Of a stretch of DNA of 64,000 bases, positions 1-64,000 are shown piece by piece. The notes beneath the pieces are model-generated. The model was given only the letters and a program-made list of their open reading frames with translations. It had not been told where the DNA came from and ran no database searches. The position numbers were made by a program, and so were the translations under genes. This DNA comes from Chitinophagaceae bacterium (lineage in GTDB: Bacteria > Bacteroidota > Bacteroidia > Cytophagales > Cytophagaceae): positions 1 through 64,000 of the forward strand of contig JAQBNU010000004.1 in assembly GCA_028288365.1 (NCBI GenBank), written 5' to 3'. Each line of letters begins with the position of its first letter. Within the stretch, counting starts at the first letter, position 1.

Positions 1-33
1 AGGGTTGCAAACGATTTGATCGTCTGCAACCCT
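1..33. terminator. Hairpin downstream of the DUF4286 gene
   Basis: Bases 1-15 pair with 19-33 with one mismatch (A10/C24), leaving a three-base loop. This is a long GC-containing hairpin directly after the minus-strand gene that ends at 52. On the plus strand it is followed by a pyrimidine-rich run (tctctttt), so it could also terminate a plus-strand transcript entering from outside the window. The window edge hides the downstream side. Confidence 0.55.
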
Positions 34-51
34 TCTCTTTTGATAGGATAA

Positions 52-357
52 TTAAAGGATTTCGTGACTAAGTATGGTAGTAAAGAATAAGCACTGCGCC
101 CCAAATTTTTTAGCGAGACTTTTCTGATGAATCACTTCGAGTTCGTCCTGAAACAAATCGAGCAGGGCCATGTTTTCAAATGAAAACTGAACGGCAAAAC
201 TCACCTGTCCTTCTTCAGCCGGATGATCCACTCTATAGACCCTATAATCGGGCGTTCGGAAGGCAATGCTCTCCTGAAAGGCCTCCTCTTTTAACCATTT
301 TTTCCAAGGGTCAATATTATTGGGTGTAGTGATATAGGTTGTATTGAGTATAAACAT
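52..357 (-). CDS. DUF4286 family protein
   Basis: A 101-residue soluble protein resembling the DUF4286 family, which is small, common in Bacteroidetes and of unknown function. It has no signal peptide or membrane segment. The beginning (MFILNTTYITTP) followed by a Trp-rich helix (WKKWL), and a second half with a Phe/Gln-rich strand (FAVQFSF) and a long helix, fit the compact alpha/beta layout of that family. The longest frame opens with a GTG at 363, but an ATG two codons later (357) gives the expected N-terminus, so I place the start there. It is divergent from the sugar permease across about 120 bases and is probably transcribed alone. Family assignment is from memory of the family pattern, not a search. 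Confidence 0.7.
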   Translation of the reverse strand: MFILNTTYITTPNNIDPWKKWLKEEAFQESIAFRTPDYRVYRVDHPAEEGQVSFAVQFSFENMALLDLFQDELEVIHQKSLAKKFGAQCLFFTTILSHEIL

Positions 358-480
358 TGTCACTTAAATCATTTTTTTGCATTATTGGTTAAATAAATTG
401 GATTGTCAAATAACTTTATATAAATATACAACGTATATCTCCAATCAACGAGTCTTTGGTTTTTTAAAATCTAGTTTAAC

Positions 481-1710
481 ATGTACACCGACAAAAAAGT
501 AAACCTTAACAAAGCACTTTCAGTAATGACCGTCCTCTTTTTCATGTGGGGCTTGATCACAGTGCTGAACATTGCGTTGACAAGTGAGTTAAGTGATGTT
601 TTCCGTTTATCTCCTTTTCAAGCACTATTTATTCACGTAGCATTTTACAGTACCTATTTCATTGCCGGATATCCATCTGGTAAGGTCATTGATAAAATAG
701 GATTTCGTAAAGGGCTTTTGGCCGGAACATTATTAGCAGCGATTGGTTGCTTTTTGTTTTATCCGGCAGCTGGATTCAGATCGTTTCCTTTATTCATTAT
801 CGCCTTGGTAATAGTGGCTACTGGATTTACATTATTGCAGACTTCTGCTAACCCTTATGTTTTGTTGGTAGGAGACAGACAGACATCAGCTTCTCGTTTA
901 AGTTTGATCGGTGCATTCAATTCATTAGGTACTTTCCTTGCTCCATTATTGGCTGCAGGTGTTTTTTATAATATAGCAGGATTTAATCCGGATGATTTCG
1001 GAACCATGTCTGTAGCAGAAATTGATACGGCAAAAGTTGAATACGTACAGATTCCTTATTTGATTTTAGGAGTAGTTTGGTTATTGATCGCTGCACTGGT
1101 GTATTTCGCGAATCTCCCAAGTATTCAAACAGCCGATGTTGAACCCAACATCAAATCTGATAAGCCCATTACAAATGAATTGCAGGTAAAACATTTCGTG
1201 TTAGGTATGATTGCCATCTTCGCCTATGTTGGAGCGGAAGTGTCCATTGGACAATTCATCAATAGACAAGATCCGGGTTTCTCTCAACACTATTGGGGAT
1301 TGGCGATGATCGGCCGTTTCATAGGTGCATTGGTATTGATTAAATTAAGTCCACGCAAGTTGATCATGGTAAATACACTTGGCGCTATCTTGATGATCTT
1401 GTTTTATTTGTTCTTTAGTGGTGGAGAGCATTCCATTCTATTCCTTGTGATGATCGGATTGTTTAATTCTGTTCTGTGGCCTTGCGTCTTTATGATGGCG
1501 ATAGATGGATTAGGTAAATTCACAGAAGAAGGAGCATCTTACCTGATCATGATGATTCTTGGAGGAGCTGTAATACCTCTTCTTTTCATGAACATTGTCA
1601 CCATCCCTTCTGTAGGAGCTGGCTTGTTGATCATCCTGATCTGTTACGCTTACATTTTCTACTATGGAATGAAAGGTTCGAGATACGAGAAGAGAACAAA
1701 CCTCTACTAG
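481..1710 (+). CDS. Sugar:proton symporter, FucP/GlcP-type MFS permease
   Basis: A 409-residue inner-membrane protein with about 12 hydrophobic segments, of the FHS (fucose:H+ symporter) branch of the major facilitator superfamily. The typical markers are present: a Gly-rich first segment (FFMWGLITVLN, about 20-30), the loop motif PSGKVIDKIGFRKGLL (about 65-80) and the hallmark LLQTSANPYV (about 119-127). Members import fucose, glucose, galactose or N-acetylglucosamine with protons; the substrate cannot be told from sequence. It stands alone, with no kinase or regulator beside it, and is followed by a strong terminator at 1737. GlcNAc would suit a chitin degrader, but that is inference. Confidence 0.85.
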   Translation: MYTDKKVNLNKALSVMTVLFFMWGLITVLNIALTSELSDVFRLSPFQALFIHVAFYSTYFIAGYPSGKVIDKIGFRKGLLAGTLLAAIGCFLFYPAAGFRSFPLFIIALVIVATGFTLLQTSANPYVLLVGDRQTSASRLSLIGAFNSLGTFLAPLLAAGVFYNIAGFNPDDFGTMSVAEIDTAKVEYVQIPYLILGVVWLLIAALVYFANLPSIQTADVEPNIKSDKPITNELQVKHFVLGMIAIFAYVGAEVSIGQFINRQDPGFSQHYWGLAMIGRFIGALVLIKLSPRKLIMVNTLGAILMILFYLFFSGGEHSILFLVMIGLFNSVLWPCVFMMAIDGLGKFTEEGASYLIMMILGGAVIPLLFMNIVTIPSVGAGLLIILICYAYIFYYGMKGSRYEKRTNLY

Positions 1711-1736
1711 AGTTATACGATATAGATACTATTGAA

Positions 1737-1768
1737 GGTCCCGGCTGTTAAGCCGGGACCTTTTTTTT
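1737..1768 (+). terminator. Rho-independent terminator of the sugar permease
   Basis: A perfect 10-bp stem (GGTCCCGGCT / AGCCGGGACC) with a four-base loop (1747-1750) followed by eight T residues, 27 bases after the permease stop. Confidence 0.93.
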
Positions 1769-1779
1769 GAATAAGGCAC

Positions 1780-2213
1780 GAGGGACGAGCCAGGAGGGAT
1801 GAAAGAGAATAAGTATTGGGACAGCTAGAAGAAATCAGTAGGGAGTCTTAGAGACTTGAAGAGGCACTGCTACTGGTAAATGAAATGAAGAAGTAATAAA
1901 AGGAAACGAGGTGAAAGATTGGGACAATAGCGTAAAGAAGGTATAAGCGATGAATACGACGTGAGAGAGGAAGTACTACTAGAGACAGGATGGGAACGGT
2001 CAGAGGTCTCTAAAGGATCAGTGAATACGGAAAATGGAAGTGTATCAAATGGGTATAAAAGAACAGCTTTATAATAATCAAAGGACTAATATATAGAAAA
2101 GGTAAGATCACCAGATTATAAAAATGTGTAAGCGATAACATCGCTAAAACTGATTTTACTTGCTTATCTCTCTAACTCATTTATTGTCTCTTGTTCCTCC
2201 TGGCTCGTCCCTC
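1780..2213. repeat. Gene-free segment bounded by an 18-bp perfect inverted repeat
   Basis: The ends 1780-1797 and 2196-2213 are exact inverted copies (GAGGGACGAGCCAGGAGG and its complement) enclosing about 400 bases. The interior is purine-rich on the plus strand and carries no convincing reading frame on either strand. The longest open stretch is about 45 codons and resembles nothing I know. The same terminal word recurs at 20493-20508, related words at 10168-10186 and 20526-20544, and a shorter related inverted pair (AGGGACGAGGGACG) at 60214-60302. It could be a non-autonomous element, a decayed gene between two dispersed repeats, or two unrelated repeat copies. No target-site duplication is obvious. 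Confidence 0.55.
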
Positions 2214-2223
2214 AAATGGGGGC

Positions 2224-2254
2224 AAAAAAAAACACGGACCGAAGTCCGTGTTTT
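2224..2254 (-). terminator. Rho-independent terminator of the histone-like gene
   Basis: Stem AACACGGAC (2231-2239) pairs with GTCCGTGTT (2244-2252) around a four-base loop. On the minus strand it is followed by a run of about nine T. It lies 25 bases past the stop of the Lys/Ala-rich gene. Confidence 0.9.
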
Positions 2255-2276
2255 AAAGCTTTACATCACAAAGATG

Positions 2277-2555
2277 TTATGCTTGTGGTGCACTAGGTGC
2301 TTTTTTAGCAGCTTTTTTCTTAGCAGCTTTTTTCTTTGGAGCAGCTTTTTTAGCAGCTTTCTTAGCTACTTTCTTAGTTGCTTTTTTAGCGACTTTTTTA
2401 GCAGCTTTCTTAGCTACTTTTTTCGTTGCTTTTTTAGCAGCTTTCTTAGCTACTTTTTTCGTTGCTTTTTTCGCTACTTTTTTCTTTGCAGCTACTTTTT
2501 TCTTTGCAGCAGGTTTCTTAGCTGCAGATTTTTTAGAAGTTTTAGCTTTTGCCAT
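2277..2555 (-). CDS. Lys/Ala-rich histone H1-like DNA-binding protein
   Basis: A 92-residue, extremely basic protein made almost only of Lys and Ala with some Val, Thr, Pro and Ser. There is no acidic residue and no hydrophobic core, so it is probably disordered. It is built from imperfect units such as KKVAKKAAKKATKK, like the C-terminal tail of eukaryotic histone H1 and the Hc1/Hc2-type or AlgP-like proteins of bacteria. It would bind DNA or RNA by charge. The start is well set: an ATG preceded by AAGGAGGAG (2560-2568), a near-perfect Shine-Dalgarno sequence that is unusual in a phylum where most genes lack one. Its own terminator follows. The complementary strand also has an open frame, but that is an artefact of the repeats. 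Confidence 0.85.
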   Translation of the reverse strand: MAKAKTSKKSAAKKPAAKKKVAAKKKVAKKATKKVAKKAAKKATKKVAKKAAKKVAKKATKKVAKKAAKKAAPKKKAAKKKAAKKAPSAPQA

Positions 2556-2735
2556 GATCTCCTCCTTTTTTGTAATTAAATAATTAGTTAAAAAATACTT
2601 GACTAAATCTATTTCAATAATATGTAAATTATTTTAAACTTCCAAACAACTCTTTATGCAAAAAATTATCTACAGCCATTTTTTTTTCGTGAGAATGAGA
2701 TTTAAACGGGTTATGGGTCTTCAGCTAAAAAACAA

Positions 2736-2775
2736 ACCTTCTGTAGCACTAGTAAAATCAATAGCTACAGAAGGT
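2736..2775 (-). terminator. Rho-independent terminator of lysA
   Basis: A perfect 12-bp stem (2736-2747 with 2764-2775) with a 16-base loop. On the minus strand it is followed by TTTGTTTTTT. It lies about 27 bases beyond the lysA stop. Confidence 0.85.
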
Positions 2776-2801
2776 CGTGTATAAAACAGGAATTTTAGGG
2801 C

Positions 2802-4055
2802 CTAAACTTTCAAACTTTGCTCGGCTGAAAAAATTTCTACCTGATTTTTCAAAAGGTCATCAAAAACTTCTCTTTTTCTGATTAAAAAGTCTCGTTCATT
2901 CAAAATCAAAACCTCCGCAGGACGAAAACGACTGTTGTAATTTGAACTCATACTGAATCCGTAAGCGCCTCCGTTTTTTAATGCGATAATATCTCCCTCT
3001 TTGGCTTCGCTGATGTCTAGAGCTTTCCCGAAGGTATCGGTTTCACAAATGTATCCGACAACGTTATATTTTTTTAATTTTCCAGTCGGATTGCTCGCGT
3101 TGAAGATCGAATGGTATGATCCGTACATCATCGGACGGATTAAATGGTTCAATCCGGAATTTACCCCGATGAAAGTACAAGCAGGGGTCTCTTTGATCAC
3201 TGTACAAGTTGTCAACAGCAATCCGGATTCACTCACCAGAAACTTTCCAGGCTCAAACCAAAGTTCTAATTCCTTTCCATACGTTGCGCAGAAGGCCTTA
3301 AACGCGCTACTCATCTTCTTTCCGAGTTCTTCGATGTCTGTGGCATGATCTCCGTCTTTGTATGCAACTTTAAAACCGCTACCAAAATCGATAAAGGATA
3401 AATTCTTGTAATGTCTGGCAACTTTAAACATGATCTCAGCCGCACTGACAAATGCATCTGCCGATTTGAAATCAGATCCGCTGTGTACGTGAATACCTTC
3501 AACATTTAACTTATAGTGAGAAACAATGTCCAGTATATTTTGCTCCTGTTCGATTGAAATCCCAAATTTTGACTCGCGATGTCCGGTCATGATCTTCTCA
3601 TTTCCTCCAGCATCGATGTGTGGATTGATGCGTATGCACACCGGTACGCTTGATCCATACAACTCTCCGAAACGATTCAGGAAGGGAAGATTGTCGATGT
3701 TGATATGTACATTCAGTTTCACTGCTTCTTCGATTTCGGAAAAGTCCACACAGTTTGGTGTGAACATAATTTCCTCTGGAGCAAATCCTGCTCTAAGTGC
3801 CAGGTGCAATTCATTGATCGAAACAACGTCAACTCCTGATCCGGCTTTTTGCAATAGAGTAAGTATAGATTGATTGGTCAATGCTTTTGCGGCGTATTTA
3901 ATCTTTACACGAGTACCTTCAAACGCATTTTTCAAACGTTTGTACTGGCTTAAAATTTTTTCTCCATCATATACATATAAAGGAGTTTGGTACTTTTCTG
4001 CCAAGGCATTCAATGTGATTCCCTGGATGCTGTAACTGCCGTTTGTTAATTCCAT
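2802..4055 (-). CDS. lysA: Diaminopimelate decarboxylase
   Basis: A 417-residue PLP enzyme of the alanine racemase fold that decarboxylates meso-diaminopimelate to L-lysine, the last step of lysine synthesis, in the cytosol. The PLP lysine is Lys57 in KYAAKALTN. Further family marks are the HVHSGSDF strand, the Gly-rich phosphate loop (FIDFGSGFKV), the CETDTFGK segment carrying the active-site Cys of the partner subunit, and GGAYGFSMSSNYNSR near the C-terminus. Length is normal. The longest frame begins 30 bases upstream at a TTG (4085), but that codon lies inside the promoter box at 4083-4090, so the ATG at 4055 is the start. It is divergent from the trp operon, with about 135 bases between this start and the trp leader ATG. 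Confidence 0.95.
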   Translation of the reverse strand: MELTNGSYSIQGITLNALAEKYQTPLYVYDGEKILSQYKRLKNAFEGTRVKIKYAAKALTNQSILTLLQKAGSGVDVVSINELHLALRAGFAPEEIMFTPNCVDFSEIEEAVKLNVHINIDNLPFLNRFGELYGSSVPVCIRINPHIDAGGNEKIMTGHRESKFGISIEQEQNILDIVSHYKLNVEGIHVHSGSDFKSADAFVSAAEIMFKVARHYKNLSFIDFGSGFKVAYKDGDHATDIEELGKKMSSAFKAFCATYGKELELWFEPGKFLVSESGLLLTTCTVIKETPACTFIGVNSGLNHLIRPMMYGSYHSIFNASNPTGKLKKYNVVGYICETDTFGKALDISEAKEGDIIALKNGGAYGFSMSSNYNSRFRPAEVLILNERDFLIRKREVFDDLLKNQVEIFSAEQSLKV

Positions 4056-4082
4056 ACGAAGTAAAAGGTATAATTTGTCGTG

Positions 4083-4090
4083 CAAAGATA
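4083..4090 (-). promoter_or_regulatory. lysA promoter -7 box (TATCTTTG)
   Basis: On the minus strand this reads TATCTTTG, an exact match to the Bacteroidetes -7 consensus TAnnTTTG, 27 bases before the lysA ATG. A TTG -33 element is not clear. Confidence 0.65.
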
Positions 4091-4142
4091 GTTGAATAAG
4101 CAGCGAGCTCTATGACCTTGTACAAAATTTTCGGTCGTGCTG

Positions 4143-4174
4143 TTGTATCTATTGTCAAATAATGCTTATTTTTG
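4143..4174 (+). promoter_or_regulatory. trp operon promoter (TTG-N21-TATTTTTG)
   Basis: TATTTTTG at 4167-4174 matches TAnnTTTG, with a TTG at 4143-4145 at a spacing of 21, inside the range of Bacteroidetes promoters. Transcription would begin at about 4180, just before the leader peptide ATG at 4193. Confidence 0.65.
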
Positions 4175-4179
4175 AAAAA

Positions 4180-4322
4180 ACGAATTAAGAACATGGTACA
4201 GATCGTAAACAAATATTGGTGGTGGGAATCATAAATCCAGCTGGTGGACACACGACCTCTATTTGTATACATTAAGATATAAAAGTAAGGCTTGCTGTGG
4301 ATCAGCAAGCCTTACTTATTTT
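4180..4322 (+). ncRNA. trp operon attenuator leader
   Basis: The leader contains the Trp-rich peptide (4193-4234) and a perfect 15-bp hairpin at 4283-4297 with 4303-4317 (loop TGGAT) followed by ATTTT, ending 17 bases before trpE. The U-run is short, so terminator strength is uncertain. A possible antiterminator pairs AUCCA (4235-4239, directly after the leader stop) with the hairpin loop UGGAU (4298-4302), which would nucleate disruption of the stem; this pairing is my inference. From memory, a structured 'Bacteroid-trp' leader class has been reported upstream of trp genes in this phylum, and this may be a member. Confidence 0.75.
4193..4234 (+). CDS. trpL: trp leader peptide (MVQIVNKYWWWES)
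   Basis: A 13-codon open frame reading Met-Val-Gln-Ile-Val-Asn-Lys-Tyr-Trp-Trp-Trp-Glu-Ser-stop, with three consecutive TGG codons at 4217-4225. It lies between the trp promoter box and a strong hairpin just ahead of trpE. Three Trp codons in a row in so short a frame, in exactly this position, are very unlikely by chance. A ribosome stalling there under Trp starvation would change folding of the downstream RNA and allow readthrough into trpE. The stop is followed at once by a Trp-codon-free segment that could pair with the downstream hairpin. Confidence 0.88.
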   Translation: MVQIVNKYWWWES

Positions 4323-4338
4323 AAAGCATTCAACATTC

Positions 4339-5751
4339 ATGAAAAAGATAAAGATCAACACCACTACTCAATCTCTGCTGGCAGACATGCTTACTCCGGT
4401 ATCTGTCTACCTGAAATTAAGAGATCACTTTCCTTACAGTTGCCTGCTTGAAAGTTCCGATTACCACGGTACGCAGGACATCTACTCCTATATAGGATGC
4501 GAACCACTGGCTTCTTTTAAAGTAGAAGAGGGAACGATCAACATTCAATTGCCTGGACAAAAAGACGAGACACGAAAAGCCACTCGCGAAACGGTAACAG
4601 AAGCGCTGTCAGATTTTATCGGTGCATTTGATACGCAAACCTTGTCTGTACCTTTTATTACAGGAGGACTTTTTGGTTACATGTCTTATGACGCGGTTCG
4701 TTATTTTGAACAGGTAGACATTTCAACATTCGCAACGGACGATCGCAAAATTCCGGATGTGTATTACATGTTCTATCGCTATTTGTTGGTTTTTAATCAT
4801 TTCAACAATGAATTGACGATCATCGAAAATCAACCGGCAGACAATACCTCTGGTTCTTCGCAGATCGAAAAAATAAAAACATTGATACAAAATCAGAATG
4901 TACCGGAGTTTGATTTTGCCTTGACTTCGGAAGAAACCTCCAACCTGACCGATGAAGAATACCTAAGTATCATTGACAAGGGTAAGCAGCATTGCCGCCG
5001 TGGAGATGTGTTTCAAATTGTATTGTCCAGAAGATTTCAACGCGGCTTCAGCGGAGATGACTTCAACGTGTACAGAAGTTTGCGTTCCATCAATCCTTCT
5101 CCTTACTTATTTTATTTTGATTACGGCAGTTTCAGGATTTTCGGTTCTTCACCGGAAGCCCAAATCGTGATCAAGGACGGAGCGGCATTTATTTATCCCA
5201 TTGCCGGTACATTCAGAAGAACAGGAGACGATGTGAAAGATTACGACCTGGCGAAAGAATTATTAAACGATCCGAAAGAAAATGCCGAACACGTCATGTT
5301 GGTAGATCTGGCAAGAAATGATCTGAGCCGACACGGTGAACAGGTAAAAGTAGAAACCTTCAAAGAAGTACAATACTATTCTCACGTCATTCACCTGGTG
5401 TCAAAAGTAAAAGGTATCCTCGAACATCCGGAAGATTACATGCAAGTGGTAGCAGATACGTTTCCTGCCGGCACGTTGAGTGGTGCACCGAAACACCGCG
5501 CCATGCAATTGATTGATCAATACGAAAAAGGCAATCGTGGATTTTATGGTGGAGCTATCGGATACATTGGATTCAATGGAGAATTCAATCATGCCATCAT
5601 GATCCGTTCCATTTTAAGTAAATACAATCAATTGTATTATCAGGCTGGTGCGGGTGTCGTGGATCTTTCTGTCAGAGAAAGTGAATTGCAAGAAGTGCAC
5701 AACAAATTGGCTGCCGTAAAAAAAGCCATCGAAAAGGCTGTTACCATTTAA
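4339..5751 (+). CDS. trpE: Anthranilate synthase component I
   Basis: The 470-residue chorismate-binding subunit converts chorismate, with ammonia from TrpG, to anthranilate. The feedback-inhibition motif LLESS (36-40) is intact, so tryptophan should inhibit the enzyme. The catalytic half carries FPAGTLSGAPKHRAMQLID and GFYGGAIGYIGFNG, both family signatures. The longest frame starts at 4297, but that codon lies inside the attenuator hairpin; the ATG at 4339, after the hairpin, gives the normal N-terminus (MKKIKINTTTQSLLADMLTP). First structural gene of the operon; trpG starts 13 bases after its stop. Confidence 0.96.
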   Translation: MKKIKINTTTQSLLADMLTPVSVYLKLRDHFPYSCLLESSDYHGTQDIYSYIGCEPLASFKVEEGTINIQLPGQKDETRKATRETVTEALSDFIGAFDTQTLSVPFITGGLFGYMSYDAVRYFEQVDISTFATDDRKIPDVYYMFYRYLLVFNHFNNELTIIENQPADNTSGSSQIEKIKTLIQNQNVPEFDFALTSEETSNLTDEEYLSIIDKGKQHCRRGDVFQIVLSRRFQRGFSGDDFNVYRSLRSINPSPYLFYFDYGSFRIFGSSPEAQIVIKDGAAFIYPIAGTFRRTGDDVKDYDLAKELLNDPKENAEHVMLVDLARNDLSRHGEQVKVETFKEVQYYSHVIHLVSKVKGILEHPEDYMQVVADTFPAGTLSGAPKHRAMQLIDQYEKGNRGFYGGAIGYIGFNGEFNHAIMIRSILSKYNQLYYQAGAGVVDLSVRESELQEVHNKLAAVKKAIEKAVTI

Positions 5752-5764
5752 TCGATCAAAGACC

Positions 5765-6355
5765 ATGAGCACAGATAAAGCAAAGACGAGGATATTAGTT
5801 TTTGATAACTACGATTCTTTTACCTACAATCTGGTACACTATATAAAAGGACTAGGTTATAAAAACCTGGAAGTATACCGCAACGATCAGATTCCATTGG
5901 CAGAGATTGCCGCTTACGATAAAATATTATTATCACCGGGTCCGGGTATTCCTTCTGAAGCAGGCATTTTGCATGAGGTCATCAAAACCTATGCACCGAC
6001 GAAAAGTATTTTCGGAGTATGTTTAGGTTTACAAGCCATCGGCGAAGTATTTGGTGGGACATTGATCAATTTGGATAAAGTGTACCACGGCATTGCTACA
6101 GATATACATATCACTGTACCGGCTGATCTTACTTTTGAGGGATTACCGCCTACCTTCAAAGCGGGACGTTATCATTCATGGGCGGTGGCAACCAAAGATT
6201 TTCCAAACGAATTGGAAGTAACAGCAGTGGATGATAAAAATCAAATCATGGCATTGCGTCATAAAACGTATGATGTAAGAGGCGTACAGTTTCACCCGGA
6301 ATCTATTTTGACGGAACACGGTGAACAAATGGTCCTGAACTGGTTAAAGCATTAA
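5765..6355 (+). CDS. trpG: Anthranilate synthase component II (glutamine amidotransferase)
   Basis: A 196-residue class I glutamine amidotransferase that supplies ammonia to TrpE. The catalytic triad is visible: Cys86 in FGVCLGLQAIG, and His177 and Glu179 in VQFHPES. The oxyanion-loop motif LLSPGPGIP (about 55-63) is also present. It is not fused to trpD, unlike in enterobacteria. A related PabA role (shared amidotransferase for 4-aminobenzoate) cannot be excluded, but its position between trpE and trpD makes TrpG the main role. Confidence 0.95.
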   Translation: MSTDKAKTRILVFDNYDSFTYNLVHYIKGLGYKNLEVYRNDQIPLAEIAAYDKILLSPGPGIPSEAGILHEVIKTYAPTKSIFGVCLGLQAIGEVFGGTLINLDKVYHGIATDIHITVPADLTFEGLPPTFKAGRYHSWAVATKDFPNELEVTAVDDKNQIMALRHKTYDVRGVQFHPESILTEHGEQMVLNWLKH

Positions 6356-6358
6356 ATC

Positions 6359-7354
6359 ATGAAAGAAATATTACAACAGCTGATCGATCATAAAACACTG
6401 AGTCGCGCCGATGCGAAGACGGCGATGCTTCGTATTGGTCGGGGAGAGATCAACACTTCACAAACCACAGCCTTCATGACAGTGTTCATGATGCGCAGTG
6501 TGACGGTGCAGGAAATGTCAGGCTTCCGTGATGCGATGCTGGAATTATGTGTGCCGGTGCCGGTTTCAGAATTTGATCCAATGGATTTGTGCGGTACTGG
6601 CGGCGATGGGAAGAGCACTTTTAATATTTCTACTACCGTTTCTTTTGTAGCGGCGGGTGCAGGAATCTATGTGGCCAAACACGGCAATTATGGAGTTTCA
6701 TCGCCAGTAGGTTCTTCGAATGTGATGGAATTTCTAGGTTACAATTTCACCAATGATATCGATACTTTAAAAAAACAGTTGGAGCGATCAAAAGTCTGTA
6801 TCTTACATGCACCTTTGTTTCATCCGGCCATGAAAAATGTGGCGCCCATCAGAAGAGAGTTGGGCGTAAAGACATTCTTCAACATGCTGGGCCCAATGAT
6901 CAATCCGGCTTTTGTGAAAAAACAAATGGTGGGTGTATTCAGTCTTGAATTGGCACGCCTTTACGGATATATTTATGCGGAGACAGATAAGCGTTATTGC
7001 ATCGCACACTCCTTAGATACATACGATGAAATTTCTTTGACGGCTCCGTTCAAATTGATTACCAACAGGGGAGAGGAGATTTATACGCCACAGGATTTAG
7101 GTATGAATACGTTTGTTCATGACGAAATCAAAAGTGGAAGCAACGTGGAAGAAAGCGCACACATTTTCTTGAACATCATACAGAACAAAGGTACGAAAGC
7201 ACAAAACGACGTAACCCTCGCCAATGCTGCTGCTGCCATCGTTTGTGCCAAACCCGGAACAACCATGCTGGACGCTGTAGAAATTGCCAGAGAATCCATA
7301 CAATCAGGCAAGGCATACCAGGCCTTTAAAATATTAATGGACAATAACGCATAA
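6359..7354 (+). CDS. trpD: Anthranilate phosphoribosyltransferase
   Basis: A 331-residue enzyme that transfers phosphoribose from PRPP to anthranilate, the second step of Trp synthesis. The PRPP-binding signature DLCGTGGDGKSTFNIST (about 76-92) and the KHGNYGVSSPVGSSNVME segment are intact, as is the anthranilate-site region (HPAMKNVAPIRRELGVKTFFNMLGPMINPA). Length is typical. It begins 3 bases after the trpG stop and ends 2 bases before trpC, so translation is probably coupled. Confidence 0.96.
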   Translation: MKEILQQLIDHKTLSRADAKTAMLRIGRGEINTSQTTAFMTVFMMRSVTVQEMSGFRDAMLELCVPVPVSEFDPMDLCGTGGDGKSTFNISTTVSFVAAGAGIYVAKHGNYGVSSPVGSSNVMEFLGYNFTNDIDTLKKQLERSKVCILHAPLFHPAMKNVAPIRRELGVKTFFNMLGPMINPAFVKKQMVGVFSLELARLYGYIYAETDKRYCIAHSLDTYDEISLTAPFKLITNRGEEIYTPQDLGMNTFVHDEIKSGSNVEESAHIFLNIIQNKGTKAQNDVTLANAAAAIVCAKPGTTMLDAVEIARESIQSGKAYQAFKILMDNNA

Positions 7355-7356
7355 CC

Positions 7357-8154
7357 ATGAGCGTACTCGATAATATCATTGCCCACAAAAGGGTAGAAGT
7401 GGCAGAAGCGAAAGAACGACTTTCGTTTGATCGTCTGCAACGTTTCGTCAAACCGGCTGAACAAAATCTTTCACTGAAACAACATTTGCTGGCACTTAAC
7501 AAAACAGGCATCATTGCTGAGTTTAAAAAAGGGTCGCCTTCCAAAGGCATCATCAACGACAAAGTATCGCCTGAGGAAGTAACAAAAGGTTACGAACTGG
7601 CTGGAGCATCGGCTTGTTCAGTATTGACCGATAAGGATTTTTTCTTTGGATCGGAAACGGATCTGCAGGCTGCACGTGCAGCCGTTAACATCCCCTTGTT
7701 GCGAAAAGATTTCATGATCGATGAATACCAGATCCTGGAAGCCAAAGCTTGGGGTGCCAATATCATTTTATTGATTGCGGCCTGTCTTACACCGGTAGAA
7801 TTGAAACGACTGGCGCGATTTGCTCAATCCATGGATTTGGAAGTCTTGCTGGAGGTTCATAATAAAAAAGAATTACTCGACAACCTGATCGACGAAGTAG
7901 ATGTGATCGGAGTCAATAACCGCAATTTGAAAAACTTTGATGTGAGCATTGAGACCTCCCTTCAATTAGCGGAATTGATCCCAAGTCGCTACGTGAAAAT
8001 TTCTGAAAGCGGATTGGATAAAGCAGAAGATTTGATCACTCTCGGGAAAGCAGGCTACAAGGGCTTTCTCATGGGAGAACGTTTCATGAAAGAAAAAGAC
8101 CCGGGGAAAGCGATGGCGGATTTTGTGGCTAAATACAATGCGCTAAAAAAATGA
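7357..8154 (+). CDS. trpC: Indole-3-glycerol phosphate synthase
   Basis: A 265-residue (beta/alpha)8 enzyme that closes the indole ring from CdRP. Family marks: IIAEFKKGSPSKGIIN with the catalytic lysine near residue 50, LLRKDFMIDEYQILEAKAWGANIILLI, VIGVNNRNLKNFDVSIETS, and the phosphate-binding ISESGLD and GFLMGERFM segments. It is separate from trpF, unlike the fused enterobacterial enzyme. It is followed by the wide, hairpin-filled gap before trpF. Confidence 0.96.
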   Translation: MSVLDNIIAHKRVEVAEAKERLSFDRLQRFVKPAEQNLSLKQHLLALNKTGIIAEFKKGSPSKGIINDKVSPEEVTKGYELAGASACSVLTDKDFFFGSETDLQAARAAVNIPLLRKDFMIDEYQILEAKAWGANIILLIAACLTPVELKRLARFAQSMDLEVLLEVHNKKELLDNLIDEVDVIGVNNRNLKNFDVSIETSLQLAELIPSRYVKISESGLDKAEDLITLGKAGYKGFLMGERFMKEKDPGKAMADFVAKYNALKK

Positions 8155-8161
8155 TTTGCTT

Positions 8162-8238
8162 GTTGTTGGCGTCTCGCCAACAACCGGACAGTATTAACAC
8201 GTTTTCATACAACACTTGTTGGCGAGAGGCCAACAAGT
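8162..8238. repeat. Pair of inverted hairpins (REPIN-like) between trpC and trpF
   Basis: Hairpin 1 (8162-8184) has a perfect 10-bp stem around TCT; hairpin 2 (8214-8238) a perfect 10-bp stem around GAGAG. Hairpin 1 is the reverse complement of TTGGCGAGACGCCAA, and hairpin 2 reads TTGGCGAGAGGCCAA, so they are two copies of one palindromic word in opposite orientation, 29 bases apart. That layout is the REP doublet (REPIN) architecture. Neither hairpin is followed by a T run, so they are not obvious terminators, though in the mRNA they could alter trpC/trpF stability or dosage. Confidence 0.7.
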
Positions 8239-8263
8239 AACGAAGTAAAAAAAATATAAAACA

Positions 8264-8914
8264 GTGAATCAAAACAAAAAAATAAAACTCAAAGTATGCG
8301 GCATGCGGGAGAGCAACAATATTCTCCAGTTAACGGAGCTGTTGCCGGATTACATGGGATTTATTTTTTATGGTGCATCAAAACGTTATGCCGGAACATT
8401 ATTGGATGAAAAGGGTTTAAATGCATTACCTGAAAGCATTATCAAGACAGGAGTTTTCGTCAATGAGTCGGTAGAAGAAATAAAGAGGATCGCCAATACC
8501 TACCATTTGAAAGCCGTACAATTGCACGGTAATGAATCACCGGAAGTATGTGCTGAGCTGCGAGCAACCGGTTTGCAAGTCATTAAAGTCTTGCACGTAG
8601 ATCAAACGTTGGGCTGGAAAAGTTTGAAAGCGTACGAAGCAGTGTGCGATTACTTCTTGTTCGACACGGCTGATGCTTCCTGGGGAGGAACAGGTCGCAC
8701 GTTTGATTGGAACATTCTGAAAGATTATCCATCTGATAAACCGTTCTTCTTAAGCGGCGGCATTGGACTCGAACAACTACCCATTCCAGAGTTCATCTTA
8801 CAAAAACCGCTCTGGGCCATCGATATCAATAGCCGTTTCGAGATCAGTCCGGGATTGAAGGACATTGAGAAAATAAAAGAATTTCAAAAAAAATTAAACG
8901 ATCAATCGAAATGA
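8264..8914 (+). CDS. trpF: Phosphoribosylanthranilate isomerase
   Basis: A 216-residue (beta/alpha)8 isomerase that converts PRA to CdRP. The catalytic general base Cys lies in KVCGMRE at the N-terminus and the general acid Asp in [18 protein letters not shown], both intact; LSGGIG forms the phosphate site. The start is a GTG (8264), as no ATG precedes the KVCGM strand in frame. The gene lies 109 bases after trpC, and its stop overlaps the trpB start. Confidence 0.94.
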
Positions 8915-10152
8915 GTATTCACGAAGAAAAAAAAGATATACTAGGACAATCATACATTTATATGAACTACCAGGTCGATAAAAAAGGATTTTACGGAAAT
9001 TTCGGAGGCGCCTACATTCCGGAAATGTTGGTTCCTAATGTAGAAGAGTTGAGAAACCGCTACCTGAGCATCATTCAGGAGGAAAGCTTCCAAACAGAAA
9101 TGGATCAATTGCTGCGTGACTATGTTGGCCGACCAACTCCTTTATATTTGGCAAAACGATTGTCAGAAAAATACAACACAACGATTTATCTGAAACGTGA
9201 AGACTTGTGCCATACCGGAGCACATAAAGTAAACAATACTATCGGACAAATTTTATTGGCGCGCCGCTTGGGTAAAACACGCATCATTGCTGAAACCGGC
9301 GCCGGTCAGCACGGTGTAGCGACCGCGACTGTGTGTGCATTGATGGGTATGGAGTGTATTGTGTACATGGGTGCCGTGGACATGGAGCGTCAGAAGCCAA
9401 ATGTAGAACGTATGAAAATGTTGGGGGCGACTGTTCGTCCGGCAAACTCCGGCAGTAAGACATTGAAAGATGCGACCAATGAGGCCATCCGTGACTGGAT
9501 CAACAATCCGGTAGATACACATTATATTATAGGTTCAGTAGTGGGGCCTCATCCTTATCCTGATTTGGTAGCGCGTTTTCAATCCATCATTTCTGAGGAA
9601 ATGAGAGAGCAGCTGATCGATAAAACAGGATCACCAAATCCGAATTACGTGATTGCCTGTGTGGGTGGAGGAAGCAATGCAGCAGGTGCATTTTATCATT
9701 ATTTAAATGAAAAAAGTGTAAATCTAATTGCTGTCGAAGCAGCCGGACAAGGCGTGTATTCAGGTCATTCAGCAGCTACTACATTTCTCGGAAAACCTGG
9801 TGTGATTCATGGTTCAAAAACATTGTTGATGCAAACAGAAGACGGACAAATTACCGAACCATATTCTATTTCTGCTGGTCTTGATTATCCAGGCATTGGT
9901 CCCATGCATGCTAATTTATTTGAAACCGGTCGCGCTAAGTTTTACAGTGTTACCGATGGAGAAGCATTCAATGCAGCCATGTTGTTGAGTCGCATGGAAG
10001 GAATTATTCCGGCGCTGGAATCTGCACATGCCATTGCGGTATTGGAAAACATACCAGTTAAAAAAGACGATGTGGTGGTGATCAATTTGTCAGGAAGAGG
10101 AGATAAAGATTTGATGACCTACATCACAAGAAAAGACGAGTTTACAAAGTAG
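8911..10152 (+). CDS. trpB: Tryptophan synthase beta chain
   Basis: A 413-residue PLP enzyme joining indole and L-serine to make tryptophan. The PLP lysine is in the signature [13 protein letters not shown]; the phosphate-binding loop [10 protein letters not shown] and the C-terminal NLSGRGDKD are intact. The family core begins at [21 protein letters not shown], so the ATG at 8962 is an alternative start, but the ATGA overlap with the trpF stop at 8911 favours the longer form by translational coupling. A 97-base gap with a dispersed repeat follows. Confidence 0.95.
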
Positions 10153-10167
10153 AAAATAAGGTACGAA

Positions 10168-10186
10168 GAACGAGCGAGGAGGTACG
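10168..10186. repeat. Dispersed repeat word in the trpB-trpA gap
   Basis: The word GAACGAGCGAGGAGGTACG matches, at 18 of 19 positions, the complement of 20526-20544 and belongs to the same family as the ends of the 1780-2213 element. Nearby, GGTAC (10181-10185) can pair with GTACC (10196-10200), giving a small hairpin. Confidence 0.5.
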
Positions 10187-10249
10187 AAACATAGTGTACC
10201 TGGTACATTCTCGATACTATATTAAAAGAAAGCATTAACCATTAGAATC

Positions 10250-11041
10250 ATGACAAGTACAAAGATAAATAATAAACTGACGCAGCTTTTTGCGACAAAG
10301 AAAAAAGGCTTGCTGAATATTTATTTCACAGCCGGTTATCCGCAACTGGAAGATACACGCACCATTCTGAAAGCCTTGCAGGACGGCGGTGCTGACATGG
10401 TGGAGATTGGCATTCCATTTTCTGATCCATTGGCAGATGGTCCGATCATACAGGAGAGTAACGATGCCGCTTTGCACAATGGCATTACGCTAAAAAAAAT
10501 CATCCAGCAGTTACAAGGCATGAGAGACGAGATTCACATTCCGGTACTGCTCATGGGCTATATTAATTCTGCCTTACAGTATGGTGTAGAAAAGCTGGTG
10601 TCTGATCTCAGCGAACTGGGCGTAGATGGGATGATTCTTCCCGATCTTCCGGTAGATGAGTACAAAGAGAAGTATCAGGATTTATTTGAAGCAAGTAATT
10701 TGTCCATGGTATTTTTGGTAACACCACAAACATCTGCAGAACGCATGAAGTACATTGATCAGGCGTCTTCTGGTTTTATTTATGTGGTTTCTACAGCCAG
10801 TACTACCGGTAATGAAGCGAAAGATCTTGCAGGACAGAAAGAATATTTCGAACGCATCCACCAAGCGAAATTTAACAATCCAACAATGATTGGCTTCAAC
10901 ATCAAAGACCACGCATCTTATACAGAAGCCTGCCAATATGCGAATGGCGCCATCATAGGTAGTGCCTTTATAAAAATGTTAGGAAATAGTCATTTGTTGG
11001 AAAAAGACATTAAAGAATTTGTATCTTTTGTTAAACAATGA
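10250..11041 (+). CDS. trpA: Tryptophan synthase alpha chain
   Basis: A 263-residue (beta/alpha)8 subunit that cleaves indole-3-glycerol phosphate and channels indole to TrpB. The two catalytic acids lie in MVEIGIPFSDPLADGPIIQ (Glu and the final Asp). The Ser/Gly phosphate site (VVSTASTTG, then IGFNIKD and GAIIGSAFIK) is recognisable. The usual GxTG loop reads ASTTGNE, a mild variant. The HisA-like gene starts 15 bases after its stop and is probably cotranscribed. Confidence 0.95.
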   Translation: MTSTKINNKLTQLFATKKKGLLNIYFTAGYPQLEDTRTILKALQDGGADMVEIGIPFSDPLADGPIIQESNDAALHNGITLKKIIQQLQGMRDEIHIPVLLMGYINSALQYGVEKLVSDLSELGVDGMILPDLPVDEYKEKYQDLFEASNLSMVFLVTPQTSAERMKYIDQASSGFIYVVSTASTTGNEAKDLAGQKEYFERIHQAKFNNPTMIGFNIKDHASYTEACQYANGAIIGSAFIKMLGNSHLLEKDIKEFVSFVKQ

Positions 11042-11056
11042 TAAATCCCAAACACC

Positions 11057-11779
11057 ATGATAGAGCTCATCCCTGCTATTTCGGTAAAATATAAAAAAGT
11101 AGTTCGTATCAACGGCTACAATCCTAATGATCTGGTTTTGTATAACCACGATCCTTTGGATTGGGCCATGAAGCTGGAGGATTGTGGCATTCAGCGTGTG
11201 GTGCTGATGGATGTAGAAGGATTGGAACAACGCAAAGTAGTAGACACAGACGCATTAGAAAAAATCTCAGGCTTCACTTCTATGAAAGTAGATTTTGGTG
11301 GAGGCTTACAAAAAGAAGCAGATTTGCGTCTTGCTTTCGAACACGGTGCAGACCGTATATTGGCAGCCTCTGTAGTGGAGTTTAACCAGGAAATCTTTAG
11401 TTCCTGGTTGGTGACTTTCACACCGGCAAAAATTGTATTGAGCTTAGACATCATAGAAGGCAAAGTTTTGTATCGTCAACACGGTCAAATTGCAGAAACG
11501 GAATTAGAGCAAGTGGTGGACTATTTTTACGAACAAGGCATCACAACCATCAAATGTGCCATGCACGGATGGTCGATGGAGAAAGCGATTACGCACTATG
11601 AACCACTGGTTAAAAAATACCCGGAAATACACTTTACCGCTGCTACAGGAATTAAATCATTAGACGATATCAAAAAACTGCAACAAGCAGGTTTAGATGG
11701 AGCGGTCTTCGCGAAAGCCTTGCTGGACGAACAGATTACGTTGAAAGAATTAGAAACGTTCATTAAGGAAAATAAATAA
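11057..11779 (+). CDS. HisA-like (beta/alpha)8 protein with altered active site
   Basis: A 240-residue barrel related to HisA, the ProFAR isomerase of histidine synthesis. The fold markers are clear: the N-terminal strand IPAISV, VDFGGGL (phosphate site, Gly81-83), the central strand LSLDIIEGKVLY with Asp131, and ATGIKSLDD. The first catalytic Asp of HisA (PAIDL) is Ser9 here, the T/DI..DGT segment after strand 6 is replaced by IKCAMHGWS (165-173), and the second phosphate-loop GG is TG. Ordinary HisA catalysis therefore looks lost. It sits 15 bases after trpA as the last gene of the operon, while a normal trpF is present, so it is not needed as a PriA-type dual enzyme. Its function is unknown. 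Confidence 0.75.
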   Translation: MIELIPAISVKYKKVVRINGYNPNDLVLYNHDPLDWAMKLEDCGIQRVVLMDVEGLEQRKVVDTDALEKISGFTSMKVDFGGGLQKEADLRLAFEHGADRILAASVVEFNQEIFSSWLVTFTPAKIVLSLDIIEGKVLYRQHGQIAETELEQVVDYFYEQGITTIKCAMHGWSMEKAITHYEPLVKKYPEIHFTAATGIKSLDDIKKLQQAGLDGAVFAKALLDEQITLKELETFIKENK

Positions 11780-11821
11780 TTTCTGAATAGAAGCAGGAAG
11801 CAGTTACCATTTTTAGCATTT

Positions 11822-12961
11822 ATGAAACCCAAAATCCATTTCCACTCCTTAGAAGCATTGCGTTTTTTCGCTTTTTTAAAAGTTTATTTGCTGCATGTCC
11901 CGATTCAAGGGGATTTCCCCGTGTTTGGTTTTTTGAAGGGCGGTGGTGGATTAGGAGTTTATTTCTTTTTTGTACTCAGTGGATTTTTAATTACCTATTT
12001 GTTGACGTTGGAAAAAGCAAACGATGGATCTATCGATCTAAGCAATTTTATAGTCCGTCGTAGTTTGCGTATATGGCCCTTGTATTTCTTAATGGTTGTT
12101 ATTGCTGTTGTATTACCCTATTCCTGGAAAGACGGCATTGGCTTTCACATGGTAGGAGGCGGTTATGATTTCGATTGGAAAACATCGTTTACATTTCTTC
12201 AAAATTATAAAATGCTCGCTGAAGATAATTTTCCTAAGACGACACCACTGTCTGTCTTTTGGTCTTTATGTATCGAAGTACACTTTTATTTGTTCTGGGG
12301 AGCGGTCTTGTATTTCTTACCCATGAAAAAGTTTTTGAATTTTTTCATGGTATGTTTTGCGCTAGCCTGGTTGGCTCGATTCATCGAACCATTCATCATC
12401 AGCAACGAAAGGATTACAACAAATGACTTATTTACTAATCTGGATCTCTTTGCAGCAGGAGGTCTATTGGGCTATTTCGTGGCAACGAAAAATCATTTCT
12501 TAGAACAAATAAACGGACTGAACCGCTGGATCAAGTACCTGATCATTACTTGGGTTTTATGTATGATTATTTTCCAAAACCAGGTGCTTCCATATGTGAA
12601 TGGTTCTTTTTTCAATCTCATTCGTCCTACCATCATATCCGTTTCGTTTGCCGCGCTGATTGCTCTGTTTCTTCCTATGAATTCATCTATAAGAATTAAA
12701 AGCCGCGTGTTGAATTATTTAGGTACTATCAGTTATGGATTGTATGTGTTTCATATTATCATGATCCATGTCGTTTTTCAATATTTTATTAAACATGGGA
12801 TGGTGATTGACAACTGGTATATGTTGGCTTTATTCTTGTTCATTACGGCTGCAGGTTCATTGATACTGAGTATGCTGTCTTATCAATATTATGAACTTCC
12901 TTTTTTAAAGTGGAGAGATCGATTGATGTTTAGAAAAAGTAGTTCATTCGAAAATGAATAG
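11822..12961 (+). CDS. Membrane acyltransferase, acyltransferase-3 (OafA/YrhL-like) family
   Basis: A 379-residue protein with about ten membrane segments. The N-terminal signature HSLEALRFFAFLKVYLLHV carries the Arg and the conserved His of the acyltransferase-3 family, followed by GGLGVYFFFVLSGFLITYLL and the RRSLRIWPLYFLM motif. Members O-acetylate or otherwise acylate surface sugars, peptidoglycan or antibiotics; the acceptor is unknown. It has no extra SGNH domain. It starts 42 bases after the HisA-like gene, close enough for partial readthrough, and has its own terminator at 12972. Confidence 0.9.
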   Translation: MKPKIHFHSLEALRFFAFLKVYLLHVPIQGDFPVFGFLKGGGGLGVYFFFVLSGFLITYLLTLEKANDGSIDLSNFIVRRSLRIWPLYFLMVVIAVVLPYSWKDGIGFHMVGGGYDFDWKTSFTFLQNYKMLAEDNFPKTTPLSVFWSLCIEVHFYLFWGAVLYFLPMKKFLNFFMVCFALAWLARFIEPFIISNERITTNDLFTNLDLFAAGGLLGYFVATKNHFLEQINGLNRWIKYLIITWVLCMIIFQNQVLPYVNGSFFNLIRPTIISVSFAALIALFLPMNSSIRIKSRVLNYLGTISYGLYVFHIIMIHVVFQYFIKHGMVIDNWYMLALFLFITAAGSLILSMLSYQYYELPFLKWRDRLMFRKSSSFENE

Positions 12962-12971
12962 TAGTAAGGAA

Positions 12972-13014
12972 AATAAAGGAGTCATACAATTTTGTATGAC
13001 TCCTTTATTTTTTT
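12972..13014 (+). terminator. Rho-independent terminator after the acyltransferase
   Basis: A 17-bp perfect stem (12972-12988 with 12993-13009) with a four-base loop, followed by TTTTT. Confidence 0.93.
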
Positions 13015-13229
13015 GAACGATCGACTTCATCCAGATTTGCGTATCATCAGCTTTGTTTGATCAGGAACAATGTGGTTGATGGTGCTGTCCCCCAAAACAT
13101 TTGACTCTTCGGTACGATTCATGAATGTCTAAATCAACTGACTGTCCGTAGGAGGCAAGGCAAAAAAAGCAGGAAGAAAAAATGGCAAGCCTAAACATCT
13201 AGATCATTCTACGGTTAAAAATAATTGTA

Positions 13230-14315
13230 CTAGTCCTCTTCTCTATATCCTTTAGGTGTAATGCCTGTAATGTTTTTGAATACTCTGTTGAAGTGAGAAA
13301 TGTTATTGTACCCTACTTTGTAAGCAATATCAGAAACAGGAAGTTTGGTTTCTTTCAACAAACGTTTCACTTCTGTAATACGCAATTGATTGAGGTAATC
13401 AGTAAAGGAAATGTGTAGATTTTCTTTGATCAATTTTGAAATGGCTTTGCCATTGATGCCTACTCCGTTTTGTACGTCAGTAAGACTTAATTCAGGATTG
13501 GAATAATTATGTGCAACGAAATCAATGATCTTACCAAACTCATCGTTTTGTCTATCGGAAACCGAGAGAGGAGTATATTCAATTTGTAAAGGGGCAGGAT
13601 TTTTTTTTCTCTCAGAAAATCGAAGGTAAAGACCAACGAGGAGAAGCAAGGCCAATAAGCTACTGATCGTAATAATCAATGTGCGATTGGAATCAATAAA
13701 ACGAATTTTGGAAATGAGAATAGTATCTGGTATATCCGGACCTAGCGCCTGGCAACTTCCGATCACAAAATTACCGACTTTAGAAAAGTCGGGTGTTTCC
13801 AAATCGGCTTCAGATAATTTATAATAACGCAACCACCAACTAGGTATCTTGAAATCAGTGAGTCTAAGTTTGTAGGTGGTATCCTGTCCAAAATGATCTA
13901 CGACCAATCCGTATGGAACACTTTCAACAGTATCTTTGGCCAGGATTACTTTTTCTTTTAGAGTAAAAGTAATCGGTATGCGTTTCCCTTTTTTTGAATG
14001 CAGTCGCACTTCAAGCAGATCATACGAGGAAGCATTAAAAGTGGCGCCGGAAGTATCGTAAAGATATACTGCTGCAAAAGGCTCTAGAAAAGCATTGCTG
14101 AGTGTGTAATCAAATTGTATGGCTGAAGAAGTGCGTTTGCAAAATGTCTTTGAAAATACCGGACCTTCTTCATGATAGGTATCAAGAACAATGGCAGAAT
14201 GAACCGGATAGGGAAAGATGGAAAGAGAATCGGTACGGTACGCGACGACTCCAATGATCAGCAGGATGCCCGCTAGTGCGAACAGACTGATATAAATCAT
14301 TTTTTTACGCGACAT
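13230..14315 (-). CDS. Membrane-anchored AraC-family transcription regulator
   Basis: A roughly 361-residue one-component regulator. It has an N-terminal membrane segment (about 6-26), a periplasmic region of about 180 residues rich in beta-strands that looks like a ligand-binding jelly roll, a second membrane segment (TLIITISSLLALLLLVGLYLRF) and a cytosolic AraC DNA-binding domain. The last 100 residues hold two helix-turn-helix units, with the signature SDIAYKVGYNNISHFNRVFKNITGITPKGYR. The frame opens with a GTG at 14321; I prefer the ATG at 14315 because AGG lies just upstream. It is divergent from the secreted chitinase, which it may control by sensing a breakdown product outside the cytosol (inference). 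Confidence 0.88.
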   Translation of the reverse strand: MSRKKMIYISLFALAGILLIIGVVAYRTDSLSIFPYPVHSAIVLDTYHEEGPVFSKTFCKRTSSAIQFDYTLSNAFLEPFAAVYLYDTSGATFNASSYDLLEVRLHSKKGKRIPITFTLKEKVILAKDTVESVPYGLVVDHFGQDTTYKLRLTDFKIPSWWLRYYKLSEADLETPDFSKVGNFVIGSCQALGPDIPDTILISKIRFIDSNRTLIITISSLLALLLLVGLYLRFSERKKNPAPLQIEYTPLSVSDRQNDEFGKIIDFVAHNYSNPELSLTDVQNGVGINGKAISKLIKENLHISFTDYLNQLRITEVKRLLKETKLPVSDIAYKVGYNNISHFNRVFKNITGITPKGYREED

Positions 14316-14486
14316 TTTCACCTTTTTTTAACGACAAGACGAGTGGCTCCCATACAGCCAGTATGCAAATTAGGCTTTTCACTTTGCAAATTCCGTTTTT
14401 AGTGGCAAAATCGAATGAAACAAACGCTTTTTCTGAAATGCGAAGTTTATGCCGGAATATGCAAATTTTTTCTGGGTATAATCGTA

Positions 14487-14494
14487 TATATTTG
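14487..14494 (+). promoter_or_regulatory. Chitinase promoter -7 box (TATATTTG)
   Basis: TATATTTG matches TAnnTTTG exactly, 23 bases before the chitinase ATG. No clear -33 TTG is seen, which would fit dependence on an activator such as the divergent AraC protein. Confidence 0.6.
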
Positions 14495-14517
14495 TAAGAT
14501 CATATACATCCAGACGT

Positions 14518-15843
14518 ATGAAAAGACATTTCGCTTATCCCATCGCCTTATTCTTTTTAGGCTTATTAACCATTTCAGGGACCGTTCGGGCCCAGCAAAT
14601 TCCTTGTAATGTTTTAGTAGGCTACTACCAAACTTCCTGGGGCTCACAAGTCAGACTTAAAAACATCAACAGCAATTATAACGTGATCTGTCTTTCTTTC
14701 CTGGAAGCAGGTGGCGGAGATGGAGACGGAACTAATAATGTGGTGGATGATCTTAGCTTTTATGCAAGTTCATGGACCCATGTAGCAACTGATATTGCTA
14801 CCCTTCAGGCACAGGGAAAAATAGTACTGATGAGTATAGGAGGAGCCGACGGTTCCTTTAAATTAAATTCAGCAGCAGATGTCACTACTTTTGTCAATAA
14901 AACCAAAGCGATCATTCAGACTTATGGAGTAAACGGTATAGACATTGACATGGAGCAGCAAACCTACCTGAACCAAACAGGTACCATTAGTGCTCCATCT
15001 GCACACATCGCCAATTTGATTTCGGGACTTCAACAATTGCGTGATTGGTATCAGACTTACTACAGCAGAAAAATGGTACTGACATTGGTACCTGAGACAG
15101 CTTATGTAACAGGAGGACTTTCTAATTACGAGTCGAGTACTTATGGCGTGCCTTATCTTGCTATCATTGAGGCCATGAGAAACGATATCGATTTGTTGAT
15201 GGTACAATTGTACAATGTTACTTCTGAATACGGCTTGGATGGCTATCAATATGCCCAAGGCACAATGGATTTTGTGATCAGTCAGACAGATGCCATCATA
15301 AAAGGATTTACCTGTAAAAATTCAAAGGGAGTCTATAGCGGTTTACCTGCAAGCAAAGTGGTCGTGATGCTGCCCGCTGATCCTGCTGGCAATGGCTACA
15401 TGGATCCGACAGATTTACAAACAGCGATCAATTATTTGAAAGGAAACTCAACCGATATTCCGGACTCTTATTTCTTACAAACTCCGGGAGGTTATCCCGG
15501 TCTAAGAGGATTGGGCACCTGGTCAATCAATATCGACTACAGCAACAGTTATGCTTTTGCAACGAACTATACTACGATGTTTAATTGTGTGTCTACTGCT
15601 ACAGAAGAACAGCAAACGATACAGGAAGAACTTTCTCTTTATCCTAACCCAGCAACACAACAGATCACGATAGAGAAAGTGGTAGCGACTGAACAACATT
15701 TAGAAATTGTAAATGTGATGGGTGAAATACTCCACGAACAGGAAATTACAGATACTAAAACCAGCATAGATATATCGGCTTTGCCAGCAGGACTCTATGT
15801 GGTGAAGATGGGAGATGCTTCAAAAAAATTAATGATTCAATAA
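14518..15843 (+). CDS. Secreted chitinase, GH18, with T9SS sorting domain
   Basis: A 441-residue secreted glycoside hydrolase of family 18 that hydrolyses chitin or related beta-1,4-GlcNAc polymers. It has a signal peptide (1 to about 25, ending VRAQ), the SIGG strand (106-109) and the catalytic motif GIDIDMEQ, with the DxDxE residues Asp142, Asp144 and Glu146 intact. The last 70 or so residues (LSLYPNPATQQ to the end) form a type A T9SS sorting domain, so the enzyme is exported by the Por/T9SS machinery and either anchored or released. Divergent from the AraC-type regulator; its own terminator follows. Confidence 0.93.
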   Translation: MKRHFAYPIALFFLGLLTISGTVRAQQIPCNVLVGYYQTSWGSQVRLKNINSNYNVICLSFLEAGGGDGDGTNNVVDDLSFYASSWTHVATDIATLQAQGKIVLMSIGGADGSFKLNSAADVTTFVNKTKAIIQTYGVNGIDIDMEQQTYLNQTGTISAPSAHIANLISGLQQLRDWYQTYYSRKMVLTLVPETAYVTGGLSNYESSTYGVPYLAIIEAMRNDIDLLMVQLYNVTSEYGLDGYQYAQGTMDFVISQTDAIIKGFTCKNSKGVYSGLPASKVVVMLPADPAGNGYMDPTDLQTAINYLKGNSTDIPDSYFLQTPGGYPGLRGLGTWSINIDYSNSYAFATNYTTMFNCVSTATEEQQTIQEELSLYPNPATQQITIEKVVATEQHLEIVNVMGEILHEQEITDTKTSIDISALPAGLYVVKMGDASKKLMIQ

Positions 15844-15865
15844 TACCTTACTACTCCAATAAGGT

Positions 15866-15900
15866 AAACGGAGCGCTTGATTGAGCGCTCCGTTTTTTTT
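15866..15900 (+). terminator. Rho-independent terminator of the chitinase
   Basis: A 12-bp stem (15866-15877 with 15884-15895) with a six-base loop, running into TTTTTTTT. Confidence 0.9.
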
Positions 15901-15982
15901 GTCCTGATCTAACGGGCATTTTTTCTTATCTTTAATCCTCTAAGCACAGCACAGTTTATGCTGTGAAGTAAATTCTACTGTT

Positions 15983-16951
15983 TTGTCGAACGCACCTAAG
16001 AAAAATACTACCGAAAAAATCAATTTGCACCCGCGCAATAAACATCGCTTGCGTTATGATTTTCCGGCATTGACAGGAAGCTGTCCTGAATTGAAACAAT
16101 ACATCGCCGTCAATGAATACGGTGACGAGTCGGTTGATTTTTCTAATCCGGAAGCGGTGAAAACATTAAATAAAGCCTTGTTAAAATATTTCTATAACGT
16201 TTCCTCCTGGGACATTCCAGCTTCTTATTTATGTCCGCCTATACCTGGCAGAGCAGATTACATTCACTATACAGCAGATCTATTGGCAGAGTCTAATGAA
16301 GGCCTGATACCGAAGGGAACAAACGTTCGCGTACTAGACATTGGTGTGGGCGCTAACTGTGTGTATCCTTTGATTGGCAATCACGAATACGGCTGGCGTT
16401 TTGTAGGTACTGACATAGATATTGTCGCTCTGAAAGCAGCACAACATATAGTGAAGACAAATGGTGACCTGGAAGATGTGATAGACTGCCGGTTTCAGGA
16501 TTTTCCTACGACTATTTTTCGCGGAGTCATTCGTCCGGGAGAAGTATTTGATTTGACCATCTGCAATCCTCCGTTTCATGCGTCTGCGGAAGAAGCACAA
16601 GCAGGCACAAGGAGAAAATGGAATAACCTGGGTACAAAACCGACAGCGAAACCCATGCTCAATTTTGGTGGTCAGCAAACAGAACTTTGGTGTGAAGGTG
16701 GAGAAGCTGCTTTTCTAAAACGCATGATCGAACAAAGCGTAGAATTTTCTTCTCGTTGTCTTTGGTTTACGTCTTTGGTTTCTAAAAAAGAAAACCTTCC
16801 TGCAGTGTATTGGGCATTGAAGCAGACAAACGCCATGGAAGTGAAAACGATTGATATGGCACAGGGACAAAAGTCGAGTCGTTTCGTGGCATGGACATTT
16901 TTTTCCAAGCAAGAACAAAAAGAGTGGAGTATTAAAAGATGGAATCGTTAA
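15983..16951 (+). CDS. rlmF: 23S rRNA (adenine-1618-N6)-methyltransferase
   Basis: A 322-residue SAM-dependent methyltransferase that modifies A1618 of 23S rRNA. Family marks are [16 protein letters not shown] (15-30), the SAM motif [16 protein letters not shown] (about 117-132), and the N6-adenine catalytic motif CNPPFH (194-199). The start is TTG at 15983; no ATG or GTG gives an in-frame start ahead of the conserved LHPRN block, and a near-consensus -7 box (TATCTTTA, 15927-15934) lies upstream. Monocistronic as far as can be seen. Confidence 0.93.
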
Positions 16952-17003
16952 TGCCTTGCTCTATCTTAAATATTTATTAATTTAGGTGTAAAGCAATGAA
17001 ACG

Positions 17004-17393
17004 ATGGAACTGAGAACAGACATTTACAATATCTATTTTGACGAACAAGAAGATGCGGTATTCATGGAATGGGACGGTTACGCAACCAGTGCGCAGTTTA
17101 GAGCGGGTACGGAATTGATGTTGAATGTACTAATCAAACACCATGCGTCGAAAGTGCTGGCGGATGTAAAAGACATGGTCATGATTGGACTGGATGATCA
17201 GCAATGGATGGATACAGAATTTTTACCGCGTGCTATCAAGTTTGGATTCAAAGCCATTGCAATGGTAAAGCCTGATTCTTATTTTAATAAAATAGCGGTA
17301 GAAAGTATTTCTTATAAAGTAGATAAAGAAAAATTAACCATAAACTTTTTCGATAGCCTGGAAGAAGCACGAGAATGGTTAAGAACTCTTTAA
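17004..17393 (+). CDS. SpoIIAA/STAS-like protein
   Basis: A 129-residue cytosolic protein of the SpoIIAA-like (STAS/SEC14-fold) group common in Bacteroidetes. The layout fits: an N-terminal beta-hairpin (YNIYFDEQEDAVFMEWDGYAT), the central strand KVLADVKDMVMIGLDDQQWMDTEFLPRAIKFGFKAIAMV, and the C-terminal NFFDSLEEAREWL. Members are of unknown function, though the fold often serves in partner-switch regulation. No anti-sigma kinase or phosphatase is next to it. It starts about 50 bases after rlmF and is convergent with the secreted protein that follows. Confidence 0.65.
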   Translation: MELRTDIYNIYFDEQEDAVFMEWDGYATSAQFRAGTELMLNVLIKHHASKVLADVKDMVMIGLDDQQWMDTEFLPRAIKFGFKAIAMVKPDSYFNKIAVESISYKVDKEKLTINFFDSLEEAREWLRTL

Positions 17394-17430
17394 TGAAAAT
17401 AAGGAATAGATAAACTGAAAAAATTAGTCG

Positions 17431-17470
17431 TCAATAAAAAGGCCCGAGAATTCTCGGGCCTTTTTATTGA
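17431..17470. terminator. Bidirectional terminator, 40-base perfect palindrome
   Basis: The 20-base arms (17431-17450 and 17451-17470) are exact complements. The stem core is GGCCCGAGAA, flanked by A5/T5 on either side, so it can end transcription from both convergent genes. Confidence 0.93.
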
Positions 17471-17485
17471 TCAATCTTTTGTTAT

Positions 17486-19108
17486 CTATTTAGGGAAAGT
17501 AACCTGAATCAAAATATCTTCTTTCTTTTTCTTATACTCTTCCAATACAAATTGATTACTGGATGTTGGGAGTATTCTGTCTACACTGAACTGATAAACT
17601 TCCATGCCCTGAACATCTCGCATGTCGAAAACAGAATGCCTGGTGGCTTTTCCGTCATTGTCATTGATTTCATAAGCGGTGACAAAGCCTCCAGCTCCAT
17701 TGACATGGGTTGCGGGTACTTTATCAGTTGTGAGGTCTTTGTTTTTTTCATTGTCTAAAAAGATCAGGTAATGTTTATGATCTCCTGACATATATTTATA
17801 GGATAATCCTCCTCTCATAGCGGCTCTGTATTGGTAAGTGAAAAAAGAGCCATAACCATAAGAAGAGGAACTAGTAGAAAGCGTTTGTCTTTTGGGGAGT
17901 TTTTTCATCCAAGCTAATTTGCTATCGCTGGTCAGCTTGGTGATGAACATATCTTCGTAGTGATATACTGTCGTAGTGCGCGTACGTTTTGTTTGAAAAT
18001 CATAATAACTGGTAGAAGTCACATAATAACGTTCACCTACTAACAAGACACTTCCATCTTGCTGTACAATTAAATTTCTTAACACAAGATTATTAAGTTC
18101 TGCTGCATCCTCTTCTTCCTTTTTCTCATTTTTCCTTTTTTGTCTTGCGCTGACGTATTCATTGATGATTTCCAAAGGAATTTCATAGGTCGTTTGATCA
18201 TAGAGCTGACCGTCTTTGTTCAGTTTAGAAAGGAAAATTCCATCGGCAGCATTAGAGTTTCCGCTACTATTGTAGAAACCTGCACAAAGCATTTCATTGG
18301 TAGGGCCTTCAAACATCCATACACCTGTCACGAATTTACTATTTACTTTAATTGGTGTGATGTCAATGTTGTTAGCAGTAGGTGTGATTCTCAGTAACTC
18401 CATGTGATAGTTGGCTACATCTTCCCCTCTCTTTTTTTCATCGGTGCTGTTGTCGTTATAAACTGTTGCTAAAGTGTAAGCATTGCCTTGCGAGTCTACA
18501 GAGTAATCAATGATATTCATTTTCTTTTCAGTATAAGGCATTTTCACTTCTTTGCCCCAAACTGGAAATACATTTTGATCAAAAACGGATAAACCGATTA
18601 TATCGTAACTTTTGCTATCATCTTTCACATCTGGTTTCAAACGGTATTGAACCAACATTCTGGAATTGTCATTGGAGAAGTTGAATGAATACCCCCCTAC
18701 AATTTTTTGATCAACGGCTACAATACGTTTTCCTTCGGCCATGAAAGCACCACTCTTGAAATCTATTTCTCGATAAAATAATTGTTCTGTCTTGTTGGGT
18801 TTGTCCCAAAGAGAATAAAATACAAAATATCTTTTGTTGTGCTCAATTACTTCTTCTACCATGTATCCATCAGGCATGTCTTCGTAGGTCTTGCTGTCAA
18901 TGTAATTGAGGTAGGTAACGCTTAGCTTTTGAAGAATTATTTTTTTGCCGTCTATCTTAACCGTTAATATTTCATCGTCTTGTGCGAAATAAGATTTTAG
19001 ACGTGCGTCAATGACAGCATAGGGTGTACCTAATTTAACGGTGGTTTGAGCAAACGAAAAGTTCGAAGCTAAAAGTAGTGCGAGAAGCACGATGAAAAGT
19101 TTATTCAT
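17486..19108 (-). CDS. Secreted protein of unknown function
   Basis: A 540-residue protein with a clear signal peptide (MNKLFIVLLALLLASNFSFAQ). The rest is soluble and beta-rich with recurring 40-60 residue blocks of strands and turns, suggesting a propeller-like or repeat fold; I recognise no family signature. A charged helix (about 300-320, RQKRKNEKKEEEDAAELNN) interrupts it. It lacks a T9SS sorting domain and a lipobox, so it is probably periplasmic. The frame extends upstream to 19141, but the ATG at 19108 fits the signal peptide. It lies 47 bases after the divergently unrelated glycosidase gene on the same strand, with which it may be cotranscribed. Confidence 0.7.
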   Translation of the reverse strand: MNKLFIVLLALLLASNFSFAQTTVKLGTPYAVIDARLKSYFAQDDEILTVKIDGKKIILQKLSVTYLNYIDSKTYEDMPDGYMVEEVIEHNKRYFVFYSLWDKPNKTEQLFYREIDFKSGAFMAEGKRIVAVDQKIVGGYSFNFSNDNSRMLVQYRLKPDVKDDSKSYDIIGLSVFDQNVFPVWGKEVKMPYTEKKMNIIDYSVDSQGNAYTLATVYNDNSTDEKKRGEDVANYHMELLRITPTANNIDITPIKVNSKFVTGVWMFEGPTNEMLCAGFYNSSGNSNAADGIFLSKLNKDGQLYDQTTYEIPLEIINEYVSARQKRKNEKKEEEDAAELNNLVLRNLIVQQDGSVLLVGERYYVTSTSYYDFQTKRTRTTTVYHYEDMFITKLTSDSKLAWMKKLPKRQTLSTSSSSYGYGSFFTYQYRAAMRGGLSYKYMSGDHKHYLIFLDNEKNKDLTTDKVPATHVNGAGGFVTAYEINDNDGKATRHSVFDMRDVQGMEVYQFSVDRILPTSSNQFVLEEYKKKKEDILIQVTFPK

Positions 19109-19155
19109 GGTAATCGTTTTAATGGGTGAAATAACATACACAATATAAGAATTAA

Positions 19156-20433
19156 TTATTCGGACTCTACATAAAAAGGGAAGTTAGCAGTGGCTGCATG
19201 ATTCTGCCCGTCGTAAATGTAGACGTACACACGGTAAGCCCCGACAATGGCAGGTGCAATGATGGTTGCTGTGCCTTGTTGATCTGAGGTAATATGTCCT
19301 TTGATTTCACCTGGTTTTTTTTCTGCATCCCCACCTACAAGTTTGTTGTTGCTTTCGTACAACAATACCCACTCGTACATCAATGGATCACTGTCGGGAT
19401 CTGTAGCGGGTGCTGCTATGCGATGCAGAGAATTGGGCTCTAATACGATACTTTTTTTAGGGGGGAAACGATCAATAGTTATTCCCGAAACTTGCGGCGC
19501 TTTATTTGTCGGCCATTTGCCTGACCATAAATAATCCATTACTCCGACTGTTTCGGTTTCTTCTCCGCTCGCTAAAAACAATCCGCACCAGGTGGGAGTG
19601 TATTCTATTTTATTGCCCCATAAAAAAACATACGAACCCAAACAACGTGCCGTATCTATTGCTATCGTTTTTTCATAACGTGATTGGTACACACGTGCTT
19701 TCTCTGTACTGGTTTCTTCAATGGCCACATCCCAATTCGTTTTCGCAATTTCCCAATGTCCGGTAAAGCCCCATTCGGTAACGATGTATGGTCCTGTCCA
19801 TCCAAAGGTTCTGATCTTGGTTGGAATGTTGGGTAAGTCACCATACGCATTGACAGCATAGATATCAATCTCGGGGCATTTTGTTTTGATCAACTTGATC
19901 TCTGCTTCATCAATTCCCGCGGTTACGGTAAGCGTAGGATGATTGGGATCTTCGCGATGAATCATTTTTGCAATGTCATTGATTGCATCCCAGACGTTGG
20001 TGTTGGTATACTGAAGATCTACTTCATTGCCAATGCCCCAGGCCAGTAGCGCCGGGTGGTCCTTGAATTGTTTGACCGTTTCTGTAAAACGTTCCAGTTG
20101 TACGGCTACTTTCTCTTCGTTGTTGTAATTAAATCCATGACGTTCGTGTTGCACCCACAATCCAAAAGTCACCGTTAGGCCTAGCCGATGTGCTTCGTTG
20201 AGTAATTCTTCTGTGCCTTCCAAACCCCAGGTGCGAATGGAGTTACCGCCGTACTTCGCCAGTTGTTCGAGGTGTGTGTGACCTGCTGCGCCTTTGATAA
20301 AATATGGTTTCCCATCTCGGTACAGTTTAAATTGTCCGTTGATTACTTTTACTTCTACTTTGATAGGCTTACGTTCTATTGTTTGCGAGAAGGAGAGGGT
20401 AGTGAAGAAAAGAAATATGAAAATGTGTTTCAT
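19156..20433 (-). CDS. Secreted glycoside hydrolase, clan GH-A TIM barrel with C-terminal Ig/PKD-like domain
   Basis: A 425-residue protein with a signal peptide (MKHIFIFLFFTTLSFSQ). The barrel resembles the catalytic domain of GH2/GH5-type enzymes: GNSIRTWGLEG (63-73), the acid/base Glu137 in WGIGNEVDL, and the nucleophile Glu220 in YIVTEWGFTG. The last 100 residues (APQVSGITI onward, with TDPDSDPLMYEW) look like a PKD or Ig-like module. It should act on a beta-linked polysaccharide in the periplasm or outside; there is no T9SS sorting domain, and the substrate is unknown. It lies upstream of the unknown secreted protein on the same strand. Confidence 0.85.
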   Translation of the reverse strand: MKHIFIFLFFTTLSFSQTIERKPIKVEVKVINGQFKLYRDGKPYFIKGAAGHTHLEQLAKYGGNSIRTWGLEGTEELLNEAHRLGLTVTFGLWVQHERHGFNYNNEEKVAVQLERFTETVKQFKDHPALLAWGIGNEVDLQYTNTNVWDAINDIAKMIHREDPNHPTLTVTAGIDEAEIKLIKTKCPEIDIYAVNAYGDLPNIPTKIRTFGWTGPYIVTEWGFTGHWEIAKTNWDVAIEETSTEKARVYQSRYEKTIAIDTARCLGSYVFLWGNKIEYTPTWCGLFLASGEETETVGVMDYLWSGKWPTNKAPQVSGITIDRFPPKKSIVLEPNSLHRIAAPATDPDSDPLMYEWVLLYESNNKLVGGDAEKKPGEIKGHITSDQQGTATIIAPAIVGAYRVYVYIYDGQNHAATANFPFYVESE

Positions 20434-20492
20434 AATTAGCCAGTCGATTTTTAAAAACGTATAGGAGAAGATATTAAATATAAAAGAAAAAT

Positions 20493-20552
20493 AGGGACGA
20501 GCCAGGAGAACACAATTTTTTAATCCGTACCTCCTCGCTCGTCCTCGTTCCT
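20493..20552. repeat. Imperfect palindromic dispersed repeat
   Basis: AGGGACGAGCCAGGAG (20493-20508) faces CTCCTCGCTCGTCCTCGTTCCT (20531-20552) as an imperfect inverted pair. The first arm is identical to the ends of the 1780-2213 element, and the second matches the trpB-trpA repeat. Part may act as a terminator for the AlkD-like gene, whose stop overlaps the end of the element. Confidence 0.6.
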
Positions 20553-21264
20553 AAAAATACTGATTCAGTAAAATTCGTTTCCTCGCATCTGCATCTAATT
20601 TTTCAATCGCATAACGCAACATCGTACGTGGCATCTCTGCGTGATGTTCCGCTAAAAAATAAATCAATGTATCAAGGTTGCGTTTGCCAGCTTCACGCAA
20701 CATCCAGCCGGTAGCTTTATGAATGAGGTCGTGTTCATGAGCCAACAATAATTTACAAATGGCTACCGTGTCATCATATTCTCCTTTGCGGATGTAATGA
20801 TAGGTAGCAACAATGGCAATGCGCTGTTCCCACAAATGACCTTTCTTTGCCCAGCGGTATAAGATGTCACGTTTTTTATCTTCCAGCCATCCGCCAACAA
20901 TCTGTGCTGCCGAACAATCTACCAGATCCCAGTTATTTATGTATGCGGTATGTGTGATGTATAAATTATAAAGCGCTTTGCGAATGTCGGGTAGTTTTTT
21001 GTCTTCGAACCGATAGACCATCATGAACAAAGTACATTGTCTCACTTCATGTACGTGATTCTGCAGCAACTCACTCAGATCTTCCAAAGAAACCGCCGCG
21101 TAATATTTTTTTGCAACGCTACGGTTATTGGGTACCGTGATTCCCCAAAACTTATCGCCTTCTCCATATTGATCTTTACCTGTTTTAAAGAAGCGTGGAA
21201 AGAAAGTCGCTTTATCAGCATTGCGAAGTTTTTTGAGCGCGTTGAGAACAGAGGTTACAGACAT
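20551..21264 (-). CDS. DNA alkylation repair enzyme, AlkD-like
   Basis: A 237-residue all-helical HEAT-repeat protein of the AlkD family, glycosylases that remove N3- and N7-alkylpurines. Matching features are the N-terminal FFPRFFKTGKDQYGEGDKFWGITVPNNRSVAKKY, the helix pair HEVRQCTLFMMVYRF, and NNWDLVDCSAAQIVGGWL with the conserved Trp-Asp. The frame begins at 21303, but the ATG at 21264 (MSVTSVLNALKKL) gives the expected N-terminus. It starts just after recG on the same strand (39 bases) and may be cotranscribed with it. Confidence 0.88.
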   Translation of the reverse strand: MSVTSVLNALKKLRNADKATFFPRFFKTGKDQYGEGDKFWGITVPNNRSVAKKYYAAVSLEDLSELLQNHVHEVRQCTLFMMVYRFEDKKLPDIRKALYNLYITHTAYINNWDLVDCSAAQIVGGWLEDKKRDILYRWAKKGHLWEQRIAIVATYHYIRKGEYDDTVAICKLLLAHEHDLIHKATGWMLREAGKRNLDTLIYFLAEHHAEMPRTMLRYAIEKLDADARKRILLNQYF

Positions 21265-21303
21265 ACTAAGAGTTATTATTTTATAATATGGATTAATTTT
21301 CAT

Positions 21304-23394
21304 CTAACTGATCTTACTCCAAGTAAATCCTTCTACGTGCTTTTTTAACAAGACCTCTTTCATCGGTTTGTTTTTGGGTAACGATAAATCAGGATCTTCT
21401 GTCAATACGTCCTGAGCTGTTTGGCGCGCGTGTGTGAGGATCACAGAATCCTGTGCGAGGTTAGCGAGTTTTAAATCGGGTAAGCCGCTTTGCATCGTAC
21501 CTGCCATGTCACCGGGACCTCGCAAACTCAAATCTACATCAGCAATTTCAAAACCGTTGTTGGTACTGCACATGGTGTCGATGCGCTTGCGTGCGTCTGC
21601 ACTGAGTTTAAAGTCTGTCATTAAAATGCAATACGATTGATCTGCACCTCGTCCCACACGTCCCCTCAATTGATGCAATTGTGACAATCCAAAACGTTCT
21701 GCATTGAAGATCACCATGACACTTGCATTAGGCACGTTCACTCCTACTTCTATGACGGTTGTTGCTACCATGATCTGCGTTTCGTTTTTAATGAAGCGCT
21801 GCATTTCATAGTCTTTATTTTCGTTTTTCAAGCGACCATGAACCATGCTGACGTTGTATTCTTTGAATGCGTTCTCAATGCTGTCAAATCCATCGCTCAG
21901 GTTTTTCAAATCCATCTTCTCCGATTCTTCAATCAAGGGGAAGACCACATAGACTTGTTTACCCTCCTGGATTTGCTTGCGCATGAAACCATATACTTTC
22001 AAAATATCTTTGTCGTATTGATGTACGGTTTGTATAGGTTTTCTTCCAACCGGCAATTCATCAATGACAGAAACATCCAGGTCGCCGTATAACGTCATGG
22101 CGAGTGTGCGTGGAATAGGAGTAGCCGTCATGACCAGTATATGTGGTACATAATTAGAGTTTTTTGTCCAAAGCTTGGCGCGTTGCGCCACACCGAAGCG
22201 ATGTTGTTCATCGATCACACACAAGCCTAAATTTTTAAACACCACGGGATCTTCCAACAGAGCATGTGTGCCTATGATGATATCAATGTTGCCTGCGGCA
22301 AGGTCTTCCAGAATAGGTTTACGCGCTGCTTTTTTTGTAGAACCAGTAAGCAGTACCGCTTTGATGCCCGCCAATTCTGCCCAGGCGGAGATGGTGACAA
22401 AATGTTGTTGCGCTAGAATTTCTGTAGGCGCCATGATACAGGACTGCGCCTGATGATCCGTACCAATAAGCATGCAAAGAAAAGCAACGATGGTTTTTCC
22501 GCTGCCTACATCACCTTGAAGCAAACGATTCATTTGTTTGCCCGAACAAAGATCCTGATAAATTTCTTTGATGACTTTTTTTTGTGCGTTGGTTAAGTCA
22601 AAAGGCAAATGACTTTTATAAAATTCTGTCAGCCGATCAGAGCCTTTAAATATTTGTCCGCGTGCTGCCTCTTTTCGATTGCCCATTTGCTTGAGCAATT
22701 TCAATTGAATAAAAAACAACTCTTCAAACTTTAGTCGCGCAATGGCTTTATCTAACTCCTGCAGTCGTGGAGGAAAATGAATAAACTGTATAGCGTCTTT
22801 TCTGCGGAGCAATTTATATTTTTCGAGTACATCATCGGACAAGGTCTCTCGGATGTACGATGCAGCCTGTGGCAACAGCAATTGAATGGCTTTTGAAATG
22901 GCCTTGCTATCTATGCTTTTTGTTTTTATTTTTTCTGTGAGCGGATAGACAGGAACCAACCCGCGTTGTGCAGAAGCTTCGCTGAGAATATCCATTTCAG
23001 GATGTGCGATGTTGAGTTGATGTCCGTACGCGGCAGGTTTTCCAAATGCAATGTATTCTGCTCCGGGCACTAATTTTTTCACCACCCAGTTGATGCCCTG
23101 AAACCATACCAGTTCCAAACGTCCCGTGCCATCTTCAATGTGTGCAACAAGTCTTTTTTTGAAACCAGTACCGATGACTTTAAACGTAGACAATCTTCCG
23201 GAGACCTGTACGTAAGCCATGTCTTCACGGATCTCTGAAATTTTATAAATGCGACTGCGGTCTTCGTGACGGAAAGGATAATACTCCAGTAGGTCCGCAT
23301 AGGTAAAGATACCCAATTCCGTATTCAGCAACGCCGCTTTCTGCGGGCCGATGCCTTTGAGGTATTCGATGCGGGTGTCGAGAAATTCAGGCAT
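21304..23394 (-). CDS. recG: ATP-dependent DNA helicase RecG
   Basis: A 696-residue superfamily 2 helicase that reverses stalled replication forks and processes Holliday junctions. The N-terminal wedge/OB region begins MPEFLDTRIEYLKGIGPQKA. Helicase motifs are all visible: LLQGDVGSGKT (Walker A), VIDEQHRFGVAQR (DEQH box), MTATPIPRTLAMTLYGDLD, and LHQLRGRVGRG (motif VI). The open frame runs 81 bases further upstream, but that extension has no family match; the ATG at 23394 is chosen. Confidence 0.95.
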   Translation of the reverse strand: MPEFLDTRIEYLKGIGPQKAALLNTELGIFTYADLLEYYPFRHEDRSRIYKISEIREDMAYVQVSGRLSTFKVIGTGFKKRLVAHIEDGTGRLELVWFQGINWVVKKLVPGAEYIAFGKPAAYGHQLNIAHPEMDILSEASAQRGLVPVYPLTEKIKTKSIDSKAISKAIQLLLPQAASYIRETLSDDVLEKYKLLRRKDAIQFIHFPPRLQELDKAIARLKFEELFFIQLKLLKQMGNRKEAARGQIFKGSDRLTEFYKSHLPFDLTNAQKKVIKEIYQDLCSGKQMNRLLQGDVGSGKTIVAFLCMLIGTDHQAQSCIMAPTEILAQQHFVTISAWAELAGIKAVLLTGSTKKAARKPILEDLAAGNIDIIIGTHALLEDPVVFKNLGLCVIDEQHRFGVAQRAKLWTKNSNYVPHILVMTATPIPRTLAMTLYGDLDVSVIDELPVGRKPIQTVHQYDKDILKVYGFMRKQIQEGKQVYVVFPLIEESEKMDLKNLSDGFDSIENAFKEYNVSMVHGRLKNENKDYEMQRFIKNETQIMVATTVIEVGVNVPNASVMVIFNAERFGLSQLHQLRGRVGRGADQSYCILMTDFKLSADARKRIDTMCSTNNGFEIADVDLSLRGPGDMAGTMQSGLPDLKLANLAQDSVILTHARQTAQDVLTEDPDLSLPKNKPMKEVLLKKHVEGFTWSKIS

Positions 23395-23567
23395 TATGTA
23401 GTGGACAGTGATCAGTTGTCGGCATAGTAAAGATAATAAAAAATGCTGGGTGTGTTTATCAGAGTTGAAAAGCAATAAAGATCTTAGGGTAAGTCTAAAT
23501 TTATGTTGAATCTTAAACCATTCGTTAGGAGAAAATCGCTCTCAGATTTGAAATTGAAGACCAACGA

Positions 23568-24155
23568 CTATTTAAACTCTAACGTATTGATCAAATGTAA
23601 AATGTCTTTCTTCATGTAGCGGATCACCGGTGCTAGTGAATCGTTGCGGGTAGCGGTTTTAAAGTATAAGGCACCACGTAAAAAATGCTCCGTAGAGTCG
23701 GTGACGTAAAACTGAAACTGTGAAGGCACTTCTCCTTCCAACTCGAAATAGGTAGCGGTATAACCTTTAGGCGTCCTGTTGATGGACTCATCAATAGAAT
23801 AGGCTTTGACATTATGCTTGATGGCTAGCTTGTGTGAGTCGTCGATGTGTTCGTTGAAATGCTGTTTATTGTTTTTGATATCCTTATAAGTAATCTGAAC
23901 AAAACATTGTTGTTCCGGGTAATAGACATCTATCCAATGCGGTTCAGCCAGTTTAGATTTATCGGGACGTATCTCTGCGTATTTAGAATATTCAAATGTA
24001 TAGGGATGATCTTCCTTCAGCTGTTGGTAGGCATGAGCGGGTAAATCAATTTTATTGTAACCTTTGGGTTTAGGTACAAATGCCTCTTCTTCGCAGGAAC
24101 TGAAAAGACCCATTGCAATTACGCAAAGTAAAACAAGCAATGATTTATTCTTCAT
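23568..24155 (-). CDS. gldD: Gliding motility lipoprotein GldD
   Basis: A 195-residue lipoprotein required for gliding in Bacteroidetes. The signal peptide ends in a lipobox (MGLFSSC, lipidated Cys21), and the mature protein carries the GldD pattern (PKPKGYNKIDLPAHAYQ, FEYSKYAEIRPD, HWIDVYYP, ITYKDIKNN). The frame continues upstream to 24221, but the ATG at 24155 fits the signal peptide. It overlaps the end of gldE by 11 bases, a coupled arrangement typical of the gldE-gldD pair. Its exact molecular task in the gliding/T9SS apparatus is not known. Confidence 0.92.
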   Translation of the reverse strand: MKNKSLLVLLCVIAMGLFSSCEEEAFVPKPKGYNKIDLPAHAYQQLKEDHPYTFEYSKYAEIRPDKSKLAEPHWIDVYYPEQQCFVQITYKDIKNNKQHFNEHIDDSHKLAIKHNVKAYSIDESINRTPKGYTATYFELEGEVPSQFQFYVTDSTEHFLRGALYFKTATRNDSLAPVIRYMKKDILHLINTLEFK

Positions 24156-25008
24156 CGTGTGAAGCAGTTTCTTTGAGTTCAACTGTGATGCGTTCAATGC
24201 GCTTGTCGTTGGCTTCTTCAATTTTAAATATAAAGCCTTTGTAAGGAATCAGCGCACCTTTTTCAGGAAGGTCCTGGTTAATAGACATGACAAGGCCTCC
24301 CAGAGATTCACTGTCACCTTTTACTTCATCAAACGTAGAAGGATCAACACCTACTGCATTACAAAAATCGGTGATGGATGTTTTGGCTTCAAACAAATAA
24401 GTATTTTGTCCTGTACGAATGAAGGCTTGTTCTTCTTCGTCGTACTCGTCTCGGATTTCTCCAACAATTTCTTCAATGATATCTTCTAATGTGACCAGGC
24501 CTGCTGTTCCACCATATTCGTCTACTACAATGGCAATGTGATTTCGTTTCAGTTGAAAGTCTTTTAACAGTTCGTCGATTTTTTTATTTTCAGGAATGTA
24601 TTCGCAAGGGCGCACCAATTGCTGCCATACGAATTCATTGCCTTTACTGAAATGAATCAATAAGTCCTTAATATTTAATATCCCTTCTACTTTATCAATA
24701 GACTCGCGGTATACGGGGTAGCGTGAAAAATTAGTTGTGGTAATGATTTCTTTTACTTCAGTGAAAGAACTGTCAAGGTCGAGTGCTACCATCTCCATAC
24801 GTGAACGCATGACCTGGCGGGCTGTAGCGCGCGAGAAGTTCAATAGTTTTTTAACCAGCCATACTTCATCAGCGGAACTTGGTTTGCCGGATGCAGCTTC
24901 CAGTTCTTCCTGAACACGGTGTGCTGAATCCTCAGAAGGCTGAGCCTTTTTGGAGGTAAAGAGAGAAGATATTTTCTTGAGGAGAGGACTCCTACTACTG
25001 CTGTCCAT
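24145..25008 (-). CDS. gldE: GldE-like CBS/CorC-HlyC protein lacking the membrane domain
   Basis: A 287-residue cytosolic protein holding a CBS-domain pair (about 55-170, with RMEMVALD, RYPVYRESIDKVEGILNIKDLL, HIAIVVDEYGGTAGLVTLEDIIEEIVGEI) and a C-terminal CorC/HlyC domain (about 180-280). Position and sequence mark it as GldE, yet family members usually carry an N-terminal DUF21 membrane domain of about 150 residues, which is absent. The 145 bases upstream, before ssb, hold no open frame for it, only hairpins. The frame runs to 25065, but the ATG at 25008 is the sensible start. It could be a natural truncation or be split off elsewhere. Confidence 0.85.
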   Translation of the reverse strand: MDSSSRSPLLKKISSLFTSKKAQPSEDSAHRVQEELEAASGKPSSADEVWLVKKLLNFSRATARQVMRSRMEMVALDLDSSFTEVKEIITTTNFSRYPVYRESIDKVEGILNIKDLLIHFSKGNEFVWQQLVRPCEYIPENKKIDELLKDFQLKRNHIAIVVDEYGGTAGLVTLEDIIEEIVGEIRDEYDEEEQAFIRTGQNTYLFEAKTSITDFCNAVGVDPSTFDEVKGDSESLGGLVMSINQDLPEKGALIPYKGFIFKIEEANDKRIERITVELKETASHDEE

Positions 25009-25033
25009 GTACTGAACGTTTGGTAAAACAAAA

Positions 25034-25064
25034 TGCCGCCTCACGCTTTTGGCGTGGGACGGCA
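25034..25064. repeat. Hairpin in the ssb-gldE gap
   Basis: Bases 25034-25046 pair with 25052-25064 over 13 positions, with one mismatch and one G-T pair, around a five-base loop. No T run follows on the minus strand, so it is more likely a repeat or mRNA-processing site than a terminator. A second, weaker inverted pair (GAACCTGA / TCAGGTTC) lies just beyond it. Confidence 0.5.
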
Positions 25065-25153
25065 ATACTAGGTGAACCTGAAAGCAAAAGGAATTGCTTT
25101 AGAGAAAAAAATCTACGTTTCGGGTCAGGTTCGGTTTTCATGAGTTAAAAGAA

Positions 25154-25594
25154 TTAGAATGGTAAATCGTCTGAAGCATCTTCAGCTGAAGACATAGTAG
25201 GAGCAGAGGCGTAGCTGTTGCTGCCTGAACTTCCATTGCTTCCGCTCTCTCCGCTTCCAGAGGGTTTACCGCCGACTAACGTAAGATTTTGTCCCACGAT
25301 TTCGGTGATGTACTTTTTTACACCGTCCTTATCATCGTAAGAACGGTTGCTGATTTTGCCTTCGATGTACACTTGATTTCCCTTCTTCAAGTACTTCTCG
25401 ATGACATCTGTCACTGGACCCCAAAAAACGACATTATGCCACTCGGTTTGGTCTACACGTTCGCCTTGTTGATTGCGATACGATTCAGTGGTTGCTAAGG
25501 TAAAGCGAGCTACCTTTCTGCCATTGTCAATGGCTCTTACTTCTGGGTCTTTGCCCAGGTTTCCCAGTAAGATGACTTTGTTTACACCTGCCAT
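25154..25594 (-). CDS. ssb: Single-stranded DNA-binding protein
   Basis: A 146-residue SSB with an N-terminal OB fold (MAGVNKVILLGNLGKDPEVR, about 1-105), a Gly/Ser-rich linker and the acidic tail DDLPF that recruits repair and replication partners. It coats single-stranded DNA in replication and repair. Located between mutY and gldE on the same strand. Confidence 0.95.
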   Translation of the reverse strand: MAGVNKVILLGNLGKDPEVRAIDNGRKVARFTLATTESYRNQQGERVDQTEWHNVVFWGPVTDVIEKYLKKGNQVYIEGKISNRSYDDKDGVKKYITEIVGQNLTLVGGKPSGSGESGSNGSSGSNSYASAPTMSSAEDASDDLPF

Positions 25595-25625
25595 AGGTTG
25601 AGGGGTTTTAGGTTAGAAAAAAAAT

Positions 25626-26711
25626 TTATTTGTGGATACTAAAGTACGGATAAAAATACGCATTTAAAAATTTTGTCAGCAGTACTGGTTTGGGAGTTTC
25701 ATCCAAATCCGCTAAGCTTACCACTTCCGCATCGTGTTTTTGTATTAGTGTATTCCAGTCTGATTTTGTCTTCACCTGAAAGACATAGAAGCGACTGTAC
25801 AAATCCTGATGACTCAACACATGTTTTAACACATCGGATTGAAACAAGAAAGAAGAAGCAGTGACAGGCTTTGGTTTTCTTTCCAAGGCCTCCAGTTTTT
25901 CTTTTTCTGCTAAAGGGAACTCTAGGAGACCTTCCCAGATGTCACCTTTCGAACGCCTGCGCATGAGCACTTGCTCTTTGTATACGTAGACGTGATATTG
26001 AAAGAATCTGCTTCTGCGAACCAGTTTTTTTATTTTGACGGGCAATTCAGCAACCAATCTTTTTTGATAGGCAAAGCAATGTGTTTTAAAAATACAACGT
26101 TCACAATCAGGCGATTTAGGAACACATTGAAGTGCTCCAAACTCCATCATGGCCTGGTTGAAAAGATCGGGCTGATCCGCAGGAATAAGCTCCATCGCTT
26201 TATCCCAGAATATTTTTCGGTTTTTTGCCTGAGCAATATCTTCTGTGATGCCAAACAAACGAGACAAAACTCTGAACACATTACCATCCAGTACCGGTAC
26301 TTTTTCTAAAAAACAGAAGGAAGCGACAGCGGCGGCGGTGTAAGACCCGACTCCTTTAATGTTTAGCCACCCTTCAAAGGAAGTAGGAAATTTGCCTTTA
26401 TAGTCATATACCACCTGTTTTGCCCCCTGCTGAAGATTTCTGGCCCTGGAATAATAACCCAACCCCTGCCATACGGAAAGTACATTTTTCTCTTCGGCCA
26501 GAGCAAGTGCCTTTACGTTAGGAAAGGTTTGGATGAAACGGTGGTAATATGGAAGTCCTTGATCTACACGAGTTTGTTGCAAAATTATTTCCGAAATCCA
26601 AATTTTATACGGATCTTTGGTTTCTCTCCAGGGCAATTCGCGCTTATTTCGTTCGTACCAATGGATTAAGGTTTGAGCGAAAAAAGGATTAAAACTTGAA
26701 ATTTCAGCCAC
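25626..26711 (-). CDS. mutY: Adenine DNA glycosylase MutY
   Basis: A 361-residue DNA glycosylase that removes adenine opposite 8-oxoguanine. Catalytic Glu is in SEIILQQTRVDQGLPYYHRF, the helix-hairpin-helix in NIKGVGSYTAAAVASFCF, and the catalytic Asp in VPVLDGNVFRVLSRLFG. The 4Fe-4S ligands follow the C-x6-C-x2-C-x5-C pattern (CVPKSPDCERCIFKTHC), and the C-terminal NUDIX-like domain that recognises 8-oxoG follows (RRSKGDIWEGLLEFP). It is divergent from HU, the usual Bacteroidetes arrangement. Confidence 0.95.
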   Translation of the reverse strand: MAEISSFNPFFAQTLIHWYERNKRELPWRETKDPYKIWISEIILQQTRVDQGLPYYHRFIQTFPNVKALALAEEKNVLSVWQGLGYYSRARNLQQGAKQVVYDYKGKFPTSFEGWLNIKGVGSYTAAAVASFCFLEKVPVLDGNVFRVLSRLFGITEDIAQAKNRKIFWDKAMELIPADQPDLFNQAMMEFGALQCVPKSPDCERCIFKTHCFAYQKRLVAELPVKIKKLVRRSRFFQYHVYVYKEQVLMRRRSKGDIWEGLLEFPLAEKEKLEALERKPKPVTASSFLFQSDVLKHVLSHQDLYSRFYVFQVKTKSDWNTLIQKHDAEVVSLADLDETPKPVLLTKFLNAYFYPYFSIHK

Positions 26712-26761
26712 TTGTAAGATTTGATTTTAAATAGAAACATTAAAATTCTGTAAATTTTACT

Positions 26762-26769
26762 TAAATTTG
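26762..26769 (+). promoter_or_regulatory. HU gene promoter -7 box (TAAATTTG)
   Basis: TAAATTTG fits TAnnTTTG, 69 bases before the HU ATG, leaving an AT-rich leader of about 60 bases. No clear -33 TTG. Confidence 0.55.
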
Positions 26770-26837
26770 CAAGCTCTATACCAGAATAGATGTTAGTGCA
26801 AAGGAACGAATTAGTTGAAATAAAATAAATTAAAACA

Positions 26838-27170
26838 ATGACAAAAGCAGAAGTAATTAACGAGATCGCGGAGAAGACAGGGATTGACAAGGCTGATGTA
26901 ACAGCTACGGTTGAGGCGTTTTTCAGTGTTGTAAAGAACTCTATGTCTGAGGGAAACAACATTTATGTGAGGGGTTTTGGAAGCTTTATCAATAAAAAAA
27001 GAGCAAAGAAAGTAGCGCGTAACATTTCTAAAAACACTGCTATTATCATTGACGAGCACTATATCCCTTCATTCAAACCAGCCAAAGTTTTCGTTGACAA
27101 GATCAAAGGAAGCAGCAAAGTAAAAGCAAATGCTGAGAAGGCTATGCTTGAGGCTGAAGACGTAGATTAA
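26838..27170 (+). CDS. HU/IHF-family DNA-binding protein
   Basis: A 110-residue nucleoid protein that bends DNA as a dimer. The N-terminal helices (MTKAEVINEIAEKTGIDKADVTATVEAFF) and the DNA-binding arm (IYVRGFGSFINKKRAKKVARNISKNTAIIIDEHYIPSFKPAKVFVDKIK) are typical. The arm carries ISKNTAI rather than NPKTGEE, and a 15-residue tail extends beyond HU length, both common in this phylum. It is the first gene of the block HU-TPR-COX24-like-rng. Confidence 0.92.
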   Translation: MTKAEVINEIAEKTGIDKADVTATVEAFFSVVKNSMSEGNNIYVRGFGSFINKKRAKKVARNISKNTAIIIDEHYIPSFKPAKVFVDKIKGSSKVKANAEKAMLEAEDVD

Positions 27171-27184
27171 TTTTACGTTTCATC

Positions 27185-28030
27185 ATGAAGCCCTTACAAA
27201 TCAGTATTGTCATTTTATCGCTGGCGGGAGTCATTTCCTTTTTCATGTTGCCTAAGGTAGTCGTGGAAAATGAAAAGGAAGGACCTGCCGATAAAAATTT
27301 AACTTCGAAATCAGTAAGAGACAATGAATTGACTTCTGATTTGGCGCATATGCACGCGTCTAAAGCTAAAGAGTCAGACCTGAATGTATTGGTGGATTTA
27401 AAAAAACAACTGGCAAAAGCGGGTAATACTGAAAAAAAGCTTATTTTTGCCGACTCTTTATCAGCCTATTACCGTAAGTTGCAGCAGTACGACAGCGCTG
27501 CTCGTTACAAGGAATATGCTGCAGAAATTGCTCCGAGTGAAGCCAGATGGGCTGCTACGGGCGACGGATACGAAGAGGCCTTCAATTTTGCAGAAGGAGA
27601 AACGCGCAAAGTTTATTTAGAAAAAGCGCAATCGTATTACGATAAAGTATTGAAGCAGGACCCTAAAAATTTAGAAGTCAAATCGAAATTAGCGATGACT
27701 TATGTTAGCGGGGAACAACCCATGAAGGGAGTAGGATTGTTGCGTGAGGTATTGAAAGATGATCCCGATAATCAAACGGCGATCTTTAATCTTGGAATAT
27801 TATCTGTTCAATCCAGGCAGTTTGAAAAAGCGCTGGAGCGATTTGATGCATTGATTAAGATTAATCCGAACTATGCGCCGGCTCACTTCTACAGAGGAGT
27901 TTCTTATTTGAGTCTTGGAAATAAAGAACAGGCATTGGCCAGTTTTAAAAAAGCCAAATCACTCGAGAAGGATAAAGAATTTAATGCCATCGTTGATGAC
28001 TACATTCATCAAGCCGAGGCAGGAAATTAA
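27185..28030 (+). CDS. TPR protein with N-terminal membrane anchor
   Basis: A 281-residue protein with an N-terminal hydrophobic segment (IVILSLAGVISFFMLP) that anchors or exports it, then tetratricopeptide repeats from about residue 100 on (KLQQYDSAARYKEYAAEIAP, AQSYYDKVLKQDPKNLEVKSKLA, LLREVLKDDPDNQTAIFNLG, ALERFDALIKINPNYAPAHFYRG, ALASFKKAKSLEKD). It is a protein-interaction scaffold of unknown partner. It follows HU by 14 bases and belongs to a conserved Bacteroidetes neighbourhood with rng. Confidence 0.88.
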   Translation: MKPLQISIVILSLAGVISFFMLPKVVVENEKEGPADKNLTSKSVRDNELTSDLAHMHASKAKESDLNVLVDLKKQLAKAGNTEKKLIFADSLSAYYRKLQQYDSAARYKEYAAEIAPSEARWAATGDGYEEAFNFAEGETRKVYLEKAQSYYDKVLKQDPKNLEVKSKLAMTYVSGEQPMKGVGLLREVLKDDPDNQTAIFNLGILSVQSRQFEKALERFDALIKINPNYAPAHFYRGVSYLSLGNKEQALASFKKAKSLEKDKEFNAIVDDYIHQAEAGN

Positions 28031-28057
28031 GTTTTAACATTATAAACAATTACAAGT

Positions 28058-28147
28058 ATGCCTTGCGGTAAAAAAAGAAAGAGACATAAGATCTCCACTC
28101 ACAAGAGAAAGAAACGTTTGAGAAAAAACAGACATAAGAAGAAGTAG
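28058..28147 (+). CDS. AURKAIP1/COX24-like small basic protein
   Basis: A 29-codon open frame (MPCGKKRKRHKISTHKRKKR followed by LRKNRHKKK), almost wholly basic. It matches the COX24/AURKAIP1 signature known from mitochondrial ribosomal protein mS38, and from tiny proteins next to rng in many Bacteroidetes. It is probably a ribosome-associated small-subunit protein. It is easily missed because of its length. It lies 27 bases after the TPR gene and about 96 bases ahead of rng. Confidence 0.85.
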   Translation: MPCGKKRKRHKISTHKRKKRLRKNRHKKK

Positions 28148-28183
28148 TTTTTACTTCAGCTTTGTTCTGAAAATGATTTTTAA

Positions 28184-28208
28184 CCATTCCGTCAACATGA
28201 CGGAATGG
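28184..28208 (+). promoter_or_regulatory. Leader hairpin of rng
   Basis: A perfect 11-bp stem (CCATTCCGTCA / TGACGGAATGG) with a three-base loop, 36 bases before the rng start codon and with no T run after it. It may protect or regulate the rng message, as RNase E does with its own leader in enterobacteria (by analogy). Confidence 0.5.
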
Positions 28209-28243
28209 CTTCATCATATACATACCTCTAACTTTCTACTACA

Positions 28244-29872
28244 TTGAGTAAAGAATTATTCATCAGTTCTGCTCAGGAGGGAGATCGTATCGCCTTAGTC
28301 AGTGAAAGACGTCTAGTCGAGTATCAGGTTCAGAATAACTCCAATAAATTTAATGTAGGCGATGTATACCTCGGAACAGTTCGCAAGATTGTACCTGGGT
28401 TGAATGCCGCTTTCATTGATATTGGGTTTGAGAAAGATGCTTTCCTACACTATTTCGATTTAGGACCTAAACTAAAGTCCTTACAAAAATATACTGACCA
28501 GGTTCTCCATTCACCATCCTCAGTGTCGCCTAGACTCGCTAAGTTTAGGCAAGAACCAGAGATTCCCAAAGACGGGAAAATCTCTCAAGTATTAACAAGA
28601 AATCAACCTATTTTAGTACAGGTTGTAAAAGAACCTATTTCCAGTAAAGGACCGAGACTTTCCTGCGAAATATCATTGGCCGGACGTTACATCGTACTGG
28701 TCCCTTTTTCCAATGGAGTTACAGTTTCCAAACGTGTAACCGACAAAACGGAAAGGCAACGTCTGGTGCGTTTGCTCACGTCTATAAAACCAGAAAACTT
28801 TGGTATCATTATTCGTACCGTAGCGGAAGGCAAAGAAGTGGCTGAGCTGGACCAAGACTTACGCTCTTTGGTAAAGACATGGGAAGATGGCTATGCTGCT
28901 TTGAAAGTATCTAAGCCAAGGGACCTTATCATCGGTGAACAAGACAAAACGTCTTCCATCCTTAGAGATACATTGAACGGTTCGTTTGATGCGATCACAG
29001 TAGATAAAAAAGAAATTTACGATGACATCAAAGTATACCTGAAGAAGATCGCTCCTGATAAAGAAAAGATCCTGAAACTTCATCAAGGTAAAATAAAACT
29101 GTTTGAAGCAGCAGATATCGAAAAACAAATCAAAACTTTGTTTGGTAAGTCTGTAAGCCTTCCTGGTGGCGGTTACCTGATCATTGAGCATACGGAAGCG
29201 TTGCACGTGATCGATGTCAACAGCGGAAATAAATCTATTTCTGAATCTAACCAGGAAGAGACGGCTCTCTATACCAATATTGAAGCAGTGAAGGAAGTTG
29301 CCCGTCAACTGAGACTGCGAGACATGGGTGGTATCATCGTAGTGGATTTCATAGACATGAAGAAAGCGGAAAACCGCAAAGTGATCTATGAGCGCATGAA
29401 GCTGGAGATGAAAGACGATCGCTCGAAGTTTGTCGTATTGCCAATTTCTCGTTTTGGTTTGATTCAAATTACCAGAGAGCGTGTACGTCCTCAGACGAAC
29501 ATTACAACATTGGAAGTTTGTCCTACCTGCGGTGGTACAGGCAAGATCAACGCCAGCATTGCGGTGACCGATCAAATAGAAAATCACCTGGATGTTATTT
29601 TAACGAAACAAAACGAGAAGAAAGTAACGATCATCGTTCATCCGTTTGTGTATAGTTTCTTCACCATTGGTTTCCCTTCCAAACGTTTGAAATGGTTCTT
29701 CAAATACGGCAAGTGGATCAAGCTCATGAAAGATTCTTCTTTCGGAGTAACTGAATACAAATTCCTCAATGCGATGAACGACGACATCGATTTGGAAAAT
29801 AAATCGAAAAAAGAATTCATCTTCGATTCAAAGCAAGAAGAAGTGGAAGTAGAAGAGGAAGAAGAAGCATAA
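28244..29872 (+). CDS. rng: Ribonuclease E/G
   Basis: A 542-residue endoribonuclease of the RNase E/G family, acting in rRNA maturation and mRNA decay. It shows the S1 RNA-binding region (about 30-160, with an inserted acidic/Pro segment), the metal-binding strands HVIDVNSGN and IVVDFIDMKK, and the Zn-link CPTCGGTGK. A C-terminal acidic tail (EEVEVEEEEEA) replaces the long scaffold of RNase E. The start is TTG (28244), giving the typical SKELFISS N-terminus; no ATG is available. Confidence 0.93.
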   Translation: MSKELFISSAQEGDRIALVSERRLVEYQVQNNSNKFNVGDVYLGTVRKIVPGLNAAFIDIGFEKDAFLHYFDLGPKLKSLQKYTDQVLHSPSSVSPRLAKFRQEPEIPKDGKISQVLTRNQPILVQVVKEPISSKGPRLSCEISLAGRYIVLVPFSNGVTVSKRVTDKTERQRLVRLLTSIKPENFGIIIRTVAEGKEVAELDQDLRSLVKTWEDGYAALKVSKPRDLIIGEQDKTSSILRDTLNGSFDAITVDKKEIYDDIKVYLKKIAPDKEKILKLHQGKIKLFEAADIEKQIKTLFGKSVSLPGGGYLIIEHTEALHVIDVNSGNKSISESNQEETALYTNIEAVKEVARQLRLRDMGGIIVVDFIDMKKAENRKVIYERMKLEMKDDRSKFVVLPISRFGLIQITRERVRPQTNITTLEVCPTCGGTGKINASIAVTDQIENHLDVILTKQNEKKVTIIVHPFVYSFFTIGFPSKRLKWFFKYGKWIKLMKDSSFGVTEYKFLNAMNDDIDLENKSKKEFIFDSKQEEVEVEEEEEA

Positions 29873-29894
29873 TATTTCTATTGGATAAATAGTG

Positions 29895-29927
29895 AAAGCG
29901 GAACTGAAAACGGTTCCGCTTTTTTTG
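29895..29927 (+). terminator. Rho-independent terminator of rng
   Basis: A 10-bp stem (AAAGCGGAAC / GTTCCGCTTT, 29895-29904 with 29913-29922) with an eight-base loop and a T run. The remaining 250 bases up to 30181 are AT-rich and hold no gene I can support. Confidence 0.9.
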
Positions 29928-30181
29928 TGACATCTTATTTTACTGTCATGACATGTTATAAGAAATGTATTTTTAATGGACGGAAGCTTTTCTTGATTTT
30001 TGTAATTTTTAGCAAGTACCAATCACAAAAGTGAAGTGCAGATACTTTGACATACACTGATTCCATTAAAAATATGGTATGAAATAGCACTATTTGTCGG
30101 TTAAAAGTACATAGGCTACAACGAAATCATTTTTGAACCGTTTGAATCCCTATTGCAAAATAAAGGACTGTGTGATTTCAA

Positions 30182-31327
30182 ATGCAAAACAAGAATACCA
30201 TGAATCGAATGTTTTCTCTTTTTACTTTTACCTTTTTACTGTTAGTTTCTTTTCAAAGTTGGGCTCAAACTACTACAAGTATTCAAAATGCATCGACTAT
30301 CCTATCAAGTAATATTATAGGATCGGTGGCGTGGAGCAATCCTTTGAACGCCTTGCTTAATGATGCGAGTAAAACAACTTCTACCGCTTTAGCTCTAGGC
30401 AATGATACAGAATACCTGATAGCAACAGGCTTTAATTTTAGTGTACCTACCGGTATGGTCATTTCAGGGATAGAGGTTGACATCGTAAAAAGTGCAACAA
30501 ACGGTATTTCTTATAATGTTACAGACAATCAAGTGAGAATTGTAAAAGCAGGAGTAGTCACCGGAACAAATTTAGCTTCTCCCACCACATGGGCTGGAAC
30601 CGATCAAACGGTTACTTATGGTAGTTCAACATCAAAATGGGGTACTACCTGGACTGTAGCAGACATCAATGATCCAGGCTTTGGCATAGCTATATCGGCA
30701 CATCTTGCCGGGCTTCTTTTACCTACTGCAAGAGTTAATGCCATAAGCATTAGTGTTTCATATGACATCGCTCCCTTACCGGTGAGTATGATTTCTTTTG
30801 ATGCGCAAGGAGAGAATAAACTGGTCTATTTATCATGGGGCACTGCATCGGAAAACAATAACTACGGTTTTACAATTCAACGGTCTTCAAACGGTAGAGA
30901 CTGGATAAATCTTGGAGAAGTACGAAGTCTTTCTCCAAACAGTACGAATGTAAATACTTATTCTTATACAGATGCGTTTCCGCAGACAGGGGGAAATTAT
31001 TACAGATTATTGCAAACAGATGTCGATCAAAAAACATTTTCTTATTCTAACATTGAATGGGTTGAGTTAAAAGCAGAAAATGAAATTTCTCTTTATCCTA
31101 ATCCTGCTCATGATATGATTCACGTGGCTTATGCAGGTAACGATGAAGTACTGGAAATACCAGTAACACTAAGTGATCTTACCGGCAGGACGATACAGAC
31201 TTATGCTTTACCGTTGAACGAAAACAGTCTGTCTATATCCACAACAGAATTACCGTCGGGAGAATATTTATTAAGTATGGTGGTGAAAGAAGAAGTGATT
31301 TACAAAAGAGTAGTAGTGGGACATTAG
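30182..31327 (+). CDS. T9SS-secreted beta-rich protein of unknown function
   Basis: A 381-residue exported protein. After the signal peptide (hydrophobic core ending SFQSWAQ) comes a 170-residue beta-sandwich-like domain (SIQNASTILSSNIIGSVAWSNPLNA to AISISVSYDI), then a linker domain often found before sorting signals (FDAQGENKLVYLSWGTASENNNYGFTIQRSSNGRDWINLGEV...GNYYRLLQTDVD), and a T9SS sorting domain (EISLYPNPAHDMIHVAYAG to the end). Probably a surface adhesin or accessory protein. The ATG at 30200 is an alternative start and would give a shorter signal-peptide n-region. Confidence 0.82.
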   Translation: MQNKNTMNRMFSLFTFTFLLLVSFQSWAQTTTSIQNASTILSSNIIGSVAWSNPLNALLNDASKTTSTALALGNDTEYLIATGFNFSVPTGMVISGIEVDIVKSATNGISYNVTDNQVRIVKAGVVTGTNLASPTTWAGTDQTVTYGSSTSKWGTTWTVADINDPGFGIAISAHLAGLLLPTARVNAISISVSYDIAPLPVSMISFDAQGENKLVYLSWGTASENNNYGFTIQRSSNGRDWINLGEVRSLSPNSTNVNTYSYTDAFPQTGGNYYRLLQTDVDQKTFSYSNIEWVELKAENEISLYPNPAHDMIHVAYAGNDEVLEIPVTLSDLTGRTIQTYALPLNENSLSISTTELPSGEYLLSMVVKEEVIYKRVVVGH

Positions 31328-31393
31328 ATATAATTGATAAATGAATAAAATACGAGCCTCTATAAAAGAGGAATGAAATGGGCAGGAGCAGCG

Positions 31394-31415
31394 AAAGCAA
31401 CTTCTGCTTTTGTTA
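31394..31415 (+). terminator. Possible weak terminator
   Basis: AAAGCA (31394-31399) pairs with TGCTTT (31405-31410) followed by a T-rich run. Short stem, so weak support. Confidence 0.4.
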
Positions 31416-31450
31416 TTATTAAACCAAGCCGATAATTGTTGATTTAGTTT

Positions 31451-31458
31451 TATATTTG
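31451..31458 (+). promoter_or_regulatory. Promoter -7 box (TATATTTG) before the SGNH-like gene
   Basis: TATATTTG matches TAnnTTTG, 76 bases before the next gene start; a -33 TTG at proper spacing is not clear. Confidence 0.5.
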
Positions 31459-31533
31459 TAGTGGGTGTAGACTATTTCTTATGACCTTGGCCAATAGCTG
31501 TTATTTTTTATTTGTATTCAACTATAAGGTGTG

Positions 31534-32535
31534 ATGAAAAGATTTATCCTAAAATTCATCTTGTTCAGCTCGCCATTTTTGTTTGTTGTATTATCTTATT
31601 TCGTATTTGATCCATTTAAGGTATTGTACTGTTATGATAATCTTTACAAAGATTATTTTGTGAGCATCAATAGAGATTATGCTTCTTCTCAACTCTTTCT
31701 TCAAAATTATGAAAGACAGCATTACAATTCATTTATCTTCGGCTCTTCCAGGACAATGGCATTCCGAACTGTAGACTGGACAAAGCATCTGGATACATCG
31801 GCACATCCTTTTGTATTCGATGCCTCTTCAGAAAGATTAACTGGTATCTGGTCTAAAATTAAATTTCTGGACAAAAAAAACATAGAGATAAAAAACGCAC
31901 TTATTATTGTATGTGGCACTCCTACATTTTCTAAAAATCAACATACCGGAGGGCATCTATTTGTTAGACATCCTTTAGCAGCAGAAGAAGAGTTTTTTTT
32001 AGCTTTTCAATACACATTTTTTTCAGCGTATCTCCGCAATTATTTTTTTATTCGCTATCTCGATTATAAATTTTTCAGAAAAAAAAGAGATTACATGTAC
32101 AAAAACATGGAGTTTATTAATGTACAGGTAGACTCTATCAGCAATGACCTTTACCGCACAGATAGTGACAGGCAATTAATGACTAATCCTGCTGGTTATT
32201 ATAGAGAAAAGGATTCTGTGTTGTATGAGCGAAGTACTGCCTTAACTTATCTTGGAGTGCAGATAGATGAGTCTAAGAAAGTGATGTTAACCGATATTAA
32301 AAATATATTTGACAAGAAAGGCACAAACTATCAAATTGTGATTAGCCCTTTGTACGACCAGAAAAAACTGAACCCACAAGATTTGAAAACGCTCGTGACT
32401 ATTTTTGGTAGAGAGCACGTCTATGATTTTTCAGGGGTCAATGACATCACAAAAGATAAATTTAATTATTACGAAACCTCTCATTACCTTCCATCTATTG
32501 GAAAGAGAATCATGGACAGCATTTATAGCAAGTAA
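31534..32535 (+). CDS. Membrane-anchored SGNH-like protein
   Basis: A 333-residue protein with one N-terminal membrane segment (FILKFILFSSPFLFVVLSYFVF) and an extracytoplasmic remainder. The strand-turn SFIFGSSRTMAFRTVDW resembles block I (GSSR/S) of the SGNH/DltD-like proteins that accompany membrane acyltransferases, and DITKDKFNYYETSHYLPSIGKRIMDSIY near the end resembles the D..H block, with Asp and His in suitable places. No MBOAT acyltransferase lies next to it, which is unusual. The GTG at 31531 is an alternative start three bases upstream; AAGG precedes both. Function inferred only from motif resemblance. Confidence 0.65.
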   Translation: MKRFILKFILFSSPFLFVVLSYFVFDPFKVLYCYDNLYKDYFVSINRDYASSQLFLQNYERQHYNSFIFGSSRTMAFRTVDWTKHLDTSAHPFVFDASSERLTGIWSKIKFLDKKNIEIKNALIIVCGTPTFSKNQHTGGHLFVRHPLAAEEEFFLAFQYTFFSAYLRNYFFIRYLDYKFFRKKRDYMYKNMEFINVQVDSISNDLYRTDSDRQLMTNPAGYYREKDSVLYERSTALTYLGVQIDESKKVMLTDIKNIFDKKGTNYQIVISPLYDQKKLNPQDLKTLVTIFGREHVYDFSGVNDITKDKFNYYETSHYLPSIGKRIMDSIYSK

Positions 32536-32669
32536 TACAGCCAGAAGTAGCAGGGAAAAGGGTGTTGAAACAATTAAGCCCATGTGAAAAAACTCGTATA
32601 AAATCAATCAGGCTTCGGAATGTTAAGATGATATCCGTATTTTTAATCATCATCAAACTCCTATAGATT

Positions 32670-33716
32670 ATGTTTAAAAAACTTATACCAGGATTTAATT
32701 TATTATGCGCTTGTCTCTTTTTGAATGTTGGTCATTCCTTTGCCACTTCTAATTGCAGCGGATTCGACATTTCATTTACCAGTGTTAGACTTACAGGTGT
32801 GGGCAATTCGCAGATCACGTACAATGTGACGATAAAAAATAGTGGAACGCAAACCCTTGACCTGAGTAAAATCACACTTCAAAATTATGTATCCACCGAC
32901 GACACCTACGATGCCGGGGATGCGGATGGGGGAGCCTCGACTCCGACGGGTACAACATTACTAGCTGGTCAGGAATTAGAGACTTCGTTTTATTCAAACT
33001 ATTCAGGAGATATAAAATCCCTTCCTTATCTCATCCTACAGCTTTCATACCAAGATGCGGAATGTGATGTGACGAACAATCAGATAGTAGTGTGTACGCG
33101 TCCAAATGCCGTATTTAATAGTCTTAACATTACGGGTATCATCTCAAGTAGTGAAGCCGATTTTAATTTTGAAATCCAGAATACAGGTGGAGATACATTG
33201 TTCTTGTCGTCATTGGTCCTTCAAAGTTATGTTTCTACAGATAATGTCCTTGATGGTGGAGATCCTGCTGCCGGAGGCGCAGTACTGACTTATGGTGGCA
33301 AATATTATTTAGTAGCGAATGAAAAATATCAATCAAGCTATGGAGCCTATTGTGCGTCGATCACTTCGTATTCTTATGTCATTTCCACTCTGGGTAATTC
33401 CAAAGCAGAATGTACGACCAGTGACAATAATATCATCAGACCTTTAGTTGTAACGGCTATACAGAATATGGTAACAGATGTCGCCAGCAATATGATCATC
33501 TGGGATATGAACAGTCATAGCTTCATAACAAAAGACCAGGGCGATGTCGTATGGTCGGGCATATTGACCTATAAAGTGTTGGATACGGCAGGAAGATTAT
33601 TGAACACAGGAAAAACAAATCCGGGTGAGCGCGTGTACATACAGGAAGGATCGGGCATGGGTTTGTTATTGATCTCCGACGATCAACATTTTTACTCGAA
33701 AAAGATCATGCGATAG
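32670..33716 (+). CDS. Secreted protein with two CARDB-like repeats
   Basis: A 348-residue protein with a signal peptide (ending FATS). Two tandem domains of about 115 residues (about 29-140 and 141-255) share the pattern ISFTSVRLTG...ITYNVTIKNSGTQTLDLSKITLQNYVSTDD / FNSLNITG...ADFNFEIQNTGGDTLFLSSLVLQSYVSTDN, which resembles the CARDB adhesion-module fold, with Cys pairs. The C-terminal 80 residues (VLDTAGRLLNTGKTNPGERVYIQEGSGMGLLLISDD) look like a T9SS sorting domain without the usual YPNP, so export via T9SS is plausible but not secure. Function unknown, likely surface adhesion. Confidence 0.72.
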   Translation: MFKKLIPGFNLLCACLFLNVGHSFATSNCSGFDISFTSVRLTGVGNSQITYNVTIKNSGTQTLDLSKITLQNYVSTDDTYDAGDADGGASTPTGTTLLAGQELETSFYSNYSGDIKSLPYLILQLSYQDAECDVTNNQIVVCTRPNAVFNSLNITGIISSSEADFNFEIQNTGGDTLFLSSLVLQSYVSTDNVLDGGDPAAGGAVLTYGGKYYLVANEKYQSSYGAYCASITSYSYVISTLGNSKAECTTSDNNIIRPLVVTAIQNMVTDVASNMIIWDMNSHSFITKDQGDVVWSGILTYKVLDTAGRLLNTGKTNPGERVYIQEGSGMGLLLISDDQHFYSKKIMR

Positions 33717-33742
33717 GTATAGTGATTTTATGCACTTGATAG

Positions 33743-33774
33743 AAAGCGAAACCCAAAACGGTTTCGCTTTTTTT
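33743..33774 (+). terminator. Rho-independent terminator
   Basis: Stem AAAGCGAAACC / GGTTTCGCTTT (33743-33753 with 33760-33770), six-base loop, then TTTT. Confidence 0.9.
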
Positions 33775-33890
33775 ATAATTGCCCCAACAGATTTGCTTCA
33801 GACTTTCAGGATATTTTAATTGTAAAGATTTTCTTATTGGAAAAATCTGACTAACTAATACACCACTGGTACGAGACAAGATAAAACACG

Positions 33891-36551
33891 ATGGAAGAAA
33901 AGCAGACCCCAACCGAAAGAGCTCGTTTAACGGAACATTATACTGGTCAGAAAAATTGGTTGAAGTGGGGGCCATATGTATCCGAACGTCAGTGGGGAAC
34001 CGTGCGTGAAGATTACAGTGCGGATGGATCGGTCTGGGATTATTTTGTGCACGATCATGCCAGAAGCCGCAGTTACCGCTGGGGAGAAGACGGTATTGCC
34101 GGCATCAGCAACAACCATCAGGAGTTGTGTTTTGCCTGGGCTTTTTGGAACGGTAACGACCCGATTTTAAAAGAACGATTGTTTGGTCTCAACGGCAAGG
34201 AAGGCAATCATGGCGAAGACGTTAAAGAATTATACTATTACCTGGACAATACACCGACGCATTCGTACATGAAAATGTTGTATAAGTATCCGCACGGTGC
34301 ATTCCCTTACGATGACTTAGTAGCTACCAATGCTGCGCGGTCAAAAGAAGAACCTGAATATGAATTGCTGGACACCGGCATTTTTAAAGAAAATAAATAC
34401 TTCGACATTTTTATAGAATATGCGAAAGCCTCAGAAGAAGATTTTCTCATTAAACTGACAGTACATAATAGAGCTTCGCAAGCGGCAGCTCTGGATGTAT
34501 TGCCCACGCTGTGGTTTAGAAACCGATGGGATTTTGGGTTGGTAGATAGTAAACCGTCTATTTCTTTGGTAGAAGAAAATTCCACTTGTCAGTCTATACA
34601 TGCTGCGCATCAGCGATTGGGGGAATATTATTTATATTTTCAAACGGCCGATCAATTGTTGTTTACGGAAAATGAAACCAACAAAGAAAAATTATTCAAC
34701 TCTCCTAACAAATCTGTTTTTGTAAAAGATTCTTTTCATGATGCCGTAGTGAAAAACAATTACAGTTTGTTCAGCGGAAAAAAGGAAGGAACAAAATGTT
34801 CACCACTCTATCAAATGACCATTGAAGGCGGAGCAAGTAAAGAAATTATTTTACGCTTTACCAATCACAAGCTGGATGATCCATTGGGAGAGGAGTTTCA
34901 CTCGGTATTCGAAAACAGAGTGAAAGAAGCCGATCAGTTTTATGCAGCGCTTCATGGGCAAGTGTTATCGGACGATCTGAAAAATATACAGCGACAAGCC
35001 TTTGCGGGCATGTTATGGAACAAACAATACTACAACCTGGATGTGGAACGCTGGCTCAATGGAGATCCTGGTTTGCCTCCACCACCGGAAAGCAGAAAGA
35101 CAGGACGGAACCACAGTTGGCAATACCTGAACAATGCCGACATCATCAGCATGCCAGACAAATGGGAGTATCCCTGGTATGCCTCATGGGACCTGGCTTT
35201 TCACTGTGTAACGTTTGCCAGATTGGATGCAGAGTTTGCCAAGAACCAACTCATCATGATTTTCAGAGAGTGGTACATGAATCCCAACGGACAGATCCCT
35301 GCTTATGAATGGGCGTTCAGTGATGTCAATCCTCCCGTTCATGCCTGGGCAGCATTGAAAGTCTATGCGATCGATAAGTTGCATACAGGTAAAGGCGATA
35401 TCACGTTTTTGAAAAAAATGTTTCACAAGCTGTTGTTGAATTTTACCTGGTGGGTGAATCGCAAAGACGAAGAAGGGAACAATCTTTTCGAAGGAGGTTT
35501 TTTGGGATTGGATAACATAGGAGTCTTTGACCGCAGCAAGCAACTGACAAAGGACGGTATTTTGTCGCAAGTGGACGGCACATGCTGGATGGGCATGTTC
35601 GCCTTGAACATGCTGGAGATTGCCATGGTGATTACAGAAGAAGATCCTTCATACGAAGATGTATGCACGAAGTTTTTCGAACACTTCGTTTACATTGCAG
35701 AGTCCTTGAATCAGTACGGTGTAGACAAGGCAGGATTGTGGAACGAACAGGACGGAATTTTTTACGACAAGCTCACGCGTAGTGATGGTAAATCGTTTGA
35801 AGTAAAAGTAAAATCATTGGTAGGTCTGACTTCCTTGTTTGCTACTTCTTATATTCCATTTGACAAAATGGATAAGTTTAAAAATTTCCGAAGAAATATC
35901 GAATGGTTTTACAATTTCAGGAAAGACAACCATAAATATTTGCCTTACGAAGAACACAAGGAAAATCATCATGTGTTGTTGTCGATTGTCAATCAGGAAC
36001 GTTTTGCACGCATGTTGAAACTGATGTTGTCAGAAAGTGAGTTCTTGTCGGGTTCTGGCATTCGTTCCGTTTCACGTTATCACAAAGACAACAATTATGA
36101 ATTGGATATTGACGGTCAGAAATTTCCTATGTCTTATGAACCAGGGGAATCGACAACGACCATGTTTGGCGGTAACTCCAACTGGCGTGGACCGGTATGG
36201 ATGCCGGTTAATTATTTATTGATAGAGTCGCTGTACAAGTATTACGATTATTACCAGGATAATTTTAAAGTAGAATACCCCACAGGATCGGGTGCCTTTT
36301 TAAATTTAAAACAAGTAGCGGAAGAACTTTCCAAACGTTTGATTGGTATTTTTCAAAAAGACGAAAAAGGAATTCGCAAAGTACACGGAGAATATGCTGT
36401 GTATGCTACTGACGAACATTTCAAGGATCTCATTTTATTCTATGAATATTTTCACGGAGAAAATGGGAGAGGCATTGGAGCGAGTCACCAGACCGGCTGG
36501 ACGGGAGTAGTAGCGGATATGATACATCAGGTGTATAGTAGTGGACACTGA
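33891..36551 (+). CDS. GH63/MGH1-type glucosidase
   Basis: An 886-residue cytosolic enzyme (no signal peptide) of the large GH63-related family, (alpha/alpha)6-barrel glycosidases that act on alpha-glucosides and related glycosides. Recognisable stretches are the N-terminal NWLKWGPYVSERQWGTVREDYSADGSVWDYF, the core WEYPWYASWDLAFHCVTFA...QIPAYEWAFSDVNPPVHAW (about 425-485), and the C-terminal SNWRGPVWMPVNYLLIESL. Substrate is unknown; alpha-glucosides or glucosylglycerate-type solutes are possible. It is convergent with the outer-membrane barrel gene (8 bases apart). Confidence 0.85.
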   Translation: MEEKQTPTERARLTEHYTGQKNWLKWGPYVSERQWGTVREDYSADGSVWDYFVHDHARSRSYRWGEDGIAGISNNHQELCFAWAFWNGNDPILKERLFGLNGKEGNHGEDVKELYYYLDNTPTHSYMKMLYKYPHGAFPYDDLVATNAARSKEEPEYELLDTGIFKENKYFDIFIEYAKASEEDFLIKLTVHNRASQAAALDVLPTLWFRNRWDFGLVDSKPSISLVEENSTCQSIHAAHQRLGEYYLYFQTADQLLFTENETNKEKLFNSPNKSVFVKDSFHDAVVKNNYSLFSGKKEGTKCSPLYQMTIEGGASKEIILRFTNHKLDDPLGEEFHSVFENRVKEADQFYAALHGQVLSDDLKNIQRQAFAGMLWNKQYYNLDVERWLNGDPGLPPPPESRKTGRNHSWQYLNNADIISMPDKWEYPWYASWDLAFHCVTFARLDAEFAKNQLIMIFREWYMNPNGQIPAYEWAFSDVNPPVHAWAALKVYAIDKLHTGKGDITFLKKMFHKLLLNFTWWVNRKDEEGNNLFEGGFLGLDNIGVFDRSKQLTKDGILSQVDGTCWMGMFALNMLEIAMVITEEDPSYEDVCTKFFEHFVYIAESLNQYGVDKAGLWNEQDGIFYDKLTRSDGKSFEVKVKSLVGLTSLFATSYIPFDKMDKFKNFRRNIEWFYNFRKDNHKYLPYEEHKENHHVLLSIVNQERFARMLKLMLSESEFLSGSGIRSVSRYHKDNNYELDIDGQKFPMSYEPGESTTTMFGGNSNWRGPVWMPVNYLLIESLYKYYDYYQDNFKVEYPTGSGAFLNLKQVAEELSKRLIGIFQKDEKGIRKVHGEYAVYATDEHFKDLILFYEYFHGENGRGIGASHQTGWTGVVADMIHQVYSSGH

Positions 36552-36559
36552 TCACTATA

Positions 36560-37714
36560 TCAAAATGCTTCCGCCAAATAAATATACAATCCTTGGTTAC
36601 CCGGCGTACCCCAGGCATAGTCAAGACGGATGTTGATGTTTTCTTTGCGATTGACTTTCAATCGAATTCCTCCGCCGTAAGAATATTTGGGTAGTTCTCC
36701 GAATAAATTTGCTAAGTTATTATTGACATCACCGGCAGAAACAAAAGCCGTCATACCGATGCGCCAAAACAAATGCCTTCGGTATTCTGCTTGTATCGAC
36801 AAATAATCTTTATCTCTGTAACGTCCTTTGTAATAACCTCTCATGTCGGCGTCGCTCCCTGTAATGGCCAACATGTTGAAGGGTGCATCACCGGTTACAA
36901 AATTTCCAACCAATTGAAACGCTAAAATATTTTTACTGTCCAATTTGATGAAGTGTCGGGCATCCAGTTCGTAGCGCGTAAATGTATGATCGCTTAAGGT
37001 GAACGGACCAAATTTTGGATTAAAAAAACCAATGTACGTCCCGGTAGACGTGGTCAGTACATTGTCCCGGGAATCCCATATCAATGCTAGTCCCAGACCG
37101 TTAGAGAAACTTCCGTTATACCCTGTCACTTTTGTATTTCCCAAATTGTTGGTTCCGTCTAAATACTCTATGTTGTACATGCTGAACAGACGGTACTTAA
37201 GACCCGCATATAAATGTCGATTGATTTTTCTTACAAAAGTAAGATCTGCAAAAATACGTTTGCTGTTGTAGCCATTTAAAGAATCGCTGCTGCTTTTGTT
37301 TCCGATGCCCCAATACTTATCTGGGTAACTTTCATAACCAACCAATCCTTTCAAAATATAATGATGACCAAGGTATAGAAACATGTCGTTCTCTATAATA
37401 GTTTGATGGTTTTGTGTATAGGTAAAATCTGTTTCGGTATAAGAAAAAGCAAGCGACGTATCTTTACTCAGTCGTGTTGTCATTAATAGCGCTCCGCCCG
37501 CCAGAAAATGAGTTTCAGGAAGGTAGCCGGCATAAGGCAAAGGCAACAATTTTGTTTTTTTATGTTCGCCAGGCAATTGATTCAAGGCCGTTGAATCGAG
37601 TTCCGGTTGCGCGAGGGCAAGCTGTGAAGCAAAAAGAATAAAAATGTACAAGAGTAAACCGAAGACGGGTGTACCAAAAAACTTCTTCGATGTGTGGACT
37701 TGTATGCTGTGCAT
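36560..37714 (-). CDS. Outer-membrane barrel, bacterial surface antigen (D15/Omp85-like) domain
   Basis: A 384-residue protein with a signal peptide (hydrophobic core FGLLLYIFILFASQLALAQ) and repeated amphipathic beta-strands ending in the aromatic/YLAEAF C-terminus expected for outer-membrane insertion. The pattern (GLGLALIWDSRDNVLTTSTGTYIGFFNP, YELDARHFIKL, DADMRGYYKGRYRDKDYLSIQAEYRRHLF, YSYGGGIRLKVNRKENINIRLDYAWG) is that of the surface-antigen/BamA barrel family without POTRA domains. The RGYY.GRYRDK segment matches the VRGF-type loop of Omp85 proteins. Function unknown. Confidence 0.85.
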   Translation of the reverse strand: MHSIQVHTSKKFFGTPVFGLLLYIFILFASQLALAQPELDSTALNQLPGEHKKTKLLPLPYAGYLPETHFLAGGALLMTTRLSKDTSLAFSYTETDFTYTQNHQTIIENDMFLYLGHHYILKGLVGYESYPDKYWGIGNKSSSDSLNGYNSKRIFADLTFVRKINRHLYAGLKYRLFSMYNIEYLDGTNNLGNTKVTGYNGSFSNGLGLALIWDSRDNVLTTSTGTYIGFFNPKFGPFTLSDHTFTRYELDARHFIKLDSKNILAFQLVGNFVTGDAPFNMLAITGSDADMRGYYKGRYRDKDYLSIQAEYRRHLFWRIGMTAFVSAGDVNNNLANLFGELPKYSYGGGIRLKVNRKENINIRLDYAWGTPGNQGLYIYLAEAF

Positions 37715-37733
37715 TGGTTGAGGTACGACTCTA

Positions 37734-37741
37734 CAAAACTA
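37734..37741 (-). promoter_or_regulatory. Promoter -7 box (TAGTTTTG) of the surface-antigen gene
   Basis: On the minus strand TAGTTTTG matches TAnnTTTG, 19 bases before the start codon. Confidence 0.55.
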
Positions 37742-37831
37742 AACCCTTTGCAGAGTTATACAAAGGGTTTAGTCGAGATGTTTACGCTTTATGCAGATGA
37801 ATCGAATGATGCAATCTTATTACGGTTTCAT

Positions 37832-38845
37832 TTAAGTAAGATTGTTTAGGACAAGTTTGTTTAGAAAACTTTTATTCGCTTCGCAAAATCCGGTACTGAT
37901 CAATTGTTTGTTCAGTTCATCGAGCAGGTAATTGCGTGTATCTGCACTGGCGTCAGTCATGTTGGAATATTTTTCTTCTTCGATATTGACGTTCAATCGC
38001 AGGTACTGACCGTCTTCCAGCAATTCTGAAATTTCATAATCGGTAGACTGGCTTACGCCTTTCATCATGATGTCGGTGATGCGTGTGATCCATTGCAACT
38101 GACCCCAGCTGGCGGCTTCTTTTTCTGTGATGGAACCGGTATAAGATCCTGTACCTAATGATAAGATGACTATGTCTTTTTGTGAAAGACCCGAGCGATT
38201 GTAAAAAGGACAATCGGCATAGCGCAGGATCTCTGCGGTAGCAGCCATGGCCGGATCGTTGATATACACACCACCGTCAATGGCGGTGACGGATGCTTTT
38301 TTGTGTACAAAAGAATAAGCAGGTAAGAAAGTTGGTGCAGCAGAGGTTGCTCTGCAAACATCGTAGATACGCGCGTTGGCTGTTTCATCTTCTGAGGCTT
38401 CGCTGGTTTTGAAGAAGAGAGGTTTGTTCGCCTGCAAATCATAAGAAGCAATGACTAAAGGCAACAGAGAATCTTTGATGCGTTCTTCGGTGATGTATTC
38501 TTTCAATACTTTTTCTAATCCTTTGCCGTCAAATTCAGGATTCCAAAGTGTAGTAGCTGTTCTTAAAAACTTGTGAAACCCGGAACGAATAGGGAAGATA
38601 GTGTCTGCTTTGCCCGTGTACATGTCTATGAGATCATCTGTTGTATAACGAGGCTTCGTTGGATCTTCTTTGCTGCGCAGCGTCAAGCAAGAAGCGATCA
38701 AGCCTCCGGTAGAAGTGCCGGCCATCATGTCAAACAATTCATGCACACGCTTGCCGGTGTATTTTTCAATTTCCTGTAACATGCGCAACGGAAGGATACC
38801 GCGTAGGCCGCCACCGTCGATGCTTAGTATTCTGTAGGGTTTCAT
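37832..38845 (-). CDS. Patatin-like phospholipase
   Basis: A 337-residue cytosolic patatin-type acyl hydrolase. The oxyanion loop SIDGGGLRGILPL (8-20), nucleophile Ser45 in AGTSTGG, and the catalytic Asp190 in AIDGGVYINDP are all intact, so it should be an active Ser-Asp dyad lipase on phospholipids. Similar enzymes serve in lipid turnover or as effectors of antiviral systems (CapV of CBASS), but no nucleotidyltransferase or other defence gene lies nearby, so I see no reason to claim a defence role. Stands alone between the surface antigen and the sensor kinase. Confidence 0.88.
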   Translation of the reverse strand: MKPYRILSIDGGGLRGILPLRMLQEIEKYTGKRVHELFDMMAGTSTGGLIASCLTLRSKEDPTKPRYTTDDLIDMYTGKADTIFPIRSGFHKFLRTATTLWNPEFDGKGLEKVLKEYITEERIKDSLLPLVIASYDLQANKPLFFKTSEASEDETANARIYDVCRATSAAPTFLPAYSFVHKKASVTAIDGGVYINDPAMAATAEILRYADCPFYNRSGLSQKDIVILSLGTGSYTGSITEKEAASWGQLQWITRITDIMMKGVSQSTDYEISELLEDGQYLRLNVNIEEEKYSNMTDASADTRNYLLDELNKQLISTGFCEANKSFLNKLVLNNLT

Positions 38846-38908
38846 AAAAATAGTAGTTTTGTAAAAGTTAAATAAAACGAATTAAAAATAATCATTTGTT
38901 AAGATAAC

Positions 38909-41149
38909 TCATTCCCCCAAATAAGGAATCCACAACTTCACTTCCGTACCCATCGCTTTCCCCTTTTCATCTTTCAAATCAGTAATCACAATTTTATATT
39001 CTCCTTTCAGCGTATGCTTCATGAGTTCTAGTCGGTCTTTGGTCAACTCCATAGCCAGCGAACGGTGCGTGGTGTTGAGCTTTTGGCGGTTCATAGCAGA
39101 GGCTTCTCTTCCTATGCCATTGTCTCTTATTGTACATTCAATGCATTGATCGCTTTTGGTGAAGGAAATAGAGACATGCCCTTTTTCTTGTAGATGTACC
39201 ACACCATGCAAAATAGCATTTTCAATATAAGGTTGTGTGATCATCGGAGGAATAGTGATGAAATCATCTTCGAGTGATTCGTCCACTTGGATGTCGTAAT
39301 CGAATTTATTAGAGAAACGCAGTTGTTCAAGTTCGAGGTACACATGTAGAATTTTAATTTCTTCCTGAATGGGAATGAACTGGTGGCGGGAACTTTCCAA
39401 AATGTGTCGGATCAATTTTGAAAATTTGGCGAGGTAACGCGCCGCCGAGCTATTGTCATGCGAAGTGATGTAGTATTGTATAGAATTCAGCGCATTGAAA
39501 ATGAAATGCGGATTCATCTGCGCACGCAAGAAGCGCTGTTCGATCTCTGTATTCTTACGGCGTAGTTTTTCTTTCACCGCTTTTTGTGAAAGTTTGTAAC
39601 GGTTAAACAATAAGAAGGTAAGTACAGCTCCCGCGATCAATGCAAGGAACAAGAGGTACTGCACGAGTCGTTGGTTGCGCAGGGAAATTTCTTTTTGATT
39701 GATCTCTAATTGCTTGATCAGATTTTGTTGGTGCAGAGCTGCCATCTTCGTTTGCTTCTCCCGGTTTTCGATGGCGATGTTTTCTTTTAGCGACAACAAT
39801 TCCTGGTCGCGTGATTTTCTGATCAGTGTTTGTTCAACCAAATGCAAACGGTCAATTTCTTTTTCTTGTTGCAGTTGCAGTTGTTTCGCGCGTATTTCAT
39901 TCAGTTCGTTGTGCCGCTGAATCAATTCAATTTCAGCTGCTTTGTTGCGGCTCTCCAGCTGTACTTGTGTCAGTTCGGCCTGTTGCAATTCATTTTCGGA
40001 TAAAAGTGTTTGTATACGATTCTCCAATTTTTCTGCTTCTCTTAAACGGCTGACCAATTCCTGTTCTTCCAGTTTATTGCGTTGTAGGATGGTGTCTTTG
40101 ACCGCCACGTACTTGCGGTAAGATTGCAGTGCGCTTTCATTGTCTTTTTGCAAATCATACGCCTGCCATAAAATGCGGTAACTGATTTCCATCAAATCGA
40201 ATAGTTTTTTATTCGATGCAATCTGTTCTGCCATTTCTGCAAAGGCAATCGCCTCGTTGTATTCTTTGAGGAATAAATAATTGGACGCGATGTAATTGTA
40301 GGTACGCGCAATTTCTTCGGGGTTGTTTTGCTTTTGATTAACAACAAGCGCTTTGGTAAAAAAATCATTGGCCTTGAGATAATCGCCTTCTGCCTGGTAT
40401 GCGATGCCGAGGTTGATGAGTATGATGGCCAAATTATTTTTGGAAGAAGAAGCAGGATAGCAAGTGTAAGCCCGGAGAAAATAAACGAGCGCTTCAGCAT
40501 TGCGATTCAGTTTTTTCAACGTTGCTCCCAGGTTATTGTAAGCGTTTGCGATGTCTGCGGAATCTTTTAGTGCCAACTGAAATTCCAACACTTTCTTTTC
40601 GTAGGTAATGGCTTCGTTGTATTGTCCTGTTTTTTTTAAAATCTCTGCGAGGTGATTGGCGATCGTGAGTTTTTCCTTTTCACTCAATACCTCGTCCCAC
40701 TTTTTATAAATGGCTTCGTAAATGCTTTGTGCTTTGCTGTAACTTCCTAACAAGCGATTGGCATCTGCATTTTTTAACGCAATCGTTCGTTGGTCTTTTG
40801 CGCTCAGGTATTGCGCATACAAAGGATCAGAAGCACGTCCGTAGTAGTCGACAGCTTTTTCATACACACCCCATTGAAAGTATACATCACCAATTTCGGA
40901 CAATACATAAGCAAGACTTGAAAAATCTTCGTGTTCCTCGTATTGACGTTTGAGTTGAAATAACGTATTGATGTATTGGGGATAATGTTTTTGTGTTTTG
41001 TATTGATCGGCTTGAAAACGAAGCGCTTTGATTTGCTGTACTTTATTCGTCAGACTGTCGTTCACCGTATGCTGGCCATGAGCTGCAGTAAAAAAAATAA
41101 AATAAAAAAAAAGAAGCGTACACTTCTTCCATTGGCGTGCTTTATGCAT
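38909..41149 (-). CDS. TPR sensor histidine kinase, LytS/YehU type
   Basis: A 746-residue membrane sensor. It has a signal peptide, a periplasmic array of TPR repeats (about 60-380), a long coiled coil (about 380-490), a membrane segment (YLLFLALIAGAVLTFLLFNRY) and a cytosolic kinase core of the His_kinase type (RFLRAQMNPHFIFNALNSIQYYITS, His in NPHF) with the HATPase lobe (ITQPYIENAILHGVV and IRDNGIGRE). It overlaps the upstream response regulator by 8 bases and is the second gene of that pair. Ligand unknown. Confidence 0.92.
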   Translation of the reverse strand: MHKARQWKKCTLLFFYFIFFTAAHGQHTVNDSLTNKVQQIKALRFQADQYKTQKHYPQYINTLFQLKRQYEEHEDFSSLAYVLSEIGDVYFQWGVYEKAVDYYGRASDPLYAQYLSAKDQRTIALKNADANRLLGSYSKAQSIYEAIYKKWDEVLSEKEKLTIANHLAEILKKTGQYNEAITYEKKVLEFQLALKDSADIANAYNNLGATLKKLNRNAEALVYFLRAYTCYPASSSKNNLAIILINLGIAYQAEGDYLKANDFFTKALVVNQKQNNPEEIARTYNYIASNYLFLKEYNEAIAFAEMAEQIASNKKLFDLMEISYRILWQAYDLQKDNESALQSYRKYVAVKDTILQRNKLEEQELVSRLREAEKLENRIQTLLSENELQQAELTQVQLESRNKAAEIELIQRHNELNEIRAKQLQLQQEKEIDRLHLVEQTLIRKSRDQELLSLKENIAIENREKQTKMAALHQQNLIKQLEINQKEISLRNQRLVQYLLFLALIAGAVLTFLLFNRYKLSQKAVKEKLRRKNTEIEQRFLRAQMNPHFIFNALNSIQYYITSHDNSSAARYLAKFSKLIRHILESSRHQFIPIQEEIKILHVYLELEQLRFSNKFDYDIQVDESLEDDFITIPPMITQPYIENAILHGVVHLQEKGHVSISFTKSDQCIECTIRDNGIGREASAMNRQKLNTTHRSLAMELTKDRLELMKHTLKGEYKIVITDLKDEKGKAMGTEVKLWIPYLGE

Positions 41150-41876
41150 GTTTGGAAAGGGACATCAATTCTAAAAAAGTTTCTTTGCGTCGTCGAGCAA
41201 CTTCCAACACCGATCCATCGGTCATCTCTACGCAACTTGTTTTGACGTTGAAACCCTTTACGTATTTCAAATGAATGAGGTGCGATTTGTGGATGCGAAA
41301 AAATTGGCTGGAAGGTAAAATCTCTTCGTATTCTTTCAACGGTTTAGAAGCAAGCACATGTGTGTTCTTAAAAAGAAAAGAAGTGTAATTGCTTTTTGCT
41401 TCGCAGCGAATCAATTCTTCCAAACGAAAATATTGCAAACCATCGTGCAACTGAAGCCCGATCATTTGCAAACTGCTGCGATTGGCCAATGCCGCTTGTT
41501 GTTGTTTACTATGATCTTCACGGTTGAGTTTTAATAATTTTATTTCCAACTCTATCAATTGATCCGGATCGATGGGCTTCAATAAATAATCGACAGCACT
41601 GAAGCGAAATGCTTTTACCGCATATTCATCGTAAGCGGTGGTGAAAATAATTTTCATGGAGGTTTCACCCAATTGTTCGAGCAAATCAAAACCAGTTCCG
41701 TCTTTCATGCGGATGTCGAGAAAAATGACATCGACCGGTTTTTCTTTCAACAGCGCCAGTCCCTCCGCTACACCCTCTGCTTCTGCTACCACTTCCAGGT
41801 GTGTACAAAACATTTTCAACGACGAACGCAATGCATTCCTGCTGGATATTTCGTCGTCGATGATAATGGCTTGCAT
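41142..41876 (-). CDS. LytTR-family response regulator
   Basis: A 244-residue regulator with an N-terminal receiver domain (phospho-acceptor Asp in DVIFLDIRMKDGTGFDLL; TTAYDEYAVKAFRFSAVDYLLKPID) and a C-terminal LytTR DNA-binding domain (FRLEELIRCEAKSNYTSFLF ... FFRIHKSHLIHLKYVKGFNVKTSCVEMTDGSVLEVARRRK). It is the first gene of the pair with the sensor kinase and is divergent from the TonB-dependent receptor across about 220 bases, so that receptor may be its target (inference). Confidence 0.93.
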   Translation of the reverse strand: MQAIIIDDEISSRNALRSSLKMFCTHLEVVAEAEGVAEGLALLKEKPVDVIFLDIRMKDGTGFDLLEQLGETSMKIIFTTAYDEYAVKAFRFSAVDYLLKPIDPDQLIELEIKLLKLNREDHSKQQQAALANRSSLQMIGLQLHDGLQYFRLEELIRCEAKSNYTSFLFKNTHVLASKPLKEYEEILPSSQFFRIHKSHLIHLKYVKGFNVKTSCVEMTDGSVLEVARRRKETFLELMSLSKHA

Positions 41877-42096
41877 AAAGAAAATAGAATAAAGGAGTTT
41901 ATATTTTATATAATATTAATCAGAATGTATCTTCAGATTAGGAATCTCGTGGTGTTTTTTACTAAACTTGCAGGTTGAATAGGTAAGTTTAATAAACAGA
42001 GACAGTAAAAGCAATAAATGTACGTACTGTTTCTTTTTAAATACTTCCAGCTAGTTTTTGGGGAAATAACAAAGCTTCGTTGTTGCGAAGTCAATC

Positions 42097-44211
42097 ATGA
42101 ATTACAGATTTCTTTTTCTCTTTTGTTTGGTTTCTACTGTTGCGAGGACACAGAACACCGATTCGCTTACCTTTGAGAAGATCAAGGACAATGAAGCGGT
42201 CAGCTCCTTTGACCTACTGGCTGTGCCCGTTACAGAAGCGATCAATGCAAAAGTATCCGTAGCTTCCAAAGCAGAAGAGAAAAATACAGAAGCGCCAAAC
42301 TCTATTACCGTTTACAATTCCCGTGACATCAATCGTCTCGGTTATTACTCTCTGGAAGATCTGGCTTCTATAACTTCCGGATACAGCACCACGTATCAAT
42401 ACGGTGAAGCAGGTTTTGAAACGCGTGGTCAGGCAGCGGGAGGATTTAACAACAACAAACATTTGTTGCTCATCGATGGAATCCCTGTCAATTTTACAAG
42501 AAGTTACAAAGCACAAATCCAGGAAGAACTGCCTTTGTTGTTTGCACAACGAGTAGAGTTCCTGAAAGGCCCGGCTTCAGCGTTGTATGGCGTGTCAGCC
42601 TTTAGCGGAGTGGTGAATGTGGTTCCTAAAACCATCGAATCTACCAGCGACCATTTTGAAAATAAAATCTCCATGGGCAATCGCGACAACAACAAGCGTT
42701 GGATGTCCAATGCCATGCTGCGCAACAAGTGGGTAGACATACAATTGAGTACAGGCTATTATGAAAAAGATGCATCGGGTACATACTTAAGTAATCCGCA
42801 CCGCGAAGACTATCGTTATTGGGATCGCAACCAATCGATTTTTGCTTATTGGTCAGTGACGGTAAGAAAAGGAATATTGAAAGGATTGAAGCAAGGCATT
42901 ATCTACATGTACCGTAAAGGTGGATGGGGAGAAATGTTTTTGGGACCTTATAGTTCGCAGGTAGATCGTCTCGAATGGAACAACCTTACGCCTTACCTGC
43001 AATACAAAAGAAGTTTATCGAGAAGACTGGAATTGTTCTCTTACCTCAAGTTTAACAATTCTTCTGAAGAAGGCGCCTACATTCCCGACAACAGTCAGAA
43101 TACATTACCCAATCCATCGGGCTTGTCGGTGTACAAGAGCAATGTCATCGATGCAGAATTTTTGGGCGAGTTGCGTTACAAAATTTCAGAACGTTCGTCT
43201 GTGATTACCGGTATCAATTACGATTGGAGACAAGAGCAAGGAAGTCCGCATTCCTACGCTTACAACATCAAAGCCACCGGAGCATTGACCAATGCCTATG
43301 TGTATCCGTTGTCTACGGATTTTACTTCCCCTTCTGTGGGCTTCAATACCGTATCGGGTTATTTGCAGTACAAAACAGAAATTAATTTTTTAAAGGGACT
43401 TATCATCACAACCGGTTTGCGGCAAGACATGGGGATCAATAAATTGTATACCTATTCGCACTTGTCACCGAGAGTGGCTTTGGTACAACGCATCAACAAC
43501 CATTTGAATTTAAAATTGATGACCGGAAGAGCGCTGAGGGCGCCGGGTATAAAGGAGACCGGGCAAAATTCACAATACATCAACGAGATTGGTCAGAATG
43601 GATTTGTAGACAGAGGATTTTTCTCTCTGAAAGCAGAGTCGATACAAACGTACGAAGCTGCATTGGTGCAGACCTATAAAAATGTATACTTGTCACTCGC
43701 CGTATTTCACAATGAAACCACAGATGAAATCATCAGTGCAGATTTTTATTATACCAAAGATACCAGTACCATCAAGGGTTCCTGGTTTACCAATCGTCCG
43801 GGTGTGATCAAAGCACAGGGATTTGAATTCGATTTGAAAACACAAATCGGAAAACAATGGATCATTTTTTACAACAGCGCCTTCTCTCAATCAAAAGATC
43901 AGGCCGGTAGTCAATTGCCATCCATTCCTGGTTTCAAAAATAATGTTGGAATGACATTCACCTATTCACCGCAGCATCCTTATTCTATTACGCTCGTAGG
44001 AAAGTACATGTCTGACTTTTCCGATAAAAGTGACGGCACGCCTTACGCTCCTATTTTTATTGGAGACATAAATATGCTGTTTCCTCTGGTCTCCAATCTC
44101 AGTGCGGAATTTCAGGTACGCAATGTTTCAAATACGACATTGCCTCTTCCGTCATCTGGTGTGCCGGGACCTGGCCGTAGTTTTTTAATTACCATGGCGA
44201 TGAAATTTTAA
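42097..44211 (+). CDS. TonB-dependent outer-membrane receptor
   Basis: A 704-residue outer-membrane receptor. After the signal peptide (MNYRFLFLFCLVSTVART) comes a plug domain (APNSITVYNSRDINRLGYYSLEDLASITSGY...LLIDGIPVNF...RVEFLKGPASALYGVSAFSGVVNVVPK) and a 22-strand-type barrel ending in Phe (LITMAMKF). It lacks the N-terminal carboxypeptidase-like domain and no SusD partner is present, so it is more like siderophore, vitamin or metal receptors than a polysaccharide SusC. Substrate unknown. Confidence 0.92.
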   Translation: MNYRFLFLFCLVSTVARTQNTDSLTFEKIKDNEAVSSFDLLAVPVTEAINAKVSVASKAEEKNTEAPNSITVYNSRDINRLGYYSLEDLASITSGYSTTYQYGEAGFETRGQAAGGFNNNKHLLLIDGIPVNFTRSYKAQIQEELPLLFAQRVEFLKGPASALYGVSAFSGVVNVVPKTIESTSDHFENKISMGNRDNNKRWMSNAMLRNKWVDIQLSTGYYEKDASGTYLSNPHREDYRYWDRNQSIFAYWSVTVRKGILKGLKQGIIYMYRKGGWGEMFLGPYSSQVDRLEWNNLTPYLQYKRSLSRRLELFSYLKFNNSSEEGAYIPDNSQNTLPNPSGLSVYKSNVIDAEFLGELRYKISERSSVITGINYDWRQEQGSPHSYAYNIKATGALTNAYVYPLSTDFTSPSVGFNTVSGYLQYKTEINFLKGLIITTGLRQDMGINKLYTYSHLSPRVALVQRINNHLNLKLMTGRALRAPGIKETGQNSQYINEIGQNGFVDRGFFSLKAESIQTYEAALVQTYKNVYLSLAVFHNETTDEIISADFYYTKDTSTIKGSWFTNRPGVIKAQGFEFDLKTQIGKQWIIFYNSAFSQSKDQAGSQLPSIPGFKNNVGMTFTYSPQHPYSITLVGKYMSDFSDKSDGTPYAPIFIGDINMLFPLVSNLSAEFQVRNVSNTTLPLPSSGVPGPGRSFLITMAMKF

Positions 44212-44376
44212 GAAAGGACAAATCTAAGATTAAATGATATCGGTTTAAGCAAAAGACTTGTAGTCAGGTATTCTGCGAAATTATTTTTCCGTTAAATCAT
44301 TATTCTTTGCCGTTCCCTCAGTCCCTGTTGCCAGCATCGGCTGTACACTTAACTTCGTGTAAAACTTAACCCTTCT

Positions 44377-47300
44377 ATGAAACATTTTTATAAACGAACC
44401 AAAGCTATTATGACTGCGGTGCTCATTGCCTTGACAATGACGGCTCATGCAGCCTTTGTGCGCAATATCCCTGCGGACATTAAACAACCGGATGGAGTGA
44501 CTTTACACGAGTTCGCTTCAGGAGATGAACATTACAACTGGTTGCATGACAAGGAGAATTTCACGATTGTGAAAAACACAGCGACCGGCTATTATGTCTA
44601 CGCCACCAAAGTCAATGGATTACTGGAAGCTACAGATTATGTAGTGGGTAAAGTAAATCCTGCACAAGTTGGATTGACTCCGGGGTTGTTGGATGATGCT
44701 TCTGTGATCAAAGACAAAGTAGCGAAATCTGTAGCGAGCAGAAAAACGAAAAGTCTTTCCCGTATCAACGCATCAGTGGCAACACCACAACAGGCGGTAC
44801 GTCCAGGTACCGGAGTGTACAACAACGTGGTGGTATATATTCAATTCAATGATCAGACAGCTGATCAATGGACTTTACCAAGAACAAGTGGTGAAGCTGT
44901 CTTCAACGGAACAGGTGTGGTATCGGTAAAAGATTTTTACAATGAAGTATCTGCCGGCAAGTTGAATGTAAACGCTACGTTCTATCCTCAGACAACAGGT
45001 ACGTATCCTATTTCTTATACTGATTCTCATCCGAGAACATATTATGAATTGAGTACACCAGATGGTTATGGTTCTGATCCGGGTGGCTCTGCACCAAGAG
45101 AACATTTGTTATTGAAAAATGCCATCGACTATGTAAGCAGTCAAATACCAAGTTCTTTGAATATCGACGGAAACAACGATGGTTTTGTAGATAACGTAAC
45201 CTTTGTAATCAAAGGATCTACCGATGGTTGGAGCGAATTGCTATGGCCTCACCGTTGGCAATTATTTTCTCAGACAGCTATGATCGGTACCAAACAAGTA
45301 TACGATTACAACATTGTATTCGGATCTTCATTGGGCGCGGGCGTGATCAGTCATGAATTGTTTCACTCTTTCGGCGCACCTGATTTGTATGAATACTCTG
45401 CCTGGAACAATGTGAGTGATGCAGTAGGTGCTTGGGATTTGATGGCGAGCGAAGATTGGAACACGCCTCAACACATGGGTGCATACATGAAGCAACGTTA
45501 TGGTACATGGGTAACTTCTATTCCAGAAATTACGGCTACGGGTACTTATTCTTTGCAACCTGTTTCTACCAATTCATTGTCTTCTTACAAAATTAAATTG
45601 GCAAACAGTACAGATTACATCGTGTTAGAGTACCGTAAAAAAGAAGGTAAATACGAAAGTCAGCTTCCTGGTTCTGGTTTAATTGTTTCTTTAATCAATG
45701 AAAGTGGAAACAATGCATCAGGTCCTGTCAATGAAATTTACATCTTCAGAAAGGACGGTACGTTTACTGGCGGTGGCAGTGTATATACTGCAGCATTCAG
45801 TGCAGACAATAGCCTGACTACTTTCAATGATCAAACCAATCCATATTGCTTCAAGAGTGATGGTACACCTTGCGGTTTAGCAAGTTTCGGCATCAGCAAC
45901 GTATCGGCCGCAGGCAGTACGATTACATTTAACTATACAGCTCCAACTGGTGGCACATGTACTACTCCAGCCTGGGTTTCAACGACCGCTTACACTGTTG
46001 GCCAGGAAGTTTCATACAATGGCATCAAGTACGTTGCAAAATGGTGGACACAAAATAATCGTCCGGACATCAGTACAGGCGACGGACAACCGTGGACAGC
46101 AGAAGGTCCATGCGGAGGAACAACTAACGTGGCTCCGGTTATAAGCATTACTTCTCCTGCAAATAATGCGTCATTTACTCAAGGTACTTCTGTAGCTATT
46201 GATGCTACAGCCACAGACTCAGATGGCAGTGTAGCAAGAGTAGATTTCTTAGATGTAAATAATCAAGTAGTATTGTCTGACAATGCAGCGCCTTTTGAAT
46301 ATGTGGCTACTGGCTTAGCGGTTGGTACATATACGTATAAAGCGATTGCTTACGATAACTTAAGTGCAGCGTCTAACACGGCTACCGTATCGTTCAGCAT
46401 CACCAATCCTTCAGGCACACCGACGATTGTGATTACTTCACCGACAGATGGACAACAAATTTTCCAATACCCCTCTACGGCAACGCCGATTAATGTGACG
46501 GTCAATACAAACAACGCCACAGTACACATCGACTCTGTATTGTTTATTGTAGTGGAAACAACTTGCAACGGCCCTGGTTGTAATACGGTAAGAAGATTCA
46601 CGCAAAAAGTAGCTCCGTTTACATTGAGTTATCTGTCGGCGTTGAACAACAATGGTTTCACACAAATCAGTGCCATCGCCTTTGCAGGCACCGTGGCATC
46701 TAATCAATCGACGGTTACATTGTCTGTACGTCCGCTTCCTGAGTTGACCATTGTATCTCCTTTAAACAACAGTTCTGTTTCTCCAACGGCTACCTCTATC
46801 TTTGTAGACGTAAATGTTAATACAGATAAGCTTCCAATTGACTCCGTAGTATATACGATCAATGATACACAAACGACAGGTATGGGTGGATATACCACTA
46901 CACGTAAATTTGTAGTAACGAGTGCTCCGTATGATTTGACGTTTCCTGTTGTTCCGAATGAAACATTCACAACAGTAACAGCCGTTGCCTATGGAAGTGC
47001 AGGTAAATTCTCTACCACACAATCTGTTCAAGTCGTTTACAATTACGCTCCGACTGTCACTATCACAGCGCCTGCTACAAATGTGAAGTACAACGCTGGT
47101 GGTTCTGTAACAGTAAGTGCTACAGCAACAGACGTAGACGGTGGTGTGGTGAAAGTAGAAATCTTCTCTCCACAAATTGCGAACAGCACGGTGACGTTGA
47201 CAGCTTCTCCTTATACCGCTACATTCACTAGCTTGCCTTCTTCAGGCACTACAGGTTACATAACATTTGTAGTGAGAGCAACAGACAATAAAGGTGCGGT

Positions 47301-48321
47301 GACTACTGCATCCATCAATGTAACAGAAAACAAAGCGCCGGTTGTAACGGTTACCGCTCCACTTCCTAAATACAATAACAACAACATCGTTTATTTAGTA
47401 GGAAGTACAATCACCGTCTCAGCGACAGCGACAGACTCAGACGGATCAATTGCTAAAGTAGAAATTTCACAAGGTGCAAATGCTCCGGTAGTATTGACTG
47501 CAGCTCCTTACAGCGCTACATTTACTAACCTTCCAGCTCCTGCACCAGACGGTTCGATTTACTTCAATGTAAAAGCAACGGATAATAATGGAGCAGTGAC
47601 TACTGCATTGATTGTGGCGTACAAAAACCGTGTACCACTTATCGCGATTACAGCGCCGGCTTCTAATACAACAGTTACTCCTGGTTCAACGATCAACGTG
47701 ACTACTCTTGCGTCTGATGTAGACGGTGCGGTGGCTAAAGTTGAATTCTTCAACGGCACAACTAAGTTGGGTGAATCAACAATATCTCCTTTCTCGTTTG
47801 CTATTAACAATGCGGTAGCAGGCACTTACAGCATCACAGCCAAAGCAACAGATGATTTAGGTTCGACTGCAACGTCAGGTATAGTGACTGTCAATGTGGT
47901 GGCAGCAAGTTGCACGGTGGCAGCATGGAATGCTACTACTGCTTATACAGTAGGTCAACGTGCTTCTAAAAATGGAACAACGTACGAAGCCAAATGGTGG
48001 ACACAGAATGAAGATCCTGTCACACATTCCGGTACATATGATTCATGGAAAGTGATCGGTCCTTGCAACGCTCGTTCTAGTGAAGTCGAATCTCTAAATG
48101 CTGTATCTATTGCACCGGTGCCGTTTGACAGTGAATTGTTCATCAACATCAAAGACGAACAGGCACATGTTGAATTGTATAATTTAATTGGCACAAAAGT
48201 GACAGAGGCAGACGGTAACGGAGTAGTTTCATTGAATACGTCAACCTTGTCTTCTGGATTGTACCTGTGCAAAGTTTTTGTAAATGGAGAAAGCAAATCA
48301 TTTACAGTCATTAAAAGGTAA
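44377..48321 (+). CDS. Secreted M6-type metalloprotease with two chitin-binding modules and T9SS sorting domain
   Basis: A 1314-residue multidomain secreted protein. It has a signal peptide, an M6-like zinc protease domain (about 60-420) with HELFHSFGAPD (His326, Glu327, His330), and a first CBM5/12-type chitin-binding module (about 528-579, CTTPAWVSTTAYTVGQEVSYNGIKY...WW). Five or six Ig-like/Big repeats follow (about 585-1175, each with a SPxN / ATATDxDG pattern), then a second CBM5/12 module (about 1179-1230) and a T9SS sorting domain (SIAPVPFDSELFINIKDE to the end). It would digest protein in chitin-containing material, such as insect or crustacean cuticle or fungal wall, complementing the GH18 chitinase. 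Confidence 0.9.
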   Translation: MKHFYKRTKAIMTAVLIALTMTAHAAFVRNIPADIKQPDGVTLHEFASGDEHYNWLHDKENFTIVKNTATGYYVYATKVNGLLEATDYVVGKVNPAQVGLTPGLLDDASVIKDKVAKSVASRKTKSLSRINASVATPQQAVRPGTGVYNNVVVYIQFNDQTADQWTLPRTSGEAVFNGTGVVSVKDFYNEVSAGKLNVNATFYPQTTGTYPISYTDSHPRTYYELSTPDGYGSDPGGSAPREHLLLKNAIDYVSSQIPSSLNIDGNNDGFVDNVTFVIKGSTDGWSELLWPHRWQLFSQTAMIGTKQVYDYNIVFGSSLGAGVISHELFHSFGAPDLYEYSAWNNVSDAVGAWDLMASEDWNTPQHMGAYMKQRYGTWVTSIPEITATGTYSLQPVSTNSLSSYKIKLANSTDYIVLEYRKKEGKYESQLPGSGLIVSLINESGNNASGPVNEIYIFRKDGTFTGGGSVYTAAFSADNSLTTFNDQTNPYCFKSDGTPCGLASFGISNVSAAGSTITFNYTAPTGGTCTTPAWVSTTAYTVGQEVSYNGIKYVAKWWTQNNRPDISTGDGQPWTAEGPCGGTTNVAPVISITSPANNASFTQGTSVAIDATATDSDGSVARVDFLDVNNQVVLSDNAAPFEYVATGLAVGTYTYKAIAYDNLSAASNTATVSFSITNPSGTPTIVITSPTDGQQIFQYPSTATPINVTVNTNNATVHIDSVLFIVVETTCNGPGCNTVRRFTQKVAPFTLSYLSALNNNGFTQISAIAFAGTVASNQSTVTLSVRPLPELTIVSPLNNSSVSPTATSIFVDVNVNTDKLPIDSVVYTINDTQTTGMGGYTTTRKFVVTSAPYDLTFPVVPNETFTTVTAVAYGSAGKFSTTQSVQVVYNYAPTVTITAPATNVKYNAGGSVTVSATATDVDGGVVKVEIFSPQIANSTVTLTASPYTATFTSLPSSGTTGYITFVVRATDNKGAVTTASINVTENKAPVVTVTAPLPKYNNNNIVYLVGSTITVSATATDSDGSIAKVEISQGANAPVVLTAAPYSATFTNLPAPAPDGSIYFNVKATDNNGAVTTALIVAYKNRVPLIAITAPASNTTVTPGSTINVTTLASDVDGAVAKVEFFNGTTKLGESTISPFSFAINNAVAGTYSITAKATDDLGSTATSGIVTVNVVAASCTVAAWNATTAYTVGQRASKNGTTYEAKWWTQNEDPVTHSGTYDSWKVIGPCNARSSEVESLNAVSIAPVPFDSELFINIKDEQAHVELYNLIGTKVTEADGNGVVSLNTSTLSSGLYLCKVFVNGESKSFTVIKR

Positions 48322-48352
48322 TTAAATACCCAAGTGTTGTTTTGTAATGTTG

Positions 48353-48386
48353 CCCCGTTCCGTCATTTGATGGGACGGGGTTTTTA
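48353..48386 (+). terminator. Rho-independent terminator of the M6 protease
   Basis: CCCCGTTCC (48353-48361) pairs with GGGACGGGG (48372-48380), with one G-T pair, followed by TTTTTA. Confidence 0.85.
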
Positions 48387-48423
48387 TTTGTATGAAATAC
48401 AAAAGTTTATTTTCGTATGAAAT

Positions 48424-48574
48424 TTGCGTGAGGGATAGAAGCGAAAAGCCCACAGCGAGGCCTGATGTTCGGTAATGTTTTAATGTCTGACCCGAGCGAG
48501 TACTTGTAGTACAATCGAGCACGAGAGTGCGAAGGTTGCGAACGCCGTTCTGTCCGACCCGCAGGGACACGCCC
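48424..48574. repeat. Structured intergenic element, probably a dispersed repeat or ncRNA
   Basis: About 150 bases with several nested helices: outer GCGTG (48426-48430) with CACGC (48568-48572), a GCAC/GTGC hairpin with a GAGA loop, and other short helices. The opening word GCGTGAGGGATAGAAGCG and the ending CCCGCAGGGACACGCCC are of a kind I recall as multi-copy intergenic sequence in Bacteroidetes genomes. An open frame on the minus strand across it is an artefact. The rest of the 340-base gap before the SDR gene holds nothing else I can name. Confidence 0.55.
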
Positions 48575-48661
48575 ATTAAAAAGTGTAAACCTATAAATGA
48601 TTGATCTCCTAATTATACATTAATAAAAAATAGCATATCTTACAGCAAAACATCATAGTCT

Positions 48662-49483
48662 ATGTATCAAAAATTCAATAATAGATTAGCTGGGCAAACC
48701 GCTATTGTTACCGGATCAAGTTCGGGAATTGGGAGTGCCGTAGCTCTGGCATTAGCAAAAGAAGGAGCCAACCTGGTGATTAATTATTCCAGAGACGAAG
48801 CAGGTGCCAATAAAATTGTAGATGCGATCAACAGTGATGACTTAGCGGGTACTGCTATTGCCTTGCATGCCGATGTAAGCAAAGAAGATCAGGTACAGGA
48901 AATGTTTAAAAAAAGCATCGAACATTTTGGCACGATAGACATTTTAGTCAACAACGCGGGTCTGCAACGGGATTTCGCGGTGCAGGACATGAGTCTTGCC
49001 GATTGGCAAATGGTGATCGATATCAATCTTACCGGTCAGTTTCTTTGTGCGCGCGAAGCGATCAGAGAATTTTTAAAAAGAGGTCCGAGACCAGAAGTAT
49101 CGGTGGCTACAGGTAAAATCATTTGTATGAGTTCGGTTCACGAAGTCATTCCCTGGGGAGGACATGTGAACTATGCGGCTTCCAAAGGAGGAGTGATGAT
49201 GTTGATGAAATCGATGGCGCAAGAATTGGGTTCAAAAAAAATCAGGATCAACAGCATTGCACCGGGTGCGATCAAAACACCCATCAACACACATGCCTGG
49301 GACACACCGGCAGCGGAAACAGAATTGCTTAAATTAATTCCTTACAACCGTGTGGGTGAAGCCACAGACATCGGAGCTGTAGCGGCCTGGCTGGCTTCGG
49401 ATGAGTCTGATTATATTCATGGCACAACTATTTTTGTAGATGGAGGAATGACTTTATATCCTGGTTTCTATGGCAATGGTTGA
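48662..49483 (+). CDS. SDR-family oxidoreductase, glucose 1-dehydrogenase-like
   Basis: A 273-residue short-chain dehydrogenase. The NAD(P)-binding motif TGSSSGIGSAVA (17-28), NNAG (about 97-100) and the catalytic YAASK (Tyr-x3-Lys, with the upstream catalytic Ser in MSSVHE) are intact. The C-terminal pattern (IAPGAIKTPINTHAWDTP, DYIHGTTIFVDGGMTLYPGF) is that of glucose 1-dehydrogenases, which oxidise glucose to gluconolactone, but substrates in this family vary widely. It overlaps the first possible codons of the next gene. Confidence 0.85.
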   Translation: MYQKFNNRLAGQTAIVTGSSSGIGSAVALALAKEGANLVINYSRDEAGANKIVDAINSDDLAGTAIALHADVSKEDQVQEMFKKSIEHFGTIDILVNNAGLQRDFAVQDMSLADWQMVIDINLTGQFLCAREAIREFLKRGPRPEVSVATGKIICMSSVHEVIPWGGHVNYAASKGGVMMLMKSMAQELGSKKIRINSIAPGAIKTPINTHAWDTPAAETELLKLIPYNRVGEATDIGAVAAWLASDESDYIHGTTIFVDGGMTLYPGFYGNG

Positions 49484-49541
49484 TCGATGCATGCTATTCA
49501 AAAGTCAAACGATGACTAGTGAACAAAGAAAGAAGAAGAAC

Positions 49542-50108
49542 ATGCAATGGAGTATAAAACTTTTTTTTGTGCTTTGCCTGCTATTGACCAAACCTCTGGC
49601 AGCACAAGTCTATGAACCGGCTTTCATTATTTCTATCTATGGGGATACCATTCGTTGCCAGTTGAAGCATATCAAGTTTATCACCAACAAGACGGAGTTT
49701 ATGTATAAACTATCGTTGGAAGATAAAAAAGAGTTGTACATCAACTCCAAAGATGTGTTGTGGATCGTTACTCCTAAAGATACGTTTGAATGCTTAAGCA
49801 TAGACAAAGGATTATACAAAGGACAGGTATATGCCTACAGGCTTCTGACGAATGGACATCTACGGCTTTACGCACAGGATCGCTACATCAAAACAGGAGG
49901 AGAAGCGTCGGATGTTTACTTTTTAAAAAAGGAAGGAAAGCTGTTACAAGAGATCAGTATGTTTGATTATAAAAAATATTTGCTGGCCTATACAGAAGAC
50001 AATCCCGAATTCATACCAAAAATTACAAGGTTGATTTACTCTAAAATAGATTTGATAAAAGTCATAAAAGAATACAATGATTGGTTTCTACGCTTGCACA
50101 ATAAATAG
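49542..50108 (+). CDS. Secreted protein of unknown function
   Basis: A 188-residue protein with a signal peptide (MQWSIKLFFVLCLLLTKPLAAQ) and a mature beta-rich domain (YEPAFIISIYGDTIRCQLKHIKFITNKTEFMYKLSLEDKKELYINSKDVLWI). The YGDTIRCQL stretch is common in small secreted Bacteroidetes proteins that lack a known role. The open frame extends upstream to 49470 within the SDR gene; ATGs at 49512 and 49542 are both possible, and I prefer the latter for the signal peptide. Confidence 0.65.
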   Translation: MQWSIKLFFVLCLLLTKPLAAQVYEPAFIISIYGDTIRCQLKHIKFITNKTEFMYKLSLEDKKELYINSKDVLWIVTPKDTFECLSIDKGLYKGQVYAYRLLTNGHLRLYAQDRYIKTGGEASDVYFLKKEGKLLQEISMFDYKKYLLAYTEDNPEFIPKITRLIYSKIDLIKVIKEYNDWFLRLHNK

Positions 50109-50119
50109 CAAGACATAAA

Positions 50120-50149
50120 AAAAGTCTCGTCAGATCTGACGAGACTTTT
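50120..50149. terminator. Bidirectional terminator
   Basis: A 15-base perfect palindrome half (50120-50134) with its complement (50135-50149), flanked by A and T runs, between the convergent unknown-protein and beta-barrel genes. Confidence 0.92.
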
Positions 50150-50169
50150 ATATATATGGGTTTCGATTC

Positions 50170-50832
50170 TTAGAAGCGAATACCCAACTCAAGGCCTAAA
50201 AGATCCATACGCGCTCTGGCCAGATCTGCGTAGTGAAGATTACCATTGGTCTGGTATACGTTGGTCAAACCTCTGTTGTAATACAATCCAGCAAACAATG
50301 CATTAGACTCACTCAACTTATACAATAAACCTGCACCTAAGTAAATACCTGCATCAACAGGAGATACGATGTTGTGTGCATCTTTGTCAGGATCACCACC
50401 TGGATAGCTAGAGCTCTTTAACTTCTCAGAAACTTTGAAATTGAAAGAAGGTCCAACCTGAAAATAAAGTTGCATGTCTGTTGCGATTTCATTTGTGAAA
50501 GCTTTCAGCGTGATCGGAGTCTGTATGTATTGCACGGTACGTTTGGACGTATAATCTAATCCAGCAGTTTGGAACTTTGAGTTCAATTGAGTGGATACAT
50601 AGTTCAATCCTACGTTCAACGCAAGGTTATCAGTAAAGAAGAAATCAAGTGCCATACCTCCTACAAAAGCACCTCCTGCTCCATTACCTGAAACACTTAC
50701 GCCATCGTTACCATCTTTATCTGATAAACGGCTAAGCGCTAAAGCAGGAGAAACCCTGAGATTGAAATTTACCTGAGAAAAAGCATTGAATGTCAAAAGA
50801 CAAAAGATGAAAAGTAAACCTGTTTTTTTCAT
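50170..50832 (-). CDS. Outer-membrane beta-barrel protein
   Basis: A 220-residue porin-like protein: signal peptide (ending AFS), then alternating amphipathic strands (VNFNLRVSPALALSRL, LNVGLNYVSTQLN, YFQVGPSFNFKVSE, IYLGAGLLYKLSESNALFAGLYYNRGLTNVY) and the terminal aromatic strand LGLELGIRF. It is the common small 8-strand barrel family of Bacteroidetes, with unknown function. Confidence 0.85.
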   Translation of the reverse strand: MKKTGLLFIFCLLTFNAFSQVNFNLRVSPALALSRLSDKDGNDGVSVSGNGAGGAFVGGMALDFFFTDNLALNVGLNYVSTQLNSKFQTAGLDYTSKRTVQYIQTPITLKAFTNEIATDMQLYFQVGPSFNFKVSEKLKSSSYPGGDPDKDAHNIVSPVDAGIYLGAGLLYKLSESNALFAGLYYNRGLTNVYQTNGNLHYADLARARMDLLGLELGIRF

Positions 50833-50912
50833 AGTAGAGTTGGTTAGGTAGAAACATTAAAATGAATTATTCTCGTTACAAAATTTAATAGTGAAGAATC
50901 ATACGTAATTTA

Positions 50913-50920
50913 TAACTTTG
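50913..50920 (+). promoter_or_regulatory. gldB promoter -7 box (TAACTTTG)
   Basis: TAACTTTG matches TAnnTTTG, 40 bases before the gldB ATG. No -33 TTG is clear. Confidence 0.6.
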
Positions 50921-50960
50921 GGTTAGGTTATATGCCCATCACATCCAACTAATTAACAAT

Positions 50961-51971
50961 ATGAAATTTGATTATACAAAATTATTGCTCACAATATGCA
51001 TTTTTTTATTGTTGTTCGGCTGTAATGAAAGTGCGAAGAAAGAGGCGCCCCCTGTTAAAAATCCCATTCAGTTAAAATGGGTACGACTTGAAAACCAGTT
51101 GTTCGCCTTGAAAAGCAAAGAAGAGACGCGTCATTTTTTAGCCCGCACACCGGCCTTTACAAGGTTGTATTTGGGTGATGAGGATTCCATCATCGACGAT
51201 CAGGTGACAGATTTTATTTACGAGTTTTATAGCAATCCTGCGCTGAAAGATTTTTACCGTTATACAGATTCTTCCTTCAATGATACCGTTGCTTTGAAGG
51301 CAGGGTTTGCCGATTTGTTTGGTCGTGTGAAAGAAAATTTCCCGGCATTTCAACCACCGGTTGTTTATACCGTGGTGACCGGTTTTCGTTTTGATAAAGA
51401 CATTGCCATCAGTGATTCGGCGGTTGTAATCAGTATCGATTATTTCCTGGGATCTAAAGCACCGTTCAGACCTAACCATTACGAGTACTTCTTAAAGCGC
51501 TACGACAAGCCTTACATGGTACCGATGATTGGTCTGGCCTTGTCAACAAAATACAATAAGAGTAACGATACAGATAAGACCATGTTGGCAAGTATGATTT
51601 ATTACGGTAAGGCGCATTACTTTCTGGAGAAAACTATGCCTGCTTTGGAAGACTCGCTCAACATCATGTACAGCACCAAAGAATTAAAAACAGCCGAAGA
51701 AAACTTACCAACGATATGGGCTCATTTTGTAGAGAAGAAATTGTTGTATGAAACCAGTCACAAGGCATTGGAAAATTATGTAGGAGAATCTCCTGCTACC
51801 AACGAAATCAGTAAAGAAGCACCGGGCCGCATTGGCCGTTGGCTGGGCTGGCTCATCGTGAGAGAATACATGACCAAGCATCCCGAAATCACTTTGCAAC
51901 AATTGATGGAAGAATCCGACGCACAGAAAATTTTTAAAGCATCAGGATTTAGACCAGAGAAGAAAAAATAA
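50961..51971 (+). CDS. gldB: Gliding motility lipoprotein GldB
   Basis: A 336-residue lipoprotein (lipobox LLLFGC) of the GldB family, needed for gliding motility in Bacteroidetes. The pattern VVYTVVTGFRFDKDIAISDSAVVISIDYFLG, APFRPNHYEYFLKRYDKPYMVPMIGLALS and the C-terminal GRIGRWLGWLIVREYMTKHPEITLQQLMEESDAQKIFKASGFRP is typical. It resembles the DUF2268 zinc-peptidase-like fold but lacks a clear HExxH. It is placed apart from gldD and gldE, 26 kb away. Confidence 0.92.
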   Translation: MKFDYTKLLLTICIFLLLFGCNESAKKEAPPVKNPIQLKWVRLENQLFALKSKEETRHFLARTPAFTRLYLGDEDSIIDDQVTDFIYEFYSNPALKDFYRYTDSSFNDTVALKAGFADLFGRVKENFPAFQPPVVYTVVTGFRFDKDIAISDSAVVISIDYFLGSKAPFRPNHYEYFLKRYDKPYMVPMIGLALSTKYNKSNDTDKTMLASMIYYGKAHYFLEKTMPALEDSLNIMYSTKELKTAEENLPTIWAHFVEKKLLYETSHKALENYVGESPATNEISKEAPGRIGRWLGWLIVREYMTKHPEITLQQLMEESDAQKIFKASGFRPEKKK

Positions 51972-51979
51972 GGCAGGTA

Positions 51980-52020
51980 AGCAGTGAGTGTTTAAGAGAT
52001 ACTCACTGCTATTTTTTTTT
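51980..52020 (+). terminator. Terminator of gldB
   Basis: AGCAGTGAGT (51980-51989) pairs with ACTCACTGCT (52001-52010), then nine T. The element overlaps the stop of the convergent glycosyltransferase gene. Confidence 0.88.
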
Positions 52021-53172
52021 CGAACGAACCACTTTTTCTAACAGTGCAACGACTTCTGCCGTTAATATTTTTTTTTCGAACTGTGTCTTCGCCAATGCAC
52101 GTGAGCGTTTGGCAATCTCGTCGTAAGAAGACATGTCAGGAGCGAGTGTCACAAGCTTTCTAAAAAAGGCTGCCGGATTATTGGCAGCATAATAAAATCC
52201 GATTTCGTATTGTTGAATCAATTCACAGATCCATCCTTTGGTGGTGATGACGCAAACTTTTCCCATCGCGATGGAATCAAAAAATTTATTGGGACTGTTT
52301 GTCTCCAGCACAGGCTGCGGACCAAAAGAAGTGTACGTCACATGCGATTGTGCCAGCAACGATCGGATGTCTGTTTTGTTGAGCTGACCTTTGAACTCAA
52401 CGTTTTTCAAAGAACGGGCAAGTTGTTTCATGCGTTCTGTCTCACTGCCTTTACCGGCAATGATGAATTGATAATCTCTGGGAAAATATTCTTGTGCGTA
52501 AGCCGCCAATTCGATCAGCGATTCTACACGATTCACTTTTCCAATGGCTCCCAAATACGTGATGGTTACAGGCAATGGAGGTGCCGGTGAAGGAATAAAA
52601 AAATCACAATCACTCATGTTCGGCACAACAGCAGTAGGAGTATTACTGATTTGTTTTACTCCGGCTTCCATACCAGGAGATAGCGTGACGATGAGTTCAG
52701 CTTTTTTGTAAATCATTTTTTCCAGACGCTTGGCCATGAAACGCAACAAAGGATTATTCAAATAACCCAATTGTATCGGTGCTTCCGGCCATAGATCTCT
52801 TACTTCAAATACATAAGGCAAACGTTTGAAACGACGCAGCCATAAAGCAATCAACCCAACAGTAAGCGGAGTAGACGTGGCATAAACAAGATCTGCATTT
52901 TTTATTTGTGCGGCGGTTCTATAAGCACTGAAAATAAATCGAAGAAAAGAGACGATGCGTTTTAAAAATCCGAAGGAGTTATCGTAATCCACAGGAAGAT
53001 AGTGAACTGTAGTGCCGTCGATAAGTTTCGTTTCGCGGTGAGGTTTGTTATGAGCCGTAATGATGTGTACATCGTGTCCTTTATCCTTCAGAGCCTGGCT
53101 GATGTAATAAGATCGGATGGCTCCTCCTTGCTCTTGTGTGAGATAATATTGATGGATGTAAATGATTTTCAT
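52009..53172 (-). CDS. Glycosyltransferase family 4
   Basis: A 387-residue GT-B fold glycosyltransferase that probably adds a sugar to a surface polysaccharide or glycoprotein. It has the N-terminal HQYYLTQEQGGAIRSYYISQALKDKGHDVHIITAH (the WbuB-type pattern), LPYVFEVRDLWPEAPIQLG (about 121-139) and the C-terminal nucleotide-sugar region (FIIAGKGSETERM ... NSPNKFFDSIAMGKVCVITTKGWICELI). No other polysaccharide gene is next to it. Confidence 0.9.
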   Translation of the reverse strand: MKIIYIHQYYLTQEQGGAIRSYYISQALKDKGHDVHIITAHNKPHRETKLIDGTTVHYLPVDYDNSFGFLKRIVSFLRFIFSAYRTAAQIKNADLVYATSTPLTVGLIALWLRRFKRLPYVFEVRDLWPEAPIQLGYLNNPLLRFMAKRLEKMIYKKAELIVTLSPGMEAGVKQISNTPTAVVPNMSDCDFFIPSPAPPLPVTITYLGAIGKVNRVESLIELAAYAQEYFPRDYQFIIAGKGSETERMKQLARSLKNVEFKGQLNKTDIRSLLAQSHVTYTSFGPQPVLETNSPNKFFDSIAMGKVCVITTKGWICELIQQYEIGFYYAANNPAAFFRKLVTLAPDMSSYDEIAKRSRALAKTQFEKKILTAEVVALLEKVVRSKKK

Positions 53173-53244
53173 GCAAAAACGACCTTAGCGGAAAATAAAC
53201 ATACGAATAGAATCTTAAAAATTTAGTCTCCCATGAATATAGAT

Positions 53245-53895
53245 TTAAGCCAATTGGTAAGTCTTTTTATAATACGCACAAAAAGGTTTGAGTCCGCAGA
53301 TATCACATTTAGGATTGCGTGCAATGCAAACGTAGCGTCCATGCAGGATTAACCAGTGATGCGCGATGTGTACGAGTTCTTCGGGAATGTATTTGACCAG
53401 TTGTTTCTCCACTTCCAGCGGTGTCTTTGCCGTTTGTGTCACCAGTCCGATGCGTTTGGACACACGATATACGTGCGTATCAACAGCCATAGTGGGTTGA
53501 TGGAAGACAACAGAAGCAATGACGTTAGCCGTCTTGCGGCCAACACCTTGCAGTGTTTGTAAGTCTTTTACTGTAGAGGGGATTTCTCCGTTGAAAACAT
53601 CCACCACACGTTGAGCCATGCCGACCAAGTGCTTGGCTTTGTTGTTGGGATAGGAGATACTTCGGATATAGGAAAAGACTTCATCGGAAGAAACTTTCGC
53701 TAAATCATAAACGGTGGGGAAACGTTTGAATAAAGCAGGAGTCGTGAGGTTGACCCGCTTATCGGTGCATTGCGCACTGAGGATTACCGCTACCAACAAC
53801 TCATAGGTATTGGAATAAACCAGTTCAGTTTCTGCTTCCGGAGCATGTTCTGAGAAGTAGTCAATGATGTGTTGGTAGCGTTCTTTTTTAGTCAC
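53245..53895 (-). CDS. nth: Endonuclease III
   Basis: A 216-residue DNA glycosylase/AP lyase that removes oxidised pyrimidines. The helix-hairpin-helix LQGVGRKTANVIASVVF carries the catalytic Lys, AVDTHVYRVSKRIGL the catalytic Asp, and the 4Fe-4S ligands follow C-x6-C-x2-C-x5-C (CIARNPKCDICGLKPFC). It lies after the sigma-factor pair on the same strand. Confidence 0.95.
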   Translation of the reverse strand: MTKKERYQHIIDYFSEHAPEAETELVYSNTYELLVAVILSAQCTDKRVNLTTPALFKRFPTVYDLAKVSSDEVFSYIRSISYPNNKAKHLVGMAQRVVDVFNGEIPSTVKDLQTLQGVGRKTANVIASVVFHQPTMAVDTHVYRVSKRIGLVTQTAKTPLEVEKQLVKYIPEELVHIAHHWLILHGRYVCIARNPKCDICGLKPFCAYYKKTYQLA

Positions 53896-53912
53896 AAGAA
53901 AAGGCTTAGGAA

Positions 53913-54143
53913 TTAAGCTCCTAATTTAGCCTTTTTCGCATAGAGCAGGATAGCATCTATACTTTTTTGAGACGGTTCCATCAAGCTTTGATCAATTTTC
54001 TGAGCGACCTCTTGGAGGTTGTCACAAAACTGATGCACGCCCTCGTCAATCAGCGTGGCAAGTTGGAGTTGGTTGGTGTCTTGTTCGTTTAAATCGTTGT
54101 ACACATAACGAGTAAGGTCATTTTTGGTAAAGTTTATGGTCAT
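53913..54143 (-). CDS. Small protein overlapping the sigma factor, possible anti-sigma partner
   Basis: A 76-residue acidic helical protein (MTINFTKNDLTRYVYNDLNEQDTNQLQLATLIDEGVHQFCDNLQEVAQKIDQ ... SIDAILLYAKKAKLGA) with no membrane segment. Its start (ATG 54143) lies 26 bases inside the end of the sigma-factor gene, so the two are translationally coupled. The N-terminal 'LTRYVYNDLNEQDT' pattern resembles the helical N-terminal domain of Bacteroidetes anti-sigma proteins, but the usual membrane and C-terminal parts are absent. Regulatory role is inference. Confidence 0.65.
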   Translation of the reverse strand: MTINFTKNDLTRYVYNDLNEQDTNQLQLATLIDEGVHQFCDNLQEVAQKIDQSLMEPSQKSIDAILLYAKKAKLGA

Positions 54144-54720
54144 AGGCATAAGATTGGGTTGCCAGCTTCTTACGCAGATTGAGTAAGGCATATCGCATGC
54201 GGCCCAGAGCAGTATTGATGCTCACTCCAGTGGCTTCTGCGATCTCCTGAAAACTCATGTCTGAGTAGTGACGCATGATCAGCACTTCACGTTGCACTTC
54301 AGGCAAACTTTGAATGAGATCTCTGATCAGCGTTTGATTCTCGTCCTTGATTCTCACCGACTCAATAGAGTCTTCTGAGAAACTCAGGGAGTTGAACACG
54401 TTCATGCCATCTTCCAGCACGATTGTTGGGTAGCGTTTTTCTTTTCTCACATGATCAATCGCCATGTTGTGCGCGATCCGTGCGATCCAAGGAAGAAATT
54501 TACCTTCTTCGTTGTACGCTCCTGCATTGATTTTGTTGACTGCTTTTATCCAGGACTCCTGGAATAAATCTTCCGCTACGTACTTGTCCTTCACGATCAT
54601 ATAAATTGTCGTGTACACTTTGGATTTGTGTCTTCGGAGTAGTTCTGCAAAAGCCTCTTCGTTACCATTCTTATATAGGGACAGCAGAACGCTATCTTCC
54701 ATATTTTTGTTAACTTTCAT
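54118..54720 (-). CDS. ECF-type RNA polymerase sigma factor
   Basis: A 200-residue sigma-70 family member of the RpoE/ECF group. Region 2 (EEAFAELLRRHKSKVYTTIYMIVKDKYVAEDLFQESWIKAVNKI...WIARIAHNMAIDHVRKEKR) and region 4 (LPEVQREVLIMRHYSDMSFQEIAEATGVSINTALGRMRYALLNLRKKL) are complete. It is divergent from uvrA and followed by the small coupled protein. Stimulus unknown. Confidence 0.93.
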   Translation of the reverse strand: MKVNKNMEDSVLLSLYKNGNEEAFAELLRRHKSKVYTTIYMIVKDKYVAEDLFQESWIKAVNKINAGAYNEEGKFLPWIARIAHNMAIDHVRKEKRYPTIVLEDGMNVFNSLSFSEDSIESVRIKDENQTLIRDLIQSLPEVQREVLIMRHYSDMSFQEIAEATGVSINTALGRMRYALLNLRKKLATQSYAYDHKLYQK

Positions 54721-54898
54721 GGTCGTATTCTGTTTGGTTAACGTAGAGGTTTATGCCATATTGTACGAGGGTTTGTTGAAATATTAAAAACTAAGTTGAT
54801 ACTTGTGATGTTAAGGTATGTGAAATCCTTGAATAAGTCAAGATCACCTTCCAATCTTTAAACTTAATCTTACCACAAAAGGTTACAAAAAATACAGA

Positions 54899-57724
54899 AT
54901 GGCGTTTATTCCAGCAGAAATAGAAGATTTGGACCCGAGAAGTTTCATTATCGTGAAGGGTGCCAAAGTACATAATCTCAAAAATATTGATGTTGCTATA
55001 CCCCGCAATCAATTGGTGGTCATTACAGGTGTCTCCGGATCAGGAAAATCCTCTTTAGCTTTTGATACCTTGTTTGCCGAGGGACAGCGCATGTACGTGG
55101 AAAGCTTAAGTTCTTACGCCAGGCAATTTTTGGGTCGCATGGAAAAACCGGATGTCGAATACATCAAAGGAATTTCTCCTGCTATTGCGATCGAGCAAAA
55201 AGTCAATACGCGCAACTCCCGCTCTACTGTCGGTACCACAACGGAGATTTACGATTACCTGAAATTATTATACGCCCGTGTGGGCAAAACATATTCTCCT
55301 GTGTCCGGAGAAGAAGTGAAGAAAGATAACGTAACGGATGTTGTCGATTATATCCTGGACAAAGGAGAAGGCGCACGTATACTGGTGTTGGCACCGGTGG
55401 CACTAGACAAACAAAGAACGTTGGAAGAAGAGTGTAACCTCTTATTGCAAAAAGGATATTCCAGAATCTATGCCGACGGCGAAACATTGATGCTGGAAGA
55501 AGCCGTCAATGACAAGGCATTTAAAAAGAAAAAGTTTAAAGACTTCAGTATCGTTATCGATCGTGTAGCGGTTGTTGCCAACGACGAAGAATTACGTCAA
55601 CGGGTATCAGACTCCGTACAATCCGCATTCTACGAGGGTCATGGGACTTGTTTGATTTTAGAACCTGGTAAAGAAGAGAAAAGGTTTTCCGATAAATTTG
55701 AAAAAGACGGCATCACGTTCGAAGAACCTACCGCTAACTTTTTCAGTTTCAATAATCCTTTCGGAGCTTGTACCACTTGTGAAGGCTTTGGTAGTGTATT
55801 GGGGTTGGATCCCGATTTGATCATTCCGGATAAAAGTTTATCCGTCTTTGAAGGCGCCATCGCTCCGTGGAAAGGAGAGAAGATGGAAGAACAATGGTTG
55901 AAACCGTTGTTGAAGAACGGGATTCATTTTAATTTTCCAGTACACCGTCCTTACGATGAATTAAGTGAAGCAGAAAAACAATTGTTGTGGAGCGGCAATT
56001 CCTATTTCGGTGGGCTGACCAAATTTTTCAATTACCTCGAATCGCAAACACATAAAATTCAATACCGCGTCATGCTCTCCCGCTACAGAGGCAAGACCAC
56101 TTGCCCTGATTGCAAAGGTACGCGTATTCGTAAAGACGCGGGCTATGTATTGGTAGGAAAAACAGCTATACAGGATGTTGTACTCATGCCGGTATCAAAG
56201 GCAGTAGAGCATTTTAGAAACATCAAACTTTCTGAGTTTGAAACAAAGGTCGCAGATCGTTTGTTGGTGGAAATCATCAATCGCCTGGACTACCTGAATA
56301 AAGTTGGATTGGGTTATTTGAATTTGAACCGACTTACAGCGTCTCTTTCCGGTGGAGAGTTTCAGCGCATCAAGTTGGCTACCTCTTTGGGAAGTGCGTT
56401 GGTAGGTTCTATGTATATACTCGACGAACCCAGTATTGGCCTCCATTCCAGAGACACGAAAAAACTCATTGAAGTATTGCTTAACCTGAAGGCATTAGGC
56501 AACACAGTGATTGTTGTAGAACATGACGAAGAAGTAATGCGTGCCGCAGATCAAATCATTGACATTGGTCCATTGGCGGGCTCTGGCGGTGGTGAGCTGA
56601 CCTACCAGGGCACATTGGCCGAATTGATCAAGCATGCAGAAAGATCTTTCACAGCCGATTATTTAAATGGCAAAGAAGCCATCGTGGCTCCGAAAAAATA
56701 CAGGCAGTGGTCTGATTACATTGAAATTTCCGGAGCGAGAGAAAATAATTTAAAAAATGTAACAGTGAAATTTCCTTTGCGCACACTCACCGCTGTGACA
56801 GGCGTAAGTGGCTCAGGTAAATCTACATTGGTAAAAAAAGTATTGGTACCTGCTGTACTGAGAAACCTGGGCATGGGCAGCGATACACAAGGCCGGTACG
56901 ACAAGCTCAGCGGTGCTTATAGAAAAATAACGCGCGTAGAATTTGTGGATCAAAATCCGATTGGAAAATCTTCGCGTTCCAATCCGGTTACTTACATCAA
57001 AGCATTTGATCACATCCGTCAATTGTATTCTGATCAGGCACTGGCTAAATCGCGTGGTTATAAACCCGGTTATTTTTCATTTAACGTAGAAGGTGGAAGG
57101 TGTGAAACCTGCCAGGGAGAAGGGCAGATCACAGTAGAAATGCAATTCATGGCAGATATTCATCTTACCTGTGAAGAATGCAAAGGACAGCGCTACAAAC
57201 AGGAAGTATTAGAAGTTTTGTATAATGAGAAAAATATAGCAGATGTACTCAACCTAACCGTAGAAGAAGCCGTAAACTTTTTTGTTGACAAACCTAAAAT
57301 TGCCGATCGCTTAAAGCCGCTATTGGATGTAGGGTTGGGTTATATCAAGCTGGGTCAATCTTCCAATACCTTGTCAGGAGGAGAAGCGCAGCGGGTTAAA
57401 TTGGCTTATTTTATTAGTTCGGAGGGAGCTTCTCCTGAGGATCACATTTTGTTTGTATTTGACGAACCAACAACCGGATTACATTTTCATGACATCAAAA
57501 AACTGATCGACTCTATTCAATCGTTAATTAATCATGGACATTCCGTGATTTTGATTGAGCATAACCTGGACGTCATCAAATCGGCAGATTGGGTCATAGA
57601 TATTGGTCCCGATGGAGGTGAGCAGGGAGGAACCATCGTATACGAAGGTACTCCGGAAGGATTGGCAGCTTGTAAACAGGGTTACACGGGTCAATTTCTA
57701 AAAGAAAAAATAATAAATAGGTAG
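54899..57724 (+). CDS. uvrA: UvrABC excinuclease subunit A
   Basis: The 941-residue damage-recognition ATPase of nucleotide excision repair. Two ABC modules are complete: Walker A GVSGSGKSSLAF (about 45-56) and GVSGSGKSTLVKK (about 640-652), signatures LSGGEFQRIKLA and LSGGEAQRVKLA, Walker B YILDEPSIGLH and FVFDEPTTGLH. The zinc-finger Cys pairs CPDCKGTR and CETCQGEG...CEECKGQR are intact. Start at the ATG directly after a leader without clear Shine-Dalgarno. Confidence 0.96.
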   Translation: MAFIPAEIEDLDPRSFIIVKGAKVHNLKNIDVAIPRNQLVVITGVSGSGKSSLAFDTLFAEGQRMYVESLSSYARQFLGRMEKPDVEYIKGISPAIAIEQKVNTRNSRSTVGTTTEIYDYLKLLYARVGKTYSPVSGEEVKKDNVTDVVDYILDKGEGARILVLAPVALDKQRTLEEECNLLLQKGYSRIYADGETLMLEEAVNDKAFKKKKFKDFSIVIDRVAVVANDEELRQRVSDSVQSAFYEGHGTCLILEPGKEEKRFSDKFEKDGITFEEPTANFFSFNNPFGACTTCEGFGSVLGLDPDLIIPDKSLSVFEGAIAPWKGEKMEEQWLKPLLKNGIHFNFPVHRPYDELSEAEKQLLWSGNSYFGGLTKFFNYLESQTHKIQYRVMLSRYRGKTTCPDCKGTRIRKDAGYVLVGKTAIQDVVLMPVSKAVEHFRNIKLSEFETKVADRLLVEIINRLDYLNKVGLGYLNLNRLTASLSGGEFQRIKLATSLGSALVGSMYILDEPSIGLHSRDTKKLIEVLLNLKALGNTVIVVEHDEEVMRAADQIIDIGPLAGSGGGELTYQGTLAELIKHAERSFTADYLNGKEAIVAPKKYRQWSDYIEISGARENNLKNVTVKFPLRTLTAVTGVSGSGKSTLVKKVLVPAVLRNLGMGSDTQGRYDKLSGAYRKITRVEFVDQNPIGKSSRSNPVTYIKAFDHIRQLYSDQALAKSRGYKPGYFSFNVEGGRCETCQGEGQITVEMQFMADIHLTCEECKGQRYKQEVLEVLYNEKNIADVLNLTVEEAVNFFVDKPKIADRLKPLLDVGLGYIKLGQSSNTLSGGEAQRVKLAYFISSEGASPEDHILFVFDEPTTGLHFHDIKKLIDSIQSLINHGHSVILIEHNLDVIKSADWVIDIGPDGGEQGGTIVYEGTPEGLAACKQGYTGQFLKEKIINR

Positions 57725-57793
57725 AACGTCACATGTATCTATCGTCTTTGTTACAAGTATATCACATCACTCCACATATTTTAATCTTTCGTT

Positions 57794-60214
57794 ATGCAAA
57801 AATGGCAACACATGGCCGCCACGTTCGGACTTTTTTTTCTGACCATGCTGAATTCTTATGCGCAAGAAGAATGCGCAACGATGAACGCTCATAAAAAATT
57901 AATGAGAACAAATCCTGAATACAGGACACAATACGAACAATCGTTAACCGCTAAGTCTGCCAACCGTGACGCAAGTACGGATGTGTTGACCATCTATAAA
58001 ATACCCGTAGTTATACACGTCATGCACCTTGGAGAAGCAGTAGGCGTTGGTACAAACATTTCTGATGAGCAAATCTACAGCGCCATTACTTCTTTGAACG
58101 AGGCCTACAGAAAGAAAGCAGGTTCTATTTATGACGGTACCGGCGCAGACATGGGAATGGAATTCTGCCTCGCGCAAAAAGATCCTAGTGGAAATGCAAC
58201 CAAAGGGATCAACAGAATCAATGCTTCCGCTACCGGCAATTATGGAAAATACGGATTGACGATTGACACCAATCAAATTGCTATAAAGGCATTGAGCAAA
58301 TGGGACAATACAAAATATTATAACATTTGGGTGGTATCCGAAATCGATGATAACGATGGTGGATACGGTGTACAGGGTTTTGCATATTTCCCTGGAGCGC
58401 CATCATACCTGGATGGAGCAATCATGTTGTACAATGGTTTTGGTTATGATCCGGAAGGAACAAGAAATTATACGCTGAAATCATATGCCAATAAAAACAT
58501 CACGTGCATCCACGAATTGGGCCACGCGTTTAATTTGTACCATGTCTTTGAAGGAGATGATCCGAATGGAGACGGCGTCACGACATGCCCAACAGCAGTA
58601 AACGGTTGTGGTAGTGATGCAGGTGATTGTTGCACAGACATTCCTGCTTGCGTAAGAAGTCCTAGCAATTGTCCAACGGGTAATAACACGTGTACTTCTC
58701 CAGCCACCTCAAAAGATTTGTACAAACACAACTACATGGATTATTCTTCTGACGATTGTCAGAATATGTTCTCTACAGACCAATCCACGAGAGCGAGAGC
58801 TACACTCTCTTCAGGAAGTCGTGCAAGCCTTGTTACTACAGCCAATCTGACGGCTTGTGGATGCAATAGCAATACGGCTCCCATCCCTCGCTTCTACGCT
58901 TCTGATTATACACCTTGTCCAGGCGGTACCGTACAGTTTTACGATGAAAGTATCAATGCTCCTGCTACCTATAGCTGGACGTTTCCAGGCGGTACACCAC
59001 AAACATCTGCAAGCCAAAATCCAACAGTGACTTATGCTTATGGAGGGCATTTTGCGGTGACATTGAAAGTAAGTTCAAGCGGAGGACAAAACAATACATT
59101 AACTAAAACCACATACATCAGTCCTGACGCTTCTGTGAACCTGCCTTTCAGTGAAAGTTTTGAAAGTAGCTTTCCTCCTGTTAACTGGTCCATCGTGTCC
59201 GATGACGATTCGACAGACTGGGGTATTAACGGATCAAAGGCATGGCAACAACGCCCTGTAGTAGGAAGTGGAGCGGGATCAGCTGCCGCAGCGATGAATT
59301 TCTTTAGCTACCAATCAAACGGTGGTGAGCAGGATGATCTTGTTGCACCTATCCTGAACTTACAAGGCATCACCAATCCAAGTCTTACGTTTAATGTGGC
59401 GTATAAATATTATGGCGTGAGTAATACAGATTCACTCCTGGTATTGGCAACTACGAATTGCGGAGCATCTTATACTACCCTCTATAGAAAAGGAGGATTG
59501 AATCTGCAGACCACCACTTCAACAACAGACGATTTTATACCGGCATCAACAGCAGACTGGAGACAGGAAACGGTTGATCTTAGCTCGTTTGCCGGGCAAA
59601 ATGTGCAATTGGTTTTCAGAGCCATAAATGGATACGGAGATAACCTATACCTCGATAACATCAACATTGTAGGCGTATCAGGAACTCCGGTAGCTAATTT
59701 TGTATCTTCTGAAACAATAGGTGTTGCGACCAATCAGGTGATTACCTTTACGAATACATCTACAGGAAGTATCACAACTTATTCATGGGATTTTGGGGCA
59801 GATGCTTCTCCAGCTAGTGCCAATACAGCAGGACCGATTGATGTGAGTTATAGTTCTAACGGTTCGAAGACGATTACCTTGACGGTGTCCGGACCTAATG
59901 GAACAAACACCGTCATCAAGACAGATTTTGTCACTGTGGCTACTTCTATTATTTCTCCTCAATCGCTGGAGAGCGCAGGTATCAAGGTGTATCCTAATCC
60001 TACCAAAGACATTGTATACATCAGTGCTGCCAATTCACAATATGTTTCCGCACAAGTATTGGATGTATTGTCTAACACCGTTATTGCAGAGCAAACAAAA
60101 ACAGGAACAGCTGACTTGGAAATAAACCTGTCGGGAAAACCACAAGGCATTTATTTGCTGATGATCAAAACCACACAGGGAAGTTTCGGAACGCGTATTG
60201 TGAAAGCCAATTAA
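57794..60214 (+). CDS. Secreted M43-type metalloprotease with PKD domains and T9SS sorting domain
   Basis: An 806-residue exported protease. It has a signal peptide (ending NSYAQ), a pappalysin-like M43 domain (about 60-360) with the zinc motif HELGHAFNLYH (His240, Glu241, His244, His250) and Cys-rich loops with MDYSSDDCQNMFS as the Met-turn region. A PKD domain (FYASDYTPCPGGTVQFYDES...), a choice-of-anchor/MAM-like beta-sandwich (about 445-640), a second PKD repeat and a T9SS sorting domain (IKVYPNPTKDIVYISAAN to the end) follow. Digests extracellular protein. Lies 69 bases after uvrA. Confidence 0.9.
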   Translation: MQKWQHMAATFGLFFLTMLNSYAQEECATMNAHKKLMRTNPEYRTQYEQSLTAKSANRDASTDVLTIYKIPVVIHVMHLGEAVGVGTNISDEQIYSAITSLNEAYRKKAGSIYDGTGADMGMEFCLAQKDPSGNATKGINRINASATGNYGKYGLTIDTNQIAIKALSKWDNTKYYNIWVVSEIDDNDGGYGVQGFAYFPGAPSYLDGAIMLYNGFGYDPEGTRNYTLKSYANKNITCIHELGHAFNLYHVFEGDDPNGDGVTTCPTAVNGCGSDAGDCCTDIPACVRSPSNCPTGNNTCTSPATSKDLYKHNYMDYSSDDCQNMFSTDQSTRARATLSSGSRASLVTTANLTACGCNSNTAPIPRFYASDYTPCPGGTVQFYDESINAPATYSWTFPGGTPQTSASQNPTVTYAYGGHFAVTLKVSSSGGQNNTLTKTTYISPDASVNLPFSESFESSFPPVNWSIVSDDDSTDWGINGSKAWQQRPVVGSGAGSAAAAMNFFSYQSNGGEQDDLVAPILNLQGITNPSLTFNVAYKYYGVSNTDSLLVLATTNCGASYTTLYRKGGLNLQTTTSTTDDFIPASTADWRQETVDLSSFAGQNVQLVFRAINGYGDNLYLDNINIVGVSGTPVANFVSSETIGVATNQVITFTNTSTGSITTYSWDFGADASPASANTAGPIDVSYSSNGSKTITLTVSGPNGTNTVIKTDFVTVATSIISPQSLESAGIKVYPNPTKDIVYISAANSQYVSAQVLDVLSNTVIAEQTKTGTADLEINLSGKPQGIYLLMIKTTQGSFGTRIVKAN

Positions 60215-60302
60215 GGGACGAGGGACGTATAATAACCCATTAATAAAAAAGCTTCTTACTGCATTGCAGCAAGAAGCTTTTTTTATTGCGTCCCTCGTCC
60301 CT
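60214..60302. terminator. Bidirectional terminator nested in a dispersed inverted repeat
   Basis: AGGGACGAGGGACG (60214-60227) and its complement (60289-60302) flank a hairpin, AAAAAAGCTTCTT (60245-60257) with AAGAAGCTTTTTT (60271-60283), which has A and T runs on both sides. It separates the convergent protease and barrel genes. The outer word belongs to the GGGACGAG repeat family. Confidence 0.85.
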
Positions 60303-60303
60303 G

Positions 60304-61011
60304 CTAGTGGTTGCGGCTATATACTTCTTGACTCTCTGGATCTGGAGCCGCTTTCTTCGCTTTCTTTTTATCTAAATCTCCCATGAAACCAATGGTGAAA
60401 TAGAGCAATTGTGAGTTGTTATAACCCTGACTAAACGGAGCATTATCTTGAGTCGGATCTTTGAAACGGTAATCGGTTGAGAAAAAATTTCGTAACATGT
60501 AATGCACACTGATTGACGTTCCTGATTTAGATCGAAAACCAAGGAAGACAGATGGAATGAAAGGAGTGACATTGTTATAACCGTGTCGTTTGATTTTAGC
60601 ATCGTTCACAAAAACTTTTTCTTTGTAGGCAAAAAGGTAATCGTACTGCGCACCGGCAAGGAAGTACCATCTTTTATCCATGTTTCCTATACGCAGATAA
60701 ATTGGAACACCAATGGCATAAGCACGGTGCTTGGTTCGGAAGATACTGTCTTTAGTGATGAGTCCGATGTTCTTTACTTCCAGTCCAATAGAAAGTCCCA
60801 GGTTTTTTGTCAAATCTAGATTGAGGAAGGTAGAGTAATTGAAGAAAGCCGTAAAGCGTATTGGCGAGGCGATAGACTGACCACCACGTGAAAGATTGGG
60901 TGCAGTAGAAAATATTAGTTTGAATTGATTAGAGCTATATATCTTTTGAGCTTGTATATTTGAAGCGGATAAAAGAGTGATGAATAAAAACGTCAACGTT
61001 ATAGTTCTCAT
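60304..61011 (-). CDS. Outer-membrane beta-barrel protein
   Basis: A 235-residue barrel with a signal peptide (MRTITLTFLFITLLSASNIQAQ), strands such as FTAFFNYSTFLNLDLTKNLGLSIGLEVKNIG, YAIGVPIYLRIGNMDKRWYFLAGAQYDYLFAYKEKVF, FIPSVFLGFRSKSGTSISVHYMLRNFF and LLYFTIGFMG, then a basic tail (KKKAKKAAPDPESQEVYSRNH) unusual for a barrel end, which normally closes on an aromatic strand. Function unknown. Confidence 0.8.
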   Translation of the reverse strand: MRTITLTFLFITLLSASNIQAQKIYSSNQFKLIFSTAPNLSRGGQSIASPIRFTAFFNYSTFLNLDLTKNLGLSIGLEVKNIGLITKDSIFRTKHRAYAIGVPIYLRIGNMDKRWYFLAGAQYDYLFAYKEKVFVNDAKIKRHGYNNVTPFIPSVFLGFRSKSGTSISVHYMLRNFFSTDYRFKDPTQDNAPFSQGYNNSQLLYFTIGFMGDLDKKKAKKAAPDPESQEVYSRNH

Positions 61012-61029
61012 GATGAAGGGGATTTAAAT

Positions 61030-61037
61030 CAAAAATA
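61030..61037 (-). promoter_or_regulatory. Promoter -7 box (TATTTTTG) of the beta-barrel gene
   Basis: On the minus strand TATTTTTG matches TAnnTTTG, 18 bases before the start codon. Confidence 0.55.
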
Positions 61038-61058
61038 GAGATACTTATTTACAACACA

Positions 61059-62243
61059 ATGAATTATCAGCAAATAACCCTCCATAAGAAAAGAGAACGC
61101 TCTGTGATCAACAGACATCCATGGTTGTTCTCAGGTGCTGTTGCACACGCCACGGCTAAGACAGATGGAGAAATCGTTCAGGTGAGAGATGCGGATAAAT
61201 ACATTCTGGGCTATGGTTTTTTTTCTACAAAAAGCCAGATCGTTTGCAGAATGTTTGATTGGAGCAACGAAGAACAAACCTTTGATCAGGCGTATTGGAA
61301 TAAAAAAATAGAACAAGCGCTTGCACTGAGAGCGGAGATCATCGATAAAAAAAATACGACCACTTATCGTCTGCTACATGCAGAGGGAGACTTTCTTCCG
61401 GGCATCATTGCCGATGTGTACGGAGAAGTAGTGGTGCTGCAAATTTTGACAGCCGGTACCAAAGCGCTGCTTCCCTTGTTAACAGAAGCCTTTACGACAC
61501 ATGGTTTTCAATACATCTATTTAAAACACAAACAAAGTTCTTCCAATATCGAAGGCGTGCAATTGAAAAGTGGCTGGCTCACGAATGAGACCAGCACATC
61601 CGTGGAAGTCATAGAGAATGGCGTGAAATTTTTTGTCGATGTAGAAGAAGGACAAAAAACGGGGTTCTTTATCGATCAGCGTGACAATAGAAAATTATTG
61701 CAGGACCTGAGCAAAGATAAAACAGTACTCAATACTTTTTCTTATTCCGGAGGTTTCAGTGTGTATGCACTGGCTGGTGGTGCGAAGGAAGTACATTCCG
61801 TAGACATCTCGGCTTCTGCCATCGAGCAGGGAGATCGCAATGTGGACTTAAATAAAAATACGTTTTCTGGTAAACACCAATCTACCGTGCAAGACTGTTT
61901 TGATTTCTTGGGAGAAATGCCGGAGCATTATTACGATTTGATTGTATTGGATCCTCCTGCGTTCGCCAAGCATGCGCGGGCAGTGGCCAATGCCAGTCAG
62001 GGGTACAAACAAATCAATCTCAAAGCATTTCGCAAAATCAAACCGGGTGGAATTTTATTTACATTTTCCTGTTCGCAAAATATTTCCAAGGACCTCTTTC
62101 AAAAAATAGTTTTTGGTGCAGCAGCCGATGCGCGTAGAAATGTTCGCATCATCCATCAATTGCATCAACCGGCAGATCACCCGGTAAACATTTATCATCC
62201 GGAAGGAGAGTATTTGAAAGGACTTGTGCTTTGGGTTGAATAG
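61059..62243 (+). CDS. RlmI-like 23S rRNA cytosine methyltransferase
   Basis: A 394-residue SAM-dependent methyltransferase of the RlmI/PUA-containing family. N-terminal PUA domain (about 1-80, HKKRERSVINRHPWLFSGAV), linker EGDFLPGIIADVYGEVVVLQ, then the catalytic domain with EEGQKTGFFIDQRDNRKLL, the SAM motif VLNTFSYSGGFSVYALAGGAKEVHSVDIS, the DPPAFAK motif and the catalytic Cys in FTFSCSQN. RlmI makes m5C1962 in 23S rRNA; the exact target here is inferred. Confidence 0.9.
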   Translation: MNYQQITLHKKRERSVINRHPWLFSGAVAHATAKTDGEIVQVRDADKYILGYGFFSTKSQIVCRMFDWSNEEQTFDQAYWNKKIEQALALRAEIIDKKNTTTYRLLHAEGDFLPGIIADVYGEVVVLQILTAGTKALLPLLTEAFTTHGFQYIYLKHKQSSSNIEGVQLKSGWLTNETSTSVEVIENGVKFFVDVEEGQKTGFFIDQRDNRKLLQDLSKDKTVLNTFSYSGGFSVYALAGGAKEVHSVDISASAIEQGDRNVDLNKNTFSGKHQSTVQDCFDFLGEMPEHYYDLIVLDPPAFAKHARAVANASQGYKQINLKAFRKIKPGGILFTFSCSQNISKDLFQKIVFGAAADARRNVRIIHQLHQPADHPVNIYHPEGEYLKGLVLWVE

Positions 62244-62245
62244 TA

Positions 62246-62304
62246 GAGAAATCAGAGATCAAAAAAAATTAATCTGATGTCTCATTTCTGATCTCAGATT
62301 TCTC
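62246..62304. repeat. Inverted repeat between convergent genes, possible terminator
   Basis: GAGAAATCAGAGATCA (62246-62261) and TGATCTCAGATTTCTC (62289-62304) are inverted with one mismatch, with an A8 run and further AATCTGA/TCTGAT words between them. It overlaps the stop codon of the minus-strand gene. Probably a dispersed repeat that also slows RNA polymerase. Confidence 0.6.
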
Positions 62305-62989
62305 AATAACCGTTTTCCTTTTCAAACTGCTGCATGATTTTTCGTTCCTTTTCATTGCGCAGGACCAGTTGAGAATAGAGCAACAGGTATTTAGCGGAAA
62401 GGCTGCTTCTGATGGATTTCAGTGAAAGATAAGCAGCACCACGAATGCGGCGGGTTTCTTTACCATTCAATAAAATCTTACCCAAACGCTCTGCTGCCGG
62501 TGCATATCGAATTTCGCCCAAAGCCTTAATGGCATAATATCTGCGCGGATAGTTGATGTCAGCGATGCGCTCCACCAAAATTTCTCCTGTCAATTGTCCG
62601 CCCTGTTTGATCGGTTCTGTGAGGAAGGCAGGAGATACTTCTTGCGTTTCAAAAAGGGTGACATAGCTCCTGGCGGTATAGGGATCAAAGAAAAACCAGG
62701 AAGCAGCATATACGATCAATGCCAAAGCACAGAGGCTAAGGCTCACGACACGATTTTGGATATAAAAGAGAAAAGATAAAGTGAGCAGGTTAATGACCAA
62801 TGTCCATGTATAGTATTTGGTCCAGAAAATTTTGGAGCATGCGTTTAATACCTGTTGTTCCCGTTCTGTGGAGACCGGTTCCCAGATATAATTGCTAGGG
62901 TCTGTCAGTATCCACCAAAAAAGAAAGAGGAATGCATTTGCCAGAAGCAAGAGCAACACAATAAAAAATATTTCTAAGAGTTTTTTCAT
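62303..62989 (-). CDS. Membrane protein with HEAT-like C-terminus
   Basis: A 228-residue protein: three hydrophobic segments (about 7-30, 60-78, 83-100), then a cytosolic or periplasmic C-terminal region with two HEAT-repeat-like helices (ILVERIADINYPRRYYAIKALGEIRYAPAAERLGKILLNGKETRRIRGAAYLSLKSI). HEAT repeats of this sort bind other proteins. I recognise no function. Starts 47 bases from the divergent partial gene. Confidence 0.7.
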   Translation of the reverse strand: MKKLLEIFFIVLLLLLANAFLFLFWWILTDPSNYIWEPVSTEREQQVLNACSKIFWTKYYTWTLVINLLTLSFLFYIQNRVVSLSLCALALIVYAASWFFFDPYTARSYVTLFETQEVSPAFLTEPIKQGGQLTGEILVERIADINYPRRYYAIKALGEIRYAPAAERLGKILLNGKETRRIRGAAYLSLKSIRSSLSAKYLLLYSQLVLRNEKERKIMQQFEKENGY

Positions 62990-63042
62990 TATAGAATAAA
63001 ACTAAGCGAAATTAGCGAATAGAACGTAAAGGAGAAACAAAG

Positions 63043-64000
63043 ATGGACAGTATATATTTTTCCAAGGCTTTAAAAAGAACAACGAAGTTATTTTTATTTG
63101 TTGTATGCACACTGTGCCCTTATTTTTTGCATGCACAAGGTGAACTGGCATTGATTGATTTTAAAATCAAAAAACCGAATCAGGTAGATGTATTAACAAC
63201 AGAAGATGGGAGACATATCTATTGTTTTTTCAACAGCAGACAAATGCAGCTCACAACGGTAAGCACCAATTATTCCTTTGTCAGTGCTTCTTTTGAAATG
63301 GATAAATCATTGCATCACTCGGATTACTTGCTTTCGGTAAGAGATGGAAAATACCAGACTGCCTTTTTTTATAATGAACGCGGGAAAATTATAAAAACGT
63401 TTCGTATTGACCTTTCTATGGGTACCACGCAAACGCTGGATTGTGGAGTCATTCCGAAAGAGGAAGATTTCTTGAATGCCTTTCAACTCAATCAAAAGTT
63501 TTATCTGCTGACAGTTACCAAAGGAAGTTCAAATCTTCATTTATGGGAATCAGTACAGGGCAATCCTTTGGTGAAGACATCTTTTACTGTCAAGCATCCT
63601 AATCTGTACGCGACATTGCGCGTCAATGATCAGGATTTGAACGAAAGAAAATACTCCGATATTGGAATTGATAAAGTCAATTACGAGCTGGAAAACAATC
63701 TAAAATCTGCTCATGCTTTGAACAAGCTTTACCTGATCAATGGAAAGATCATCATCACGCTGGATGAGCCCGATCAAATCTGGCTCTACACCATCGATCC
63801 GAATACAAAAACAATCGATGAGAAAAAACTGGCTTTCAAATTGGAAATAGCGGATGAAGATAAAAAAACCAGTAAACAGGGCAATTCATTTTTGTACAAC
63901 GATAAATTATTTCGTGTCACCGCCAACGATGAAATGTTGAATGTGGTGATGATCAGTTTAGACTCGATACGAATGGAATGGAACGAAAAGGTATTCCGCG
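63043..64000 (+). CDS. Secreted protein of unknown function, cut by window end
   Basis: The frame is open from the ATG at 63043 to the window end (319 codons and one base) without a stop. A signal peptide is clear (KLFLFVVCTLCPYFLHAQ). The mature part starts ELALIDFKIKKPNQVDVLTTEDGRHIYCFFNS and shows repeated beta-strand blocks with sequences such as LYLINGKIIITLDEPDQIWLYTIDPNTKT, suggesting a propeller-like repeat fold. No family is recognised. GGAG lies 8 bases before the start, one of the few good Shine-Dalgarno sequences in the window. Confidence 0.75.
   Translation, partial: MDSIYFSKALKRTTKLFLFVVCTLCPYFLHAQGELALIDFKIKKPNQVDVLTTEDGRHIYCFFNSRQMQLTTVSTNYSFVSASFEMDKSLHHSDYLLSVRDGKYQTAFFYNERGKIIKTFRIDLSMGTTQTLDCGVIPKEEDFLNAFQLNQKFYLLTVTKGSSNLHLWESVQGNPLVKTSFTVKHPNLYATLRVNDQDLNERKYSDIGIDKVNYELENNLKSAHALNKLYLINGKIIITLDEPDQIWLYTIDPNTKTIDEKKLAFKLEIADEDKKTSKQGNSFLYNDKLFRVTANDEMLNVVMISLDSIRMEWNEKVFR

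Follow-up and report, generated by a model that had tools for sequence, protein, structure and literature searches.

The DNA analysed here (the window, 64,000 nt in total) carries the operon trpEGDCFBA on its forward strand, preceded by a leader region that separates it from the divergent lysA gene. Pfam assigns the downstream genes as trpE, G, D, C, F, B and A. The source genome is a draft of 180 contigs with 92% completeness, and its closest named relatives are Cytophagaceae and Cytophaga. The features of the leader region, all on the forward strand, are as follows:

4143..4174, forward strand: promoter, with TTG (the -33 box) at 4143-4145, a 21-nt spacer and TATTTTTG (the -7 box, TANNTTTG) at 4167-4174, read from the sequence
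4170..4296, forward strand: covariance model match to Rfam RF01692, Bacteroid-trp (42.1 bits, gathering score 49)
4193..4234, forward strand: leader peptide MVQIVNKYWWWES, 13 codons plus stop, UGG codons at 4217-4225 (sequence and frame test)
4205..4225, forward strand: strand 1, with three UGG codons inside (MFE fold and 1:2 permutation test)
4249..4270, forward strand: strand 2, partner of strand 1 (4251-4270) or of strand 3 (from 4249) by folding
4283..4299, forward strand: strand 3, the terminator 5' arm plus the loop start, partner of strand 2 in the antiterminator by folding
4283..4317, forward strand: intrinsic terminator 3:4, 15 perfect pairs, stem 4283-4297/4303-4317, loop UGGAU at 4298-4302 (sequence and MFE fold)
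4303..4317, forward strand: strand 4, the terminator 3' arm, followed by the weak tail AUUUUAAA at 4318-4325 (sequence)
4339..5751, forward strand: trpE, first gene of the operon, which extends to 11041 (Pfam PF00425, PF04715 and others)

A first-pass annotation of this DNA had described a promoter box, a WWW leader frame and a perfect 15-bp hairpin before trpE, and all three are read directly in the sequence. The promoter is of the Bacteroidota -33/-7 type with a predicted transcription start near 4181; a sigma-70 consensus scan of the region was uninformative, because the organism uses TTG/TANNTTTG. We collected 94 leaders with terminators, 88 of which were left after removal of duplicate genomes. 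In 54 of the 94, TANNTTTG occurs at most 100 nt 5' of the Trp codons, as compared to 6.4 expected, and 47 of those 54 also have an upstream TTG. The U-tract 3' of the hairpin at 4283-4317 is weak, as had been remarked. Folding of the leader RNA yields -46.5 kcal/mol, and since this corresponds to z = -6.2 against 200 dinucleotide shuffles, the structure is not a product of chance. On the minus strand of the window, a lysine- and alanine-rich histone H1-like repeat protein of 92 aa is encoded at 2277-2555, adjoining lysA.

The codons of the leader peptide are ATG GTA CAG ATC GTA AAC AAA TAT TGG TGG TGG GAA TCA TAA; its 5' UTR has about 12 nt and lacks a Shine-Dalgarno sequence. Trp-rich leaders lie 75-280 nt upstream at nearly every trpE locus, the loci having been found by TrpE alone and not by an RNA model. 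A recognisable leader is missing at L034 (deletion), L037 (contig end), L039, L060 and L097. Because the UGG codons double as part of a helix, their conservation alone is no proof of translation, and a frame-blind search for TGGTGGTGG was therefore used. This motif is present in 47 of 75 trpE upstream regions (shuffle frequency 0.00027), and its Trp register is an open ATG-to-stop frame in 46 of the 47 cases, as compared to 2 and 6 for the other registers. The distance from ATG to the Trp codons in these leaders ranges from 2 to 11 codons. Some automated leader calls, e.g. those for L033 and L035, begin at a farther-upstream in-frame ATG; the nearest ATG gives MTNNVNKYWWWES and MTNSVNKYWWWES. 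Such conservation of the Trp-register frame favours translation of the leader and, along with the conserved helices described below, supports the Trp-codon-controlled attenuation claimed by the first-pass annotation. Obvious leaders rich in His, Thr or Phe were not found upstream of hisG, thrA or pheA, respectively, of the same genome; ilvD, which was also checked for a leader-peptide attenuator, sits downstream of another ORF.

The match to Bacteroid-trp spans model positions 1-131, which is the full length and includes the 1:2 stem around the UGG codons. No other match in the genome is as good (E 0.0022 genome-wide and 0.0017 locally, as compared to 7.15 for the runner-up), and its score remains below the gathering score, a threshold set in curation. 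The orthologous leaders of two sister genomes from the same genus are above the cut-off (53.0 bits for L007/L033 and 50.4 bits for L008/L035); their trpE proteins are 89-91% identical to that of the window. Cytophaga leaders score 65-68 bits; the laboratory strains Cytophaga hutchinsonii and C. aurantiaca also carry an orthologue of the leader. The match precedes trpEGDCFBA in a Bacteroidota host, as in other members of the class. Just seven of 292 genomes of the order and three of the 19 W-leader loci tested pass the cut-off. The RF01692 cut-off is too strict for the class, and most such leaders are missed. The window leader is a sub-threshold, divergent orthologue of the known class Bacteroid-trp, the class that had already been suggested. 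The Rfam model alignment covers 1:2 and ends inside the terminator 5' arm; the 2:3 and 3:4 helices are absent from the model.

Three mutually exclusive helices were computed for the window leader. The naked RNA folds into 1:2, in which 4205-4225 pairs with 4251-4270, plus 3:4, with p12 of 0.71 and p23 of 0.00. Folding with and without a ribosome over the leader had been proposed earlier, and the 2:3 helix indeed appears when the leader is hidden. When the RNA was trimmed as far as the edge of a ribosome sitting at the Trp codons, with the terminator 3' arm not yet made, strand 2 (4249-4264) paired with 4283-4299 at -13.9 kcal/mol. This 2:3 antiterminator can coexist with neither the 1:2 stem nor the 3:4 terminator. 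With a ribosome on the first Trp codon, p23 rises to 0.72. Once the full 3' arm is exposed, p34 equals 0.98 at equilibrium even with a stalled ribosome; since 3:4 wins at equilibrium, antitermination must be kinetic. For an exposed RNA end at 4308, which roughly corresponds to a polymerase on the U run as judged from a 14-nt exit footprint, the stalled state gives p23 of 0.74 and p34 of 0.00, as compared to p34 of 0.33 for the free RNA.

The same calculation was applied to the 88 leaders. The mean p23 rose from 0.22 for naked RNA to 0.67 once a ribosome was stalled at the Trp codons, and it was 0.15 when the ribosome stood at the stop codon; the window leader responded with a change from 0.05 to 0.58. 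As a positive control, the E. coli trp leader gave 0.00, 0.61 and 0.09 by this method, and the behaviour of the set is therefore classical. When compared to dinucleotide-shuffled versions of strand 2, the 2:3 duplexes have a mean z of -2.5, with p <= 0.05 in 69% of leaders. To exclude shared ancestry or composition, similar leaders were collapsed to 38 clusters and their partners permuted 10,000 times. The own 2:3 pairing averaged -12.9 kcal/mol as compared to -9.2 (sd 0.41) for permuted partners, and the own 1:2 pairing -13.8 as compared to -11.0 kcal/mol; none of the 10,000 permutations was as good in either case. The sequence of the terminator loop varies by clade, and the strand-2 partner varies with it. 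Examples of such loop/strand-2 pairs are GUCAUCCC/GGGAUGA in Spirosoma, UGUUCACG/CGUGAACA in Cytophaga, CUAACACAG/CUGUGUU in Chitinophaga costaii and GGUUUUUCC/GGAAGAACC in L028 and L030. In most relatives strand 2 captures the terminator 5' arm plus the loop. The test for 2:3 is weak or negative for some leaders, including the window, L043, L010 and most Pedobacter, and the conserved antiterminator is claimed for the set of leaders and not for every member. Loss of the WWW frame or of the hairpin in relatives had been named as evidence against an attenuator; both are kept.

Taken as a whole, the locus is very probably an orthologue of Rfam Bacteroid-trp that controls the trp operon by ribosome-mediated transcription attenuation, and folding points to the ordinary 1:2/2:3/3:4 scheme as its most likely mechanism. 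The helices, leader frame, promoter type and conservation were computed; from them we infer the ribosome stalling, the transcript end and the response to Trp. Soon after the onset of transcription, a ribosome would begin to translate the 13-codon leader. When Trp-tRNA is scarce, it would stall on the UGG codons at 4217-4225 and hide strand 1, leaving strand 2 (4249-4270) to pair with the emerging 5' arm and loop start (4283-4299). This 2:3 pairing would delay the hairpin at 4283-4317, and RNA polymerase could read into trpE. When Trp is plentiful or the leader remains untranslated, 1:2 would form and leave strand 3 free, and the resulting 3:4 hairpin would end transcription near 4320.

The window differs from its closest relatives in the terminator loop. 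Its hairpin at 4283-4317 is identical to the reverse complement of the L034 hairpin at all 35 positions, with the loop UGGAU in place of AUCCA, and the loop orientation is likewise inverted relative to L033 and L035. This inversion is either a private change or an assembly artefact of the draft genome. It is apparently behind the weakened 2:3 duplex of the window (-10.7), which is no better than shuffles of strand 2 (z of +0.48 as compared to -2.1 in the sisters). These data could indicate a damaged attenuator, with the operon attenuated near-constitutively or poorly regulated in this strain, and the possibility of an assembly inversion bears on that reading as well. We consider such damage unlikely: an alternative 2:3 fold, CACACGACC/GGCUUGCUGUG, still forms at -13.8 kcal/mol, near the -14.1 kcal/mol of the sisters, and the response of p23 to the state of the ribosome is kept. 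The inversion also makes the loop at 4298-4302 match the AUCCA at 4235-4239, from which, together with the weak U run, the first-pass annotation had suggested that the antitermination step may differ from the 1:2/2:3/3:4 scheme. The complementarity is real, with five perfect pairs, and a role of the loop holds in the sense that strand 2 of most relatives pairs with it in addition to the 5' arm. However, antitermination through AUCCA itself, as a peculiarity of this genome, is very improbable. The forced AUCCA-loop fold reaches -10.8 kcal/mol as compared to -13.9 kcal/mol for the ordinary 2:3, i.e. about 3 kcal/mol worse, and AUCCA would lie under any ribosome that stalls at the second or third Trp codon. 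Moreover, L033 has AUCCA but the opposite loop orientation, and L035 has ACCA instead. The suggested departure from the classical scheme is thus not borne out, the 2:3 antiterminator of the masked fold being conserved across the 88 leaders.

Explanations that dispense with the leader peptide are even less probable. The perfect stem and the T-rich sequence that follows it on the minus strand would suit a terminator or insulator that is fixed and does not switch, placed between the divergent promoters of lysA and trp, with the leader frame incidental; yet such an element needs no leader frame, 1:2 or 2:3, all of which are conserved across species of differing sequence, and we give this explanation hardly any weight. 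The least probable explanation involves the other known modes of trp control, namely a T-box, TRAP, or translational control or reinitiation at trpE, which govern trp genes elsewhere. The Rfam scan of the window returned no T-box or other family above threshold, a gap of 21 nt lies between the hairpin end and the trpE AUG, which the hairpin thus leaves uncovered, and the in-frame Trp codons are conserved. Ribosome-mediated attenuation by the ordinary scheme therefore remains the preferred reading.

Under ordinary attenuation the position of the stop codon matters. In most leaders the stop follows the last Trp codon at a distance of six or more codons, so that strand 2 is covered by a ribosome on completing the peptide. 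In contrast, two codons separate WWW from the stop in the window leader. With a ribosome at this stop and 12 nt covered, p23 stays at 0.60 and 2:3 is still available, whereas a ribosome at the stop blocks 2:3 in most relatives (median p23 0.06). This short type accounts for nine of the 88 leaders, six of which are the window, its two sisters and three Cytophaga leaders. With the stop so close and 2:3 left available, the Trp-replete branch needs prompt ribosome release; as judged from the footprints, termination in rich medium should depend, in short-spacing leaders, on the ribosome leaving and 1:2 reforming. Tentatively, and with somewhat less than even confidence, we propose both that Bacteroidota trp attenuators share a 2:3 helix capturing the loop and the 5' arm, and that a Cytophaga-type subgroup including the window terminates via ribosome release followed by 1:2 refolding, and not by a ribosome parked over strand 2, its stop having moved close to the Trp codons.

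Weinberg et al. (2010, PMC2864571) listed Bacteroid-trp as an RNA of Bacteroidetes with a probable cis-regulatory function. The window leader resembles it in its position before trp genes in Bacteroidota, the Trp-codon leader, the UGG-containing 1:2 and the conserved AAGGCUUG terminator start; the differences are the score of 42.1 bits, below 49, and the short WWW-to-stop distance and inverted loop, which are local features. The locus itself is the expected regulator, a known class with two small local differences. With E. coli trpL it shares tandem Trp codons and exclusive 1:2, 2:3 and 3:4 helices, and when calculated in the same way both respond alike to the position of the ribosome. However, the two differ in phylum and sequence, in the short 5' UTR and missing Shine-Dalgarno of the window leader, in the pairing of strand 2, which in many window relatives takes in the terminator loop in addition to the arm, and in the effect of a ribosome at the stop codon, which hides strand 2 in E. 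coli (p23 of 0.09) but not in the window genus. Within the same phylum, the parts consulted of two papers on Flavobacterium psychrophilum note Bacteroid-trp before its trp operon (PMC6414381) and report strong clues in the transcriptome for leader peptide attenuation in the 5' regions of amino-acid biosynthesis operons (PMC9723704). These are genome-scale observations, and the parts consulted do not describe a 2:3 antiterminator. Our literature search, which covered main texts, found no experimental test of trp attenuation in Bacteroidota. The comparative set adds a two-state model, open to testing, for a class that is represented by only one helix in the catalogue. Because attenuation that depends on ribosome position needs a ribosome close behind RNA polymerase, the wide conservation of these leaders is also indirect evidence for transcription-translation coupling in Bacteroidota, at least at trp.

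Several variants of the leader were observed in individual lineages. At L034, a clean deletion of about 215 nt near 1380 (corresponding to 667-881 of L033) lies between the lysA start and the Trp codons; it removes both divergent promoters and the leader peptide and keeps segments 2, 3 and 4, and it represents either a natural loss or an assembly error. In the Pedobacter-type leaders (L079-L084, L086, L087, L090, L092, L098 and L104-L106, mostly Pedobacter), a W-x-W-R motif (WQWR or WLWR) replaces WWW; the peptide has 25 codons and a C-terminal ..CTL, and several of these leaders show weak 2:3 pairing. In the Spirosoma-type genomes L047, L057 and L065, a tRNA gene lies directly before the trp leader, about 250-350 nt upstream of trpE. 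Marivirga sp. ANT-B6 (L044) and Fulvivirga lutimaris (L052) have a tandem pair of complete W-leader attenuators, located about 140 and 270 nt upstream of trpE, with leaders MSAITVNTLGWWQFLI then MKTNKLNIRVWWWHFDYVD and MKKNFKNNAWWWHFLK then MRNKQILSWWWHLTIPTD, respectively, and one terminator per attenuator.
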